64,000 bases of DNA from Sarcomyxa edulis. Taxonomy: Eukaryota > Basidiomycota > Agaricomycetes > Agaricales > Mycenaceae. Each line of letters opens with the position of its first letter. Within the stretch, counting starts at the first letter, position 1. Where the stretch lies: the NCBI GenBank assembly GCA_009761415.1, contig QUOL01000008.1:806001-870000 (forward strand). The letters run 5' to 3'. The notes under the pieces were generated by a model. That model saw nothing but the letters and a program-made list of their open reading frames with translations, searched no databases and was not told where the DNA came from. This document shows, piece after piece, positions 1 to 64,000 of the stretch. The translations under genes were made by a program, and so were the position numbers.

Positions 1-1314
<1,314 letters not shown>

Positions 1315-2122
1315 TGCGAATCTGTACGGCGTAATAGACAGGGATAGGTGAGTCTACTTGGATAATCTATCTACCAACGCTGAAGTAGTATATTCACTGT
1401 GGTTGCAAGCATTCAGTGTACACGGACTGAACCTATCAGTCCCTGAAGACGCGAAAGCCATCATCAAACCATGGGATGAACGAGATGACACAACGAAATT
1501 CGCAGATTCCGGTGTAGATGATCAGGCGAGGGTCTCCTTCAGGTGGAGGCGTATGTCCGATATGCTGACTCCAAAGCGTAGATGATTATACACATTCCGT
1601 TCTCACAGAACGTCAGACTAAAGTCTGTCCTGCTGAAACTTGGTCTGTACTTTTCCTCTGCGTTCGAATCTCACTACCGTCTTACTCTCTCGGTTAGGTC
1701 GCGGTGAATCCACCCCGCTGCAGCTCCGAATATACGCCAATCATCCCAACATTGTCGACTTTGGTGACGCTGAAACCACTAAACCCCAACTGGATATATC
1801 ACTCCTCGAAGGCGAGACTGGTGTTATAGAATACCCATTACGTGTAGCCGCATTTGCTAGCGTAGGCTCTCTCTCTCTATTTTTTGTGCGTACTCCCTGT
1901 TCTCTGTTCTATCCTGTGTCTGCACTGAGAATGCATGTTCGGCAGTCGAACTCCCCATCAGGTACCCTCTCTAGAGTCTACTACATCGGCTTCAAAGGCG
2001 ATATTTCCTCGTCTCGAAAAGAGGTCAACTCCAAACTAGAAATACCGGCTGCGAATGCTGCCGATAGTGTTATTGATAGACTGACCGAGAAGAGTGCGGC
2101 AGCTCAAGGAACAGCTCGGTGA

Positions 2123-2508
2123 TGAGAAATCTAGGTGATCTTTGCCGCACTGATACCTACTTATCGCACTGGTAGTCTCCAAGCATAGCAGTCGCTCGTT
2201 GTTACTGTATCTGATTTTTGTTCGTAGTATGTACTGAAAGGCAACACGATGGGCTTGCTTGCCTGCCTGAGACAGTAACTTTAGCGAAATGATGATCGAC
2301 GGATGAAGGTGGCTGACCGGAGGAGACGCGCCCAAATTGAAAGTCGGCGGCTGGCAGGCTTTATCGGTGCTTTTTACCCGTGTTTTATCTTTCCCTTTCT
2401 ACGTCGACCACAAGTTACTATTCGTTTTACCCCAAGTCACTGTATGTATCTTTCAGATACACAATTTTCAATTTTCTGACTCTGAGCCCAGCTTTTTAAC
2501 CGTCTATC
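2123..2508. other. Intergenic, no gene seen
   Basis: About 390 bases between the PITH gene and the transporter, both on the + strand. It must hold the 3' end of one and the promoter of the other. A pyrimidine-rich stretch lies just before the transporter start, common in fungal promoters. No conserved coding frame was recognised. Confidence 0.5.
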
Positions 2509-3903
2509 ATGGCCTCGAGCACTCAACAACACGGCCTCCTTGAAGTCAAGGAGTCATTTTCTATCGACGATTCAGACGTAGACTCTTCTCCTTTGCCATC
2601 CCCAGTATCAGCAGCTATCCCTAGACCCCAGAAACCAAAACTATCAGCTGCGACTATCATTCCGATCTGGATAGTTCTTAGCTCGGCTGTCATCATATAC
2701 AACAACTATCTCTATAACACGTTGAAGTTCAAATACCCAGTCTTTTTGGTGACATGGCATTTGGCTTTTGCTGTGAGTAGCGGGTTTTTGCCGATCTTAT
2801 TCGCGGCTATGACTGACGACGTAGGAATCAATAGGCAATAGGCACTCGAGTCCTCCAACGCACGACACACCTTGTCGACGGCGTCAAGGACGTTAACATG
2901 ACGAAGCAAATGTTTCTACGATCTATCCTCCCCATAGGCCTCTTATTCAGCGGCAGTCTAATCCTCAGCAACACCGCGTATATCCATTTGAGTGTTTCAT
3001 ATATCCAGATGCTCAAGGTGCGTGGCTTGCATTTAAACTGGTTCCACTCACTTCATTTACTGATTACGTCCCTGATGTAGGCTTTCAACCCAGTAGCTAT
3101 CCTCCTCATATCCTGGACTTTCCGACTCGCAGAGCCGAACCGGAAACTCGCCGTTATCGTCTTTATGATCTCCATAGGCGTCGCGCTGGCCTCGCATGGA
3201 GAACTTCATTTCAACATGCTCGGATTCCTAATCCAAGCAGCTGCTGTCGGGTTCGAAGCGTCTCGTCTTGTAATGATTCAGATCCTCCTCCACAACCTCA
3301 AGATGGACCCCCTTACCTCTCTTCACTACTACGCGCCCGTGTGCGCCGCGATCAATCTCTTCATCCTCCCTTTCACCGAAGGGTTGGCTCCTTTCAGAGA
3401 CCTGGCTGCATTGGCGTCTGGGTCGTTGGATAGTACCAGTCTTACCACTGGTGTAGGTATGGGACCTCTAGGAGTTCTGGCATTGTTCGTCTCCAACGCG
3501 TCTGTGGCCTTCTTGTTGAATGTTGCTGCTGTATTTTTGGTCGGTGTGGGTAGCGGGTTGGTATTGACTCTGGCTGGTGTATTCAAGGTACGTCCGCCTG
3601 TCATTCGGGTCATTGATATAGCTCTGCCGTTCAAAAAGCACGATCGTCCAAATTTATCCCTCTCTTTCCTCGTATGTTTCATTCATGATACTCATATGTT
3701 CATCTATACTTTCAGGACATTTTACTAATAACTGGATCCTGCCTCATCTTCGGGCAAGCTGTCACCCCATTACAAGTATTTGGTGAGTCCATTCTCATAA
3801 CTCGACCACTCTCCCAGTAATCTCAGACTAAAATCTCCATTTCCCAGGATACTCCATCGCACTTGGAGGTCTCATCCTGTTTAAAACATCAGGCGGGAAA
3901 TAG
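2509..3903 (+). CDS. Triose-phosphate/nucleotide-sugar transporter family membrane protein (TPT/DUF250)
   Basis: A polytopic transporter of the drug/metabolite superfamily, probably in a Golgi, ER or other internal membrane. The N-terminus is soluble and Ser/Pro rich, followed by [22 protein letters not shown] and [14 protein letters not shown], the classic opening of the TPT family. After intron 1 (about 2773-2834) it continues [14 protein letters not shown]...[20 protein letters not shown] and VSYIQMLK. Intron 2 ends near 3080, then [20 protein letters not shown] and several hydrophobic helices follow. Short last exons give [20 protein letters not shown] and a stop at 3901-3903. About ten membrane segments are expected. 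The family moves phosphorylated sugars or nucleotide sugars; the substrate cannot be named. Introns are at about 3588-3715 and just after 3781. Confidence 0.88.
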
Positions 3904-4202
3904 ACGATACGATCTACAACTCTCGTATTCGTTTCCGCTGGTTTTCGTCTCATCTATTACACTGGATTTTTAGTATACATTACCCCCACAATTCACCATT
4001 CCCAGACCCAATCTAACCCTCTACCTCCACCCTCAAGGCCACCCCATCTGCTGTCAATCTAAATCCGAAGCGGGTAATACTATTTTTTCTCCCTTAGACG
4101 CACAACCGTACAGTACTGTTAAATATTGCATGGGATTGTACATACATTTAGACCTGATGTGGCCTCAATGGCGTCGACGTTCTCTAGGAGGATGGACTTA
4201 TA

Positions 4203-6262
4203 ATGCCTAATATCACTCTGAGTCTAAGGCAGAATTTTGTAAGTCCGCGGCCATCTCAGCTTCTTCCCCCCAACATGTCTCGACCTCTGCTTCCCCGTAC
4301 CTCGTCGGGCTCACAACTTCCTACGCGAAGATCGCGGACAAGTCGCCTTTCGACGATATCAAGCCCTGCCGAAAATGCCACTGCTGGTCCTGTCCTCACC
4401 CGCCGTACCTCCGTCAGTGGTTTGACAGGTGCTCCTAAAACACAGCGTACATCCAAAACTTCCCAGAAACTAGTCGTTCTACCATCTGCACCTCAGACGA
4501 AACCTTTAGGCAGCGATGACTTCCTCACCCATGGTCATGAGACTGATACGGGTGTTAGAGAATATAAGAGCGAGGCAGAGCGGATGAGCAAGGAGCAGAG
4601 AAAACGGGCAGGATTCAAGAGACTGACCGCTTATTGTATCGCAGAGTCGTTTAAGATGAAGCTTCTCACTTCATTTCTCAAACGAGAGCATAATGTTTTG
4701 CCCAGGGTGTTTGACGAGGCTTTATATGTTGTGAGCACACTTCCTGCTCTATCATTGTGCTCATGGATTGAATTGTGGATTGTGTTCAAACGACAGATGT
4801 ATCACCTACCCCTCCTCCCAGGGTACGGTCCAAATTCAAATATACGGTCTTCTGTTCCAGCCAAATCGACCGGTGGAAGATCTATACTTTCTCGTCTTTC
4901 CGAAGCAGAAGAAAACGGATATCAAGGGACATATTTCACTGCCGAAGACATAAGGTCACCTTCCTCGCTACGTGATGGCTATATTACATCTTCTTCTCCA
5001 GTCGATACTCGGAAACCTATACCCATGCCACCAATTCCAGCTACTCCTGCTTCGGAGATCACAGTATCTACTGTCTCCGAGGTAGAACCTCCTACTCCAA
5101 ATTCAGAAGCGGAACAAGGTGCGGAGACAGACGACGCAGGTCCTTCCTCCAGTCGAGTACCACCAACACCGGCTAAACCGGATGAGGCCGTTGCAGAAGT
5201 CGTGTTTTTCGAGTACGGTGTTGTTGTCTTTTTTGGACTGGATGAAGGGCAAGAGAGAGGCATTCTGGAGGATCTGGACAATGCCGGTGTTTTGAAGCGG
5301 AAAATAAACGAAGACGATTGGGAGATCGAGGAATGCCATTTTGCGGTCAGTTTCCCGAAACTTGTAAGAAATTCCCTCGCTGATGCTTGTTATTTAAAGC
5401 ATGATCCCTATATTGCATATCCTCGAATATACAACGATTTTTTCAGTGAGCTATCCTGTAGTCGGGCTTGTTTCCACACTAACATCACGCGCAGCGCTCA
5501 AATCTCACTCTCATCTCCTCAAGCTATCTATCGCCCATGCTCTAGCTCAGTCAACACTCCTCGCACACTACGAAACAAATACCCAACGCGTCTTAACATC
5601 CCCACTGACCCTTTCTATACCCAAACAACTAGCCACCTCGGGGGCACTTCATCTGAAGCGAGACGACGCTCTTAAATTAACAGGACGGCTATTCAAAGTA
5701 CGCACTGATGTCAACTTAGTATCGAATGTTTTGGATGTTCCAGAGCTTTTCTGGAGCGAAGCCAGCTTGAAAGAACTGTATGACGCCGTTAGGGAGTATA
5801 TGGAGATCAAAGGGCGGGTACAAGTATTGAATGAGAAACTCGGAGTTGCAGGAGATTTTGTGCGTCTTTCTTGTCACAATATTCGGTACGTTGTAGACTC
5901 ATCATGTTTCGTCATACAGCTCGATGCGATTCACGACCACCTAAACAACTCTGCTATGGAACGAATAACGTGGATTATTATCTGGTCCGTCTAACTTGTT
6001 CTATTTACTTCCTGTTCATCTGTGCAACGCTGACATCGACTCGCAGGTTGATCGTTGTGGCATGCTTAGTAGAACTAGTAAGTCCGAAGCTCGCCTCGAT
6101 TGTCTTACTTTTCCTGATGCTCGACTTTTACAGGGAGAAGTAGTGGCGCGTCTGATAGTTCACGCGAGCATGGTTCGTGGGGATGCTTCTTTACCAATAC
6201 CTACCCTACAGTCAAAGGAGGATGCATTACGGACTTTGGCGAGAATGATGGGCCAGGGATAG
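4203..6262 (+). CDS. RMD1/RMND1-like DUF155 protein
   Basis: Member of the DUF155 family, which includes yeast Rmd1/Rmd8 and mitochondrial RMND1. The N-terminal 100 residues are Ser/Thr/Arg rich and probably disordered. The domain then begins KRLTAYCIAESFKMKLLTSFL...VLPRVFDEALYV and, across an intron at about 4732-4796, MYHLPLLPGYG. A Pro/Ser/Glu-rich insert separates this from VVFFEYGVVVFFGL, the family signature, and then from DPYIAYPRIYND and LKSHSHLLKLSIAHALAQS. The C-terminus has LNNSAMERITWIIIW and LIVVACLVEL, a predicted membrane anchor typical of the family. A second in-frame Met at 4275 (MSRPLLPRTSS) could be the true start. In the family, members act in mitochondrial or vacuolar membranes; location here is not shown by the sequence. 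Confidence 0.88.
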
Positions 6263-6846
6263 TCTACGGTCTGTTCTATATATCTACTTCTTTATTTGAT
6301 TTTTAGGGTGCTGATGTAGCATATCGAGAGTTTTGATCACACTGTATCGGGTGGGGTGGTCATCGTTCGGTCAAAATGCCTGGCGTCTGCCCAATCATCT
6401 TGAGTCAGGATGTGATCGCTTTACTAGTTGCAGCTATACGAAGATCAAGCCTTTCACGGTCGTATCTAGTCATTAAGAGTCGGTGTTGGTCCTTATAACA
6501 TACTTGTTCCTTTCCAACGCTTGGTTGAATATTCAATATTCAGCATTGATTCAGCAGTCATTGAGTGCGGCCACTTGGTCCGCCACAGTTAAAAATAGAA
6601 CCTGCAGGTCTTTTGGTCCCGAGTCTCTTGTCCTCTGTTTTCCTTCCCTTATCCTTCAACACTTCGCTTCGCTGCGCCTTCAGCCATACATAGTATACTT
6701 GTGACTCAACGCGAGTCAAGTAGTCACGACATGCGCGTACTGTAGATCAGCGTACCCCTGGCGCCCGCGGCAAGCAGCGCCCGAAATGATACCTAGTGAT
6801 GTCGGGATACTGAGATCTCTCTCACGGACTACTCTCACACCCTTCC
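6263..6846. other. Intergenic, no gene seen
   Basis: Nearly 600 bases between two + strand genes. A CT-rich block with clustered TTCGCT/CTGCGCC lies around 6640-6690. No coding frame with family resemblance was found on either strand. Confidence 0.5.
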
Positions 6847-9476
6847 ATGGCTGGAGACGACGACCTCAAAGAACAAATATCCCAATTCCAAGACGCCATT
6901 TGGGCCAAGGACAATTGGGTCACCAAAATCCTCGATGAAAAACGCGGTCTAGCGACAAAATGGGCGGTCGAAGCAGGTCTTTTGGCTAAAGACCAGCCCG
7001 TCTTAGATGCGGACGAAAACATGGGCGACGAAGACCCCGTCGATAAAGATGATGAAGCTCGTGTCGACGAAGATGTCGTTGACGAAGACATCATCGCGTC
7101 AGCTCTCAGGTAGGCTTGATTCCGTCTTCTCGTGGTTTTATTGATACCGACACCCACACAGCGAATTGAAGGCCGAGGCGACTCGGATACGCGTCGCTGA
7201 TTCTCTCGTACGGTTTGACGCGTCCGGGAACGTGTCTCGTACAATCGACTTTGGGTCCCTCGATGCCGATATTCGCAATTCCCTGAAGTATGCTAGAGGG
7301 GCGAAGCACGCTATTCAGGCTCCCTTTCCTCCTCTCAGACAAAAAGCAGGCGTTTATGTCTCTGACGATATTGTCCCCGCGTCACTGCATCACGAGGCAG
7401 GTCGGATGTATCGTGTATAGTCGGATATGTGATACTGATTCTCCCTGCAGTTAGTGACCGAACTTGACGCTCTCGCCCAAAAGGAGCCTAAAGACTTTCA
7501 TCCTGGAACATATGGGAAGGTTTGTGGAATTTCACTAGGGGCTAAGTCCCGTATTTACCATCTAATAGGTTCAAGATTTGATCCATCCGTCACTATGTTT
7601 GTCTAAGTTCTACTGTTCCTCTGTCGGTAATCGCTTATGGTCGTGCTTCTAGATCCTTTGGTCATAGGTACTACCAGCATCAATCCCTCTTCCTCAATGC
7701 CTCCGGTCCAAAACGGCGAATTTGTCACGAGCATGGAGACTTTGAGAACCAAAAAGTTCAAGTCTAAATATGCTTGGATACCATCTATATTCAGTGTATC
7801 AGACGATGGAAAAGACGTCCACATCGAATCCTACATCAACGGTCTCGGACCCAGAGACAGATATCCAAACCTCTACCGTGTGATTGAGAAGGTGTTCTTG
7901 TTCGCTCTCCCTCATTTCGAGAAGACGCTGGCTTTCGAATTTGAAAACGAGAAGACTGCATCTGGTACGCTGAACATACATGATCAAATCTCACTTTTTT
8001 TTCTCTTCTTACCAGCCTGTGTAGAATTACGGTGGCTGGACAGAGCCGAAGCACGCGGGACGGAGGACGAGCAAGGCGTTACTCACTCCGAGTGGCAGGC
8101 AATTCTCGATCGCCAATTGATAGAGAAGGGGGAGCAAATATCAAAACAAAAGGAAGACGATGCAAAGATGATCGCCGAAGCAAGGGAGGAGCGTCTCAAC
8201 AAAGCCCGTCTCTTCAATCTAGACGAGTCCATCATCGCGTCAGACACTTTCAAAGGTAAACAGCTTAAGGTCATCGTGAAGGTCAGTCTTGCATATCTTA
8301 GGGACCTTTTGGACGCCGTCTGATCTCGTCAGTCTCTTATTAGGCTGCGACCTACCACCTCAAACCTGGCCAGCGCTACGAAGGGTCGTGGCACATAGAG
8401 GGAATGGTGCGCTATATGGCGTTGTTCTGAGTTAGCTCATTTGCTCACATCTTGTGCAGCCTCATGAGCGTATCACCGCTTCTGCTATCTATTACTATGA
8501 TACGGACGAAGCCATCATTGACGCTGGTCTCAGTCTCAGGAGACTCCGGGACCCAGATACTGATTTCCCTGACACTGAGGAATACCGTCACGAGGTTAGT
8601 TATGACTCACGGTCAAGACACACGCATGCTCATGTACAATGACACTCCAGGCCTTCAATATTCACTTTGCCGATGACGAAGACGGCGAGCCCATTGATTC
8701 CGACGAACCTCCAGAAGAATACGAGGATGACTATCCCAGTGATTGGGAGCAAGAGTCTTATAATGGAGTCTTGCAACCGATGTCAACTAGCTCTCTGAAC
8801 GCCTATATCACTTTAGGGACCGTGCCCACTACAAATTTCAAGCCTGCTGACCAGACTGGAGAGTCTCGCGGTACGGGAAGGATATTGTCCTTCCCGAATT
8901 GGATCCAGGTATGTGATCATTTCATTCGTAGTGGAGACTCTCATAACCTGTATGATCCAGCACAAGGTCGGAGAACTGAAGAATCCCAAGACATCATCGA
9001 CACAAGCTGCTCAGCGAAAGATCGTGAGTCAATCAAAACCGGCTCCTGCATTTATATTGATGCGTCAACCTCGGACAGTTATGTTTCTTCCTCGTTCAGG
9101 ATGACATAATTGACGAGGCCTACGTCTCATACCCTGGATTCTCATATAATGGGCTGCAGGGACTGAAGGTCCTCACAACCATGGACGTGCCTACACAAGA
9201 GCGGGGTACCAACTTCCGCACCCTACATTTCCTTCTTCCAGTCATATGCAAACGTCTCGTCAACAAAACCTTTCCTCCGGAGCTTGTAGACTATGTCATC
9301 GGTGCAGTCGATCAGGGCATGACAAGGGAGATGGCTGAAAAACATCGCCGGGAATTGATGAAAGATAGGACAGTCACCGATCCGAACTTTGATTATCATA
9401 CGGTGCGTTATTTTTCGAATCGATCGTGCAGTGCAGGTGCTGATCGCCTTTGTAGTGGTCCCTCTGTGAACATTGA
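6847..9476 (+). CDS. DUF4246-domain protein (fungal)
   Basis: Large fungal protein of unknown role carrying the DUF4246 region. The N-terminus (MAGDDDLKEQISQFQDAIWAKDNWVTKILDE...) gives the typical helix followed by an acidic linker. Later exons carry SMPPVQNGEFVTSMETLRTKKF and YAWIPSIFSVSDDGKDVHIESYINGLGP. They continue with LKVIVKAATYHLKPGQRYEGSWHIEGMPHERITASAIYYY, SCALE positions typical of the family, and then GRILSFPNWIQHKV. The last group of motifs resembles a 2-oxoglutarate oxygenase-like core (G-R-x-x-x-F-P-N...Q-H), an inference from family likeness. About ten introns are needed. The last exon ends in SLCEH with stop at 9474-9476, matching the family's usual C-terminus. No membrane or secretion signal is seen. 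Confidence 0.8.
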
Positions 9477-9828
9477 AACATTGAGTTGGCTGTCGTACAA
9501 GGGTCGTATGCATAGGTTGTCTTTGGTAGGACTGTGTTTGTCAATGTCCTCCAGAAAAAATAGACAACCGTTTCACCGCTACGCATTATCTTATCTTCGA
9601 CCGTGATTGAAAGATAACAACTTGAGCAACGTGGCCACCAAAGAGTAGCCCTTTAGTGAATGGATCCGGGATGTAATAGCAAAGTCCCAAGAAAGATGCA
9701 TATGATATAAACAATGCTCCAGTGCTCGACTATACAAGGGATATACAAGCAGTATTAGTACAACAACAAATCATAATCGAAATCGTCATCATAAGAATCA
9801 TAAGTACATAAAGGCAATAAGAATCTGC
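9477..9828. other. Convergent intergenic region, no gene seen
   Basis: Short stretch between the 3' ends of the DUF4246 gene and the leucine-rich-repeat gene. It is AT-rich near 9700-9820 and must hold both polyadenylation regions. No coding signal recognised. Confidence 0.5.
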
Positions 9829-11612
9829 TCATTCGTGATGATCCCGCTCGAAAGCACAACAACCCACTACCGTCAACCACTTATGTCTCTCCTCTTCTCG
9901 GTGGCAAAGAAGACTATTCCCAGCACCTAAGCATTTTCCATTCGCACACCCTCCTCCACCGCTACTCAAACCGCCAGTAGTCCCCCACACCTTCGGAGCT
10001 CCATAACCAAAAGGCAGAGTCGAGGGATCAGGAATGCATCCACTCGTTGTACCGCTGCTGGGAAGAGAAGGAAGGAGGCGTGGTAATGTCGAGGGTGATG
10101 AAGCGTATGTGTATATTCGGATTCGTTGTGCGGAAGAAAGCGTCGGTGCGAAGAAGGAAAGAATGTGAAGTTGTATCTCTGTTGGGAGCTTGGAGAAAGG
10201 GAAAATATCTTCGGAAGACGGAGACGGGGATGGTGATACCGTTGATTCAGAATTTGGGGCCGATGGTCCGAGGGCGGGGATGTGGGTAGGGTGTAGAAGG
10301 AGCGCCCTTGCATATTTTAGAAGGCTTGATGCCTCCTTCTCCACGACGCGTTTTAAGTGTACATTCCGAGCTAAAGCACCTCTTAAAGCTTTCTCGGTAA
10401 TCTTCCATGCTTCCGGATTTGCAGACGCTTCGATTTCCGAATCTTCTCCAGAGGTGTTGTCACTTCCAGGACCGCCACTACTATTTACCAAATGATTGGT
10501 TTGCATTTCAACAGATGATAACGCGTAATTGCTACGTTCGATGACTCTGACAATCGTCCGTACAGAACGAAGCCCAAGAGCGTTTCCGTTGCATTTCAGC
10601 GTTACGAGTTGACATCGTGTCGATGAGAGATATTCGATAATATATGGCGTCGAGCGAGATGTGAGCCCCATAGCCGAGAGGTGCAGTTCGTGAAGATGAG
10701 GAGAACATAGATTGGACAGGAATTTCTCGACGAACAGATCGCCAAGGCTCCGATTCGTGGTGAGGGATAAAGTTTCTAGGCGGGACGTGTTCAGAGCAGA
10801 GGTAAATGACGAGATTACCGAGAGGTCTTCTGTGAACAAGTTCTACAGCACGGTTTCAACGCTCAGATACTTTCAGAGTCGGTCGTGCGCTTACATTCTG
10901 TAGAAATAGTTCTTTGAGGTGAATATTGTCCTTCAGGTACTCTGATATAGCCAACAAGCCTCGATCGCCGATTTTGTTGGAGTTCAAGCTGATTTCGACG
11001 ATAGGATGCCTTCTCCCGATCGGAGACGTTAGAAATTTAAACAACACAATGGTGCCATCGTCTCCCAGCTCGTTATGACCGAGGATGAGTTTCGTCACGA
11101 GGCGACGTGAAGAGATCATAGATATAATTTCTTGAGCACCTATATCATATTGAGATCAGAAGAGGAGGGTCATGAATTTCGAGTAATAATTTGCACCTTT
11201 GGTCAAACTTAGACCGCCGTCCATGCAGTCAATCTGACCACGCGCTGAAAGTAGGACTTTCCGGGCTGTCTGAGGATGTCGAACAGAGAATGAGGAGGCC
11301 ATTTGAGAGGGTATAAAGCGAATGCCAGTGCGTGGAGAGCGATATTGATAAGTTATAGACTCGGATGATCGGAGTATCTTTGAAATCCGCTGCGGCAGCT
11401 CGGCGTGCTTTCTTGATCTTGTCCGAGTCCTCTTCAGTCAATTTCCTGGGTCCAAACGACGTGACTCTGTAGTTGCAATGGAAGAGTAGGTACAGTGGCA
11501 GATGCACAATATCAAGATGATACCCGTACCTCAAGGAGTCGATACCCACGAGGTCAAGGAAGAAGTTCAACGGATTTTGCGGACGGAGTCGCACGATTTG
11601 AGATTCTGCACT
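9829..11612 (-). CDS. Leucine-rich-repeat (RNI-like) protein with F-box-like C-terminal segment; 5' end unresolved
   Basis: Leu-rich repeats of the ribonuclease-inhibitor type run through two exons. The first has RRLVTKLILGHNELGDDGTIVLFKFL and ISLNSNKIGDRGLLAISEYLKDN; the second has LETLSLTTNRSLGDLFVEKFL, LHELHLSAMGL and LVTLKCNGNALGLRSVRTIVRVI. Near residue 210 of the last exon is FPFSKLPTEIQLHILSFFAP, which fits the F-box helix pattern, although F-boxes more often sit N-terminal to the repeats. The C-terminus is Ser/Gly rich with several Cys. The upstream exon reads QNPLNFFLDLVGIDSLR then VTSFGPRKLTEEDSDKIKKARRAAAADFKDTPIIRVYN. A start codon with good splice continuity was not found above 11,612, so a short first exon may be missing. 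The role may be protein-protein recognition, but no partner is evident. Confidence 0.72.
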
Positions 11613-12104
11613 CTAATAAGCTATGTTGTTCAGATCCATGAATTCATATCTGTCGAACTATTTATTCTTCAACTTTTGCAGGATATACACACGATACTGG
11701 TGACCTGCCGGTTAAGATGTTGCCTAATCCGATCCGTGGCATCTTTTTCGACTAAATAATTGCTTCATCTTGATCTATGAAGCTACCACCAGTTAGACCT
11801 GCAAAGAGGATCTTACAATTCTACCTTCGTCAGGACTCAGTTGAAGACCACGAGACTCGAGGGGCCCTCGATGATGTTCCTGCATGTGGACACCTTTCTG
11901 GCACGGCCCGCCAGACAGAAAAGCTAGCGACCGTTGCATGCTCTGCCCGTCATATTGCCTTGTGACGATCCCTCGTGAAGATCAATGATACTCCGAGAGG
12001 AAAATATGTATACACGCTCGTTCTGTCGTTCTGGAAGTCACACCGAGGTATAACCTGAGATACATAACTACCGAGGAAATGGAGGCCTTCCTTCCTGCTC
12101 CCTC
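11613..12104. other. Divergent intergenic region, no clear gene
   Basis: About 490 bases between the start of the LRR gene (minus) and the galactanase (plus). It must contain both promoters and perhaps the missing first exon of the LRR gene; an ATG at 11,637-11,639 leads to a stop in frame before the first sure exon. Confidence 0.4.
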
Positions 12105-13464
12105 ATGCATGTCCTTGGTCTCTCATTTTTGTTCTCGGTACTCCTTACATCTAGCTACGCGCTGAAATGGAAAGGTGCCGACTTTTCTAGCGTTGGGCTA
12201 CTCTCTACCCAATACCACGACGCCTCCACATCTTCATCGGTCCAACCCTTTGAGAAGATCCTAGCAGAACACGGCACGAACCTTGCGCGCATCAGGATTT
12301 GGACCAGCACGGATGATACCCAATACAGCTTGAAATACGGTCTTGCCATCGCGAAAAGGGCGGTGGCCGTTGGAATGTCGCTTCTGGTGGATTTGCATTA
12401 CAGTGATACGTGTATGACCATCTTTATCTTCCCTTGCGGACAATAAATCAATAATAAACTGACGACGCCTGAAGGGGCTGATCCTGGCCACCAGGCTATC
12501 CCTGCTGGTTGGCCTACAACTCTTGCTGGGCTGAACACTCAAATCTTCACGTGCGCAGCAATATTTCAGTGGCATTGAGCTTGAAGGTTCACGCTCATTT
12601 GATTCAACAGGTATACGGAAAGCATCGTTACTGCCTTTGCAAATCAAGGCACTCCAATTACTTACATCCAAGTTCGTTTTGCAATTTATTTTTCTGGCGT
12701 TGATACTCATTCTGTCAATCTCAACTTTCAGATTGGAAACGAAATCAAAGATGGAATGCTCTGGCCCGTGGGTCGAATCTCTGTGAACGGCTACTCTCCC
12801 CTGTCCCAATTATTGCATTCAGCCGTTAGCGGTGTTCGCACCGCTTCGTCAAGTGTCAAAACTGTGATACACCTACCAGATGGATGGGATACGGCCTCGC
12901 TGAATTCATTCTACAATAACATCTTCATTGCCGGCGAATTATCTACTGCCGACGTTGACCTCATGGGATTCTCGTTCTATCCGTTCTATGGTACTTCCGC
13001 GAAACTATCGGCTTTACAGACCAGTCTACAAGGGTTAGTGACCAAATTCGGCAAGGTAGGTTCAAACATTGCCTCTCTGCGTTCATCGCAGTGATCACTT
13101 AATGATCACCCATCCAGGACGTAATGGTCGTCGAAACTGACTGGCCTGCCGTCTGCTCCGGGGTATCACTCAGCGAATCATCCATCGCTGTCTCAGCAGC
13201 AGGCCAACAACAGTGGATACTCGATATTCGTAACGTCCTCTCGGGCATCTCCGGTGGCCATGGTCTAGGTATCGTGTACTGGGAGCCAGGATGGGTGGGC
13301 AATGCCAATTTGGGATCGCCTTGTGCGGTAAGCATCTTGCTCTGTTCGATCTTCGGGTGTCCATGCTGATGATCTTGGTGTGTGTGGGCTATCAGGACGC
13401 TTTGCTCGTGGATAGTTCCGGGAATACTCGTGCTTCGATTGCGATGTTCTCCGCGGATATGTGA
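12105..13464 (+). CDS. Secreted arabinogalactan endo-beta-1,4-galactanase (GH53)
   Basis: Glycoside hydrolase family 53 enzyme that cuts beta-1,4-galactan side chains of pectin outside the cell. A signal peptide (MHVLGLSFLFSVLLTSSYA) precedes LKWKGADFSSVGLL. The mature part has NLARIRIW, then DLHYSDTWADPG across intron 1, then PAGWP. A short exon encodes YTESIVTAFANQGTPITYIQ. The next starts IGNEIKDGMLWP, where the Glu of GNE is the acid/base catalyst in the family. DLMGFSFYPFYG follows, then VMVVETDWPAVC, whose Glu is the expected nucleophile. The end [24 protein letters not shown] and a stop at 13,462-13,464 give a full-length enzyme with a catalytic domain only. It points to a plant-matter-degrading lifestyle. 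Confidence 0.92.
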
Positions 13465-13755
13465 ACGGAAAATATTAACCAAGTCTGTCAATATCAGGTA
13501 TGTTCAGGTGTATCGGTATAAGCTCTAGCTGTCGAGATATATCGAATACGAACGCATCCGTTGTGGATAATTGATCCAATTAAACCATCGACTTTAGGCC
13601 AACCGAGCAAGAACAACGAACTCTTGTCTTCTGTCTTTGAATTCACAATGCTCATCGACTTCAAATGGAATAGAATCAAGCAACTAGCCATTGTAATCTA
13701 CATGCCTATGCCACCTCCAATAATCGTACACGTCTAGAATTATCTGTCATTTCCA

Positions 13756-15158
13756 TCAAGCAAATCGGGGCTTGATGACCTCCTCCGCAAACTGCTTCAA
13801 GGTGGCAAATTTGACACCTAGAGCAACGAGACGAGGGTCGGGGACAGGCACATCTGGGTACAATCCGTACTCGCTCTGGAAATCGTACTAAGATGATTTG
13901 GAATCAGTGTGTGAGTTTGAGGCGCGCGTAAATAAGGGTTAACAACTTGCCATTTGATCGAGTTCTTCGAGGCCGGAAGTCGAGACAGTCTTGAAGGTGA
14001 CTGGTTTACCGAGAGCTAATGCAGAAACCGTCTAGTCAGGACGAGACCAAGGATGATCGCAGGAAGAATGGGTTACAAACCTTCTTCGAGTATCTTTGTG
14101 TATTGTGGGTAGGTGATTCTCTCGGTGACCACGGCAAAGACTTGGTCTAAGATCTCGGCTGGGCGAGTTTGGTAGTTCTTGAGAAGAGCGAGAACGGATG
14201 CACCGAGATCTTTCTCGACCCAAAGGATAGCTTGTGTGGACGTTGGGGAGTAACGAGGGACGGTAAAGTCGTAACCAGTCGAAGAGGCGGTGAGGTATCC
14301 GAAACTAGATGACAGTCAACACAAAGTACGGGCGTGCATATGTGGATGGCTTACGTGTAGGTATTCTCGGCAAACCATCCTAGAAGAGCATATGTTGACG
14401 TCGAATTCCGTAGAAATTTAGTACAAAGGTACTCACCAGTGTAGACAGTGGCATGGGGCAACCCAGAAGCTTTGAGATACTCTTGTACGATAGTCTTGTC
14501 TTCAGTAGTCGTGCAAACAGTCAGTTCAGGAGATCAAGACTAGCACGTGTCAATCACTGACTCTCGAAGTGATGTACGGCCGGATATTTCCCGTTAGAGA
14601 GGTTCTTTGAGCTCGGCAACGAACTGAAATAGGAAGGAGGAAGACGGTAAGTAGACATGAAGATCACGATTGATGAGCACAGCAGGCCGCACGCACCTCC
14701 AGATGAAGAATTTCACACCGACTTCCTTCGAGGCATCAATCAAATCTTTTCCCTGGTCGATCTCCCCGGTAACCTTGTCATTAGCAATGGTAGGATCGTA
14801 GTAGTTGGTGACCTAGTATATATAGTTTGAGTTGAGTTAGGAACCTCGACGAAAATCAGAAAATAACGAGTGTACTTACACCAAAGACACCCTCACTTCC
14901 GACGAGAGCTTGCTTTACAGATTCCTTATCCCATAGATCGCATTTCACGACCTCGGCACCACGCGCCTTGAGTTTCTTGGATGCCTCTGAGTCGGGGTTA
15001 CGCGTGGCAGCACGAGGAGTAAAGGTGCCGTCGGCGAGGAGAGCGTCTACGACGGAAGATCCTATGGATGGATGGGGTCAGCTATAGAGTTGAAGGTTCA
15101 AGACATGAGCTCTACCTTGAGTGCCAGTGGCTCCAAAAACGGTAACGATACGGGCCAT
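13756..15158 (-). CDS. NmrA-like NAD(P)-binding protein, copy 1
   Basis: Atypical short-chain dehydrogenase of the NmrA/isoflavone-reductase-like group. The Rossmann start MARIVTVFGATGTQG is followed by SSVVDALLADGTFTPRAATRNPDSEASKKL, then GAEVVKCDLWDKESVKQALVGSEGVFGVT. Later exons encode IDQGKDLIDASKEVGVKFFIW, a short SLPSSKNLSNGKYPAVHHFE exon, and VQEYLKASGLPHATVYTGWFAENTY. The end holds VEKDLGASVLALLKNY, ERITYPQYTKILEEALGKPVTF and PDPRLVALGVKFATLKQFAEEVIKPRF. The glycine-rich GATGxQG loop binds NAD(P). In the family, members act as redox sensors or reductases; the substrate is unknown. Eight or so introns are at the same places as in the three other copies in this window. It appears intact. 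Confidence 0.87.
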
Positions 15159-16047
15159 GATAGAAAGATAAATCGAATTGGAGTTTGGGTTATCTGGTAG
15201 TCTAGAATGAGTACCAGTCTTCACATTTGGAGCGACAAACTTACTTGTCTAGATGGGTCACTCCTAACACGAATCATGGGCCTTTATACGTATGTCTTTC
15301 CGAGTTGCGGCCGCCGGCCCGTGTGCTCAAGTTTCCTTATGGATCAGTCATCCTCTGGCCAGGATTACTAGCAGTTTCTCAGTATGACACCTTGGGCCAA
15401 CGGCCGCCGCCTCAAACTGAAGACTCCATAAACTGTCGGATATCGTGATTATCGGGGAATCAGTGACAGCGTACTCGAGCGTTTTAGTCTTCTTTTTCTC
15501 GCGAAGAGGTGGAGATAACGTTCTGCAAGGGTATCCATACGAACTCCTGGGTCTCACCTTAGCCGAAGCTTCGAACAATCCGGGTCCCGTCGGAAATCGA
15601 GACTCGACGATGGTGAGAAGAAGCACCGCTGTAAATAGCGATTGCAGTCTATCAGTTTACAGTTGTTAAGATCGGAAGTGAACGGAAGTCGACGCGCTTA
15701 ACACACGTGATCGACGTGAATTGATGGCCTCTCGATGCGTATCCACCTGGGTTCACCGCGGGGCCCGTCGTTGCGGAGGCCGTTGGGTTTACAAGCGGAA
15801 TGTTCCTACTTGTTAGAAGCTGACAGAAGCCATGCCCACAGATCCTTGAAACAACGTCTTCAATACATAATGAGACAACGCGTGGGGGTTGCGTATGGAG
15901 CACATATCATTGGTTGGATGTGATCTTGGAAGAATAATCATACAGAGGGAAAGATATGGGTAAGCAAATATAGATCACACGTCTCCGAATCCACGTCAAC
16001 TGACCATACCCTTGTTATCCATCATAATCAATCATTCATCGATATCG
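15159..16047. other. Spacer between two tandem NmrA-like genes
   Basis: About 890 bases holding the promoter of copy 1 and the 3' flank of copy 2. Small open frames exist on both strands, but none resembles a known family or splices into a longer protein. Confidence 0.5.
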
Positions 16048-17456
16048 TTAAGTGAACCTAGGCTTGATGGCCTCCTCTACGAAGGATCGTATGGTGCTGA
16101 ACTTCACACCCAAAGCAACGAGACGAGGGTCCGGTACCGTGGTGTCCTCATAAAGGCCGAACTCTCTGACGAAGTCCCACTATTTGTTTTCCACAAACCG
16201 AATTACTGGTAGGCAACGGAAGGACGAATCTTTTGCACGCACCATTTCATCAAATACAGCTAAGCCGGATGTTGGAGCCGATCGGTACGTGACCTGCTTT
16301 CCTAAGACTGACAAAGACGTTTACGCGCGCGTTGAAACCGAAGTGACAAGCAGAAAGAATAATGCAACACGCACCTTCTTCGAGTATCTTGACAAATTCC
16401 GCGTAGGTGATTCTCTCCGAAACAACGACGAGGGATTGACCCAATATTGCATGACTATTATCCTTGTAATTCTTCAGGATAGCAAGAACGGACGGTCCGA
16501 GGTCTTTCTCAGCCTAAAGTAGACATACGCTCTGTGTTATGGGAACACGGGGTATGCTTAGTTCGAGACCGCCGGGCGATGCTTTAGTTAGGTGATGGTA
16601 ACTGTTTCGTTCGTTCGTTAGTCACTGGATGACGGAAGAATTGTCGAAGGGGTGATATCACTTACCTGTACATATTCTCCGCGAATACACCTAAGACCAG
16701 AATTGACGATACAAATATAGGATAATTGCACAGGAAGACTAACCATTATGGATGTTTGCGTGAGGCAATCCTGACCTGCGTAGGTACTCCTCGACAGTGA
16801 ACTTGTCTGGAGATAGAAGCCCATCGGTACGGTTGCATATACGCAGGATGAAGATGTAGAGCCACTTACTATCGCGATGATGAATATTTGTGTATTTTCC
16901 TTTCGAAAGTAATGTGGAGCTTTCCAACGAACTGAAATGGATTTGTGGAATTCACGATCATCAGCGCCACCAGATAGGACCACAAATCATACCTCCAGAC
17001 AAAGAACTTCACATCAGCCTCCTTGCACGCGTCAATCAGGTTCTTTCCCTGTTCAACTTCGGAATTACGGGTGGCGGCCGAATCATAGGGTTGGGTGACC
17101 TGAAATTAGGGTTAGAAATAACAATCCCAACTAAACATTATGATTCAGACCCTATACCCCAAATACACACTCACTATCAGCGACAGCCTTCCTGATAGAT
17201 TCTTTGTCGTTTAGATCAGCTCGGATTACTTCGACCCCCTTGGCCTTCAATTTCTTGGCTGCATCAGATTCCAAATTTCGCGTGACGGCGCGAGGAGTGA
17301 ATGTCCCATCCGCAAGAAGGGCGTTGAGAACGGAAGAACCTGTTCAAGAGGGAAATCCGATCAACCCTGGTCAATTTCACTTCACCATAGAAGCCTCTCG
17401 GATATATAGGTACCTTGGTTTCCGGTTGCTCCAAAAACGGTAACAAAGCGAGTCAT
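16048..17456 (-). CDS. NmrA-like NAD(P)-binding protein, copy 2, possibly disabled
   Basis: Tandem paralogue of copy 1 with the same exon plan. It starts MTRFVTVFGATGNQG, then VLNALLADGTFTPRAVTRN, ADLNDKESIRKAVADSECVFGV, QGKNLIDACKEADVKFF, EEYLRRSGLPHANIHN and VFAENMYR. The later part has KDLGPSVLAILKNY, ERITYAEFVKILEE, GKQVTYRSAPTSGLAVFDEM and WDFVREFGLYED, ending PRFT with a stop at 16,048-16,050. The exon before KDLGP carries an in-frame TAG at about 16,519, where copy 1 reads straight through. It can be avoided only by splicing out a 15-base GT...AG piece, far below normal intron length. The segment before it is also poorly matched to copy 1. The rest is well kept, so it is either a recent pseudogene or makes a truncated product. 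Confidence 0.68.
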
Positions 17457-18233
17457 TTTGCCGATCACTTAGTAGATATCTAGGCACAGGGCTGTTTGCA
17501 CTGAACCTTCGCGAACACCACCAACTTATAGAAGGTGGCTGCTGTCGAGTCAGAGTTAGACGCCCAGATCAGAATATTGAGTAAGCGCTGATTCATGCTT
17601 AGCTTTGAATGCTTACCCTATTGATACTTTTAGCACACTATCGCGAGGGTTCAATGACACGTCGTAGTTGTCTGACGTTTGGAGATCGCGAAGTGATGAG
17701 TGTCTTGTATTGATGCTTTGCAGCAGTTAATACGTCGACAGAAGTTCGAGCGTTCGTTCCGACCTCAGGGCATCCCGAGCGAATTGAGAGGGTCCGTCGA
17801 GAATTTGACATGATGCCATTAATATTGTCACAGGGTGGATAAAATCGGTGCAAGAAAAGCGTCGAAGTGAATTATCCTCTCGGACCAGGTTTGCGTCGAG
17901 GCTTTCCAATAACCCAGAGAGGTGTGCCCTTGAGAACGAGATAGTTTTGACGCGCTGAAAAAGACGATTGTGATAGCAGAGGCCTCACCGTTGATCTAAC
18001 GATTCCCTCTACAAGACCACAAACGCAACACGACGACGCATTTCCAGATCCTTTTTCTCCTTGTTTTCTCTCAGTTTTCTCCCGAGGATCATGAAGGCGC
18101 GTGGCAAGGTGCATCGCCCACTAAATGCAACACGCACAACGCAGCACAAACACCCGCTGATACCCCTGCCCGAACCGAGCCCGAACTACGCGTGGAGGAC
18201 GACCAAGAGAAAGTACCTTACCTGACTGTACGA
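17457..18233. other. Divergent intergenic region, no gene seen
   Basis: About 780 bases between the divergently oriented NmrA-like copy 2 and the parvulin gene. Both promoters should lie here. Reading frames on either strand are short and lack family likeness. Confidence 0.5.
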
Positions 18234-18868
18234 TGGCGAAGAAAGCGACCACTGACAAAAAACAACCGGACAAGAAGACTGCTGACAAGAAGGGAAAAGG
18301 AAAGGGTACTGCAGATGAGGCGGAGGACAAACCGTTCAAGGTGCCTATCCATCATCATATATAACTACTGGATCATATAGATCTCCATTACAGGGAAAGA
18401 GCGCGTTGAAGGCTGCCACTGCCGTCAACGTCCGTCATATTCTATGCGAGAAACACTCTAAAGCAACGGAAGCCCTAGAGAAAATTCAAGTGAGTTCCGA
18501 TCAGTCTGTCGTTCATCGTTCATCGCCCATGTTTGTAATTCAGGAGGGCCAGTCATTCAATAAAGTCGCTCAAGAGTATTCTGAAGACAAAGCGAAAGGT
18601 AACGTCTATTGCAGTATCCTCTCACAATGTACTGATGCTTCGAAGCCGGTGGAAGTCTGGGATGGATGGTGAGAGGTTCCATGGTGGTGCGTCTCCAACG
18701 ATGTTCCTTTCGAAGCTACAACTCAAATGTGATATGTGAATCTTCTAGGGCCCCTTCCAAGATGTCGCATTTGCTCTTACCCCGTCTACGGTCGACAAAC
18801 CCATCGTGTCATCTCTGGTGAAGACAAACTTCGGATACCATATCATCATGGTGGAAGGTCGACGCTGA
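18234..18868 (+). CDS. Parvulin-type peptidyl-prolyl cis/trans isomerase (Pin4/Par14-like)
   Basis: Small nuclear/ribosome-biogenesis-type parvulin. A Lys-rich N-terminal tail ([20 protein letters not shown]...) precedes the domain. That begins [22 protein letters not shown], runs through [38 protein letters not shown], and ends [13 protein letters not shown]. The paired His of the active site (RHIL and GYHII) and the GGSLGW and GPF motifs are present. No WW domain is found, so it belongs with Pin4/Par14 rather than Pin1/Ess1. About 130 residues is the usual length. Introns split it at about 18,346-18,393, near 18,490-18,543, at about 18,600 and around 18,690-18,750. Confidence 0.92.
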
Positions 18869-19145
18869 GAGGCAAGTAGGGTTGGATCTATGATGGTATA
18901 TCCAATCTCGGGGATTAGGAAGATCCTTCTGACATACCCAGCATGTAGCTCATACGTGTATAATAAGAACACTTTCAATGCAATGCTTTCCCCGGTCAGT
19001 TTCACGTTCCCCGTCGAAAACATACGATGACTCGAAGACTATGGAGACAACGTTCGCATGCATATCCCCGCCTACTAAATGCACACTATGTAAATCAAGT
19101 AGATACTATGAAAATCCACGGTCCATCAGTACGGTAGCACTAACA

Positions 19146-21828
19146 CTACCAAAACTTCCCAAACACACTAGCTCGTCCAGAAGGCCCAGTCCCACCACCA
19201 AGTAACATCCCAACTCCTTCTTGGATCGCTACACTCACAGGCCGCATCGGCGCAGAATCAAAAACATGCGGACAAGGCTGTGATAGTGGCTTCGAAGTCA
19301 GCCGCGGATTCTCTAATTCACGCTCGTATATCGACGGTTGGCGCGGAGATGTCCCGAGCTGATCAAAGTTGGGAGAGTCGAATGTTCTTCGGGCGGAGTG
19401 GAGTCGGTTGAGGACCTTGATATCGCTCGAGACGTCAACATCGGGGAATGGCAAGGTCATATCTACTCGAGAACGGTGGGGGGAAAGTACATACCTGCTC
19501 GTAAAACGCGATCTCTCCATCAAGATGCTCTTTGGTCAGGGTTCGGAAGTCTTCCCCTTTCTGTGTATGATACGTCTCCATTTCGGCCATGGTAGTGTTC
19601 AACACAGTTTCACAACGTGCAGCCATTTCTTCGTCTGCCTATTTATTTGACTTGTCAATAGCGTTCTTGCGAAGCTTCATTGGTTGGTGACATACGCAAC
19701 CGTCCTTTGTGGCCTCTTTATAACGCGAAAGTGTTGATCTATGGGTATCTAACACTGACTGGGGAAGATGTTAGATAGAGCAGCGGAAAGTATACATCTG
19801 GATTACCTCGTAGAGTGATGATGGATGAGCGACGCCCTTAAGAGACTCGTGTGTCGCCAGCAGAGTCCGTCTTGCCTAGAAAAACCACATACCAATGAGC
19901 TATTACGGATTGAACTAAAGGGGACAGACAAACGTGGTCATCATAAAGATCCGCAACGCTTTGCAACGTTTCAGAAGTCTTCTGCATAGCCTTCGTCAGT
20001 TTTAAACATTCTTCAGCCACTGTCAATATTGATGCAGGAAACGGAACACTGATATAGGCTCACCAGTGCATCCTTCACGCCAACACCACGCGCCATCTTC
20101 ATTCAATAAACCCTTCCCTTTCCCCTTAGTGTTATGCCACTCGTCCTCCTCGTTGATTCCCGTCATGGGAGCTGAGGCAAGAGGCTTTGAGGTGATCAAA
20201 GACAGTAGCGAGTAAGACAACAACCTCTCCGCCTGGGACATTTCTGCAATAACAACACAAACACGTTTATAACACCCAAAATGAGAATTTTCGCAACACT
20301 TATACGAACAAGACGAACATTCCCTACCAATTCTCGCATCACGGACACGACCGAACACGTTTCTTAACCCTTGTACTCCCTTCCCGACGGCGCGAGTGTG
20401 AACATCAAAACGTTCGACAGCCTCTGACGCGTCTTCTGCATCGACATTGTACGCTGGATGGAACACGCGTGCGTAGAATGAAGGCCCTGCTGGAGGCATG
20501 GCCAAGTGTTGCGGTACCAGTCGTTTCCATTCCTAAAGGACAGAAACCGTCATATCCCTCGACTGAGAATGACGATAGTGAACAAGGACAATCACTCACT
20601 GTATCACTTTCACAACCAAGGAAGAATGTGACAACCTCAGCATATCGAGCTACGGGGTGTCGTGTGATGCGTCCAATATACCGTTCCAAATCTCCCCTCC
20701 TTGCCTCGACGAAATCATCACTGAACCGACCAGCATACTGCTTCTCTGGTAATGGGGGCAACGCAATTCCAGGCAATCTCCTTGTCAATGCTGTATGCAA
20801 AATGACGAAGTGGGAGAATCGACGATGGACGGTGATACGTGTCGGAGACGGTGAAGCGTATTCAGAGTCCTCTTCTATGACAGACATCTCAGGTTGAAAG
20901 AGGGATGTTACGCTGTAAATAGTGAACGCTCCAGAGAGAGTGGACGTCCTTTTCGACGGCGAGTGTACTAAAACCCGGAATGGGGGTATCTTGGGTTTCC
21001 AAGCAGGACCAGCATCGACAAAATGTCTATCCGCCTCACCCAAGCCCAAACGACTCAATCGGTTATTCTCTTCCTCGTCAATCGAATCAGTCGAAACATC
21101 TTTCTCGTGGCCAAACCCAGGCGGAGGGGTAACAACAGCGTCTGCAGCGCTTCCTTTGAGAACCCATTCCTCTGCACCGCTAGTGACGAAACTCGAGAAC
21201 CTGTTGAGGCTTTTACCTCCGAGGAGACTTTGTCTGAAGCTAGGGAAGGCGTTACGCCACTCTCCGGTGTTCTGTGGGATTATGGGGAGTGCTTCGTGTT
21301 GACGCGTGGGTGAACCCCGTGGCGTCAATGAGCTGGTGGATGCATCTCGTCTCCGTGATCGGCCTATCTGTGGAGGGACTTCCAGGTCGGGTGAAGGCGT
21401 AAAGTCTGCTGTGAACTATCGACACTCAATATCCCACTGAATACAAGTTTTTCTTGGAGGGAAAACGCGAGACACACCGTATAATACGACCGAGGCAACA
21501 ACCCCACCTCCCCTGCAACATTCCTCACCAAACTCCACCCATCCGCCAAATCCTCTTTGACAACATCAAGCTCATCCCCAGCTTCGACGCTCAATTCCCT
21601 GAATTCTGCCTTGCCTTCAAAATCATACAAAGCTCTCGCAGGCCTGGTCGTCTCCTCGTCGTCGTCATCATCCGGTTCTTCGTCAGAAAGTGATCCACGC
21701 TCCAAGTGTTCCGTCCAAGCAGCCGACGTGTTGAGACCTGCATCGAATTCCGATTGAGGTCGCGCGCCTGAGATAAATATGCTAGAAGCCGTAGATAATG
21801 ATTTGTTGGCTCTGGGAAGTGTTGCCAT
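19146..21828 (-). CDS. SH3-PX-BAR-type sorting nexin (SNX9-like)
   Basis: Membrane-remodelling adaptor of endocytosis or endosomes. The N-terminus (MATLPRANKSLSTASSIFISG) and a run of Asp/Glu precede an SH3 domain starting near residue 61. That domain includes ALYDFEGKAEFRELSVEAGDEL and GWSLVRNVAGEVGLLPRSYY. After a Ser-rich linker comes a PX domain (ITVHRRFSHFVILHTALTRR, GIALPPLPEKQYAGRFSDDF, EARRGDLERYIGRITRHPVA, VTFFLGCESD), with the RRFSHF and PPLPEK phosphoinositide-pocket motifs. The following exons are helical (LTKAMQKTSETLQSVADLYDDH, YESVLDTHRSTLSRYKEATKD, VLNTTMAEMETYHTQKGEDF), as expected for a BAR domain. The tail has many Pro and Ser and stops at 19,146. Domain order SH3-PX-BAR matches the SNX9/18/33 group. 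Confidence 0.88.
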
Positions 21829-22200
21829 AGCCTGGAAGGTCAGTGGTGTTTTCGTTATTCGTTAGTGGATATCGCAATCCTAAGTAATTTAGCGATGATC
21901 GTGCTTCCGTATTCCACAAGTAGTTATATACAATATTGCAGGCCTGGATATGTCAGTTATAGCCTAGGAAATCCGTGTGGTATATAGATCGAGTTAGTGG
22001 TGGATGATCGCAGAGAAAGAAGATGAAGATCGGAAGCATCTCCTCTGAATCATGACAGTCCTAGACCAAGAACTCAAAAGTGACAAAGTAACATTCATGT
22101 TTACAGCTTATCTTATAACATATCTTCCGCTTTCTATGTACTCTACTCTTCTCTGCCGAACCAACGTAAACACGACGTTATCGATATCGATACTCTACAC
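21829..22200. other. Intergenic, no gene seen
   Basis: Promoter side of the sorting nexin and 3' flank of the aldo/keto reductase. AT-rich in part, with no recognisable coding frame. Confidence 0.45.
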
Positions 22201-23584
22201 TCAATTGCAGTCAGGGAACCCGAGAGATCCCCAGCCAGTCCAACTGGGATGGCAAGCTCGGAAGTGGTGTGTCTTGTCGATGGCGTGCAATTCGGCGATA
22301 TCTTCTGCGGTCAGGTCGATGACCTTGAAGTTGGCTAATGCAGGTAAATTTATCAATATGACGTGCGATGAGATGACAAATCAGGGAATACGCACAAAGG
22401 ATACGCTCGTTGGTGACCGACTTGGGAAGGACTATGATATGGGAGAATGGAGTGAGCACGCAACGCAAACTATGCACCGTCTGTAAGACTATTCGTACCG
22501 GTGACATTGGGCTTGTTGGCTTGGAGAGAGATGAGGATGTTGGCGGGTTGGACCTTGTATTTCTCAGCGAGCTTCAACACGACATCGTTCTTCAAGAGAG
22601 GGGAGTTATCCGATCCTGGAATCGTGGAGACGCGATATTAGGAAAGGACGGGATAACAAAAACGAGGCGATACATACCAAGAGGACTGTAGGCAGTGATC
22701 ACAATTCCTTTTGCGGTGCAGAACTCGACGACATCGTCTTGAGGGCAAGATCTGTCGGTGGAGCGAGGTCAATATACGGTAACGAGCGATAACGAAGACG
22801 CGTGTACATACGGGTGGAGCTCAATCTGGTTCACAGCCGGGACGACGGTTGCGATTTTGAGGAGCTGCTCGAGGAAATTTACCGAGAAATTCGACACGCC
22901 TGTTCAACAAAAAAGAAAGGTCAATCAGATGCGATTATGAATGACGAATGATGGAAAATCCGCACCGATAGCCTTGATCTTATCCGGGTGGGCCTTGAAC
23001 AATTTCTCCATCGATACCCAGGTATCGAGCCAGTTTACCTAGATGGAAAAACCTCGGGATTAAAAAGTGGCGAGTATCCGTACGGGAGTCCGGGACGTAC
23101 AGACTTATCAGCCTTCCCGTCCTTAGTCATGGGAGCGGGCCAATGCATGAGCCCTATCGATAGTATTGCATAGATAAGGGTCGGGATACCACCCACGAAG
23201 GAAAAAGACACGCACAAAGGTCAAGATAAGTGGTGCCGAGCTTCGAAAGGGAAGACTCGAGGGCTTCAGCAGCATGCGCCTGGTCTGGGTTATCGAGCTT
23301 GGTGGTCAAGAAAATCTCTCCGCGAGGAACACCGGACGCCTTGATGCCTTGGCCGACTTCTTTCTCGTTACCGTAGGCAGCAGCGGTATCGATGTGCTTG
23401 TATCCGTTCCTCAACGCGAACTCTACAGCGTGTTCGACGGCACCTGGAGCAGATTTCCAGGTTCCTGGACGTGAGACGACATATAAGCAATAGATTCAGT
23501 ACTTGAAATGTGGCTTCTCATACCGAGTCCAACGGTGGGCATGATAGCCCCGGTGTTGAGTGTAACAGTTTCTTTGGCGGGCAT
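22201..23584 (-). CDS. Aldo/keto reductase
   Basis: Cytosolic NADPH-dependent (alpha/beta)8 barrel oxidoreductase. MPAKETVTLNTGAIMPTVGLGTWKS is followed by HIDTAAAYGNEKEVG, which holds the catalytic Asp and Tyr. IFLTTKL supplies the catalytic Lys and LMHWPAPM the His. IGVSNFSVNFLEQLL, VNQIELHP, YSPLGS and a cofactor-binding exon VLPKSVTNERILANFKVIDL follow. It ends GWGSLGFPDCN with stop at 22,201-22,203. All four catalytic-tetrad residues are visible and the length of about 300 residues is normal. It is similar to the glycerol/xylose reductase group, but the substrate cannot be set. Introns separate at least seven exons. Confidence 0.92.
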
Positions 23585-24539
23585 TTTCAAGAATGTGGGT
23601 GTGGGTGTGGTGAGGTGAAGAGGTGCGAAAACTCAACAAAGTACCGGATTATAAAGGGTCAGAAATTTATCGATTGTTTCCACCCTCGAAAAGACAGTTC
23701 TTCCATCGATCATCATCATGATAATAGGCCCTAATGGAGGTGGAGACATGGAGAAAGTCAAATTCACCCCGGGACAGCGGGGGCCTTGAGGTTATCGTCA
23801 CAAACTCCGGGTTGAGTCGGCCATCTGCCTTTTGGCTCTTGTCTTCAACCTATTGGCCCGACTTCTCCTCATCATTCATCCAGTAACAAACTCGAGCTCG
23901 AGATGCTCTACTTACCAAGCGCCTGCAGAATCTAGAACTTTGAGTACTTATGTGGAGGGATCCGATTCGACGACGCCGAGCTCGAGAGGACCGTCAATCG
24001 AAGCACACGTACCTTATGCATGGCCATCGTCGCTCGAGTATTAAAGGCACTGCCAGAGAACCGGAGGGAGCATATGCACTGTCTAGCAGATGACCATCAA
24101 TACCGGGATAAATCGTGGAAAGAGACAGTTTGCTGATGAGCTTTTTCGATAAATCTTTTCCTCGAGGTACGATACGATCGCGACGATCCTCAAAGACATT
24201 TGCCATACGCGTTCAATCATCCTCGATTTCCAACATACCATCAATTCCACAAGGCGATAAGTTGGGACGCAGTCACAGGACCACGGCGCCACGAAGGCAC
24301 CGGTACGATGTACCGACGCGCCGTTCGAGTGGTCGATTACTTGGATGGTAATATGCTTCTGTAATGGAATATCCTCTCATATCCTTACCGCAGTCCCCTC
24401 GGAAGGAAGTCCGGGCACGGTGCACTATGACTGACGGCATGCTCCAAACATCAATATTCACCTTGCCACTCATACATGTTCACATTCCCATGCCTTCGTA
24501 CGCAGAAACACCCAATGGATATTACAGATTACACGAAAT
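23585..24539. other. Intergenic region, no gene seen
   Basis: About 950 bases between the promoter of the aldo/keto reductase and the 3' end of the first DUF3455 gene. No long frame or domain was recognised. The right part, from about 24,473, shares words with 32,605 onward (ATACATGTTCACA), marking the start of the segmental duplication. Confidence 0.5.
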
Positions 24540-26230
24540 TCAATTCTTCACCGATCCTCCGAAAAGCCCTACGCAAGAATGTAAGCACCGACAACGTCGA
24601 TTCAAGCCAGATCAAAATTATACTCACAGTATTTGGCAGCATATTTAACGGTAATCTCATTGGAGCCAGGAGTGCACTGAAGAAACGAGACCCTCAAATT
24701 CCATGACTTCAAAGATGAAACAAGACGAGAACGTACGGAGGTGGGAGGTTGACCAGACCGTGTGTCCACTCTGAACACTTGGTCCGCAAGATCACCTTCT
24801 ATTTGCTGCAAACTGACCCAGTCGATATCGGTCGCGGTCTTCGGAGCCGCTGGACAAAAAAATCGTCAAACAGAAATACCCATCTGGTGCAACACAAACA
24901 TACCGAGGCCAGCAACCTTGGCAGCTACCACGAAGGCATCGGGATTCCCGGCATTGGCGCCTGACGAAGTAAAGTCCCATTTAGGGTTCACCCCCGAGCC
25001 TGTAAGAGGGTTGACGACATAATAGTGCTGCCCGAGAATCTCAGGTGTGTGGGCGTTATGAAGGACCGCGATGATTTCTTGGGGAGTCACCGAAGGAGGT
25101 GAAGCTTCCCATATGTTGATAGCTATGTCCTGGAGGTCATCATAGATGCCCGTGCCGTAGAGACACGAGATATCGAAGAGCTCGGCAACAGCGCCGACGT
25201 TTCTGAAGGAGATCCCAAAAAACAAGTCAGAATCAAGTAATTTTGACTTGATGGGATGGATCAGCGTACGTGTAGGTTCCTGTGGAGCTACAAGTGTAGT
25301 TTTGGGTGCCGATGGCGATGGCAATGAACGACGGCGCGGATGTCGGTTTGACAAGAGCTGTCTGCCCAGCTGGGAAAGATATCTTCGCGTTGGAGATATC
25401 ACAGCCAGCACGCTTGGCTTTTGAGGCGCCAGGGGCTGCGGATGCAGAGATGGCGAGAAGGAGTGGTAAGATAGATGCAGCAAGCATTCTGAACTCTGTG
25501 TTGGTGTTAAAAGAAGGAATGTGGGCTCTTGAAGGAGAGAGAGAGCGAGAGAGATGCGTTGAGATTGGTATGCACCGATATCGAAAATTCTTCACCCTTG
25601 TCCTGCCTTTATACCCTCCTGAGTCCTGACTCGACCGCTAAACCACAGTCAACCCGTCCAACAAAATTTCTGTTTGTCATGCCATGCATACATTGACTGA
25701 CGTTTCAGGGGGTGATACTCCCTGAAGAACGTTGAGCGCTGGACCCTGAAAGTTGGAGAACGCACGTCGAAAGATGCCAATGGTGATGCTCTTTCGACCA
25801 ACTGATCTGGACATCGTGTGTGTATCGTGTATATTCACCCTCTATTCTTGCAATGAATGCCTGGAAGAGATTTGAACTGCTATAGGTTGATCAGCACTGA
25901 CTCAAGAGGTGTTAGAGTTCATAGCATCGCGTACCGATACAAGATTATAATGAACCCAGGGCTGTCCCAGGGCCCCAATCAATACGAGCCACTAGCTCAA
26001 GGACCAATGACAATTTGATTCGGAAAAAAATCGCCCAGTCATTGTCATTGCCATAGCGCAGTGGCGAGCGGGGATCTGTGGTCAAAAAGAAAGAAAAAAC
26101 AATTGGACAGAACGACGTCGACAGGACCTTGACAATCGGAGACAGTAAGAAGCAGTTGAATAACAAGGTTTCGTGTGAAAGTCGTACATACGAGATGTCC
26201 AAGACAAGACGTACATGCAAGAGCTATTCA
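24473..26230. repeat. Segmental duplication, unit 1 (DUF3455 copy A and upstream DNA)
   Basis: Similarity to unit 2 (about 32,605-34,460) is not limited to the coding exons. Upstream words are shared, for example GTTTCAGG..TGATACTCC near 25,705 and 33,850, and a segment reading CAATCGGAGACAGTAAGAAG near 26,130 and 34,197. The order is kept in both units, so this was a single duplicated block of roughly 1.8 kb rather than two independent insertions. Confidence 0.7.
24540..25487 (-). CDS. Secreted DUF3455 protein, copy A
   Basis: Fungal extracellular protein of the DUF3455 family, role unknown. A signal peptide (MLAASILPLLLAISASAAPG) precedes CDISNAKISFPAGQTALVKP, then FIAIAIGTQNYTCSSTGTYT. 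After an intron come NVGAVAELFDISCLYGTGIYD and PEILGQHYYVVNPLTGSG, then KWDFTSSGANAGNPDAFVVAAKVAGL. The last exons read DIDWVSLQQIEGDLADQVFRVDTRSGQPPTSV and CTPGSNEITVKYAAKYW, ending LFGGSVKN with stop at 24,540-24,542. The conserved Cys fit a secreted fold with disulfides. Copy B at 32,705-33,662 has the same exon plan, so the two arose by duplication. Both appear intact. The family is sometimes described as malate-dehydrogenase-like by similarity, but no NAD motif is visible here. Confidence 0.86.
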
Positions 26231-26561
26231 GTATAAGTAGAACTTGATCGACATGCTGTGATGGTCCGATCTAATGATGCTAGCGCTGGATCATCTACAT
26301 CATCGATATCGGGACCGTAATTGATGATCGATAGCCTAGTGTTGGCCTAGTGATGTTCCTGACTCAAGGTATGTATGCAATAACACATCCAGAGCAGCGA
26401 GTTCGATCTATGGGATCCCCGGGAATGGATATCGAACTATTGACAAGATGTAGATCAGGCTAAGAAACGTGAGGCACACGACAAAATTATAAGTACATCG
26501 CAAGATCTCGCTGTCGTACTTACTTCTGGTTGTTTTGCTCCTGTATAAAAATTAGTTACCC
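25488..26561. other. Upstream region of DUF3455 copy A, no gene seen
   Basis: About 1.07 kb of duplicated upstream DNA up to the 5.4 kb element. No coding frame of note. It ends with TTACCC, the left target duplication of that element. Confidence 0.5.
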
Positions 26562-27245
26562 TACCGTGCACGAGGTGTATCAGGCAGAATTTTGATTTCG
26601 GAATTAAATTTTTACACAAAATGTTAAGTCTCCGATCAATTACGGCTGATATCTATTACATAATAAGCAACCCAGGGTAAATCTCCGGCGATCTCGGCGA
26701 CTTTCTGAACCTTCGTGCTCACTGTTCGAGACAGCGAGCACGCGTATCCCCTCATTCTACTGCTATTCTGCCCACTTTTTTACTGTATAATGTCTTTATA
26801 TGTACTTGTAGTTTATTATCAAGAATATATTTTGCTCTGAGAGGCTCTCAGAAGGCAGTTAAATGGATATCAATTATTACTGACAAGAAGATATAGTACT
26901 CTGCATTGGAGGGTAGGGGAAGATCTGAAGCAGTATAGGGGTAGGGGGATGTGATATGTACATGGGGAAATGGATATATGAGGTCCTGTATATCAGGAGA
27001 AGGAGGGAAGTGGACATATGTCCATTCCTGGAGGCAATATCCCTTCCTACTAATCTCTGGAGGTGGAGATATGTATACTAATGTGGGGATATGCTATAGA
27101 AACATGCCTGGAGGTAGGGTAACAAGAGAGAAGGGAATAGAACCAGTGGTGCGGAGTAAATTTGATATTTTGAGGGAGGAGGAAATGAGGAGACCCACCA
27201 GGGTGTTCCAAGCCACACCTAGGTTCAAATCATCTATAGAGCGTC
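26562..27245 (+). repeat. Left terminal inverted repeat of the 5.4 kb element
   Basis: Matches the reverse complement of 31,300-31,997 over its whole length, by eye about four bases in five. It includes an open frame on the + strand with EEEMRRPTRVFQA near its inner end, kept in the other arm. Confidence 0.75.
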
Positions 27246-27573
27246 TGTTGATAAGTAACTCAGTTGTGCGGTCAGAAGGAAACAACTACTTGTATTATCC
27301 ACCTGTTGATAAGTAACCATAGGTGGGATCGGAATAAGTAAAATAGAGTAAGAGTAAAGTAAGGTACTTGCCTCAGTTGTGCAGTCAGAAGGAAACAACT
27401 GAGGCATCGGAAAATAATCGTAGAGTGTATATAGTACAGGGAATGAATAAAGGGGTAGAAAAATTGGCCCACGATGGGCCCAGACGGGATGGACGGAATG
27501 TCCGAAAGAGGAATGTGTGATCGACGTATCAAAGTAGAAAAGAAACATACATATTAGAGAGTCTATACCAACA
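27246..27573 (-). repeat. 3' LTR of a copia retroelement (328 bases)
   Basis: On the minus strand it begins TGTTGGTATAGAC directly after the pol stop and a G-rich tract (GGGGGAG, a polypurine-tract-like sequence). It ends TTATCAACA at 27,246. The ends TGTTG...CAACA are the usual inverted LTR tips. No matching 5' LTR was found to the right of 30,976. Confidence 0.7.
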
Positions 27574-30500
27574 CTCCCCCAGACCCGATATCATCTCTCA
27601 TCAATCCTAACGCACGGACGAACTTCTCGTAAGTAGCACAGGGCAAGGGTTTGGTCAGGATGTTGGCAAGGTTCTCGGTAGTAGGGACATGTTTAACTTT
27701 GATTTTCTTGTTGTGCACGAGTTTGCGGATGTAGTGGTGACAAATATCGATATGCTTGACTCTAGCGTTGTGATGAGGACTGCGGCGCTAGGAGTAGATG
27801 TGCTAGACTCCTAACTATAGTTCGCCTCTAGGGGGTAAGGTGACGTTTTCTCGGAGGGGATTTTACGTAGCGAGAAATCCTAATGCCCAATGACTTGTGT
27901 TTGGATAATGTGTCCGTAAAACGGTGGTGAGGTGGGTATGAGATGATGAGGTGTGAGGTAAGCTTCGGACTTGTAGGTTCGTTCTCGGTAGGCCGTTTAG
28001 AGGCTTCGGACAGCTATAGGTTCGTTCTTGGAAAACCTACGAAGGCCTCGGACAGCTTTTGGTGAGCTGACCGATGCTTTGTATAGCTGTAAAACGTCTT
28101 CGGAGAGCTATCGAAGGTTTCGGACAGTTCTGGACTGATTTCGGAGAGCTTCCTTTGTTCCGGGAGTGGTACTGCCGACTGAATCAAGTCCTTTTTTCTC
28201 TTGTTTTGACCGACTCCTGTAATCGTTCCTTGTCTCGGTTTCAGAAGTATGAGAAAGAGATAGAATTCCTATAGAGAGTGACTGGGTAGTTGGTCGATTC
28301 GGGTATGTTCCTCTGGTTCTCGTCCACACTGGTTCTATCTACTGTTCTCCATGTCCTATCCTACTTTATATATGAATTCCTTCCCTGTCCTTGCCTAATT
28401 CTTCACCCCGAGTGCCATCCCAAGGTCCCCGAGATCTCCAATGATGAAACAGATCCGGTATTGGTTTTGATGTGTCCGAACCTCGCTCAGTGTGAAAGGT
28501 TAGGGCCTGAGGTGTTCTCTGAAAGCGTTGCAAGGTGAATTTGTGAAGGGATGAAACATGTCCGAGTGAGCAGGATGATGGGGAGCTTCCGATAGAATTT
28601 TCCAAGATGCGACGGCCAAAGTTGTCCGAGAAGAGTGAATTTGATGTGGGTTGCTAGGCGGAGACCTGTAGTGTCTTTGTTAGCGGGCGATACCTCGCTT
28701 ACAAGTGCTGTGTCATGTGATAAACACAGAGGGAAGAATATTCCGTAGCACCACTTGGTCAGGGTGGACGGAGGTCTTAACGAGGCGTCCAGATGCATGG
28801 AAAGGTGTGAATTGAGATCACAATGTAAAGGGAATATGTCCGATTTGATAGGTAGAACAGCTCAGGGCAGCAAGCATCACGTTGGCGGTATGTCGACTGG
28901 TGGCAATGTTTTGTCGGTGAAGTATCTCTCGATGAGGTCTTCTAGAGGTGAAAGGGAACCTGCTGAAACGATTTGGGATCTGTCCGAAGGATCTAGGGGG
29001 CTGCGGAGAGGTGATCGAGTACATTGAGCCTTCGGTCAGGTGAAACGACGATAGGGAATTGGGTTCTGGCGGTAGATTTCCTTCGGAGAAGTTGTTCGTG
29101 TGTGATTTCAAGTATTCCGAAACGTTCTGAGACGTGACCGAAGGCGGGTTAGCATTTCGTGAGTGGATGAAGAGGCCGCTTTCGGGGAGGAACCGTCAAG
29201 TAGTGGGTACTTGGTGTCTTTCAGTGTCCGGTCATTCGAAAAGTAAGTTGTTTGTGGTAATATCACCAGTATCTCTGTAGTTAGCTATGTCTGGGGAGTC
29301 GCATAAGAGTAGGTTGTTGTATAGTTGTCGATTCCTTGGCTGGGGATGCTGGCATCCTCACAGCGTGATGTCCGGTGTTCTTTGTAAGTGCCATAGCACT
29401 CTGGTTGTTGCATAGTATCAACGCCGGCCCTTTCTGTGGCTGTCCGCATTTGTCCAAATGAGAATAAGTCCAAAAGAATAAGTCCAAACGGCTTGTTGTG
29501 CTCCTTGTGTCAAGCCCATGAGCTCGGCCTCGGTTGTGGATAACGCGACAGTTGATTGTTGTTTGGAGTTCCAGGAGGTAGGTCTGCCAGCCATCATAAA
29601 GATGTAGCCTGAGGTCGATTGACGAGTATTCAGATCACCACCGTAGTCAGTGTCGACATAGCCAATGGGTTCGAGCCCGTCTTTTGTACCGCGAGTATAT
29701 GTGATTTTATAGTCCATGGTCGCCTTGATATATCCCATGACATGGAGGACGGCCAACCAATGGGCTTTACCAGGGTTTGCCTGGAAACGACTGAGTAGGT
29801 TGACGGCAAAAGAAAGATCGGGGCGAGTCGCGACCTGAGCCCACATGATGGTACCAAGTATCTCGCAATAAGGTTTGTCCACCATGTATTCATGCTCCTC
29901 GTCGGTGGAAGGACACTGGGATTTGGTGAGTTCAATGCCGACAGGGAGTGGGGTATGTCTGGGATTGCAATCGGTTAGTCCATATCGTTTGAGAGCGTGT
30001 TCATAGAAGGATCGCATGGAGAGGCTGATTGTGCCGGCGTGGGTGTCTTGCTCAATAGTGATGCCTAGGATCAAGTTGCATTTGCCAAGGTCCTTGATCT
30101 TGTAGCAGCTAGCAAGCTTGTCCATGGCCTTCTGGGCACCCTCGTCAGTACTAGAGGTACCGACGACATTGTCATTGGAAGTGCTAATCATTGTGAGCTC
30201 ACCATTGACCTCCCTAGTCCTCACGCATGGGTCGGCTCGTGAGCGATAATACCCTAATGTATCATAACTCGTGTCCAGCTCCTCCCACCACTCGTGCCCT
30301 CCTTGCATCGTCCCATAGAGTGCAAAGTCCAAAATGCACACCATCCCTTCCTTCCCTGCATTGACAAACCCCTCTGGCTGCTCCATGTAAACCAATTCCT
30401 TCATCACGCTGTTGAGGTATGCCGAAACAAAGTCGATTTGCCAGGTTTTGAGCTTATGTTCGCAGGAGATTGCCATGGACATTCGAAGGGTTTTGAGCCG

Positions 30501-30976
30501 AACAACAGACGCGTAGGTCTCATGATAATCGACGCCTTCGACCTGGGTGAAGCCCTCTGCAACAAATTGCGCCTTTTGTCTGGTGATATTGCCTTGGGCG
30601 TCGTATTTGTTGGCGTAAGTCCATCGATTCTTGACTATGTTGACACCTGCAGGACGGTCGACAAGACGCCAGACTCCTCTGTCTTTCATTAACTGCATCT
30701 CCACCTCCATCGGCTCCTTCCAAAGGTTGGGGGATTTGATAGCTTCTCGGTAAGACTGATGAGGAGGGGAGCGCTAGTGGGTGCTTTAGCTGGAATTGTG
30801 AACAGATCGCTGTACTCATCTATTTCCCCCACAGCTGGTAGTGTCCTACGACCGATACCCTCATCGAATATCACGTTGCGTGCCTTGGTGATCCGACCAG
30901 TGGACGTATTGTAAAGGCGATATGCTCTGCAACCAAAATATCCGACCAGGACACACTTCACCGACCTACTATTCAT
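27574..30976 (-). pseudogene. Ty1/copia pol remnant (integrase tail, reverse transcriptase, RNase H), truncated and interrupted
   Basis: The minus-strand frame 29,418-30,710 encodes a copia reverse transcriptase: VWRLVDRPAG, KARxxAxG-like FVAEGFTQVEGVDYHETYA, WQIDFVSAYLNS, then LYGTMQGGHEWW. RNase H follows (YVDTDYGGDLNTRQSTSGY, TALSTTEAE-like). Upstream, 30,689-30,976 encodes the integrase tail (SVKCVLVGYFGCRAYRLYN). Gag, protease and most of the integrase are missing. The reverse transcriptase YVDD-type position reads differently and the frame shifts near 30,700. The RNase H end is split by an insertion at 27,769-29,362, and its last part (ending LTKPLPC...) is at about 27,574-27,764. It cannot make a working product. 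Confidence 0.85.
27769..29362. mobile_element. 1.6 kb insertion nested in the copia RNase H region (solo-LTR-like)
   Basis: It begins TGTGATGAGGACTGC and ends GGCATCCTCACA, so the tips are inverted and of TG...CA form. GCGT lies directly on both sides (27,765-27,768 and 29,363-29,366; AGCGT if one shared base is counted). Removing it and one GCGT makes the RNase H reading frame continuous through the conserved His-His...His-Ile-Asp motif. No coding domain is visible inside. The interior is unusual for its many TCGGA/TCCGA words, including several close copies of TTCGGACAGCT between 27,965 and 28,150. Confidence 0.72.
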
Positions 30977-31299
30977 TATTGGAGTGAGAGTTAGTGTGTG
31001 TGCTGCTACACACCACCCAAGTGTTGACTACTGTTTGTACTACTCCGTAGATAGTCGTGCGTAGTCGGAACACCTGTTCCTCATGTGTTTGTCCCCAAGC
31101 AATATATTTGCTTATAACCTAACTATCGAGCCTACAAGACTCGAAGGTCTTCACACCTCCGCGCCAATCTCACTCCCAGCTCCCGTCGACCGGTCGTTCC
31201 CTCGGCTGGACCTGTCCTAGATCATACCAGGGTCCCAGGCACCTCTTCTCATCCTGCCCCTCCCACCCCTTCCAGAGACAAACCGAGGTGCTCCCCCAT
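30977..31299. other. Unassigned DNA between the copia remnant and the right inverted arm
   Basis: About 320 bases with no frame or repeat partner recognised. A CCTCCC-rich stretch is near 31,230-31,270. It may be interior sequence of the 5.4 kb element or a fragment of another retroelement. Confidence 0.35.
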
Positions 31300-31997
31300 C
31301 TATGTCAATTCTCTATAGATGTTCTATAAAGGATTTGGACATAGGTGTGCCAGTGGCTTGGAACACCCTGGTGGGTCTCCTCATTTCCTCCTCCCTCAAA
31401 ATGTCAAATTCACTCCACATCACTGGTTCAATTCCCTTCCCCCTTGTCACCATACCTTCAGGGATGACTTTATACCATGTCCCCATCCTTGTGCACATCT
31501 CTCCGTCTTCAAAGATTAGTGGGAAGGGATATTGCCCCCAGGAGTGAACATTTTCGCTTTCCCCCTCCCCCTGGTACTTAGGACCTTATATATTTGTTTC
31601 CCCATGTAAACATCATTATCCTCTACCACTATACCGCTTCAGATCTCCCCCTACCGTCTCCAATGTAGAGTAATATATTTTCTTGTCAATAATCATATAT
31701 ATCCATTTAACTGCCTTCTGAGAGCCTCACAGAGCGAAATATATCCTTGATAATACACTACAAGTGCATGTGAAGGTATCATACAGAAGAAGCTACGCAG
31801 AAAGGTAGAGGAAGGAGGGGATATGTGTGCTCGCTGTCTCGAACAGTGAGCTCGAAGGTTCGGAAATTCACCGGATATTTACCCTGAGTTGCTTATTATG
31901 TAATTGATATCAGCCGCAATTGATCGGACACTTAACATATTGTGTAAGAAATTAAATTCGAAATCAAAATCCTGCCTGATACACCTCGTGCACGGTA
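31300..31997 (-). repeat. Right terminal inverted repeat of the 5.4 kb element
   Basis: Inverted partner of 26,562-27,245. The same short frame (KGIEPV...FDILREEEMRRPTRVFQA) is open here on the minus strand. Confidence 0.75.
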
Positions 31998-32704
31998 TTA
32001 CCCCCAAACATCAATCGTCAGGGCGCATCTGTCAAGATCTGTGAGGGTATACGTATTCTGAGCGCAATAATGACGACCAGGGCAATAAATAGAACGATAT
32101 TCAACATGCCGATTGAAAGAGCGCCGATAACTTTAGAGCGGTGAGAATGGCTAAAGGATTTCATAGGCTACTGGCTGGAGATGATAACATAGTCTCCTTA
32201 GACAACAGATTCGTGACGACGAGTCACTTTCGAAAGAGTGTAGAATGATGCTACACGCTGGATTGCGGTGAGATGTATCCGGTGAGAAGCAAAGAGCTCA
32301 AATCGGAGACTCGAGCCGGCCGATTGCTGACCAAGCTACCAGCTTCACGTGGTTTTGGCCCAAGCAACCCTCCAACGGCCGTCATTGACAATACGGGTGT
32401 ACAAGCCTTGCAATTGTGTCGTTTCAAGTTATATTACTGAGGTTCCGGACCCATACGTAGGTCTTCCATACACTCTGGTACCCGAATCTGACTTATCGCC
32501 CGAGAAACATCTTACGCCACATACGGATTGCATACGGACAAAGACCATCCACGCCTTGTTCACGCCAGTATACTGACTACTTTCTCCAAACAATCAACAT
32601 GGCACTCATACATGTTCACAAACCAATTATTGTCCGCGGAAAAATGAGTCCTCATACTAAACAGCATATTTCTTTCGTGTCGAAGGGCAGCTATAGCCCG
32701 GCAA
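31998..32704. other. Flank between the 5.4 kb element and DUF3455 copy B, no gene seen
   Basis: Starts with the right target duplication TTACCC. The stretch 32,007-32,033 resembles 34,437-34,464 (CATCAAT...GGCGCATCTGT), so it is the tail of duplication unit 1, cut off by the element. No coding frame recognised. Confidence 0.5.
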
Positions 32705-34464
32705 TTAATTTTTCACAGATCCACCGAAGAGCCCTTTATGAAAACACGCATTAGAAAGATCTTAACGCGCAATAGAAGGTTCCAATTCTACTCACAGTAT
32801 TTGGCAGCATATCTGACGGTAATTTCGTCGGACCCAGGAGTGCACTAAAACATGGGGACGTCATAAGTATCCGATGACTTCAGTGCTAAACGGCGAGAAG
32901 ATACATACCGAGGTGGGAGGCTGACCAGACCGTGTGTCCACTCTGAACACTTGGTCCGCGAGATCACCCTGGACTTGCTGCAAGCTGACCCAATCAATAT
33001 CGGTCGCGGTGTTTGGAGCGGCTGGACAGAGATTGAGAGGGTCAATGAAGCACCAAGATATGCTGAACTATGAACATACCGAGTCCAGCAACCCTAGCTG
33101 CCACCACGAATGCATTAGGATTCCCGGCGGTGGCGCCTGACGAAGTAAAGTCCCATTTAGGGCTCACTCCCGAGCCTGTGATAGGATTGACGACATAGTA
33201 GTGCTGCCCAAGAATCTCGGGGGTTTTGGCATGCTGAAGGGCCGCAATGACTTCTTGGGGGGTCACCGAGGCAGGGACGGCTTCCCATATGTCAATAGCT
33301 ACGTCCTGGATGCCATCGAAGATACTCGTGCCGTAGAGACACGAAATATCGAAGAGCTCGGCAACAGCACCAACGTTACTGGAACAATAGCCGGAGGTCA
33401 GCGAAGAACGATTGAAGCTATGGTATGAGAGCAGATCAGCGTACGTGTAAGTCCCCGTAGCGCCACAGGTGTAGTTTTGAGTGCCGATGGCTAGAGCAAT
33501 GAACGATGGAGGGATGCTCGGCTCGACGAGAGCCGTCTGCCCGGCTGGGAGATCCATGACTGCCGTGGAGATGTCGCAGCCGCCACGTTTGGCAATGATA
33601 GCGCCAGGAGCTGCGAGTGCAGAGGTGGCGAGAAGAAGTGGGACGATAGTTGCTGCAAACATTGCAATTGCTGGTGTCTTTTGGTAAAGCTAGAGAGGTG
33701 TGTTGAGAACGGTATGCACCGATACTAAAATTTCTTGACCACCGTACTGACTTTATACTTACCCTCCTAACACAGCTTGTGAGACCGCGGGTCGACATCC
33801 GTTCAGCAGACATTCTGTTTGTCATGTTGTCCACGCAATGGCGAACGTTTCAGGTGATACTCCATGAGGAGCGCTGAGCCTCGAAGCTCGAAGCACATCG
33901 GTATTTTCGACATAGCGATCTGGACATCGTGTTCATACACCTCCTGTTCTGACAATCAATGAATGAAGGAATGCCTGGGCAAAAATTTGAACTACTGTAT
34001 CCCGATCAGTACGAAAAGCATTCAGTTTGTAGCATTGCGTACCAATATAGCGACGCAGGGTATTAGTGCGGGCTACCAGGTCAATTGACCAATTGAGATT
34101 CGAGAAGCCCGGTCTACCATTGCAGTGGCACCAGTATCATCTGCGGAGCGCCGTGGCAAGTCACGGCAAAACGACGGGACAAGACAAGACCTTGGCAATC
34201 GGAGACAGTAAGAAGTTGTGGTTCCTGACTGAATTATGTGGATATACGAGTTCAAAGTACACAGGTAAGCAGTAGGTTCAACTCTATGGGTTCTTCGACA
34301 TTGGATTGGTAACATGAGAAACAGTCTCACCGATCGAAAAGACGATGCAAACGATACTCCATGTCGTGCTTTGTTGTGCCCTGTCGTACCTCTAAGTATT
34401 TTTCTGTTGCATTCTCGATATTATGATTGATCACCGGACATCAATAGTTAGGCGCATCTGTAAG
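32605..34464. repeat. Segmental duplication, unit 2 (DUF3455 copy B and upstream DNA)
   Basis: Second half of the duplicated block, with the same order of coding exons and upstream words as unit 1 but lacking the 5.4 kb element. It therefore represents the state before that insertion. Confidence 0.68.
32705..33662 (-). CDS. Secreted DUF3455 protein, copy B
   Basis: Paralogue of copy A. Signal peptide MFAATIVPLLLATSALAAPG, then GGCDISTAVMDLPAGQTALV and FIALAIGTQNYTCGATGTYT. The middle reads NVGAVAELFDISCLYGTSIF, VTPQEVIAALQHAKTPEILG, QHYYVVNPITGSGVSPKWDF and AGNPNAFVVAARVAGLG. The next exon, DIDWVSLQQVQGDLADQVFR, and a last pair ending CTPGSDEITVRYAAKYW and LFGGSVKN close the gene at 32,705. 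The Cys pattern and all splice positions match copy A. Many substitutions are conservative, which suggests both copies were kept under selection after duplication. Expected to be exported; function unknown. Confidence 0.86.
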
Positions 34465-34802
34465 GTGACCTAGCGCTCCTCCTCCACAATAAGCACATGC
34501 TGATGAAACAAACCTCAGAATGCTGAGCTATCTCCAAAAGAGATACGCGAGCCGACAATAATTTTTGCGAACGAAGCTGCATCACACGGATCCTGAGCGA
34601 AATGTTGTTCAAATAGATGATAGTCCTTGAACTGGTTCTTGCATTTATCATTCAAGGGGACGATATGCACATGGCCTAGATAGAAATCGGTGCTGCACAT
34701 ACGAGCAAAGAGAAACCTTGAGATCCGAAATGAAAGTTTATACGCCACAGAGAATTTCGCTCACCTTACGCTCCTAGGTCCCTCCACAGGTCAGGAACGA
34801 AA
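33663..34802. other. Upstream region of DUF3455 copy B, no gene seen
   Basis: About 1.1 kb, the first 800 bases of which are shared with the upstream side of copy A. No family-like coding frame on either strand. Confidence 0.5.
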
Positions 34803-36604
34803 TCAGCTTCTGAAGGAGATAGCTAGATACAACAACAGACTTCCCGCAAGAAACACAACAAAGTTGATAGCACTTGCGAATAAATCACGTATACTTTTTC
34901 CTTTCGGTCCTACCCATAACCACATCCTGAGGACAGCGCCGATGCCTCCAATGCTATAGTCCACCCGAGCATGCACCGGTCCGAAACCTCTCTGAGATAG
35001 ACGCCAGATCGCAACAACGTACCACGCCATTCCGATTCCGGCACCTATCAACGGCACTCTGGGAAGATGATCATGTAGCCAGGGGCCGAGGAACAGAGGC
35101 CCGCTAGTGAGGTCCGGTTCAGGACTGAAAGGCAGCGTGTCTGAATCAGCTTGGCCGTTTCCTTGAAGCTTTCTGGCGGAGAGGATTCGCGGGAGGTCAG
35201 GGCATAGGACAGAACCTCTGCCGATCCCTAAAAGATGTGCATGACGATTGGAAAGTACGGATTGGAGGAGGGCTGGTGTCCGAAGTCCACCAGTAAGTAG
35301 AATCAGAGGCAGAGGATGTGTAGCAGTGGTGGAGACAGAGTCTATGGCATTCATTGCACGATGAGAAAACTGCGCGAAGAATGCTTGCCTTGACCGCTTC
35401 GAGAAAGGTACTGATTTCAGGAATTCTGATGAACAGTGTCAATCACAGTCCCGATGAAGGGAATTCATGTACTTACCAGGATTCTCGTAGTCTCCACCGC
35501 TTATTTCTATGAAATCGACACTGGCCCAGGTTGCTATTGCACACAAATGCTCTAGTGCTTGGTTTTCTTGATCCTCTTTTGCAGCGGCGTCATTGGGATT
35601 CTGACCTATGGTAGGGTCTACATAATCGGCAGCATTGACTTTGACGCCTATGATGAAGTTGCTAGGTACGACCGCCCGTATTAACGAGATGATTCGGCGG
35701 AGAAGATATAACGATGTCCGAGGATCAGCAGAATACGCATCTGCGCGTTTATTTGTCTGAGAATAGCAAAGCTCAGTCCAGTCAATTGATGAAAAAGTAG
35801 GTGGTCATACCTTATGGGACATGAATTGAGCAAGGAGGTCTACATGACGTCCTAGCATCTCGTTAGACTGCATGTAACTTCGTTGGGCTGACCTGCTTAC
35901 AGCCATGGGCAACGTGCAATTGTATTCCGTCAAAGCCAGCAGAAACGGCAACATGTGCACCTCTAACGAAAGCATTGACAGTGTCGTCTATGTCTGCAAG
36001 TGACATTGGACATGGTGTCTGGAAAAGTAGCCAGTTGAAGATATTCGAGAGGTAACTCGAGCCATGCTTGGCTCCTGAGCCGACTGAAACAGAGCTTGGA
36101 GCGAGAGGAGGGACAAAAGGGAATCGGCCACCTAATATGTTTGGTGATTGGCGGCCTGCGTGGGATAGCTGCATGATCGCGAGTGGAGGAACGACATCGT
36201 CTCCAGCCTCTAAAAGTTCACCGTGTATCGCAGCCGCAAGCTGTTTGAAAGGTTGAAGGGTATCCTGAGAGACACGCGTCGGCACAATCATGTCGCGCCC
36301 GAGAGTTAGATGTGTCCGAGAGACCTGGACGTTCCCAGTCACGACCATTCCCCAACCGTATCTGGACCATGTCGAATAGAGAGCGTGGTGATAACGGTTT
36401 GGCGGGCCACCAGATAGAGCAGCAAGATGTTCATACATAGCAACCTCCAAATCGTTTTCATGTCTCAAGCCAAGTCGAAGTTCGAGAGAAATTGCGTACC
36501 TTGACGAGACGATTTGGGATTACTCGGCCGCATGGTAAGATACTTGGTGAAAATATACCCGAGTCAACTGAAGACGAACTATCGTCCGAATGAGTCTCCT
36601 TCAT
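34803..36604 (-). CDS. Old-yellow-enzyme-type NADH:flavin oxidoreductase with C-terminal membrane segments
   Basis: FMN-dependent ene-reductase family barrel. Exon 1 starts MKETHSDDSSSSVDSGIFSP and leads to LPCGRVIPNRLVK. Exon 2 holds MYEHLAALSGGPPNRYHHAL and WGMVVTGNVQV, then the substrate/FMN motifs PLAIMQLSHAGRQSP and GFDGIQLHVAHG. Next are FMSHK, TNKRADAYSADPRTSLYLLRR, NFIIGVKVNAADY and WASVDFIEISGGDYENP, then PLILLTGGLRTP and HLLGIGRGSVLCPDLP for phosphate binding. The last 120 residues add VPLIGAGIGMAWYVVAIW and FVVFLAGSLLLYLAISF, two hydrophobic helices not usual in soluble members. A membrane-tethered form is inferred. Such enzymes reduce C=C bonds in enones; the substrate is unknown. 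The SDR fragments just upstream may be functional neighbours. Confidence 0.86.
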
Positions 36605-37202
36605 GATACCGTTGGAGCGAAATATGCAACAAAGAATCCGAGTCTCAGAGTCAACCGTGACCATCTTTTCGCAGTGATGTTCGATCGGAAGTTCGGAACG
36701 ATCCGAATCTAATCTTATCTTATCGCAAAGCAAGGAGGTGTACGCGACCAACATGTATCTCGAGTTGGTCAAGATCAGATAGACTAACAGACTTACAAAA
36801 CCGATTAGCGACTACAAAAAGCGCCAGAGCGCCCATGTCGCGCTGGGTGCCACCTGCCATAGACACACTTGGAATGATGAAGCCTCGGTCAGTGTCACCT
36901 GCGGGGAAATCAGCCGGGTCCGAAATGGTTGTTCGACCATTCGGATGATGATAGTGAAATTCTGAACATATTGAGCGACCCACATAGATCCGACAGCCAA
37001 GATGTATTTGACATTCGAACGCCGAGCGTTGAGTGATCGCAGGAAAGTCGGTTATAACTTATGGTCATGGTCATCCAAGAAGCTGGCGATCTAGGGAACG
37101 CTACCATCTCACACTCTAGATCTGAGGAAGACCAATCAATGAGCAACTCAGAGCGATAAGGCAAGGAAAAGTAGTGTTTCTTCGACATATTTGTACATTG
37201 TC
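36605..37202. other. Region between the flavin oxidoreductase and the split SDR, mostly decayed SDR
   Basis: Apart from the SDR remnant at about 36,787-36,960, this holds no recognised gene. It must include the promoter of the flavin oxidoreductase. Confidence 0.45.
36787..36960 (-). pseudogene. Remnant of a short-chain dehydrogenase C-terminal exon
   Basis: The minus strand reads GDTDRGFIIPSVSMAGGTQR and then DMGALALFVVANRF. This corresponds to the GTDFGFIIPTVPTGGTQRDM and LALFLVANWFVNGE stretch of the intact copies at 54,748-56,095. The other exons of this copy are absent. It is an old fragment of a further SDR copy. Confidence 0.72.
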
Positions 37203-37328
37203 TCAGTATGACGAAGGATGCTCCAGGAGGGTCTGAAGACATCATATGAGTAGCGCAGAGAAGAAGTCAAATCAACTACGTACCCCGCCATCAATCAATA
37301 CGGTTTCTCCGTTCACAAACCAATTGGC
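37203..37328 (-). pseudogene. 3' part of an SDR gene cut off by the KDZ transposon
   Basis: Reads NWFVNGETVLIDGG, a normal intron, then TLLEHPSSY and stop at 37,203-37,205, exactly as in the intact SDR copies. It begins at the target duplication AATTGGC (37,322-37,328), directly beside the transposon end. Its missing 5' part is at 53,114-54,319. Confidence 0.87.
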
Positions 37329-37445
37329 CACTACATCCTGGGGGAGTGATATATCACATCCTCTAATAACAACCGGAGTGTGATGCATCCACCGCTCTGA
37401 TCACAGCACGATCTGATATATCACCTTACAGCTCCTGCTCCCTTA
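37329..37445 (+). repeat. Left terminal inverted repeat of the KDZ transposon
   Basis: About 115 bases. Palindromic decamers are at 37,347-37,356 (TGATATATCA), 37,381-37,390 (TGATGCATCC, one mismatch) and 37,414-37,423 (TGATATATCA), that is 18, 52 and 85 bases in from the end. The word after the third, CCTTACAGCTC, also matches the right end. Confidence 0.85.
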
Positions 37446-37696
37446 CAGAATTCAGTCTCCGCTTCAATCCTCCTTGCTCCAACGATCATAGCCCTCCTAT
37501 TCAGGATAGGTGCGCCCTTCAGATCTCGATTGGAGTCGGACACCGTTCCCTTCGACGTTGAGACCGTCTATCTCGCTGTCTGTGTTAATGTCCAAATTAA
37601 TACATTTTTTTAATATTTTTGAAGCTTTTTCCCGCGTAATTCTGAGTGAATTAACTTGATTTGCTAACAGTGTTACATTATACGGTACGGTGAGTA

Positions 37697-40600
37697 CTAC
37701 ACGGCCTCTACAGCATCCCTTCCACCTCCATTAAGACTGTCTGGAGGACCTGCGACGACCTCGCTCATGAGAGCTATTCTTGTGTCTCCATCGCGCACCA
37801 GGTCCTCCAAATCCTTCCACTGGAACTCGTAGCGTATCCGCAGGGACCTTCGAAGTGCTGCCTGTCGTTTTGCATAAGCACTCAGACCCTCGCTCTGCTG
37901 AGGACTTAGGGAAGGACGGTCTTCCCCGCGGGTTTCCCACAGCTTCTCTTGCCAGATAAAAAAGGCCGATATGCGGCGCATCTCCTCCTGCAGGAGGAGG
38001 ACTTCCTCAGACCACCGCTTGGCCCGCGCTCGCCCTCTACACCACTCTATACGAAGCGCTGTCAAACTGTGTCAGTACTTCAAGCTTGCAACAAAGAACG
38101 CGATGCGGAACGTACCATCGTTCATGCCAGGATCCTCTACCGCGTCTACCCCAACACCTGCGGTCGTCCATATCCATGACATGGTGCGTGTTCCCTCGCT
38201 ATCGTCGGCCAACCCAGTGGACATTCCCCGTACATCAGCGTCGGTGAGTATTTTCAAGCTCGTCTCCCAATGCCGCGGCTTCTCCAGTAGTCTCCCTAAT
38301 TTTTCCATCGCCGCTCGAGCCTGTCGGTACCTAACCGCGGAAGCTTGAATTTTGGAACTCATCTTCTGGATTGCCACATTGGACTTTGTGTTTTGTGCAA
38401 CTCCCCTGGAGAACCGGTCTTTGAAGTGATATTGGTAAGTACGCAGTCGGAGGTCTTGGCGCATGGAATGTAAGGCATCGTATGCCTGTCCTTCCCGCAA
38501 ACGAAACTCGTAGTCCAGAAAGCGACGATCGCATGGAACCTGGTCGCAAATTTGAGATGGCAGAAGAAGAGGGATATTATGGGTTGCAAACGGTGGCGTT
38601 CCTTCGGGTGCATTTCGTGCAGTAGCCTCGCGTAGTTGAGCGACACTAGGGACGTAGAGGGTTTGAAGCTCAATCCATGCTTCAATCTTCCGGCGAAGGC
38701 TGTTTGTCCGCTCTGCAACGAGTGTACGATCTCTCGAGGTGGAGTGTTCTCCTAATGCAGCTATATCAGTGGCAAGGCGGACTCTTCCAAGGAGACATTG
38801 TCAGCCTTTAGCATCACAGCGATTAGAGATTATACGCACTGCTGTTTCTCTAATTCAAGTCCGTTTGCAACCATAATCGTGGGATGCACGTCTCGATGAA
38901 TAGTCAGATGAGGCTCAGAGGCGACGCTCTCTGCGAGTGCTAGACGGACATCGTGTTGAGTCAAGGCTGTATCCTCATCAGTACTTGTGGCTTGATTGTC
39001 AACTTGTTATAACTCACTTTTGACCACTGTTTGGAAAGGATTCGGATTTGTATTGTCCTCCTCCCAGAGCTCAACAGCACAAGTCCATTGTTCGGTCATT
39101 GCCTTCGGTAGAGCTTGCTCAAATTCGTGGAAAGCCACTACAAGCTCTGTCCGCTTAGGAACAGCTACGTGCATCTTCTTCAGCATAACATTGCCTAATG
39201 ACGCGGTCAGTAAGATATTTTTCGAAGGAAATAAGGGACTCACCAAGCGCAATGATCTTCTTCCAATTCCAGTCATTGAAGTGGTCATCGAGGGTATCAC
39301 GTCTAGACCCTGGACCCATCTCCTTCGTGCTTCCAGCAAGCCGATTAGCGTCGGCCCATCCCCGCTCGGGTGCCTCACCATCCGTTCGCCCTACACCTTT
39401 GGTCAAGTTGAAGGAAAATGCGATGTTGCAGGCTTCGATGTGCGCGGGAAGATGGAACTTGGGGACCACAAAAACGATACAGGCCATGCCTGCGAGGACT
39501 TGCTTTGAGTGAGGAAATATAGACATACGTTCCCATATTTTCTTGCTCCACTGGCAAGCAATGTCATATGAGACGACTAGATTGCGAAGTTTTGTTCCCT
39601 CGAGACTGCTAAAGAACATGTAGTCCATGTTCAAGTATCTAGGCATAATGAGTTAATCCGATGTCCCCGGTAGAAACTCGAACAAAGCATACCGTTCCCC
39701 CTTCTGGAGATCGCCAACTCCAAGCGGTCTCTTCATGTTATGGCGTGCACAGTCAATTGTTCCAATGCCAGACGCCGCCGTGCCACGAGATTCACGGTCT
39801 GGTTTATTGACCGCATCGTGGGATACACAAGTACTTCGCTGCAATACAACCTCAGCACACCAATAGATACAAATAATTTGAATGTGCATACCTCTTGCTT
39901 TTGGTCCCAGTACAATGCTAGATGCCGCTTATACCCCGTTTCCTCGACAAAAAATGCCCACCCGTTACTCAACCCTGGGTCAACCCTGTCACTTGAGACC
40001 ATTTTGCGGAGCAAACGAAAGTTGGCGTCAATGGCCAGGAACAACGCGTAGAGCCATCTGGAGAAGATAAGTTAGTGACACACTGACATATATACAGGAG
40101 TACAATATCATCAGTACTCACTGTTTCTCCTTGTCGGCCTCCCAATCATCCGGCAGATTTTTGTCGGGGTGCGGACATACTGGACAAAGAACAGCGCATT
40201 CCCCGGGACTAGTGCCGTTAACGCCACCAGGATCATGTCCGCGACCAGCCCGTTTCAGCATCCTCAAATTTCTGAATTCTAGTACCATGCGTAGAAACTC
40301 GGCATATCGATCCTAGGATTCACCGTCAGCTCTACAGGTCTGGATAACCATGATGAACACGTACTCGAGCTGGCTTTGGGCTCGTGTTGTTTGTTTCCCG
40401 GGCTAAGCTTCGATAAAATTCATACGCGGAGCACTTGGATTCGAACGATAGAAGCTGGAATCGTTGTAATAGGCGAAAGGTGGCAGCGGTGTTCGGAAAT
40501 CGGTCAGTGGCAGGGAAAAGGCCATAACGGAGGAGCTGCGTCGCATGGTCCTTGCTACTTTGGCAATGACAAAAGTCCAAGCCAACCTCGTGGATTCCAT

Positions 40601-41424
40601 GGGTATCAACGATCACAAAATCGTCGAGCGCGGTGCGGTAAGGATTTGGACAGGGTCGTCCTGGAGGATGCCCGAGCTGTATGCGGAGTCCGAGATGTTT
40701 CAAGCTGGTGTTTTCGAAGAAATTGCCGTTCCATGCCTAAGACAGTCAATTAGTGACAGAGAAGCCTAGGATATTAAGGGCTTAACCTACCTGAATACGA
40801 TGCAGTGGATTGAATATGTGTAGAGAAATGGTGCATTTCTCACACCACAGATCGCCACCAAAACAGTCCCTACATCTGAATTCCGCAGGGACTTCCTCAC
40901 CACAATTCCGACAAGATGAATGACTTGCGTCACCTCGTCCCTCGAGCCATAGAATGCAGGCAAGATAGGCATCTCGTTCAGCGCGCCACATGAGGAGGGG
41001 ATTGTCCTACAACATTGCTGAACGGTCAGTCAAATCTCATACAAGGACAACAAGGTGTACTCACTGAAGCGACACGTTTACGACTGGGATCCAGAACCTG
41101 ATATAGCTCTTCATCTGCGGTGGCGTCGACGAACGGATCCGAAAAGCTATCCATGCGATGGTCAATGTCGTCGTGAAGTTGGTACGAATGGGAGAGCTGT
41201 TTTTCAGGAGATACAGGCATAGGAAAGTACGAAGTGCGGTAGGCAAATTGGCCGGTCAAGCTGTTGCTTTCAACCTGCATGTGCTGGTGGTTCACAATCG
41301 GTCGTTCTTCTTCGATTTCTTCGTCGGAGTCTGCAAAAGTTTCGCGTTGAACGTCAGGTACGAAAGGTCGATTTCTTCGACCACGCTGGGGGGCTGAGCG
41401 GCCACGACGCTTCCTGGTTTCCAT
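37697..41424 (-). CDS. KDZ (Kyakuja-Dileera-Zisupton) transposase with CxC2 zinc cluster
   Basis: Starts METRKRRGRSAPQRGRRNRP, an Arg-rich tail, then an acidic stretch. The CxC2 zinc cluster follows an intron: SSCRNCGEEVPAEFRC, then RDCFGGDLWCEKC, HIFNPLHRIQ (paired Cys and His). The transposase part has GLRIQLGHPPGRPCPNPY, FVIVDTHGIHEVGLDFCHC, DRYAEFLRMVLEFRNLRMLK and GIGTIDCARHNMKRPLGVGD. Its core is NMDYMFFSSL, LVVSYDIACQWSKKIWERM, FVVPKFHLPAHIEAC and FSFNLTKGVGRTDGEAPER, followed by TKEMGPGSRRDTLDDHFNDW. These are hallmark KDZ motifs, with acidic residues expected in the RNase H-fold active site. The C-terminal third is helical and Arg-rich and ends at 37,697. About 12 introns. No frame break was seen in the core, so it may still be active. 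Confidence 0.9.
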
Positions 41425-41781
41425 GTTGTAGAAGGCTAGCAGCAAGGATAGGAAAGGTTTTGGGAGTGGAGGGGGGGGGGTCCATGTTGAGGCGCCACTT
41501 TCACCGTTCAATCAACAATCGTGAATCCAATACTGGGTCAAGATTGTAGCGATTATCGATAAACCTTCATGTGGGCCGTGAAAGCAAGATCTGAAGCGCG
41601 TGCGGCGCGCGTCTATTGTACTTCCGTATTGCTATATGCCGAAGTCATGTGATGATCGCGTACACAGATTCCTTGCACCCTTATGCGTTACTCTTCAGTC
41701 TGAGGGCGTGATACGGCACGGAAACGGCATCGATTCCTTATACCCGCCACTCAAACAAAATTACAGTGTTTGAAATACATG

Positions 41782-44209
41782 CTAAGTACCAGAAACTTTG
41801 AATATTTTTTTGCGATCGGACACAAGCTCATCGATTTTGGATATCAAAGCAAGGGAACGCTCCCATCTTCCACCGCCCATCTCATCGAATTTCCGTTTTC
41901 TCTCCTTACCACCCTGTTCTGACAAAAGAGACTTAGCAGATTTGAACCCATAATCAACCCACCGAAACAGTCCTCCAGCGCAATACTGTGTCACAGAGCA
42001 CCGCATCTCACCAGGCTGAAGTGCGGTATTACCATGATGAACAGTGGCTGAAGGGAGCAGGATCGTCGAACCCGACGGGAATTCGATCATGAGCTTGAGC
42101 TCGAACAGAATTAGATACGCACTAGTCGCGGAATTGAAACGGCCGAGGGAAGTGATAGCGCAGAAGCCGCCCGCGAGGTTGCCGGTGTCAAGGTGACAGC
42201 GGGCAACAGTGAACGGTCCACAATTGAAGGAGACAGCGGGAAATATGCTATTGGCGAAGATGTGACAGAGGTTGAAGACCCCAGTCCACAACGCACGGAG
42301 GTGCTGGGCCATCGACTGGTACGACAAAGGTTGATATTCCGCAAAGGCACCTGCAGGAGAACGGTGAGACAAGAAGCAGATACGAGAAGGTAGATACATA
42401 CAGCTCTGAAAGCCCGCAATGCGCTTCATGCATGGGTGTTGGAGCAATTGATCGAGCAGCTTCTGGTGAGCTTTGCTCTGTACCAAGTTGCCCGGGATCT
42501 ACAATCGTGTCAGCAGATAGACGAAGAAAGAAATATTGACGACAGACCCTTTGCCCTCCACCATAAGAGACACCCGTAGCTAACGCAACAAACTCCCCGC
42601 GACGATGATCGAAGGCATCCGGCTTCATCGTTTTGCGAGCCTCGTTGCCAATTTCAATCATGTCGAGGAATCCATTGTCGATCATGCCATCCCAATCGGG
42701 ATCGTCTGGATGGCCCACGCAAACGGTGATCAGGCGGCGCTGAGAGTCGATTATACCGATTGGCTTACTGGAGAGACTTAAATTAGTGAACTAAAGAAGA
42801 AGCAAGAGAAAACGAGCTTACAAGCCGTTCCAAGGAATAAACTTGAAGCCCTTTTTGTCCAGCTCTTCCCGTGTCCATACATGATCATCGTTGGTACCTG
42901 GAGCATCGCGTTTACCGGTATAACCAGGGGCGCTATGCGGGAGCGTCTCCACATCGATAGAGGCGGCAACAGAGTCCAGCTTGGGTCGAGCGGTACCTCG
43001 ACGAGGGTCAGGTTGATAGTTGTAGATATGAAAATCGGAGGTGGCGGCCTCCACGCGATCTCGTTTTCGACGTTGTTTAGAGCTAGCCTTGGAACGAGCT
43101 GCCTCAGTATCAGAGCGACGTCGGATAAGGTGCGGGGGAACAGGGTTAACGGATGGGGCAATGTGAGGGATAATATGATGGTTGTTGATTGGGCATGATT
43201 GCAAAGAGTCCTTTCGAAGTTTGGGCGCACGTCCGCCAGTACTCATGTGGGCGTATGAAGAAGCACGCTTGCGACGTTTCGAGTTGGTAGGTGATAGGAC
43301 TGGGAGAGCTGACGGAACTAGGGGGGATGATAGAATTGGGGAAGGGAGAGGCTCAGATGTAACTTCGAGGCCATCAGCGTCCTCTCCATTGCAGTCGAGC
43401 TTCCAGGTTTCCGCCTGAACAGAATTCCGGAAGATGGTTGTGATATCGAGAGATGCGGGTACCGGAGCAGGGACAATACTGCAGGCTAATCGGACAAGCG
43501 AGCCGAGATTGTATGGACCGAATGAACATCTGGCGCGGGTGCGGCTCGACGGTCCAAGGGAGTCCTATGTAAGATGTCAGTCTCGACAATATGCACAAGA
43601 AGTGGTGCGGTAGGGAGACGTACGGAGAGGGAATGAGACATTGGGGCGTTCTTTACAGCCTGATATAAACATGGAGGTGTCAGCCGTGCAGTATTTGATG
43701 ACTTCAGAAAGCTTACCTTATGAAAGACGAAGCGGGCAGAAGGCTGCAAAGAACGATCAAGTGCTAAGGAAAAGGAAAAGAATTCAGGACAAGTACTTCA
43801 GAGAATAGAAGAACACTTACGACATGAACCCTGTAGAAAGTCAGGAACGCGCCTGTAGAAAAAGAACAAGAGCATAATAAGCATGGGATATAAAAAAGGA
43901 GCCACGAGTCCGTACACTGGTCGCGTGCATGCGGTAAAGCTCTGCGTACCAGTGTACGGACAAGACCAGAAACAGTCACTTACGGAGTTGAGTGCGGATG
44001 TCGATGTTAGACCTGAAAGAACAATAAAAAACGTGCATTAGCATAGTGTAAGGCAAGACGAGAAGAAATTAAACCACGACGACGCCAGTTGACTCCACAA
44101 CCAAGGTATCAGCATGCCTGAAGAGATATCCCCAGTGGTAGTCGGTTCTCTGCACGTAGATTAGAACCACCGAGGTGGAACGGTAATTGGCAGTGAGGTT
44201 GACTCGCCA
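41782..44209 (-). CDS. TET/JBP-like 2-oxoglutarate/Fe(II) dioxygenase (2OG-FeII_Oxy_6 type); 5' end unresolved
   Basis: Fungal dioxygenase of the TET/JBP group, whose studied members oxidise 5-methylcytosine in DNA. The core reads GHPDDPDWDGMIDNGFLDMI, RRGEFVALATGVSYGGGQR, VPGNLVQSKAHQKLLDQLL and AFAEYQPLSYQSMAQHLRAL. The iron-binding H-x-D is in ARCHLDTGNLAGGFCAITSL. ELKLMIEFPSGSTILLPSAT leads to the distal iron His (VHHGN) and a likely 2-oxoglutarate-binding Arg in GEMRCSVTQYCAGGLFRWVD. All key residues are present. Upstream exons splice well through AVKNAPMSHSLS, PSARFVFHK, AFLTFYRVHV, SNIDIRTQL and TDYHWGYLFRHADTLV; the true start may lie further up (44.2-44.9 kb). It is transcribed in the same direction as the transposase, about 360 bases upstream of it. 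Confidence 0.83.
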
Positions 44210-46976
44210 CTAGGTAGCACGACAGACAAGCAGAACATGGCTGCAGAAGCGCATGGACATCGACGACGATGAAAAAAACCCTTGTCCCACCCTCGCAACT
44301 CGTCGCGTGCCTCTGGTAAGGCTCAGCGTACAGACGCGTGGGGGGACTGAGGGGAAAAAACTGAAATCAAGAGGAATGGGACATACCAAGGTGGGGAGAG
44401 GATGGCAAGAGGTTAGGAGTTCGGACAGACGATTGCGGAATGATATGGCATCGGAGACAGAAGGAGTGGAAGCGGAGACGGATGACACCGGGCAAATCGA
44501 TATCCAATGAGTATCGCATGGACGTGGAGCTCTCGCTGGCTCACGACGGCTGGAGCATCGATAACCATCCGAAAGTCTACGGGCTGACTTTACCCTCACT
44601 GACAATTGGGTGATGCGTCATATCAAATAGGTGTATTTCAAGTCGCTGAACAGACCTTGTGCTACTTCGCATAATATGTACCCCCACCTCGCAGTCTACC
44701 GCTCTTCTCCACTCCTGTACTTGTTTGTCGTGATGCGGTGGTGTCCCGGACGGCTTTCCTCGTTTCCTTGGCGTGGAATGTGGCCAACGGACAACGATGG
44801 ATGGGCTGAAGCTGGCATTGTCAGGTAATATACAAAGCTGATGAACGGAACGACGTACCTAGTTGTCGCGTAGATCCTTGATGCAAGGGTGTGCGCCACA
44901 AATCTTTGAGAAAGCTGGATGATACGTACAATATCCCGATTTCAGAATCCCGCACAATGCAATGCTGGGACTTCCTCGAAGCTTCGAGATGATCGTACGT
45001 CTTGGTGCGCTAGCGGAATGCGGGTTGTAGATGTGCATGGCAAGCGTTCGAGATGAGACCTGTCGAGGAAGGAATCAGTACCGTACCCCCAATAGATGGA
45101 GAGAGAAGATACATTAACACACCAACATTGATTAGGATTGATTCCAAGGGAGTTTCCGAGTTGTTTCTCCTGTGAATACATGAGCGAGCGTGGTGTAGCA
45201 AAAAAATCAGGAACGTACCATTGCCCCGAGCATCATCATTTACTTTGAGATCAAGACAAGAGAGAGGGACTTTGAATTCGAGAAATAAGAAAAAGATTGA
45301 TGGACTGCCACCCGCAATGGGGGGTCGCGGGTGGCAGTAGAAGTTCACCGCTGCAGCCGTCGACGACGGTGACTCGGAATCGGGATTTGGAAGCAGTGGT
45401 CTCACCACGTGACTACTTCACGCGACGCGACAGCACTGAATGTTCGCGATATCTACATATTACTTGTGATTCTTGCGCGTCCGAGATCTCAAAAGTGGTA
45501 TTCTGTTGAGTTGTGTATTCCGAGAGTTTGCTATTCGGTTACTGACTTGTTTGCATTCTCTGATGTCTCACAGTAGTGCGTCCCAGTGCCTACAACGTGG
45601 AACCGCCCAACATCCGTGGAATGCCCCGCCATGAAGTATTTGCGTCGACTCGAATAACTCTCCAATTCAGTCAAAACTGATTGACGTATGCATGACTCCC
45701 ATCACTCAGATCGTGCGTCAAAGTTGTTGACTCGGATTTGGCTATCAATCTCCGCAATATTAGTGTGGCAGGAGATGCTCGCTCGTATTGTTGCATCTGT
45801 ATTGGTATCATTCAGCTTAGATATATGTAACTACGTACCTACACGAATCGCTGTAGATTCCAACGTAACAAACCATGGTCCCCAAGCTACTTACTCAATG
45901 TTCGCGATATCAACTTTGCAAGAACTGCTCGTTGACGGTGTCGCATCCATGATGCCTCAGTAGGTCCAGCTATATGTAACGACTTACTTACACCAATCCT
46001 TGCAGATCTCGAGGGGGCAAGCACACTCCCCAGGCTACTTGAACAATGTTCGCGATATTGGCCTCGCGAAAGATGATCAGTCGCGTTATTGAGATGGTAT
46101 TGCAATCAAGTGGTGGCTGTATATGTATTGGATCAGATTGCATGAAATTGGATCATGAGAGTACTCGGTAGTTGTCCTACTCTCTGTACAAGTCGAACAT
46201 ACACCTGTTTGGTAAGTTGAGTCGCGGCGATCACTGTCGATCACTGGCAATCACTTGGACTCACCAACATTTTCATCCGCATTTCGGGATAACTGAGCAC
46301 CCTCTCGATGCTCCTGTTGCAAACCTGCTTAGACTGAATGATTTGTGAGTGCATCTTTGAGGCTTACCACTTTCGGACTAAACCACAATTTGGTGAAACT
46401 GTTCACAGTGACACTCGAGTTCGAGGTTTGTGTTTTCTCCCAGGTAAGCTGTCAGCACAACTCTTCATCTTATCGGGCTTCGACAGTTATTAACATTAGC
46501 TTTGATACATCATGTGCATACAACAAGTGGTTATGCTCTACGAACTCTTGCCAATACTTCAGTTCGCTGCAGCAGTACACCGCTAGTGTGTTCGCGATAT
46601 CAGAGCAGTACGCAGTATGTTCTGCACCCCGTTCGGTGATAGTTTCGTAAGTACGTCTTTGCATACCGAAGACTACTTCCCAAATGCTCAGGCGGAGCAG
46701 ATCATATCAATCCCTTCATAACCACGAGATGAATTATGTTCGCGATATTTGTCTGGTGCGTGCAAATAACATCTCAACTATGGGAACCGTATGCGAAAGA
46801 ACACACTTCTGCTGATATTCAACTCATATCTCAATAACAATGCCCTCTAGGTTTGGTTTTGTAGTTTCCATAGCCATGACAAGTGTCCAGGAGGACATCG
46901 GAAACCGGGTAACACGAGACCCAGACGCAAAAACCAATGCGACCACTGCAAGTCTTATTCTCATTCTCACCACACG
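44210..46976. other. 2.8 kb intergenic zone inside the KDZ transposon
   Basis: Lies between the dioxygenase (minus) and the basic-motif gene (plus). The left part, to about 44,900, may hold further first exons of the dioxygenase (for example a frame with SASTPSVSDAISFRNRLSEL at about 44,420-44,480). The right part holds the 11-base repeats listed separately. No independent gene was recognised. Confidence 0.45.
45442..46748 (+). repeat. Five copies of GTTCGCGATAT in a divergent promoter region
   Basis: Exact 11-base copies at 45,442, 45,900, 46,048, 46,590 and 46,738 (starts). The second and third sit in a longer diverged unit of about 148 bases, with shared words such as TATATGTAAC and CTACTT..CAATGTTCGCGATAT. 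Each core contains the palindrome TCGCGA with two CpG sites. Confidence 0.75.
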
Positions 46977-48248
46977 ATGCGTTCTCCGGCTGAGAAAAAA
47001 GAAGCTCACCGCATTGCATGTGCAAAGTATAATGCAAAGTAAGTCTTAAGAACGCCCTTGCAGACGCATCTGTATGACGCTGAGTCTTGTATAGAAATCA
47101 CGAAGTGTTGAAAGAACAAGCAAGAATCAGAATGGCAAAGTACACTGGTTGCCTTGTGACTTCATACTCTATCTTATACACTTTTTCAGGTCTAGAAAGC
47201 AAAAGAAAGAGACTTCGGAGCGAGCAAGACAGCCACCAAAGTCTCTCAAAAAACCTACAGCTTCCAAACCCAGACGAAGATCTCGAACATTGCGCAAGTC
47301 TGAACCACTTCCATCTGGACCGCCCTCGGTGCTATCCACTCCTATTCACCAGATACCTCCCAAGTTTCGCAAGTCCGAGTCGCGACCCTCCCTTACTGGC
47401 ACACAAAGTAACGAACTGCCCCACTGTCCCGATATCTACAGCTCCTCCGAGTCGATCCACGAACAGACATCGCTTGCCCAACTCGTTCAATCAAACAAAT
47501 CCGTCCGTTCACCATCCGCGGTGTCTTGGACCACCGATGATTATCTGAATTATTTCAAAACTTCGACTCCTGAGAGGTAAGTACACTCTAACCTCTCAAA
47601 TATGGATCAGATATCTCACACAGGATATTTGACAGGGATCATACATCTACTAGTGTTCGAGGTTCAACGTCAGACCCGGATGAGTTCTTGAGTCTCTACG
47701 ACGACGATTACCCTTCGTATGTACTCCTCCATGGCCTCGCCACATCAGAATTGACTGAAGACATGTTCAGAACCGTTAGCACTCCTCCACCTCTAGACTT
47801 GCGGGCCATAGCAAAGTACGTCCTTCAGACCCTAGACAGAAGGCCATACTTAGACATGTACTTACACAGAAAACATTTTCCGTGGGTTGTTGACCAAACA
47901 CCCCCTCGGAAAGAGCCTCCGAGGTGTTTAATCTGGTGTCTTAAGCTGATAGGGCACCTTACTGATATTCGTCTTAGACAAAGACATGATTCACCGTACC
48001 AACACCCCTCCTCCAAGGAACTCGATGACGGGGGCTATGACAGCAGTGTGTCTGACTCTTTTGCTCATCCAAGATTTGCCCCAGAATTCGCCAACCTCGA
48101 CCGTTTCGTTCTCGATGACCATCTACTCGTGCCTGCGGACAGCAACGCGAGCAACACCGACATAGATCTCCAGGACGAGGCACTCAATCTGTCTGATGAT
48201 CCGGATTTCGAATTTCGAAAGGAGTGGGAGCTTCGCTACGGATTGTAA
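46977..48248 (+). CDS. Uncharacterised protein with N-terminal basic (KEQARxRMAKYR-type) segment
   Basis: I do not recognise a named domain. Exon 1 reads MRSPAEKKEAHRIACAKYNA, exon 2 NHEVLKEQARIRMAKY, exon 3 RKQKKETSERARQPPKSLKK. Together these form a Lys/Arg/Ala-rich helix like the basic leader repeated in many basidiomycete transposon-linked proteins. The middle is Ser/Pro rich and probably disordered. The last exon (from about 47,637) has SLYDDDYPSYVLLHGLATSE, then DLRAIAKYVLQTLDRRPYLD and RCLIWCLKLIGHLTDIRLRQ, and an acidic tail ending EWELRYGL. Stop at 48,246-48,248. DNA binding by the basic part is only an inference. It lies within the KDZ transposon and is likely cargo. Confidence 0.68.
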
Positions 48249-48487
48249 AATAAAGGCACTTTCGTTGATTATCTAGATACTTGTTTGCAATTTATTTGAC
48301 TTAAGGAGCATCTATAAGTATCTTATATTTCAGCAGATCGAATGATTATTTGTGCGTATTTGAACTTGGGGATAACACCCTCATTGACGCCCTTCTGGGA
48401 TATCACCTTGGGACTCGGAACGAGGGAAGGCATCCAAGGGACTGGCTGATTCAAATCCCACATGATACAAGACTGTCAGACCGTAAA

Positions 48488-49766
48488 CTAGGCTATGTAC
48501 TGGATTCCGTTATTGTACCACGCCCTCGCGTATGCATCGAGGGCTTCCCCGAGCGATGCATGCTTTTTGTAAATCGCACACGAGACACGAGTCACGAGTG
48601 GTGAAACCTCATCCCTTGATCGAATGTTAGCAATCAAGTCTATCTTTGAAAAAATGGACGCACCAGTGTCCATATATCCCAGGAGCTTTACCTGCCGAGA
48701 CAACGTACCATTTCCCATCCGGCGAGGTGAGCGTCTGTACGAGATCGACCATTTCGCCAGGGTCTATCAAACGAGGACGACGACGTGGAAGAGCAAAGAC
48801 TGAGTTAGAGGGACCTGCAGAAGCATTGGCAACAGGAACAGAGGGATTGTTGATGGGGGCCGGAATATTCCCAATAGAAGTTGAACCTGCCGACACATGA
48901 GAAAACTTTCATCACAATGACAAATGGATAATCAATATGAAATAGCTAACCTTGGGAAGCTATGTTACCAAGAACGAACCCGGAATCTTCCGCTGAGACG
49001 GCCAGAGCAGCTGTGATACATCAGATCCCTGTGGCAAAGTATACGATCAAAGATACTCACGGATAGGAGAACCAACGAGTGTCGCAGAAGATGAAGCAGG
49101 AGTTGTGCCATTATCGACGTCTATGATCTAGTATCAGTAACCAGGTATGGACAGTCCAAAAGATGAACTCACCCGCGTCAAGAGTAACCGCAGCTGCAGT
49201 AGAGGAGTCGATGGCATCAACGGTCTGAGCAGGGGAAGTAGCAGGTATGGTAGAAGCAGCGACAACATCGAACTCAAGGGGGCGCGTAATGGCAGACCCA
49301 ATGGCTCCAGAGGAGCTGGGCCTGACGGTGGGTGCCATGACACGTCCGACTGCAGACACAAGGGTATGTTCAATGACAGGCACAACGACCGGTTCGGCGA
49401 CAATCGTGACGGTGGACTGGACGGCGGGCTCGACGTCGGGTATACCAGCCCGAAGCTGAGGCGATTCTGTTGTTGGAGCAGGAAGTTCAACAACAGGTGC
49501 AGTAGCTGACTGGAGTAACTCACCGACTCTAATGGGAGGCTGCGCCGTGGATTCGACGGGACAATCATCGATGACATCCTTTCCAAGTTCTGTGGCCAAT
49601 GAGTCAGAACACGGTGTTATCCATATAGAGAGAACTTACGGCGGGGAGCCAACCTTTCTAAGATCGCAGACTGAGTCAGAGCAATCTGCGAAAGAGCCAG
49701 TGCAATGGCGGCCAACGAGGATGCGTTGGACACATCATCGTTGCGCGCAGTTGCTTTGAGCTCCAT
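48488..49766 (-). CDS. Protein with RNase H1 N-terminal (viroplasmin-like) domain
   Basis: The N-terminus MELKATARNDDVSNASSLAA (helical) leads into a long, low-complexity Thr/Val/Ala/Pro stretch (about 49,150-49,590). After further exons comes PRRRPRLIDPGEMVDLVQTL. The domain follows: GKWYVVSAGKAPGIYGHW, an intron, then the second half VSCAIYKKHASLGEALDAYA. This matches the small hybrid-binding domain at the start of eukaryotic RNase H1 (Y-V-V...G..P-G-I-Y..W...Y..H..L..A). No RNase H catalytic domain is present. Such stand-alone domains are common in agaricomycete mobile DNA. RNA:DNA or dsRNA binding is inferred from the family. Start at 49,764-49,766; stop at 48,488-48,490. Confidence 0.72.
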
Positions 49767-50051
49767 GGAAGGCAGACAAACAGGGGGAAATGGTAGATCA
49801 ACCTGACGAAAAGATCAGAGAAGTGTGGTATAAATATCCGAGTCGGAGCGGGCCCCGAACTGCTCGGATGCAATACGGAACCTCAACTTACATTCCGTCC
49901 GTCGATCATCGATCTTCAGAATCTACGCGAGATCACAGCCGTTCATCCTTGGTTCAGCCGCTCAGAGCTCAGTAATACATCACTGCTAGTTCTGAGCTCG
50001 ATGATATATTACAGCTGTTGCTGCAATGTCTGTGATTTTTTTCCGACTCCT

Positions 50052-52555
50052 ATGGCCCCAGGTCGTTGGCAAACTGATGAACAATTCGACTTCCTTAATG
50101 CCAATATCAATGCTTTTCTCACTGCTTCTGCTACTTCTCGGTTTCCAAAGTTCTGGCCTGATCTCACCGAGCGCTGGTTCCTCAACTGGCCTGAGGCTCA
50201 AGCCCAGATCACACTCCATAATCTTCCCGTGGATTTTGTTGAGACCGTCCCTGACGAAGAGGACTCAGAGGCTACTATTGCCAATCGGGCCATTCTAAAG
50301 AAGGCTGTTGAGTCTAGACAGAGCGTATGTAGACCATCAATATTTCTTGAGAGTCTTCTAATTGTTTTCTATCTATGCAGCAACTCAAGGCGTGGTTTCG
50401 AAACCATGCCAAGAAAAAGTCGAAGCCCTTGAACGCGACCCGCCTTGCCACTGTCCTTCTTAACAGAGCAAAACCCACTCGCCGTCATCAGAAGACAGAG
50501 ATATACGAAACTCAATACTCCGAAAAAGTTCAAGAGGCCGTGAAAGTCGCGTATGACGCCGAGCGTGCGGCTGCACATGATGAAGAAGAGAAGAAGAAAG
50601 TAATTTGGCTGACAGTCAGGCGCAAGGTGGTGAAGGACCTGTGGGACAATGAGACGGCAGCTGTAAAGGACGAAATCGACGGTCTTTGGAAGGCACAGGG
50701 CGAAGGTACTGAGGGCGAAGGGAGTCATGAGAGTCCCGAAGTCAGGACTCCAGAGCAGTATCAAGAGTGAGTCTGTCTCCCTCTTGCACCACTTGATCAC
50801 ACATTGACTGAGGCTCGTTATGCGTTCAGAGCAATTGACAATCTCCCAGTGGCTTTGCATACTCTAGGAAGAGAGCTACGGCACCTAACGGACTACTCGT
50901 TGACCATCTTCTGTGGTGGACCAAACCCTAGGGCTGGAGGGCAGATAGAAGTCATCAGGTATGATTGATACTTTTTGTTTCGACTATTCAGCGTCAACTC
51001 AAGTCCTGTAGTGTTCATATTGGCGAAACTCCCCTCGGAAACAGCTTTGCGACGGCTTATGATATGAAAAATGGCATTATAGCACCATATGCAGAATGGC
51101 TAAAGCGCGTTTATCGTGAGTCATAGCCGATGAATCGATTTCGATTTCTCTCTAACATTTGGCACAGCGCTTTCTGTTCGGAAAGCACGAGCTCTAATAC
51201 CTGCCAACGCAGATGAGGCTGCGGCCAACGTCGAGTCCTCTGACATTCCCCACACAATATTCAGTAGTAGAAACGATGGGTTACTCGGTGAACCATTGCC
51301 TGCTGGAGCACCAAATCTTCCGGACATATCTGATCCAAACTTGATCAGAATGGCACCCGGGTCACCGCCATTGCCAGAAGCGCCGGATAAAGTGAAGAAG
51401 ACGAAGAAAAAGAAATCGAAAACTGTGATGCCCGTTGCCCCATCTGCATCTCCTGCCACTGGATTATCTACACCCGGCTCGGAGTTGACTTTGGGTTCCA
51501 CTGCCACCTCTGAACGCACTTCTCCCCCTGATTCCCAATCTGCTGTGTCTTCAATCTCTGAAGCTCCGGCTCCCCAGATTCCCTCAGCTCCTCAAACGAC
51601 TGCTACCCAAACAACTTCTGCCCCCCAAACGACTGAAGTCCCCAGGTTAGACACTGCGAGTTTTGCAGCTCTACTTTCAATGCCCACTGCAGATCTCATG
51701 CAGTTTGGGTTTGACTTTGGACCGGTAACTCCACATGCATTGCCCCATCTGCCCTTGTTTGATTTTGGAGGTTTACGTTCGCCAGTGGGCCAGTCCCCCG
51801 CTGATGACTTGGATTCGCCGTTGCGACCACGTGCAGAGCCAGGCCCTCTCTTTCAAACACCGCCAAACACGCAGATTCAAGACCCGTGGAGCTTCCCATC
51901 ACCAACTATCCAGACACGCAATGGAGTTCCGACTGCTGCGCCTCTCGAAGGCCTCTTCTATGCTCCCCATGCTCCCCATGCTCCCCCTTTCTCACCTACC
52001 GCGGCCGCTACACCTGTGTCTCCTCCAGCGCCATCTCCAACACCTCTCGCATCAGCACTCGCCCTCGCAAAACCACCTACCGCGGCCGCTACACCTGTGT
52101 CTCCTCCAGCGTCATCTCCAACGCCTCTCGCATCAGCACTCCCCCTCGCAAAACCCAAACGAGGAAGAAAAAAACAGATAACGACGCCCGTTACTTCCTC
52201 GGAAGCTCAGCCTCCGGCACAACCACGACCACGACCTCGACGAGTACAGCCAATAAAACCTACTCAGCCCGTTCCACCCGATACGCCGCCTCCATCTTCT
52301 CCCACCTTCAGCCGTAAAATTCCTCCCCTCAACCGAGGTCCTGCTACTTCCAACGAGGGCCCATCTGTGAAGAAAAAGCCAGGCTGGAAAGGGTGGGCGT
52401 TGGTACCTATAGATGAACTTGAGACCAATGGCGAAGCAGCGTGCACTTCGTCTTCTTCTGAGGTGATAACAGGCCGACGCGTACCGAAGAGGCCTCGGGC
52501 TGCCGATGGTACATCTGCATATGCGCCGACAGCGCAGAAAAAGAGAGTCAGTTAA
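50052..52555 (+). CDS. Uncharacterised fungal protein with Trp-rich N-terminal region and Pro-rich tail
   Basis: Belongs by eye to a large set of unnamed agaricomycete proteins. The N-terminus MAPGRWQTDEQFDFLNANIN, RFPKFWPDLTERWFLNWPE is followed by KAVESRQSQLKAWFRNHAKK and a long charged helical exon (YETQYSEKVQEAVKVAYDAE). Next come VALHTLGRELRHLTDYSLTI, FCGGPNPRAGGQIEVI and then HIGETPLGNSFATAYD, ending the ordered part near 51,118. The last exon (about 51,170-52,555) is a Pro/Ser/Thr-rich tail of some 460 residues with Lys-rich patches (KKTKKKKSK), compatible with nuclear targeting. An 81-base tandem repeat lies in the tail. Function unknown. It is the last gene before the right end of the KDZ transposon. 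Confidence 0.72.
51997..52158 (+). repeat. Two tandem 81-base units inside the Pro-rich tail
   Basis: Each encodes 27 residues of the form PTAAATPVSPPAxSPTPLAS and ALxLAKP. Each contains GCGGCCGC (52,001 and 52,082). The two copies differ at a handful of bases, so the duplication is recent. Confidence 0.85.
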
Positions 52556-52996
52556 TGGCCACAAGTAGTCGTAGAAATTAGAGTAGGTAAACACTAGAAT
52601 AAATCTGTCCATGCGTTATATTGAAAAAAATCACGCCGCTGTATCCTTGTCAAAAAATTGTTTTGAATGTCTATATGTAGACACTGAACATAGTACGATA
52701 AGATTGAATGTAAATGAATATATTTGTTCACGGCCAATCGAACACGCAGCGACTACACTGGTACTTAGACAGTTTTTCATTTTTCATTTTTCATTTTTCA
52801 TTTTTCATTATTATTCCTTATTTCTCAACTAAGGTGCTGCCAACTGGCGGAGGGCGGGCGGGAAGCGCAGAATGCCGCCATCGACGATTGTCGATCGTTC
52901 ATTCCTATTGCGGAAGCGGTGCGCCTGAAGTACCCTCAAGCCGAAGGATGCCGGGAATTAGAATGCTGCCGAGGATGCCGCCGATCCCAAGCCGTA
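52556..52996. other. Non-coding tail of the KDZ transposon
   Basis: AT-rich, without recognised genes. It includes five perfect tandem copies of a TTTTTCA heptamer at about 52,772-52,808. Confidence 0.55.
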
Positions 52997-53113
52997 TATT
53001 CAAGCAGAGCTCTAAGGTGATGTATCACGGTCTACTGCTACCACAGCTCCCGATGCATCACTCGTATTCTGTACTTAGAGGGATGTGATACATCAGAAGT
53101 ACAGTATAGACTG
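52997..53113 (-). repeat. Right terminal inverted repeat of the KDZ transposon
   Basis: Inverted partner of the left end. Decamers are at 53,086-53,095 (TGATACATCA), 53,051-53,060 (CGATGCATCA) and 53,018-53,027 (TGATGTATCA), at 18, 53 and 86 bases in from the end. Confidence 0.85.
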
Positions 53114-54319
53114 AATTGGCGACTAAGAACAGTGCTAAAGTGCCCATGTCGCGCTGCGTACCACCGGTCGTCACAGTAGGAACGATTACGCCGCCCCAAT
53201 CAGTGCCCTCGGGTACATCCGCCATCCCAGAGTCGTTGGTTTGACCAGGAAGAGCCATCTGAAGAGCAGTGATCACCGATCAATGTAAGTGATATCCGGG
53301 TGAGATTGCATGGCTTACTTCAGTTGGGAATACGCCTACAAGGTAAGAAGCTCAAGTATTCGGAAAATCATGCTGCATTGGACATGTCACTTACCCGGGG
53401 CAATGCCATTGACTCTTATACCGAGAGGTAATAATTCGTGCGCAAGGGAGGATGTAGCGTGTCCTAGTGCGCTTTTAGAAAACATATATGGATACGAACG
53501 GGCGCTTGTGGTGGAGTCCTGCATGGCAAGCAAGCATCAATGACCACAATGAAAATGCGACGAAGCTGATATTACCTTTGTCCATCCGTTCATACTGCTC
53601 GTCATGATGATCTGAGGCACAAATTTCTTAGTCGCAGGTTCGCTGGATTTTTTCCAGTTCTCGAGTAAAGGAAGGAATGCGAAAGTAAGCCAGTAAGGCC
53701 CGACAGCGTTGGTATTCAAGACATTGTTAAAGTCTTCCTGCGCGATCTCATCGAAGAGGCTGGTGACATACGCAGCCGCGGTTGGCGAAGCAGGAGTCTT
53801 GAAAGAACCTGCTATAATACCGGCATTGTTGAAAAGAACAGTGACATATTTTTCGCGTTTGCCTATTTCTTCAGCAAGACGCCTAGCTTCTGCCTCAATT
53901 GAACGGTTATGTAAGAGCAGTCCATGGCACAGGAACGGCAACACACCTTTTTGCTGATGTCTCCTGGAACACCATAGATAACTCCCCGTCCCGGGATCTT
54001 CTCGACAGGCTCATTGTATAACTTAGTGACCCTAGACATGTGCAATAAACATCTGGGATTGAATTACGGGAGTATGCGGTACTTCTCCAGTCTGGCCTGA
54101 TTGATGTCTATAATGTAGACAGTCGCTCCGTTTGCAATCAAGGTCAAGCTTATGGCTAAACCAATTCCCTGCAAGGAAAGTAGAAGTCGATTAGACACGA
54201 TCAAGACTTCGGTATAGATACGGCAGACTCACACTGCTGCCACCAGTGACAACGGCTACGACACCGCGGAGGTCAAATATGTTATTTGCGCTGAGTCCTT
54301 CCAGTATATTGCCTGCCAT
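53114..54319 (-). pseudogene. 5' part of an SDR gene, separated from its 3' end by the KDZ transposon
   Basis: Starts M-A-G-N-I-L-E, then NIFDLRGVVAVVTGGSS (NAD(P) glycine motif, continued by GIGLAISLTLIANGATVYII across an intron). VTVLFNNAGIIAGSF holds the NNAG motif, and IIMTSSMNGWTK and SYPYMFSKSALG the catalytic Ser and Tyr-x-x-x-Lys. The final exon (GGTQRDMGTLALFLVAN) runs into the transposon at 53,113, so the encoded end is replaced by element sequence stopping near 53,058. The missing NWFVNGE... end lies 15.8 kb away at 37,203-37,328. Otherwise no frame break is seen, which indicates a recent event. A truncated or fusion protein may still be made. Confidence 0.87.
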
Positions 54320-54747
54320 AGGTGATGAGAATGAATCAAAGAAACAGCTATCGATTCTTGCTTTATATCAAGTGGCACCCAAGCGGTACCGCTATTGCGA
54401 GATGATGTAACCGTTTTGGTCGAGTCAGTGTGGTCATACTTAGATGAATTCTGCAGCCAAGTGGAAGTTGGAACGCGCGTACAGGATGCCGAAGGCTTTT
54501 GTGTTCTATAAAAGAACCTGCTCGTTAGATTGGTCAGCCAAGGAAGCAATGATCTAAGAAAATTGACTCACCCTCGAGATCCACACCGTTCTAGTAGGCG
54601 GAAGATTATGCAGGCTCAAGTTTCAGAACGGGAGATTAGACCAATACACTCATATTCGTGTGTCTTCGATTGTTCTTCGATGTATCGTACATGGACATAT
54701 CAAGCTGAGACAAGAACAGAACTCGATTCTTCCGGACTCGTCGTCTT

Positions 54748-56095
54748 TTAGTATGAGGAAGGATGCTTCAAAAGGGTCTGAGAAAGATATATTAGTAGCG
54801 AGGAGAGGGGTGGCAGTGAGAAAACAATACATACTCCGCCGTCAATCAATACGGTTTCTCCATTCACAAACCAATTGGCGACAAGGAAGAGCGCTAGAGT
54901 GCCCATGTCCCGCTGGGTGCCACCTGTGGGCACAGTCGGAATAATGAAGCCGAAGTCAGTCCCTGGGGCTACATCAGCCATACCCGAGTCGTTCGTTTGA
55001 CCAGGCGAAGCCATCTAAACAAGTGATCAAATGTCCTACGCCTTCCACTAGAAAAATGACTGCTTACTTCAGTCGGGAACAGACCTATGTGGTACAAGGA
55101 TGAGTATCGAAAGGAGTTATTCTGAAGCAATCAGACTGTGGCACTCACCTGGCGCGATCCCATTGACTCTTATGCCGAGAGGGAGCAACTCATGGGCAAG
55201 GGACGACGTAGCGTGTCCAATCGCGCTTTTAGAATACAAGTAAGGGTACGAAAGACCACCCGTAGCAGAGTCCTACGGAACATTAACGCCTGATACTGGC
55301 ATCAGGATGAGGTTAGAACTACCTGCCTTGGTCCAGCCATTCATGCTACTGGTCATAATGATCTGAGGCACAAATTTCTTTGCTGCAGGTTCGCTGGAGT
55401 TCTTCCAATTCTCGAGTAAAGGAAGGAACGCAAAAGTGAGCCAGTACGGCCCAACAGCGTTGGTGTTCAGAACATTGTCGAAATCTTCCTGTGCGATTTC
55501 GTCGAAGAAGCTGGTGACATATGCTGCCGCAGTAGGTGTGGCAGGGGGATTGAAGGCACCTTTGAGAATTCCAGCATTGTTGAAGAGAACGGTGACATGT
55601 TTCTCGCGCTGGCCTATCTCTCCCGCGAGGCGTTTCGCTTCTGACTTTCAGATAATCAGATGCAGATCACATAAGCCCACCATGTAGATGGATTGAAGAC
55701 ATACCTTTTGTCTGATATCGCCCTCGATACCGTATAATTTCCCCCTTCCAGAGGTCTTCGCAGCAGCGTCATTATACAGCTTGGTGACTCTGATAGAGAA
55801 AGGAGGAATCAGCATTCAAGCATAATTGCGGAACCATATAGTCAAGGGTGTATACTTTTCCAGTCGGGCTTGGTTGATATCGATGATGTAGACAGTCGCT
55901 CCGTTGGCTATCAAGGTCAAGCTTATGGCCAAACCAATTCCCTATCAATGAAGTAGAATGTGATGTCAAAAGCTGGTCTTCATGTAATCAACGCTGAGAT
56001 GTACTGACACTACTACCGCCAGTAACAACGGCCACAACACCACGAAGGTCGAATATATTATTTGCGTTGAGTCGTTCCAGGATGCTGTCTGCCAT
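54748..56095 (-). CDS. Short-chain dehydrogenase/reductase, copy B
   Basis: Intact classical SDR. MADSILERLNANNIFDLRGV leads to VAVVTGGSS and GIGLAISLTLIANGATVYII (cofactor loop). VTKLYNDAAAKTSGRGKLYG and GDIRQK follow, then HVTVLFNNAGILKGAF, YWLTFAFLPLLENWKN, IIMTSSMNGWTK and SYPYLYSKSAIG (catalytic Tyr and Lys). LAHELLPLGIRVNGIAPG, a six-residue exon LFPTE and MASPGQTNDSGMADVAPGTD precede GGTQRDMGTLALFLVANWFV and NGETVLIDGG. After a last intron the tail TLLKHPSSY stops at 54,748-54,750. The end VNGETVLIDGG is the usual C-terminal SDR motif. About 310 residues; substrate unknown. Confidence 0.93.
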
Positions 56096-56494
56096 CTCGA
56101 GGAGCGAATGGGTGTTTAGAACGCATAGACGGCGGACGTTGGCTTTTATGAGAGATAGAACGATGAGTAAGGCGAAGTGATGGATTGTTCTGGAATTCTT
56201 TGAGGTCAGTGACCCACATTCATCTGCATATAGCTCGACGCCCATTTATAGATCTCACAGCCAAGAACTTGAGACATCCTCGGGCCTGAGAGAAAGGAAG
56301 CAGTCTATCTTCGTGTGGGTCGATAGTGTGTAGTCCGAAACAGGCGGTTACTCCAACTTTGATCGCAGAAAGTTCAACTTAGCAGACATGTACACTTGAG
56401 ATTTGGGCTTCTTCGACCTAGTTTACATCGACATCCAGATTTCAAACGAGACTATCACTCGAAGCTTTTTCGGTCTCTTTTTAGCACTCGATAC

Positions 56495-57818
56495 TCAGTA
56501 TGAGGAAGGATGTTTCAGGAGGGTCTGAGGAGAGTCACGTCAGCAAAGGAAGACCTCCTGAGAGAAAAGTCAAAAGAACTCGTACCCCGCCATCGATCAG
56601 TACAGTCTCCCCGTTCACAAACCAATTGGCCACCAGGAAGAGAGCCAGTGAGCCGACGTCACGGTTGGTACCACCTGTCGGAACTGTCGGGATGGCGAAT
56701 CTTATCTTTTTACCTTCAGGGACAGGGACCATGCCAGACTCATCCATGGGCCCACCAGCCATTGTCATCTAGAATACTGTTATATCTTCAAACCAGGGCC
56801 ATAAAGGGTCAGGAATACGCACTTGTGTTGGGAACCAGCCTGTACAGGGTCGGTACTTATTAGCGTATTTTCGACCAGAGTTCCACGACTGACACGCACC
56901 TGGAGCGATTCCATTGACCCTGATTCCCAAAGGAAGCAGCTCATGCGCAAGAGACGATGTGGCATGGCCAATCGCGCTTTTGGAGAAAAGGTAAGGGTAA
57001 GAGACGCCTCCAGTCTCGGAGTCCTACAAGAATGTTAACCATTGAACACGAACGAGTCATCCGGTATGCTCACCTTCGTCCATCCGTTCATGCTACTAGT
57101 CATAACAATCTGGGGCACGAACTTCTTGGCGGCCGGTTCGTTCGAATTCTTCCACTTCTCCAGTAAAGGGAGAAACGCGAAGGTGAGCCAATAGGGACCG
57201 ACAGCATTCGTGTTGATAACATTGTTGAAATCGTTCTGTGAGACCGCATCAAAGAAACTGGTCACAAAGTCAGATGCGGTAGCCGTGGCAGGAAGTTCGC
57301 ATCGTCCAGTCAGAATCCCTGCGTTGTTGAACAGAACGGTGACGTATTTTTCGCGTTTACCGATTTCCTCTGCGAGGCGTTTGGCTTCGGACTGTAACAT
57401 GATGAGGATGATAGACGATACTTTGGTTTGATGATATCACGTACCTTCTGTCTGATATCACCTTCAAGACCATACATCTTGCCTCGTCCCGGGACGTTCG
57501 CAGAAGCTTCGGTGTACGACTTCGCAAGCCTTGAGAACATGAACATCCATACCTTGAAGACGATGAGAAGACCAATGTGGGACTACTTACTTATCCAAAT
57601 CAGCTTGATTAGGCCCGATAATGTAGACAGTAGCCCCGTTCGCCACCAGTGTCGAGCTTATCATCAACCCGATGCCCTGTCTCCCGAAATGTGAGATAGG
57701 GACATCACTTCAATGGTAGTGGTAAGCTCACACTACCACCACCAGTGACAACAGCCACGACTCCCTGTAAATCGAATATATTCTTGGCGCTCAAATGATT
57801 GAGTATGGAATCTGCCAT
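56495..57818 (-). CDS. Short-chain dehydrogenase/reductase, copy C
   Basis: Tandem paralogue of copy B with the same introns. MADSILNHLSAKNIFDLQGV, then GLMISSTLVANGATVYIIGP (here Gly-Pro replaces the Asp of the other copies after the second strand, which may affect NAD versus NADP choice). LAKSYTEASANVPGRGKMYG, VTVLFNNAGILTGRCE, IVMTSSMNGWTK and VSYPYLFSKSAIGHATSS carry the active site. GIRVNGIAPG, WFPTQ, MTMAGGPMDESGMVPVPEGK, GGTNRDVGSLALFLVANWFV and NGETVLIDGG follow, with the tail TLLKHPSSY and stop at 56,495. No breaks seen. It has diverged more from copies A and B than they have from each other, so the A/B duplication is the later one. Confidence 0.92.
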
Positions 57819-58165
57819 GTTAGCGGTGAAGTGAAGGACGAGAGAATGGGAAAGGGAAGATGGAAATAGGATGCACTTCGGGCACTATATATATGAGTTG
57901 TATCTATAAGAGAACACTGTCATATAATTAGCCACAACGTCAAGGTCACGATGCAGAGCAGCTGAAGGACCCACATCCATTGGCGACTCCAACTCCGAAC
58001 AACAAAATATAGGGTCAGTATTTGCTTGTGTCGATAATGCGGGATAGAAACGTGACTGTGGAATTAGATACAAAGACCATAAAATACACCGTGTAATGTT
58101 TTTAAAAAAGATACATCCATCCATCGAACATTGATGTTGGGCCTCTCCCCACCTCCTGCTCCCTG
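57819..58165. other. Intergenic, no gene seen
   Basis: About 350 bases upstream of SDR copy C, up to the stop of the TFIIE alpha gene. A TATATATA tract at about 57,880-57,890 lies some 70 bases before the SDR start and could be its TATA element. Confidence 0.5.
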
Positions 58166-60005
58166 CTACGAGCGCTCCTGGAGGACTTCAAAGAATGCAG
58201 TGTACTCATCTGGAGTCATCAAATCGTGGTCTTCTTCTGTGACCTTCGAGAAGGGAATTGGAGCTCCATTCACTGGCGGCGGAGATAACGTGGGTATGAG
58301 AGGAAAGTAGTGAGGATGGTCAGAAGACAATTATGCCAGAAACAAACAAGATTAGAACGCACCATAGACGATAGGATCATCCGCCGGTTCCACATCCACA
58401 GGCGTCACCATATTGACGTCCTCCTGCTGCCCATATCCATACCCATTGACGCCCAGGTAACCGTTCCCATTCCCGAGCCCGATCCCATTGGCATACGGTT
58501 CTGTTTTAGCCATCTTAGTTTGACCCACTGTCCCCTCATCCTCTCGTGATCGCGATCGTTTTCGATAATCGTTCAACGAGTCTAGATACTCCACGGCTGG
58601 TTTTTCTTCTTCCTCATCGTCCAGACCAAAGTCGGATCCGCCTAGTGCGCTGAGTCCGGAGGGCGTGTCGAGAGTCGACGATGCTGATGATGCTGCCAAT
58701 GTAGCGTAATACTGGTCGTAATCTAGTCGTGATTGAGTACAGAGATCGAAGAAGATAGATAGCAAACTCACAATCCGATTCATGATTGACCACCGGTTTC
58801 ACATCCTCTTCAACAGCCACCAAAGCTTGCTCCTGACGACCCCCACCAACCACGCCCAGCCCTCTCAAAATATCATCATTCGAACTCGACTGCTCTTCCG
58901 CCGCTGTCGTCCTCGCATTCTCCTTCACACCCAACGCCGTCAAATCTCCCGTAATCGTACTCTTCAAGTGCCACGCCGGCAACGCATTCTGCTGTCTCTT
59001 CGCCGCCGCCTCCGCATCCCTCTCTGATCTTCGCGTAGCCTCGTCTTTATCCATCGCTATCACCACACCAATCCCATCATCCGCCCTCGTCTCCCCACCA
59101 GACCCTGCAATCCGCAATCCAGACCCGTTGCCTCCTTTCTGCTTATCACCATCAGTGGGGTTGCTCTTCACCCAAGCCGCCACATCAAAGCTACACGGAC
59201 AGACAAAGGATGAGATGGAGGCTGATATATAACAGGAAAGAGACGTACGCAGGTAACACCATCCCTTCACTCTCCTTCAACCCCTTTGCAATGAACCGCA
59301 TCTGGTTATTAAACCGTTGCATCCGATCTTTGCTCCCCAACACACTCTCCGCATCCTCGTTATCCACCACCTCTGCTCGACATACTTCACACACCAAAGT
59401 TCCCAATGCGAAATCCATGAGTTTGTCAACGTCTAGAGCCGAGTATGACATTTTGCATTGAGGGCATATGTACCCTTTGTTGTCAATTTCCTGTGTAAAA
59501 TGAATGTAAAACGGGCAAGAAGGGAGTCAAGAAGATGGGGACTGACGTTACGCAGTGTAGAGTCGATGATCTGTCTCATCTTGGCTACGCGCCATTTGAC
59601 GACGTTACAAAAGTACTCGTAGTCGATGTAGTAGTACTGTTTTCCAACAGACCGCTGGGCGCCCTCTTTGAGTTCGTTCTGTCGATAGCTGCTCGACGGT
59701 AAGTCAACGCAATCAAAGAACACCCAAAGAACAGCCTGTATTACATTTTGACGAGACAATCGTTAGAGAGGACAGCCATGAGCTTGTTGAGCTCTTTTGA
59801 CTGCAATCCCATTCTCCCCGCGAGGTCATCGTCTTTGAGACTTGCCAATGAAAATAAGTGTATGCCTCTGCCTGCAGTCTGAATATACTTACACCGGATG
59901 CCTCGCAAGTTGATCTAGGATAATAGTGTATTTCGGCTCGTAAAACGCTCGTGAGACATGCTGGACGAGGAGACGAAGTGTCTCTTGGTCTTCTTTGGTC
60001 GCCAT
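58166..60005 (-). CDS. Transcription initiation factor IIE, alpha subunit
   Basis: General RNA polymerase II factor that recruits TFIIH. The winged-helix N-terminus begins MATKEDQETLRLLVQHVSRA, FYEPKYTIILDQLARHPV, then DDLAGRMGLQSKELNKLMAV. YRQNELKEGA and QYYYIDYEYFCNVVKWRVAK follow. The zinc ribbon has GYICPQCKMSYSALDV and GTLVCEVCRAEVVDNEDAES (two CxxC pairs), then MQRFNNQMRFIAKGLKESEG. The C-terminal half is charged: a long helix (DEATRRSERDAEAAAKRQQN), a Glu/Asp-rich segment and a final acidic VTEEDHDLMTPDEYTAFFEV, as in other TFIIE alpha subunits. Stop at 58,166-58,168. A single-copy housekeeping gene is expected. Confidence 0.93.
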
Positions 60006-60952
60006 GTACTAGGGCCCCTTGGGCCGTGGATTTTAGTGTGGACCAGAGGTATGTAACTCGAGAGAGGACGAGTAGTGGACGGGGGAGAAACACTCGGAAC
60101 GTTGGGAAGTCGGGAGAAAGTGAGTGGCTTGAAATTTGGACTGCCTACTTTTTCATACTCCGGTACCGGTCGCGGTTGATGACAACGACGACAACAGCTG
60201 TGTATCTCTTCTCATCGCTGGACATTTGAGAGTATCGAAATGTCGATGCTCTGACTTACGAGGACCAGATCTCAGGTCTTTTTCCAACTTGTCCAACTAT
60301 CTCACTTCATAGCTTCAAGTCAATCCTCTGCTCTACATCTATGGACGTCTAGACAACTCACTCGTGCTCCGTGAATCTACTACTGCAGAACTCGCATACT
60401 CGCCTGTTGTTGCTCCTGGTTGATACCAGCTCCATGCGAAATCTCAGACCGATACCGAACTTCTGCTCGAAATCTTCCACTTGTCCTGTTCCATGACTTC
60501 TGTCCTGGCCACACAAATCCTTGCAGCGCGTACTGTGTTGGCAAACCACGTTGTCTACAAATATACTACGAAGCCGGTACGACCGTGCACGTTACATACA
60601 TACGCGCCGTGTTAATCTTTTTAGGACTGCATGACATGGATGGCGTTCCGTTCATCTCTGAATGCTAGTCAATACTAGATCCTTTGAAACTTACACGCGT
60701 GCTTCTCGTGCGTAATGTACACAGTAATAACTCTCCAACCATCTTGGTATCATCTCCTCAGCTATCGTACATCTTGGTCCTTCATCTTCGGACGACGAAC
60801 CCGCGCCTGCTCTACTACTTCGCCTTGCTCCTAGCCGGTGCACTCCCGTTCGTGACTACATCACTGATCTGTCCCGAACTCATGTTCTGGTCTTTTCCTG
60901 GTCCTGGTTCCTCTATGATTGATCTAGTCTCAGTAAACAGTGGAGAGCTCAT
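60006..60952. other. Intergenic, no sure gene
   Basis: About 950 bases. A minus-strand frame at 60,358-60,549 has two Cys-x-x-Cys-like pairs (CEFCSSRF) but no start context or neighbouring exons that convince. It could be part of a small unrecognised gene. Confidence 0.4.
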
Positions 60953-61166
60953 CTAGAACTGAGACGAACTATATAGGGACGCCTGGCCTGTTGTTTCTTT
61001 CATTTGTTTCTGTCCCATCCACATCGCTCCGACAGCGAGGATTATTGCACCACCACAGGCGAGCGCCTGTCGAGTTGAGTCAGCTATACCGTTGGAGATG
61101 CAGTGCTTGTGAAGCACATACGAGACCTCGAGAGCGTGGATTGAACTTTTCACCGGTGGACGACAT
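60953..61166 (-). CDS. Small single-pass membrane protein (about 56 residues)
   Basis: Start MSSTGEKFNPRSR at 61,164-61,166, a 46-base GT-AG intron, then ADSTRQALACGGAIILAVGA, MWMGQKQMKETTGQASLYSS, with stop at 60,953-60,955. The second exon holds one hydrophobic helix (ALACGGAIILAVGAMWM) followed by a polar tail. The layout resembles small mitochondrial or ER membrane proteins of fungi, but I do not recognise the family. Support comes from the splice site that joins a good start to an open second exon. Confidence 0.5.
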
Positions 61167-61618
61167 GGCGTTCTTGTTTTTCGTGGACGTTTTAAAAGTC
61201 GAAGACTCGTTTTACTTTTGTACGGCTCGAGCTCCTCCAAGTCCCAGTTGTGACACTGCCACTGTGACGTCATGCGCTTCCAAAGCTGACAAAGCATATC
61301 AGTGCTTAGATGGAACCGTGGCGGACGCGTCTTTCACACAGCAGAATCGCAGAAATGGAGGCTCGACAGCCTGGAAACCACAGAGAAGCGTCTGCAAAAG
61401 GCCTGGCCCTCCTAGGTAAAAATAACCAGGCCTGTGAGTCTTTTGGTCGAATATGTTGTGCAGACTGCGATAGATGACTGCATTACTATTACTAAAGGGT
61501 TTATAATGTACAATAGCAAGTAATCAACGTACGAACTGAATCACAATCACTTATCTCTCACCACGGATCACTGAGCTTCCCAGATCTGCTCTTTCTTCCA
61601 GTCAGCCCTTCCTCAAGC
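61167..61618. other. Intergenic, no gene seen
   Basis: About 450 bases between divergent genes; both promoters lie here. A CT-rich run precedes the NmrA-like start at 61,619. Confidence 0.45.
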
Positions 61619-63017
61619 ATGACCCGTATCGTCACCGTCTTTGGAGCAACTGGTACTCAAGGTAAGCGTATACACAATTTAATTACTAAATTACAAACGA
61701 GATCTAACACTTCCACAGGTTCCTCTGTCGTCCAAGCCCTCCTCGTAGATGGGACGTTCACTCCTCGCGCCGTTACACGCAATCCAGATTCAGACGCATC
61801 AAAGAAATTGATCGCACAAGGCGTCGAAATTGTCCAAGCCGATCTGGGGGATAAAGAATCTGTCAAGAAAGCTGTTCAGGGTAGTGAAGCAGTATTCGGT
61901 GTACGACCTGTGATCAAAGAGGCTCAAATTCGATGCTGATTTTTGTCGTAGGTTACTCAACCTTTTGACCGAGCGGCCGTCTCCGGTGGGAACACTAGTA
62001 CCGAGATCGATCAAGGTAAAAACCTAGTCGACGCATGCAAGGAGGCCAGTGTGCAGTTCTTCATTTGGAGGTATTGCAAGCTGTCTTTCGATTCGACAGA
62101 TAATGAATTCAGTTTTTGTCAGTACTCTGCCCAGCTCCAAGATAATCTCCAACGGGAAATATTCGAACATCCACCATCTCGATGGCAAGTGTTGAGGCAT
62201 ATACACGTTGTTGCCTCTGACTCACATGACCATTCTTCTAGACAAATTTGTGATCGAAGAGTACCTGCGGAACTCTGGCTTACCCTACGCGAACGTCCGC
62301 ACCGGTACATACAGCCCTCGGATTTTCCATCATGCTCATTTACCCGCGTACTCATGAACTTCACCCAGGTAATTTCGCAGAAAATGTCTACAAGTGAGTT
62401 CTTCCATATTACGAGTTTCTCACCGTTCTCTTAACGAAAGAATTATACGTATCAGTCACCACCAACTCAACAAGAACCCATCCGGTCCTGGGTACATTCT
62501 GAGCATGCCCTGCGTCCCTGCGACATTTCGTTCGCCGTTGATCTGGATCGAGAAAGATCTCGGGCCATGCGTACTTGCTCTTCTCAACAACTACAAGGTT
62601 AAGAGTAAGGATGTGCTGGGACAAACGTTCCCCATCGTTGCAGAGAAAATCACGTACGGGGAGCTGGCTACGATTATTGGAGAGGGTGTGTGGTGCTCTT
62701 TTGCTTGTCGAACGGTGTACTGCTAACACAGCGTATACAGTCTTGGGACAGCCTGTTGTATACCAGGAAGCCCCATCGTCTGGTGTCGAAGTACTTGATG
62801 ACATGGTAAGCTCGCCACACTTCTTTCGGTACTCGCCCACGCATCAAACCCCCTTCCCTTATTGATCTTATCTTTCTTACCCCAGTTCAAATTCTATCAC
62901 GAATACGATCTCTTCAAAGATACCACTATTCCGGACCCTCGGCTTCTTGCCTTCGGCGTCAAATTCAGCTCTACGCGATCATTTGTAGAGGAGGCTGTTA
63001 AGCCGAGGTTCTCTTGA
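61619..63017 (+). CDS. NmrA-like NAD(P)-binding protein, copy 3
   Basis: Same exon plan as copies 1 and 2 but on the + strand. MTRIVTVFGATGTQG, then SSVVQALLVDGTFTPRAVTR, VEIVQADLGDKESVKKAVQG and SEAVFG. VTQPFDRAAVSGGNTSTEID follows, then GKNLVDACKEASVQFFIWR, LPSSKIISNGKYSNIHHLDG, FVIEEYLRNSGLPYANVRTG and NFAENVYK, where copy 1 has Trp-Phe-Ala-Glu-Asn. Next are WIEKDLGPCVLALLNNYKVK, GQTFPIVAEKITYGELATII, QPVVYQEAPSSGVEVLDDM, FKFYHEYDLFKDTTIPDPRL and VEEAVKPRFS, with a stop at 63,015-63,017. All segments are open when spliced. NAD(P) binding through GATGTQG is expected; no catalytic role is proven for the family. Confidence 0.87.
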
Positions 63018-63613
63018 AGATTAATAGAACGAGCAGGAGATTATATCTCTCTTGGACGACGGTGCCCTACCTCTCCAACTTGTACAAGACTCGTACGCAT
63101 ATAATCCCAACAGTTACTCTTCACCGTCCATATCATGAAACAGTCAAATTATGGACTACCAAAATGGTAAGAGGCCGAGACATCCTAATAAAAATTCGTT
63201 TGGATAGGGCGAATGTTTCTCTCTTCTTTCAACATATGCTTCCGTCAATCGACAAGTCTTCCCGGAGGCTTCCAATGCTAACAACAACAAGCTCACCCCG
63301 CCGATCGTGCCGCGTCTAAATTAAATTACAATCCGATCAATGCCGCTCAAGGCCGGTCGTATACGACATCCTCACCACCGTGGCTAACGCTTCCACCGGT
63401 TACTCGCAGCCACACCTCACATCGAAGCCCTTACCGTGTATACATCGCTTCATCATGAGTAAGCGCATCACTAAGCACCGATTCATCCGGGTCCATGACT
63501 TACTCAATTGTTCGATCTCTCTATATAACCGCGACAGTGGAACAAGCTTCAGCTTAAATTAGATCTCTTTCTCTACATCTGAATAAACCCTCAAAAAACA
63601 TAGACAAGATAAT
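63018..63613. other. Spacer between NmrA-like copies 3 and 4, no gene seen
   Basis: About 600 bases with only short open frames of no recognised family. It carries the promoter of copy 4. Confidence 0.5.
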
Positions 63614-64000
63614 ATGACGCGTTACATAACCGTATTTGGAGCTACTGGAACGCAAGGTGTGGGCGGTCGTTATACTTATCGCAACCATGATTGTTTACTT
63701 ATCTCACGGATCAGGATCCTCCGTCCTCAATGCTATTCTTGAGGACGGAACGTTTACTCCTCGTGCTGTAACGCGTAATCCGGACTCCGACGCGGCCAAG
63801 AAATTGCAGGCTAAAGGAGTCGAAGTTGTCCGAGCCGACCTAAGTGACAAAGAATCTATCAGGAAAGCCATCGCAGGTAGCGAGGGTGTATTTGGGGTCG
63901 GTAGTCTGGTATATCTCTTCTCTCCCAACATTGACTTCAATTTGTCTAGATTACACAACCCCTGGCTGTCATGACTGGTGGAAACCCCATAACTGACACT
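63614..64000 (+). CDS. NmrA-like NAD(P)-binding protein, copy 4, partial at right edge
   Basis: Starts MTRYITVFGATGTQG at 63,614. A GT-AG intron ends at about 63,715, then SSVLNAILEDGTFTPRAVTR, NPDSDAAKKLQAKGVEVVRA and DLSDKESIRKAIAGSEGVFG. A second intron follows, and the next exon begins TQPLAVMTGG before the window ends. It is closest by eye to copy 2 in this region (VLNALL/ILxDG, DKESIRKA). Confidence 0.87.

Follow-up and report, generated by a model that had tools for sequence, protein, structure and literature searches.

The TET+ Kyakuja elements (Kyakuja-1_LB, Kyakuja-2_LB and others; Kojima 2025, PMC12730594) are DNA transposons of Agaricomycetes, for which the sections of that paper used here give a 7-bp target site duplication (TSD) and CA..TG termini as hallmarks. 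In the same sections the Kyakuja families of L. bicolor are stated to be without terminal inverted repeats (TIRs), the AG-type TETs of Kyakuja are described with Gly or Ser at the position of CcTET 331 and Asp at 337, and PE-type TETs are characterized by HxE instead of HxD. The related Zisupton and Dileera leave 8-bp TSDs (PMC12730594, same sections). A TIR motif is reported, in the cited part of PMC8290104, for KDZ/Plavaka elements of Marasmius oreades, and the classification of Starships, according to the cited part of PMC12134995, centres on a tyrosine recombinase.

The window analysed here comprises 64,000 nt of Sarcomyxa edulis (GCA_009761415.1, contig QUOL01000008.1, 806,001-870,000, forward strand). 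The copy in the window is called W, and the other copies of the genome are labelled A (on C4), B, C23 and C40. W is very probably a TET+ Kyakuja DNA transposon of the KDZ superfamily that is autonomous or was so until recently; this assignment is set by domains, TSD, tips and TET and not by a transposase tree. It shares with the TET+ Kyakuja a KDZ transposase together with a TET/JBP-type dioxygenase, the 7-bp TSD and the CA..TG tips (both in five of five copies), and Agaricomycete hosts as judged by the names of protein relatives; the genera of the relatives of gene 2 and of the SDR protein are Agaricomycetes. In contrast to the L. bicolor families, for which no TIRs are published, it has imperfect TIRs of ~105 bp with paired palindromes, and we treat the missing TIRs as a property of those families and not of the Kyakuja lineage. 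Its dioxygenase carries Asn/Cys where the AG-type TETs have Gly or Ser/Asp, and it differs from the TET+ Kyakuja by further genes, including one for an RNase H1 N-terminal-domain protein. Zisupton and Dileera have a KDZ-type transposase as well, but their 8-bp TSDs differ from the 7 bp found here in five copies. Starships are likewise large multigene DNA elements of fungi; they however depend for their classification on a tyrosine recombinase, whereas W encodes a KDZ transposase and is bordered by TSD and TIRs.

Borders, target site and sister copies

The borders of W and the interrupted host gene consist of the following features:

37272..37328, minus strand: 3' end of the host SDR gene (...NWFVNGETVLIDGGVRS)
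37322..37328, plus strand: left TSD copy AATTGGC, 7-bp, exactly abutting the left tip
37329..53113, no strand: transposon body W, 15,785 bp, with CA...TG tips that align with those of A, B, C23 and C40
37329..37433, plus strand: left imperfect TIR, ~105 bp
37347..37356, no strand: outer left palindrome TGATATATCA, 10-bp, at +19; putative transposase site
37414..37423, no strand: inner left palindrome TGATATATCA, 10-bp, at +86
53009..53113, minus strand: right imperfect TIR, ~105 bp
53018..53027, no strand: inner right palindrome TGATGTATCA, 10-bp, at +87 from the right tip
53086..53095, no strand: outer right palindrome TGATACATCA, 10-bp, at +19 from the right tip
53114..53120, plus strand: right TSD copy AATTGGC, 7-bp, exactly abutting the right tip
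53114..54319, minus strand: 5' part of the host SDR gene

The initial annotation had described a 15.8 kb KDZ unit with exact, readable borders, AATTGGC at both ends, tips that are imperfect inverted repeats, and an SDR frame resuming across the two ends; it had also proposed to look for an empty SDR site and for further copies with the same ends. The description was borne out, and both further copies and, at the protein level, an empty site were found. Alignment of the two ends of W gives a local score of 81, compared to a maximum of 41 for 500 shuffled pairs (mononucleotide shuffles) and of 45 for 957 pairs internal to the element, from which pairs starting less than 300 b apart were left out. 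A further control of 500 random window pairs, with overlapping pairs allowed, reached a maximum of 168, which is above the 81 of the W ends. In four of four copies tested the TIR alignment scores are 56-81 against maxima of 35-40 in shuffles, which were again mononucleotide ones. In W, B, C23 and C40 all 16 places where an end palindrome is expected have one, with one mismatch in one site allowed, and the inner 15-mer TAAGGTGATRYATCA has 8 matches genome-wide compared to 0 in the control. The AATTGGC 7-mer alone is weak evidence, because it or its complement occurs 10 times within the window; what counts is its exact position at the tips.

Insertion of W broke the last coding stretch of the SDR gene. 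Excision of W in silico restores the reading frame, and the joined protein matches adh_short (1.1e-34) and adh_short_C2 (1.8e-27); the latter match spans the join, since it covers residues 29-301 of 303. The empty site is seen at the protein level, as the gene is uninterrupted in 119 of 120 relatives from other species among the matches listed.

Four further copies with the same tips were found in the genome, each with its own 7-bp TSD (W AATTGGC; A GTGACGT; B TGTCAAG; C23 CAATAGT; C40 GTATGTT). The borders of these four are set by tip homology, and their TSDs are therefore independent tests, which gave a duplication in four of four cases. Genome-wide, the tip motifs have five left and five right matches, all of them paired, compared to one chance match for each tip pattern in the reversed-motif control. 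Chance borders are ruled out by the alignment controls, the 15-mer count, the paired tip motifs and the end palindromes.

Transposase and accessory genes

The gene regions of W are as follows:

37727..41466, minus strand: gene 1, multi-exon KDZ transposase (PF18758, PF18803), start and stop codons provisional
39266-39841, minus strand: KDZ domain of gene 1 in one exon (PF18758, 1.8e-41, 142.7 bits; cut-off 26.6)
40335-40736, minus strand: CxC2 exon of gene 1 (PF18803, 2.2e-43), upstream of the KDZ domain
41782..43564, minus strand: gene 2, TET-type 2OG-Fe(II) dioxygenase, from a GT..AG model, homologs and fold, start codon provisional
43564-42822, 42767-42548, 42498-42402 and 42350-41782, minus strand: exons of gene 2
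46977..48245, plus strand: gene 3, fast-evolving small basic protein, 3' part tentative
48488..49766, minus strand: gene 4, protein with an RNase H1 N-terminal (Cauli_VI) domain at its C-terminal end, from conserved blocks, middle exons provisional
50052..52555, plus strand: gene 5, basic/proline-rich and homeodomain-like protein, one intron junction uncertain

That the element holds five genes, as the initial annotation had it, is supported by five gene regions which were found again in all four fully read copies (14.5-15.8 kb in length). The claim that the whole block moved as one unit likewise holds for a KDZ DNA transposon with about five genes. Of the description as a large cargo-carrying DNA transposon, the DNA transposon stands, but "cargo-carrying" is overstated: with four copies of this length in which the five regions recur, the genes of W appear to belong to the element itself rather than to be cargo captured from the host.

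The conserved blocks of gene 1 are also present in B, C23 and C40, and in-frame GT..AG splice options exist at 9 of 9 junctions among the ten blocks tested, a set that omitted the further conserved block 39016-39204. Gene 3 is conserved only at its start (about 46977-47039 and 47084-47179). The spliced C-terminus of gene 4 matches PF01693 (1.7e-11). When the genome was searched for the RNase H1 N-terminal family, gene 4 was not among the five matches, the probable reason being an intron that splits its domain. The N-terminus of gene 5 is related to a Mycena metata protein annotated as "homeobox domain-containing". The papers returned by a literature search that combined mushroom transposons with KDZ and RNase H1 do not contain the term RNase H1, and the terms RNase, ribonuclease and homeobox are missing from the main text of PMC12730594.

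The TET-type dioxygenase

The fold of a gene 2 homolog matches CcTET, NgTET1 and TET2, with only ~15% identity to CcTET of Coprinopsis cinerea (PDB 8jkk, 7w5p, 7vpn) over the fold. At the sequence level the dioxygenase has no match to solved structures at E<=1, and its profile none at E<=10, CcTET included. The same holds at E<=1 for L022, one of six weak PF12851 matches in the genome. PF12851 itself does not match the window protein, and 5 of 26 aligned family members match it at E<=0.01. The window dioxygenase keeps H406, D408 and H459 of the HxD...H iron triad and the 2OG-binding R470; in the 68 of 79 homologs that could be aligned these are retained in 68, 67, 68 and 65 sequences, respectively. 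The remaining 11 lie outside the alignment, among them P0077, which is without the HxD stretch in alignment A1.

Asn and Cys occupy the positions of CcTET Gly331 and Asp337, located by their distance from the HxD motif and not by residue-level superposition, in all 68 aligned homologs (11 of the 79 being unaligned) and in W, B and C23; in C40 the Asn is retained and the second position is Ser. The AG-type signature (Asp at 337, Gly/Ser at 331) is thus absent from the dioxygenase. The HxE of PE-type TETs is absent as well, with HxD in 67 of 68 homologs and in the window protein, and HxN in one. Asn/Cys therefore suggests another class of TET, with a recognition of 5mC that may resemble that of TET2. 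We tentatively propose that the dioxygenase belongs to an undescribed, transposon-borne Agaricomycete class, neither AG nor PE, in which the invariant Asn would read 5mC and not 6mA like in human TET2, and which would be carried by a Kyakuja lineage that has inverted ends with paired palindromes and encodes an RNase H1 N-terminal-domain protein as an accessory. Such a residue pattern predicts 5mC and not 6mA, which departs from the proposals for Kyakuja-borne TETs.

Of the 24 TET loci of this class in the genome, 18 have a KDZ domain no more than 5 kb away, and 13 of those 18 show the gene arrangement of W. This linkage suggests a role of the TET for the element. Located upstream of the transposase and in the same direction, the dioxygenase would probably oxidise 5-methylcytosine in the chromatin of its own element, which could counter silencing. 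That the dioxygenase serves a purpose other than self-demethylation, such as host-wide oxidation of bases or action on a base other than 5mC, appears unlikely but keeps some weight. The low identity to CcTET is in line with it, as are the oxidised methylcytosines reported also on retrotransposons of C. cinerea and L. bicolor in the cited sections of PMC12730594; the retained HxD, distal His and Arg, and the KDZ linkage, speak against it. The elements are not depleted in CpG (0.92-0.95; flanks 0.95), and there is thus no sign of methylation marking them.

Mode of movement and alternative readings

Cut-and-paste is the likely mode of transposition. The transposase, with its CxC2 and KDZ catalytic domains, probably binds the paired 10-bp palindromes near +19/+87, and would cut at the CA/TG tips and insert with a 7-bp stagger that leaves the TSD. 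The RNase H1 N-terminal-domain protein and two other proteins are putative accessory factors borne by the element. Five bounded copies in one genome provide a clean anatomy (tips, paired end sites, five-gene set, empty target) for poorly characterised transposons, and the conserved end palindromes, as putative sites, offer a direct handle on transposase binding.

The initial annotation had suspected an original 8-base duplication with one change, as would be left by a KDZ element of the Zisupton or Dileera kind in which one base has mutated since. We regard this as very improbable. The eighth base does match in B (tip-G side, right copy) and in C23 (tip-C side, left copy), but these are 2 of 10 places, which is about chance, and on either side four of five copies mismatch, so that four changed copies would be needed and the CA/TG tips be broken; with these tips fixed, every one of the five copies has seven matching bases. 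That W is by now dead and stranded, with real borders but lost movement and relic genes, is improbable to a lesser degree. A near-identical second copy was not found when three stretches of W were searched as DNA, one intron junction of gene 5 is awkward, and the sister copy C40 is without the dioxygenase's metal-binding Asp and the start codon of gene 3. In W itself, however, the transposase blocks are uninterrupted and their splice sites usable, the catalytic residues of the dioxygenase are kept, and ends and TSD are perfect. Returning to W as an autonomous or recently autonomous Kyakuja, its own recent mobility we infer only from the perfect TSD and the intact SDR frame.

Compared to B, C23 and C40, the transposase blocks of W give pN of 0.18-0.20 and pS of 0.78-0.83, and the catalytic part of the TET compared to the other copies gives 0.27-0.33 and 0.73-0.78; in both, replacement changes are much rarer than silent changes, whereby pN is lowered because the compared blocks were picked by similarity. 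For gene 4 two of three blocks were found in C23, and for gene 5 three of four in C23 and C40. Copy A was considered to be truncated at 7,479 bp, which is ruled out by its right tip at C4:620,082 with the same TSD GTGACGT; its two halves are parted by an insert of ~33.7 kb.

Borders and sister copies

Within the genome analysed (35.6 Mb, 40 contigs), where the window corresponds to C39:806001-870000, the 15,785 bp element W at window 37329-53113 has AATTGGC immediately beyond each of its two tips. As read in the initial annotation, these tips are imperfect inverted repeats (left CACTACATCCTGGG... versus the complement of the right CAGTCTATACTGTA...), of which about 105 bases could be aligned. 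The inverted-repeat scores of W and of three other copies are 81 (W), 56 (B), 73 (C23) and 74 (C40), as compared to maxima of 35-40 in 1000 shuffles per copy and of 36-45 among 946-957 internal pairs per copy. A cruder control of 500 random window pairs with overlaps permitted reached a maximum of 168. Just within the right end of W, at window 52773-52809, lies a short tandem repeat with a 7-base unit of the TTTTTCA type.

The whole-genome search for the KDZ domain returned 93 matches, some with equal scores. One such pair, C4:573587 (copy A) and C39:1616960 (copy B), shares a common block (99.8% over 7,479 bases) whose first base is the left-tip base of W. The inner motif TAAGGTGATRYATCA occurs eight times genome-wide and is absent from the reversed control; three new sites of this motif were used to locate copies C23 and C40 and the right tip of A.

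Copies of the W-type element in the same genome
Copy B: C39:1614969-1629816, 14,848 bp, TGTCAAG at both flanks, right tip alignable to that of W
Copy C23: C23:2363468-2379179, 15,712 bp, CAATAGT duplication
Copy C40: C40:65316-79851, 14,536 bp, GTATGTT duplication
Copy A: right tip at C4:620,082, GTGACGT flank matching the left flank of A

The right-tip motif TACAGTATAGMCTG and the left-tip motif (at most three mismatches) each gave five matches versus one in the control. All ten matches fall in the five copies, and the W-type ends therefore do occur together elsewhere. Since the borders of A, B, C23 and C40 were set by tip homology, their duplications are an independent test of the borders of W. 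The proposed original duplication of eight bases could not be upheld: once the CA/TG tips are fixed, every one of the five copies shows seven matching bases, and an eighth position agrees only on one side of B and on the opposite side of C23 (2 of 10 places), about as often as chance would give.

Gene content and end palindromes

When W was compared in translation with B, C23 and C40, five conserved gene regions emerged, in agreement with the five genes originally assigned.

Genes of W
Gene 1: minus strand, transposase with KDZ (PF18758) and CxC2 (PF18803)
Gene 2: minus strand, dioxygenase, four exons with GT..AG introns
Gene 3: basic protein, conserved start MRSPAEKKEAHRIACAKYNAK then RNHEVLKEQARIRMAKY, remainder fast evolving
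Gene 4: protein with an RNase H1 N-terminal domain at its end (PF01693, 1.7e-11)
Gene 5: protein for which the database holds three relatives, with a Mycena protein named homeobox-containing as the best

CxC2 is described as likewise preceding intact KDZ transposons in Pleurotus ostreatus (PMC7641404). Nine of nine transposase blocks are stop-free against each copy, and an in-frame GT..AG option exists at all nine junctions among ten blocks, the conserved block 39016-39204 being excluded. The homeodomain match of the Mycena relative of gene 5 is under the Pfam cut-off, and gene 5 shows two stops within the aligned blocks of W and B. In C40, gene 3 is without a start codon and the dioxygenase without its metal-binding Asp, while the transposase blocks are still open.

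In the compared blocks, replacement changes occur at lower rates than silent ones. These blocks were picked by similarity, so that the following pN values are biased low: 0.18-0.20 for the transposase, 0.27-0.33 for the catalytic part and 0.43-0.48 for the N-terminus of the dioxygenase, 0.23-0.29 for gene 4 (2/3 blocks found against C23) and 0.35-0.38 for gene 5 (3/4 blocks found against C23 and C40).

Each end of W, B, C23 and C40 carries two 10-bp palindromes that fit TRATRYATCA, one at +19 and the other between +86 and +88, counted from the tip; they are present in 16 of 16 places if a mismatch is allowed in one C23 site (TAATACAACA). Because the silent sites of the copies are close to saturation relative to W (pS 0.62-0.83), the persistence of these palindromes points to a function, and they are putative transposase binding sites. 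Extra palindromes of this type, likewise clustered, occur within the right part of two copies: B (at 13824 and 13914 of the element) and C23 (at 13229, 13305 and 13395 of the fetched stretch).

The interrupted SDR gene

If the flanks of W are joined with a single copy of the duplication, the SDR frame resumes, as initially noted (...LALFLVANWFVNGETVLIDGGVRS), and the resulting protein is recognised by both the adh_short and the adh_short_C2 family. The empty site was sought at the protein level in other species. From 7998 candidates scored, 2753 were significant; 120 of these were compared at the site, and 119 are without insertion or deletion over 24 columns spanning it.

Comparison with TET+ Kyakuja, and other KDZ elements of the genome

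W fits the tested published marks of TET+ Kyakuja with the exception of 'no TIRs', a statement made in PMC12730594 for two L. bicolor families. It differs from TET+ Kyakuja in its imperfect inverted ends with paired sites, in the class of its dioxygenase and in its accessory genes, whose domain names are absent from the main text of PMC12730594; some of these departures may already be recorded in its supplements. In the genome, five matches to the C5 cytosine methyltransferase family fall in three regions. The observed/expected CpG ratio is 0.92-0.95 in four elements versus 0.95 in the window flanks, and thus no methylation scar is seen, which is neutral on an anti-silencing role, speaking neither for nor against it.

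Dioxygenases of the W class are found at 24 loci (25 matches, two adjacent ones merged). At 18 of these a KDZ domain lies within 5 kb, with the dioxygenase upstream of the transposase and in the same direction in 13 and the two divergent at about 3.0-3.2 kb in five; for the remaining six, the whole-genome KDZ search gave no match within 5 kb. The divergent loci (C10:410343, C16:48298, C38:346755, C3:1084773 and C21:93402) represent a second architecture of the pair. Six weak Tet_JBP matches (L022-L027) form a set missed by the search with the W dioxygenase, and one of them, L022, gave no match to solved structures by sequence.

Copy A is interrupted by an insert of about 33.7 kb (C4:579075-612742; loci L036 and L062) with short inverted tips TGTGA...TCACA, a 4-bp GCGT duplication and another KDZ transposase domain inside. 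This insert may be a large element in its own right, nested within copy A. Among 48 KDZ loci, counted by hand from the matches of the whole-genome search, several groups have equal scores, e.g. C34:674864/C40:718574/C40:1080910 and C12:625419/C12:645522/C36:1090159. These groups are probably recent copies, and other KDZ families therefore look more recently active than that of W.
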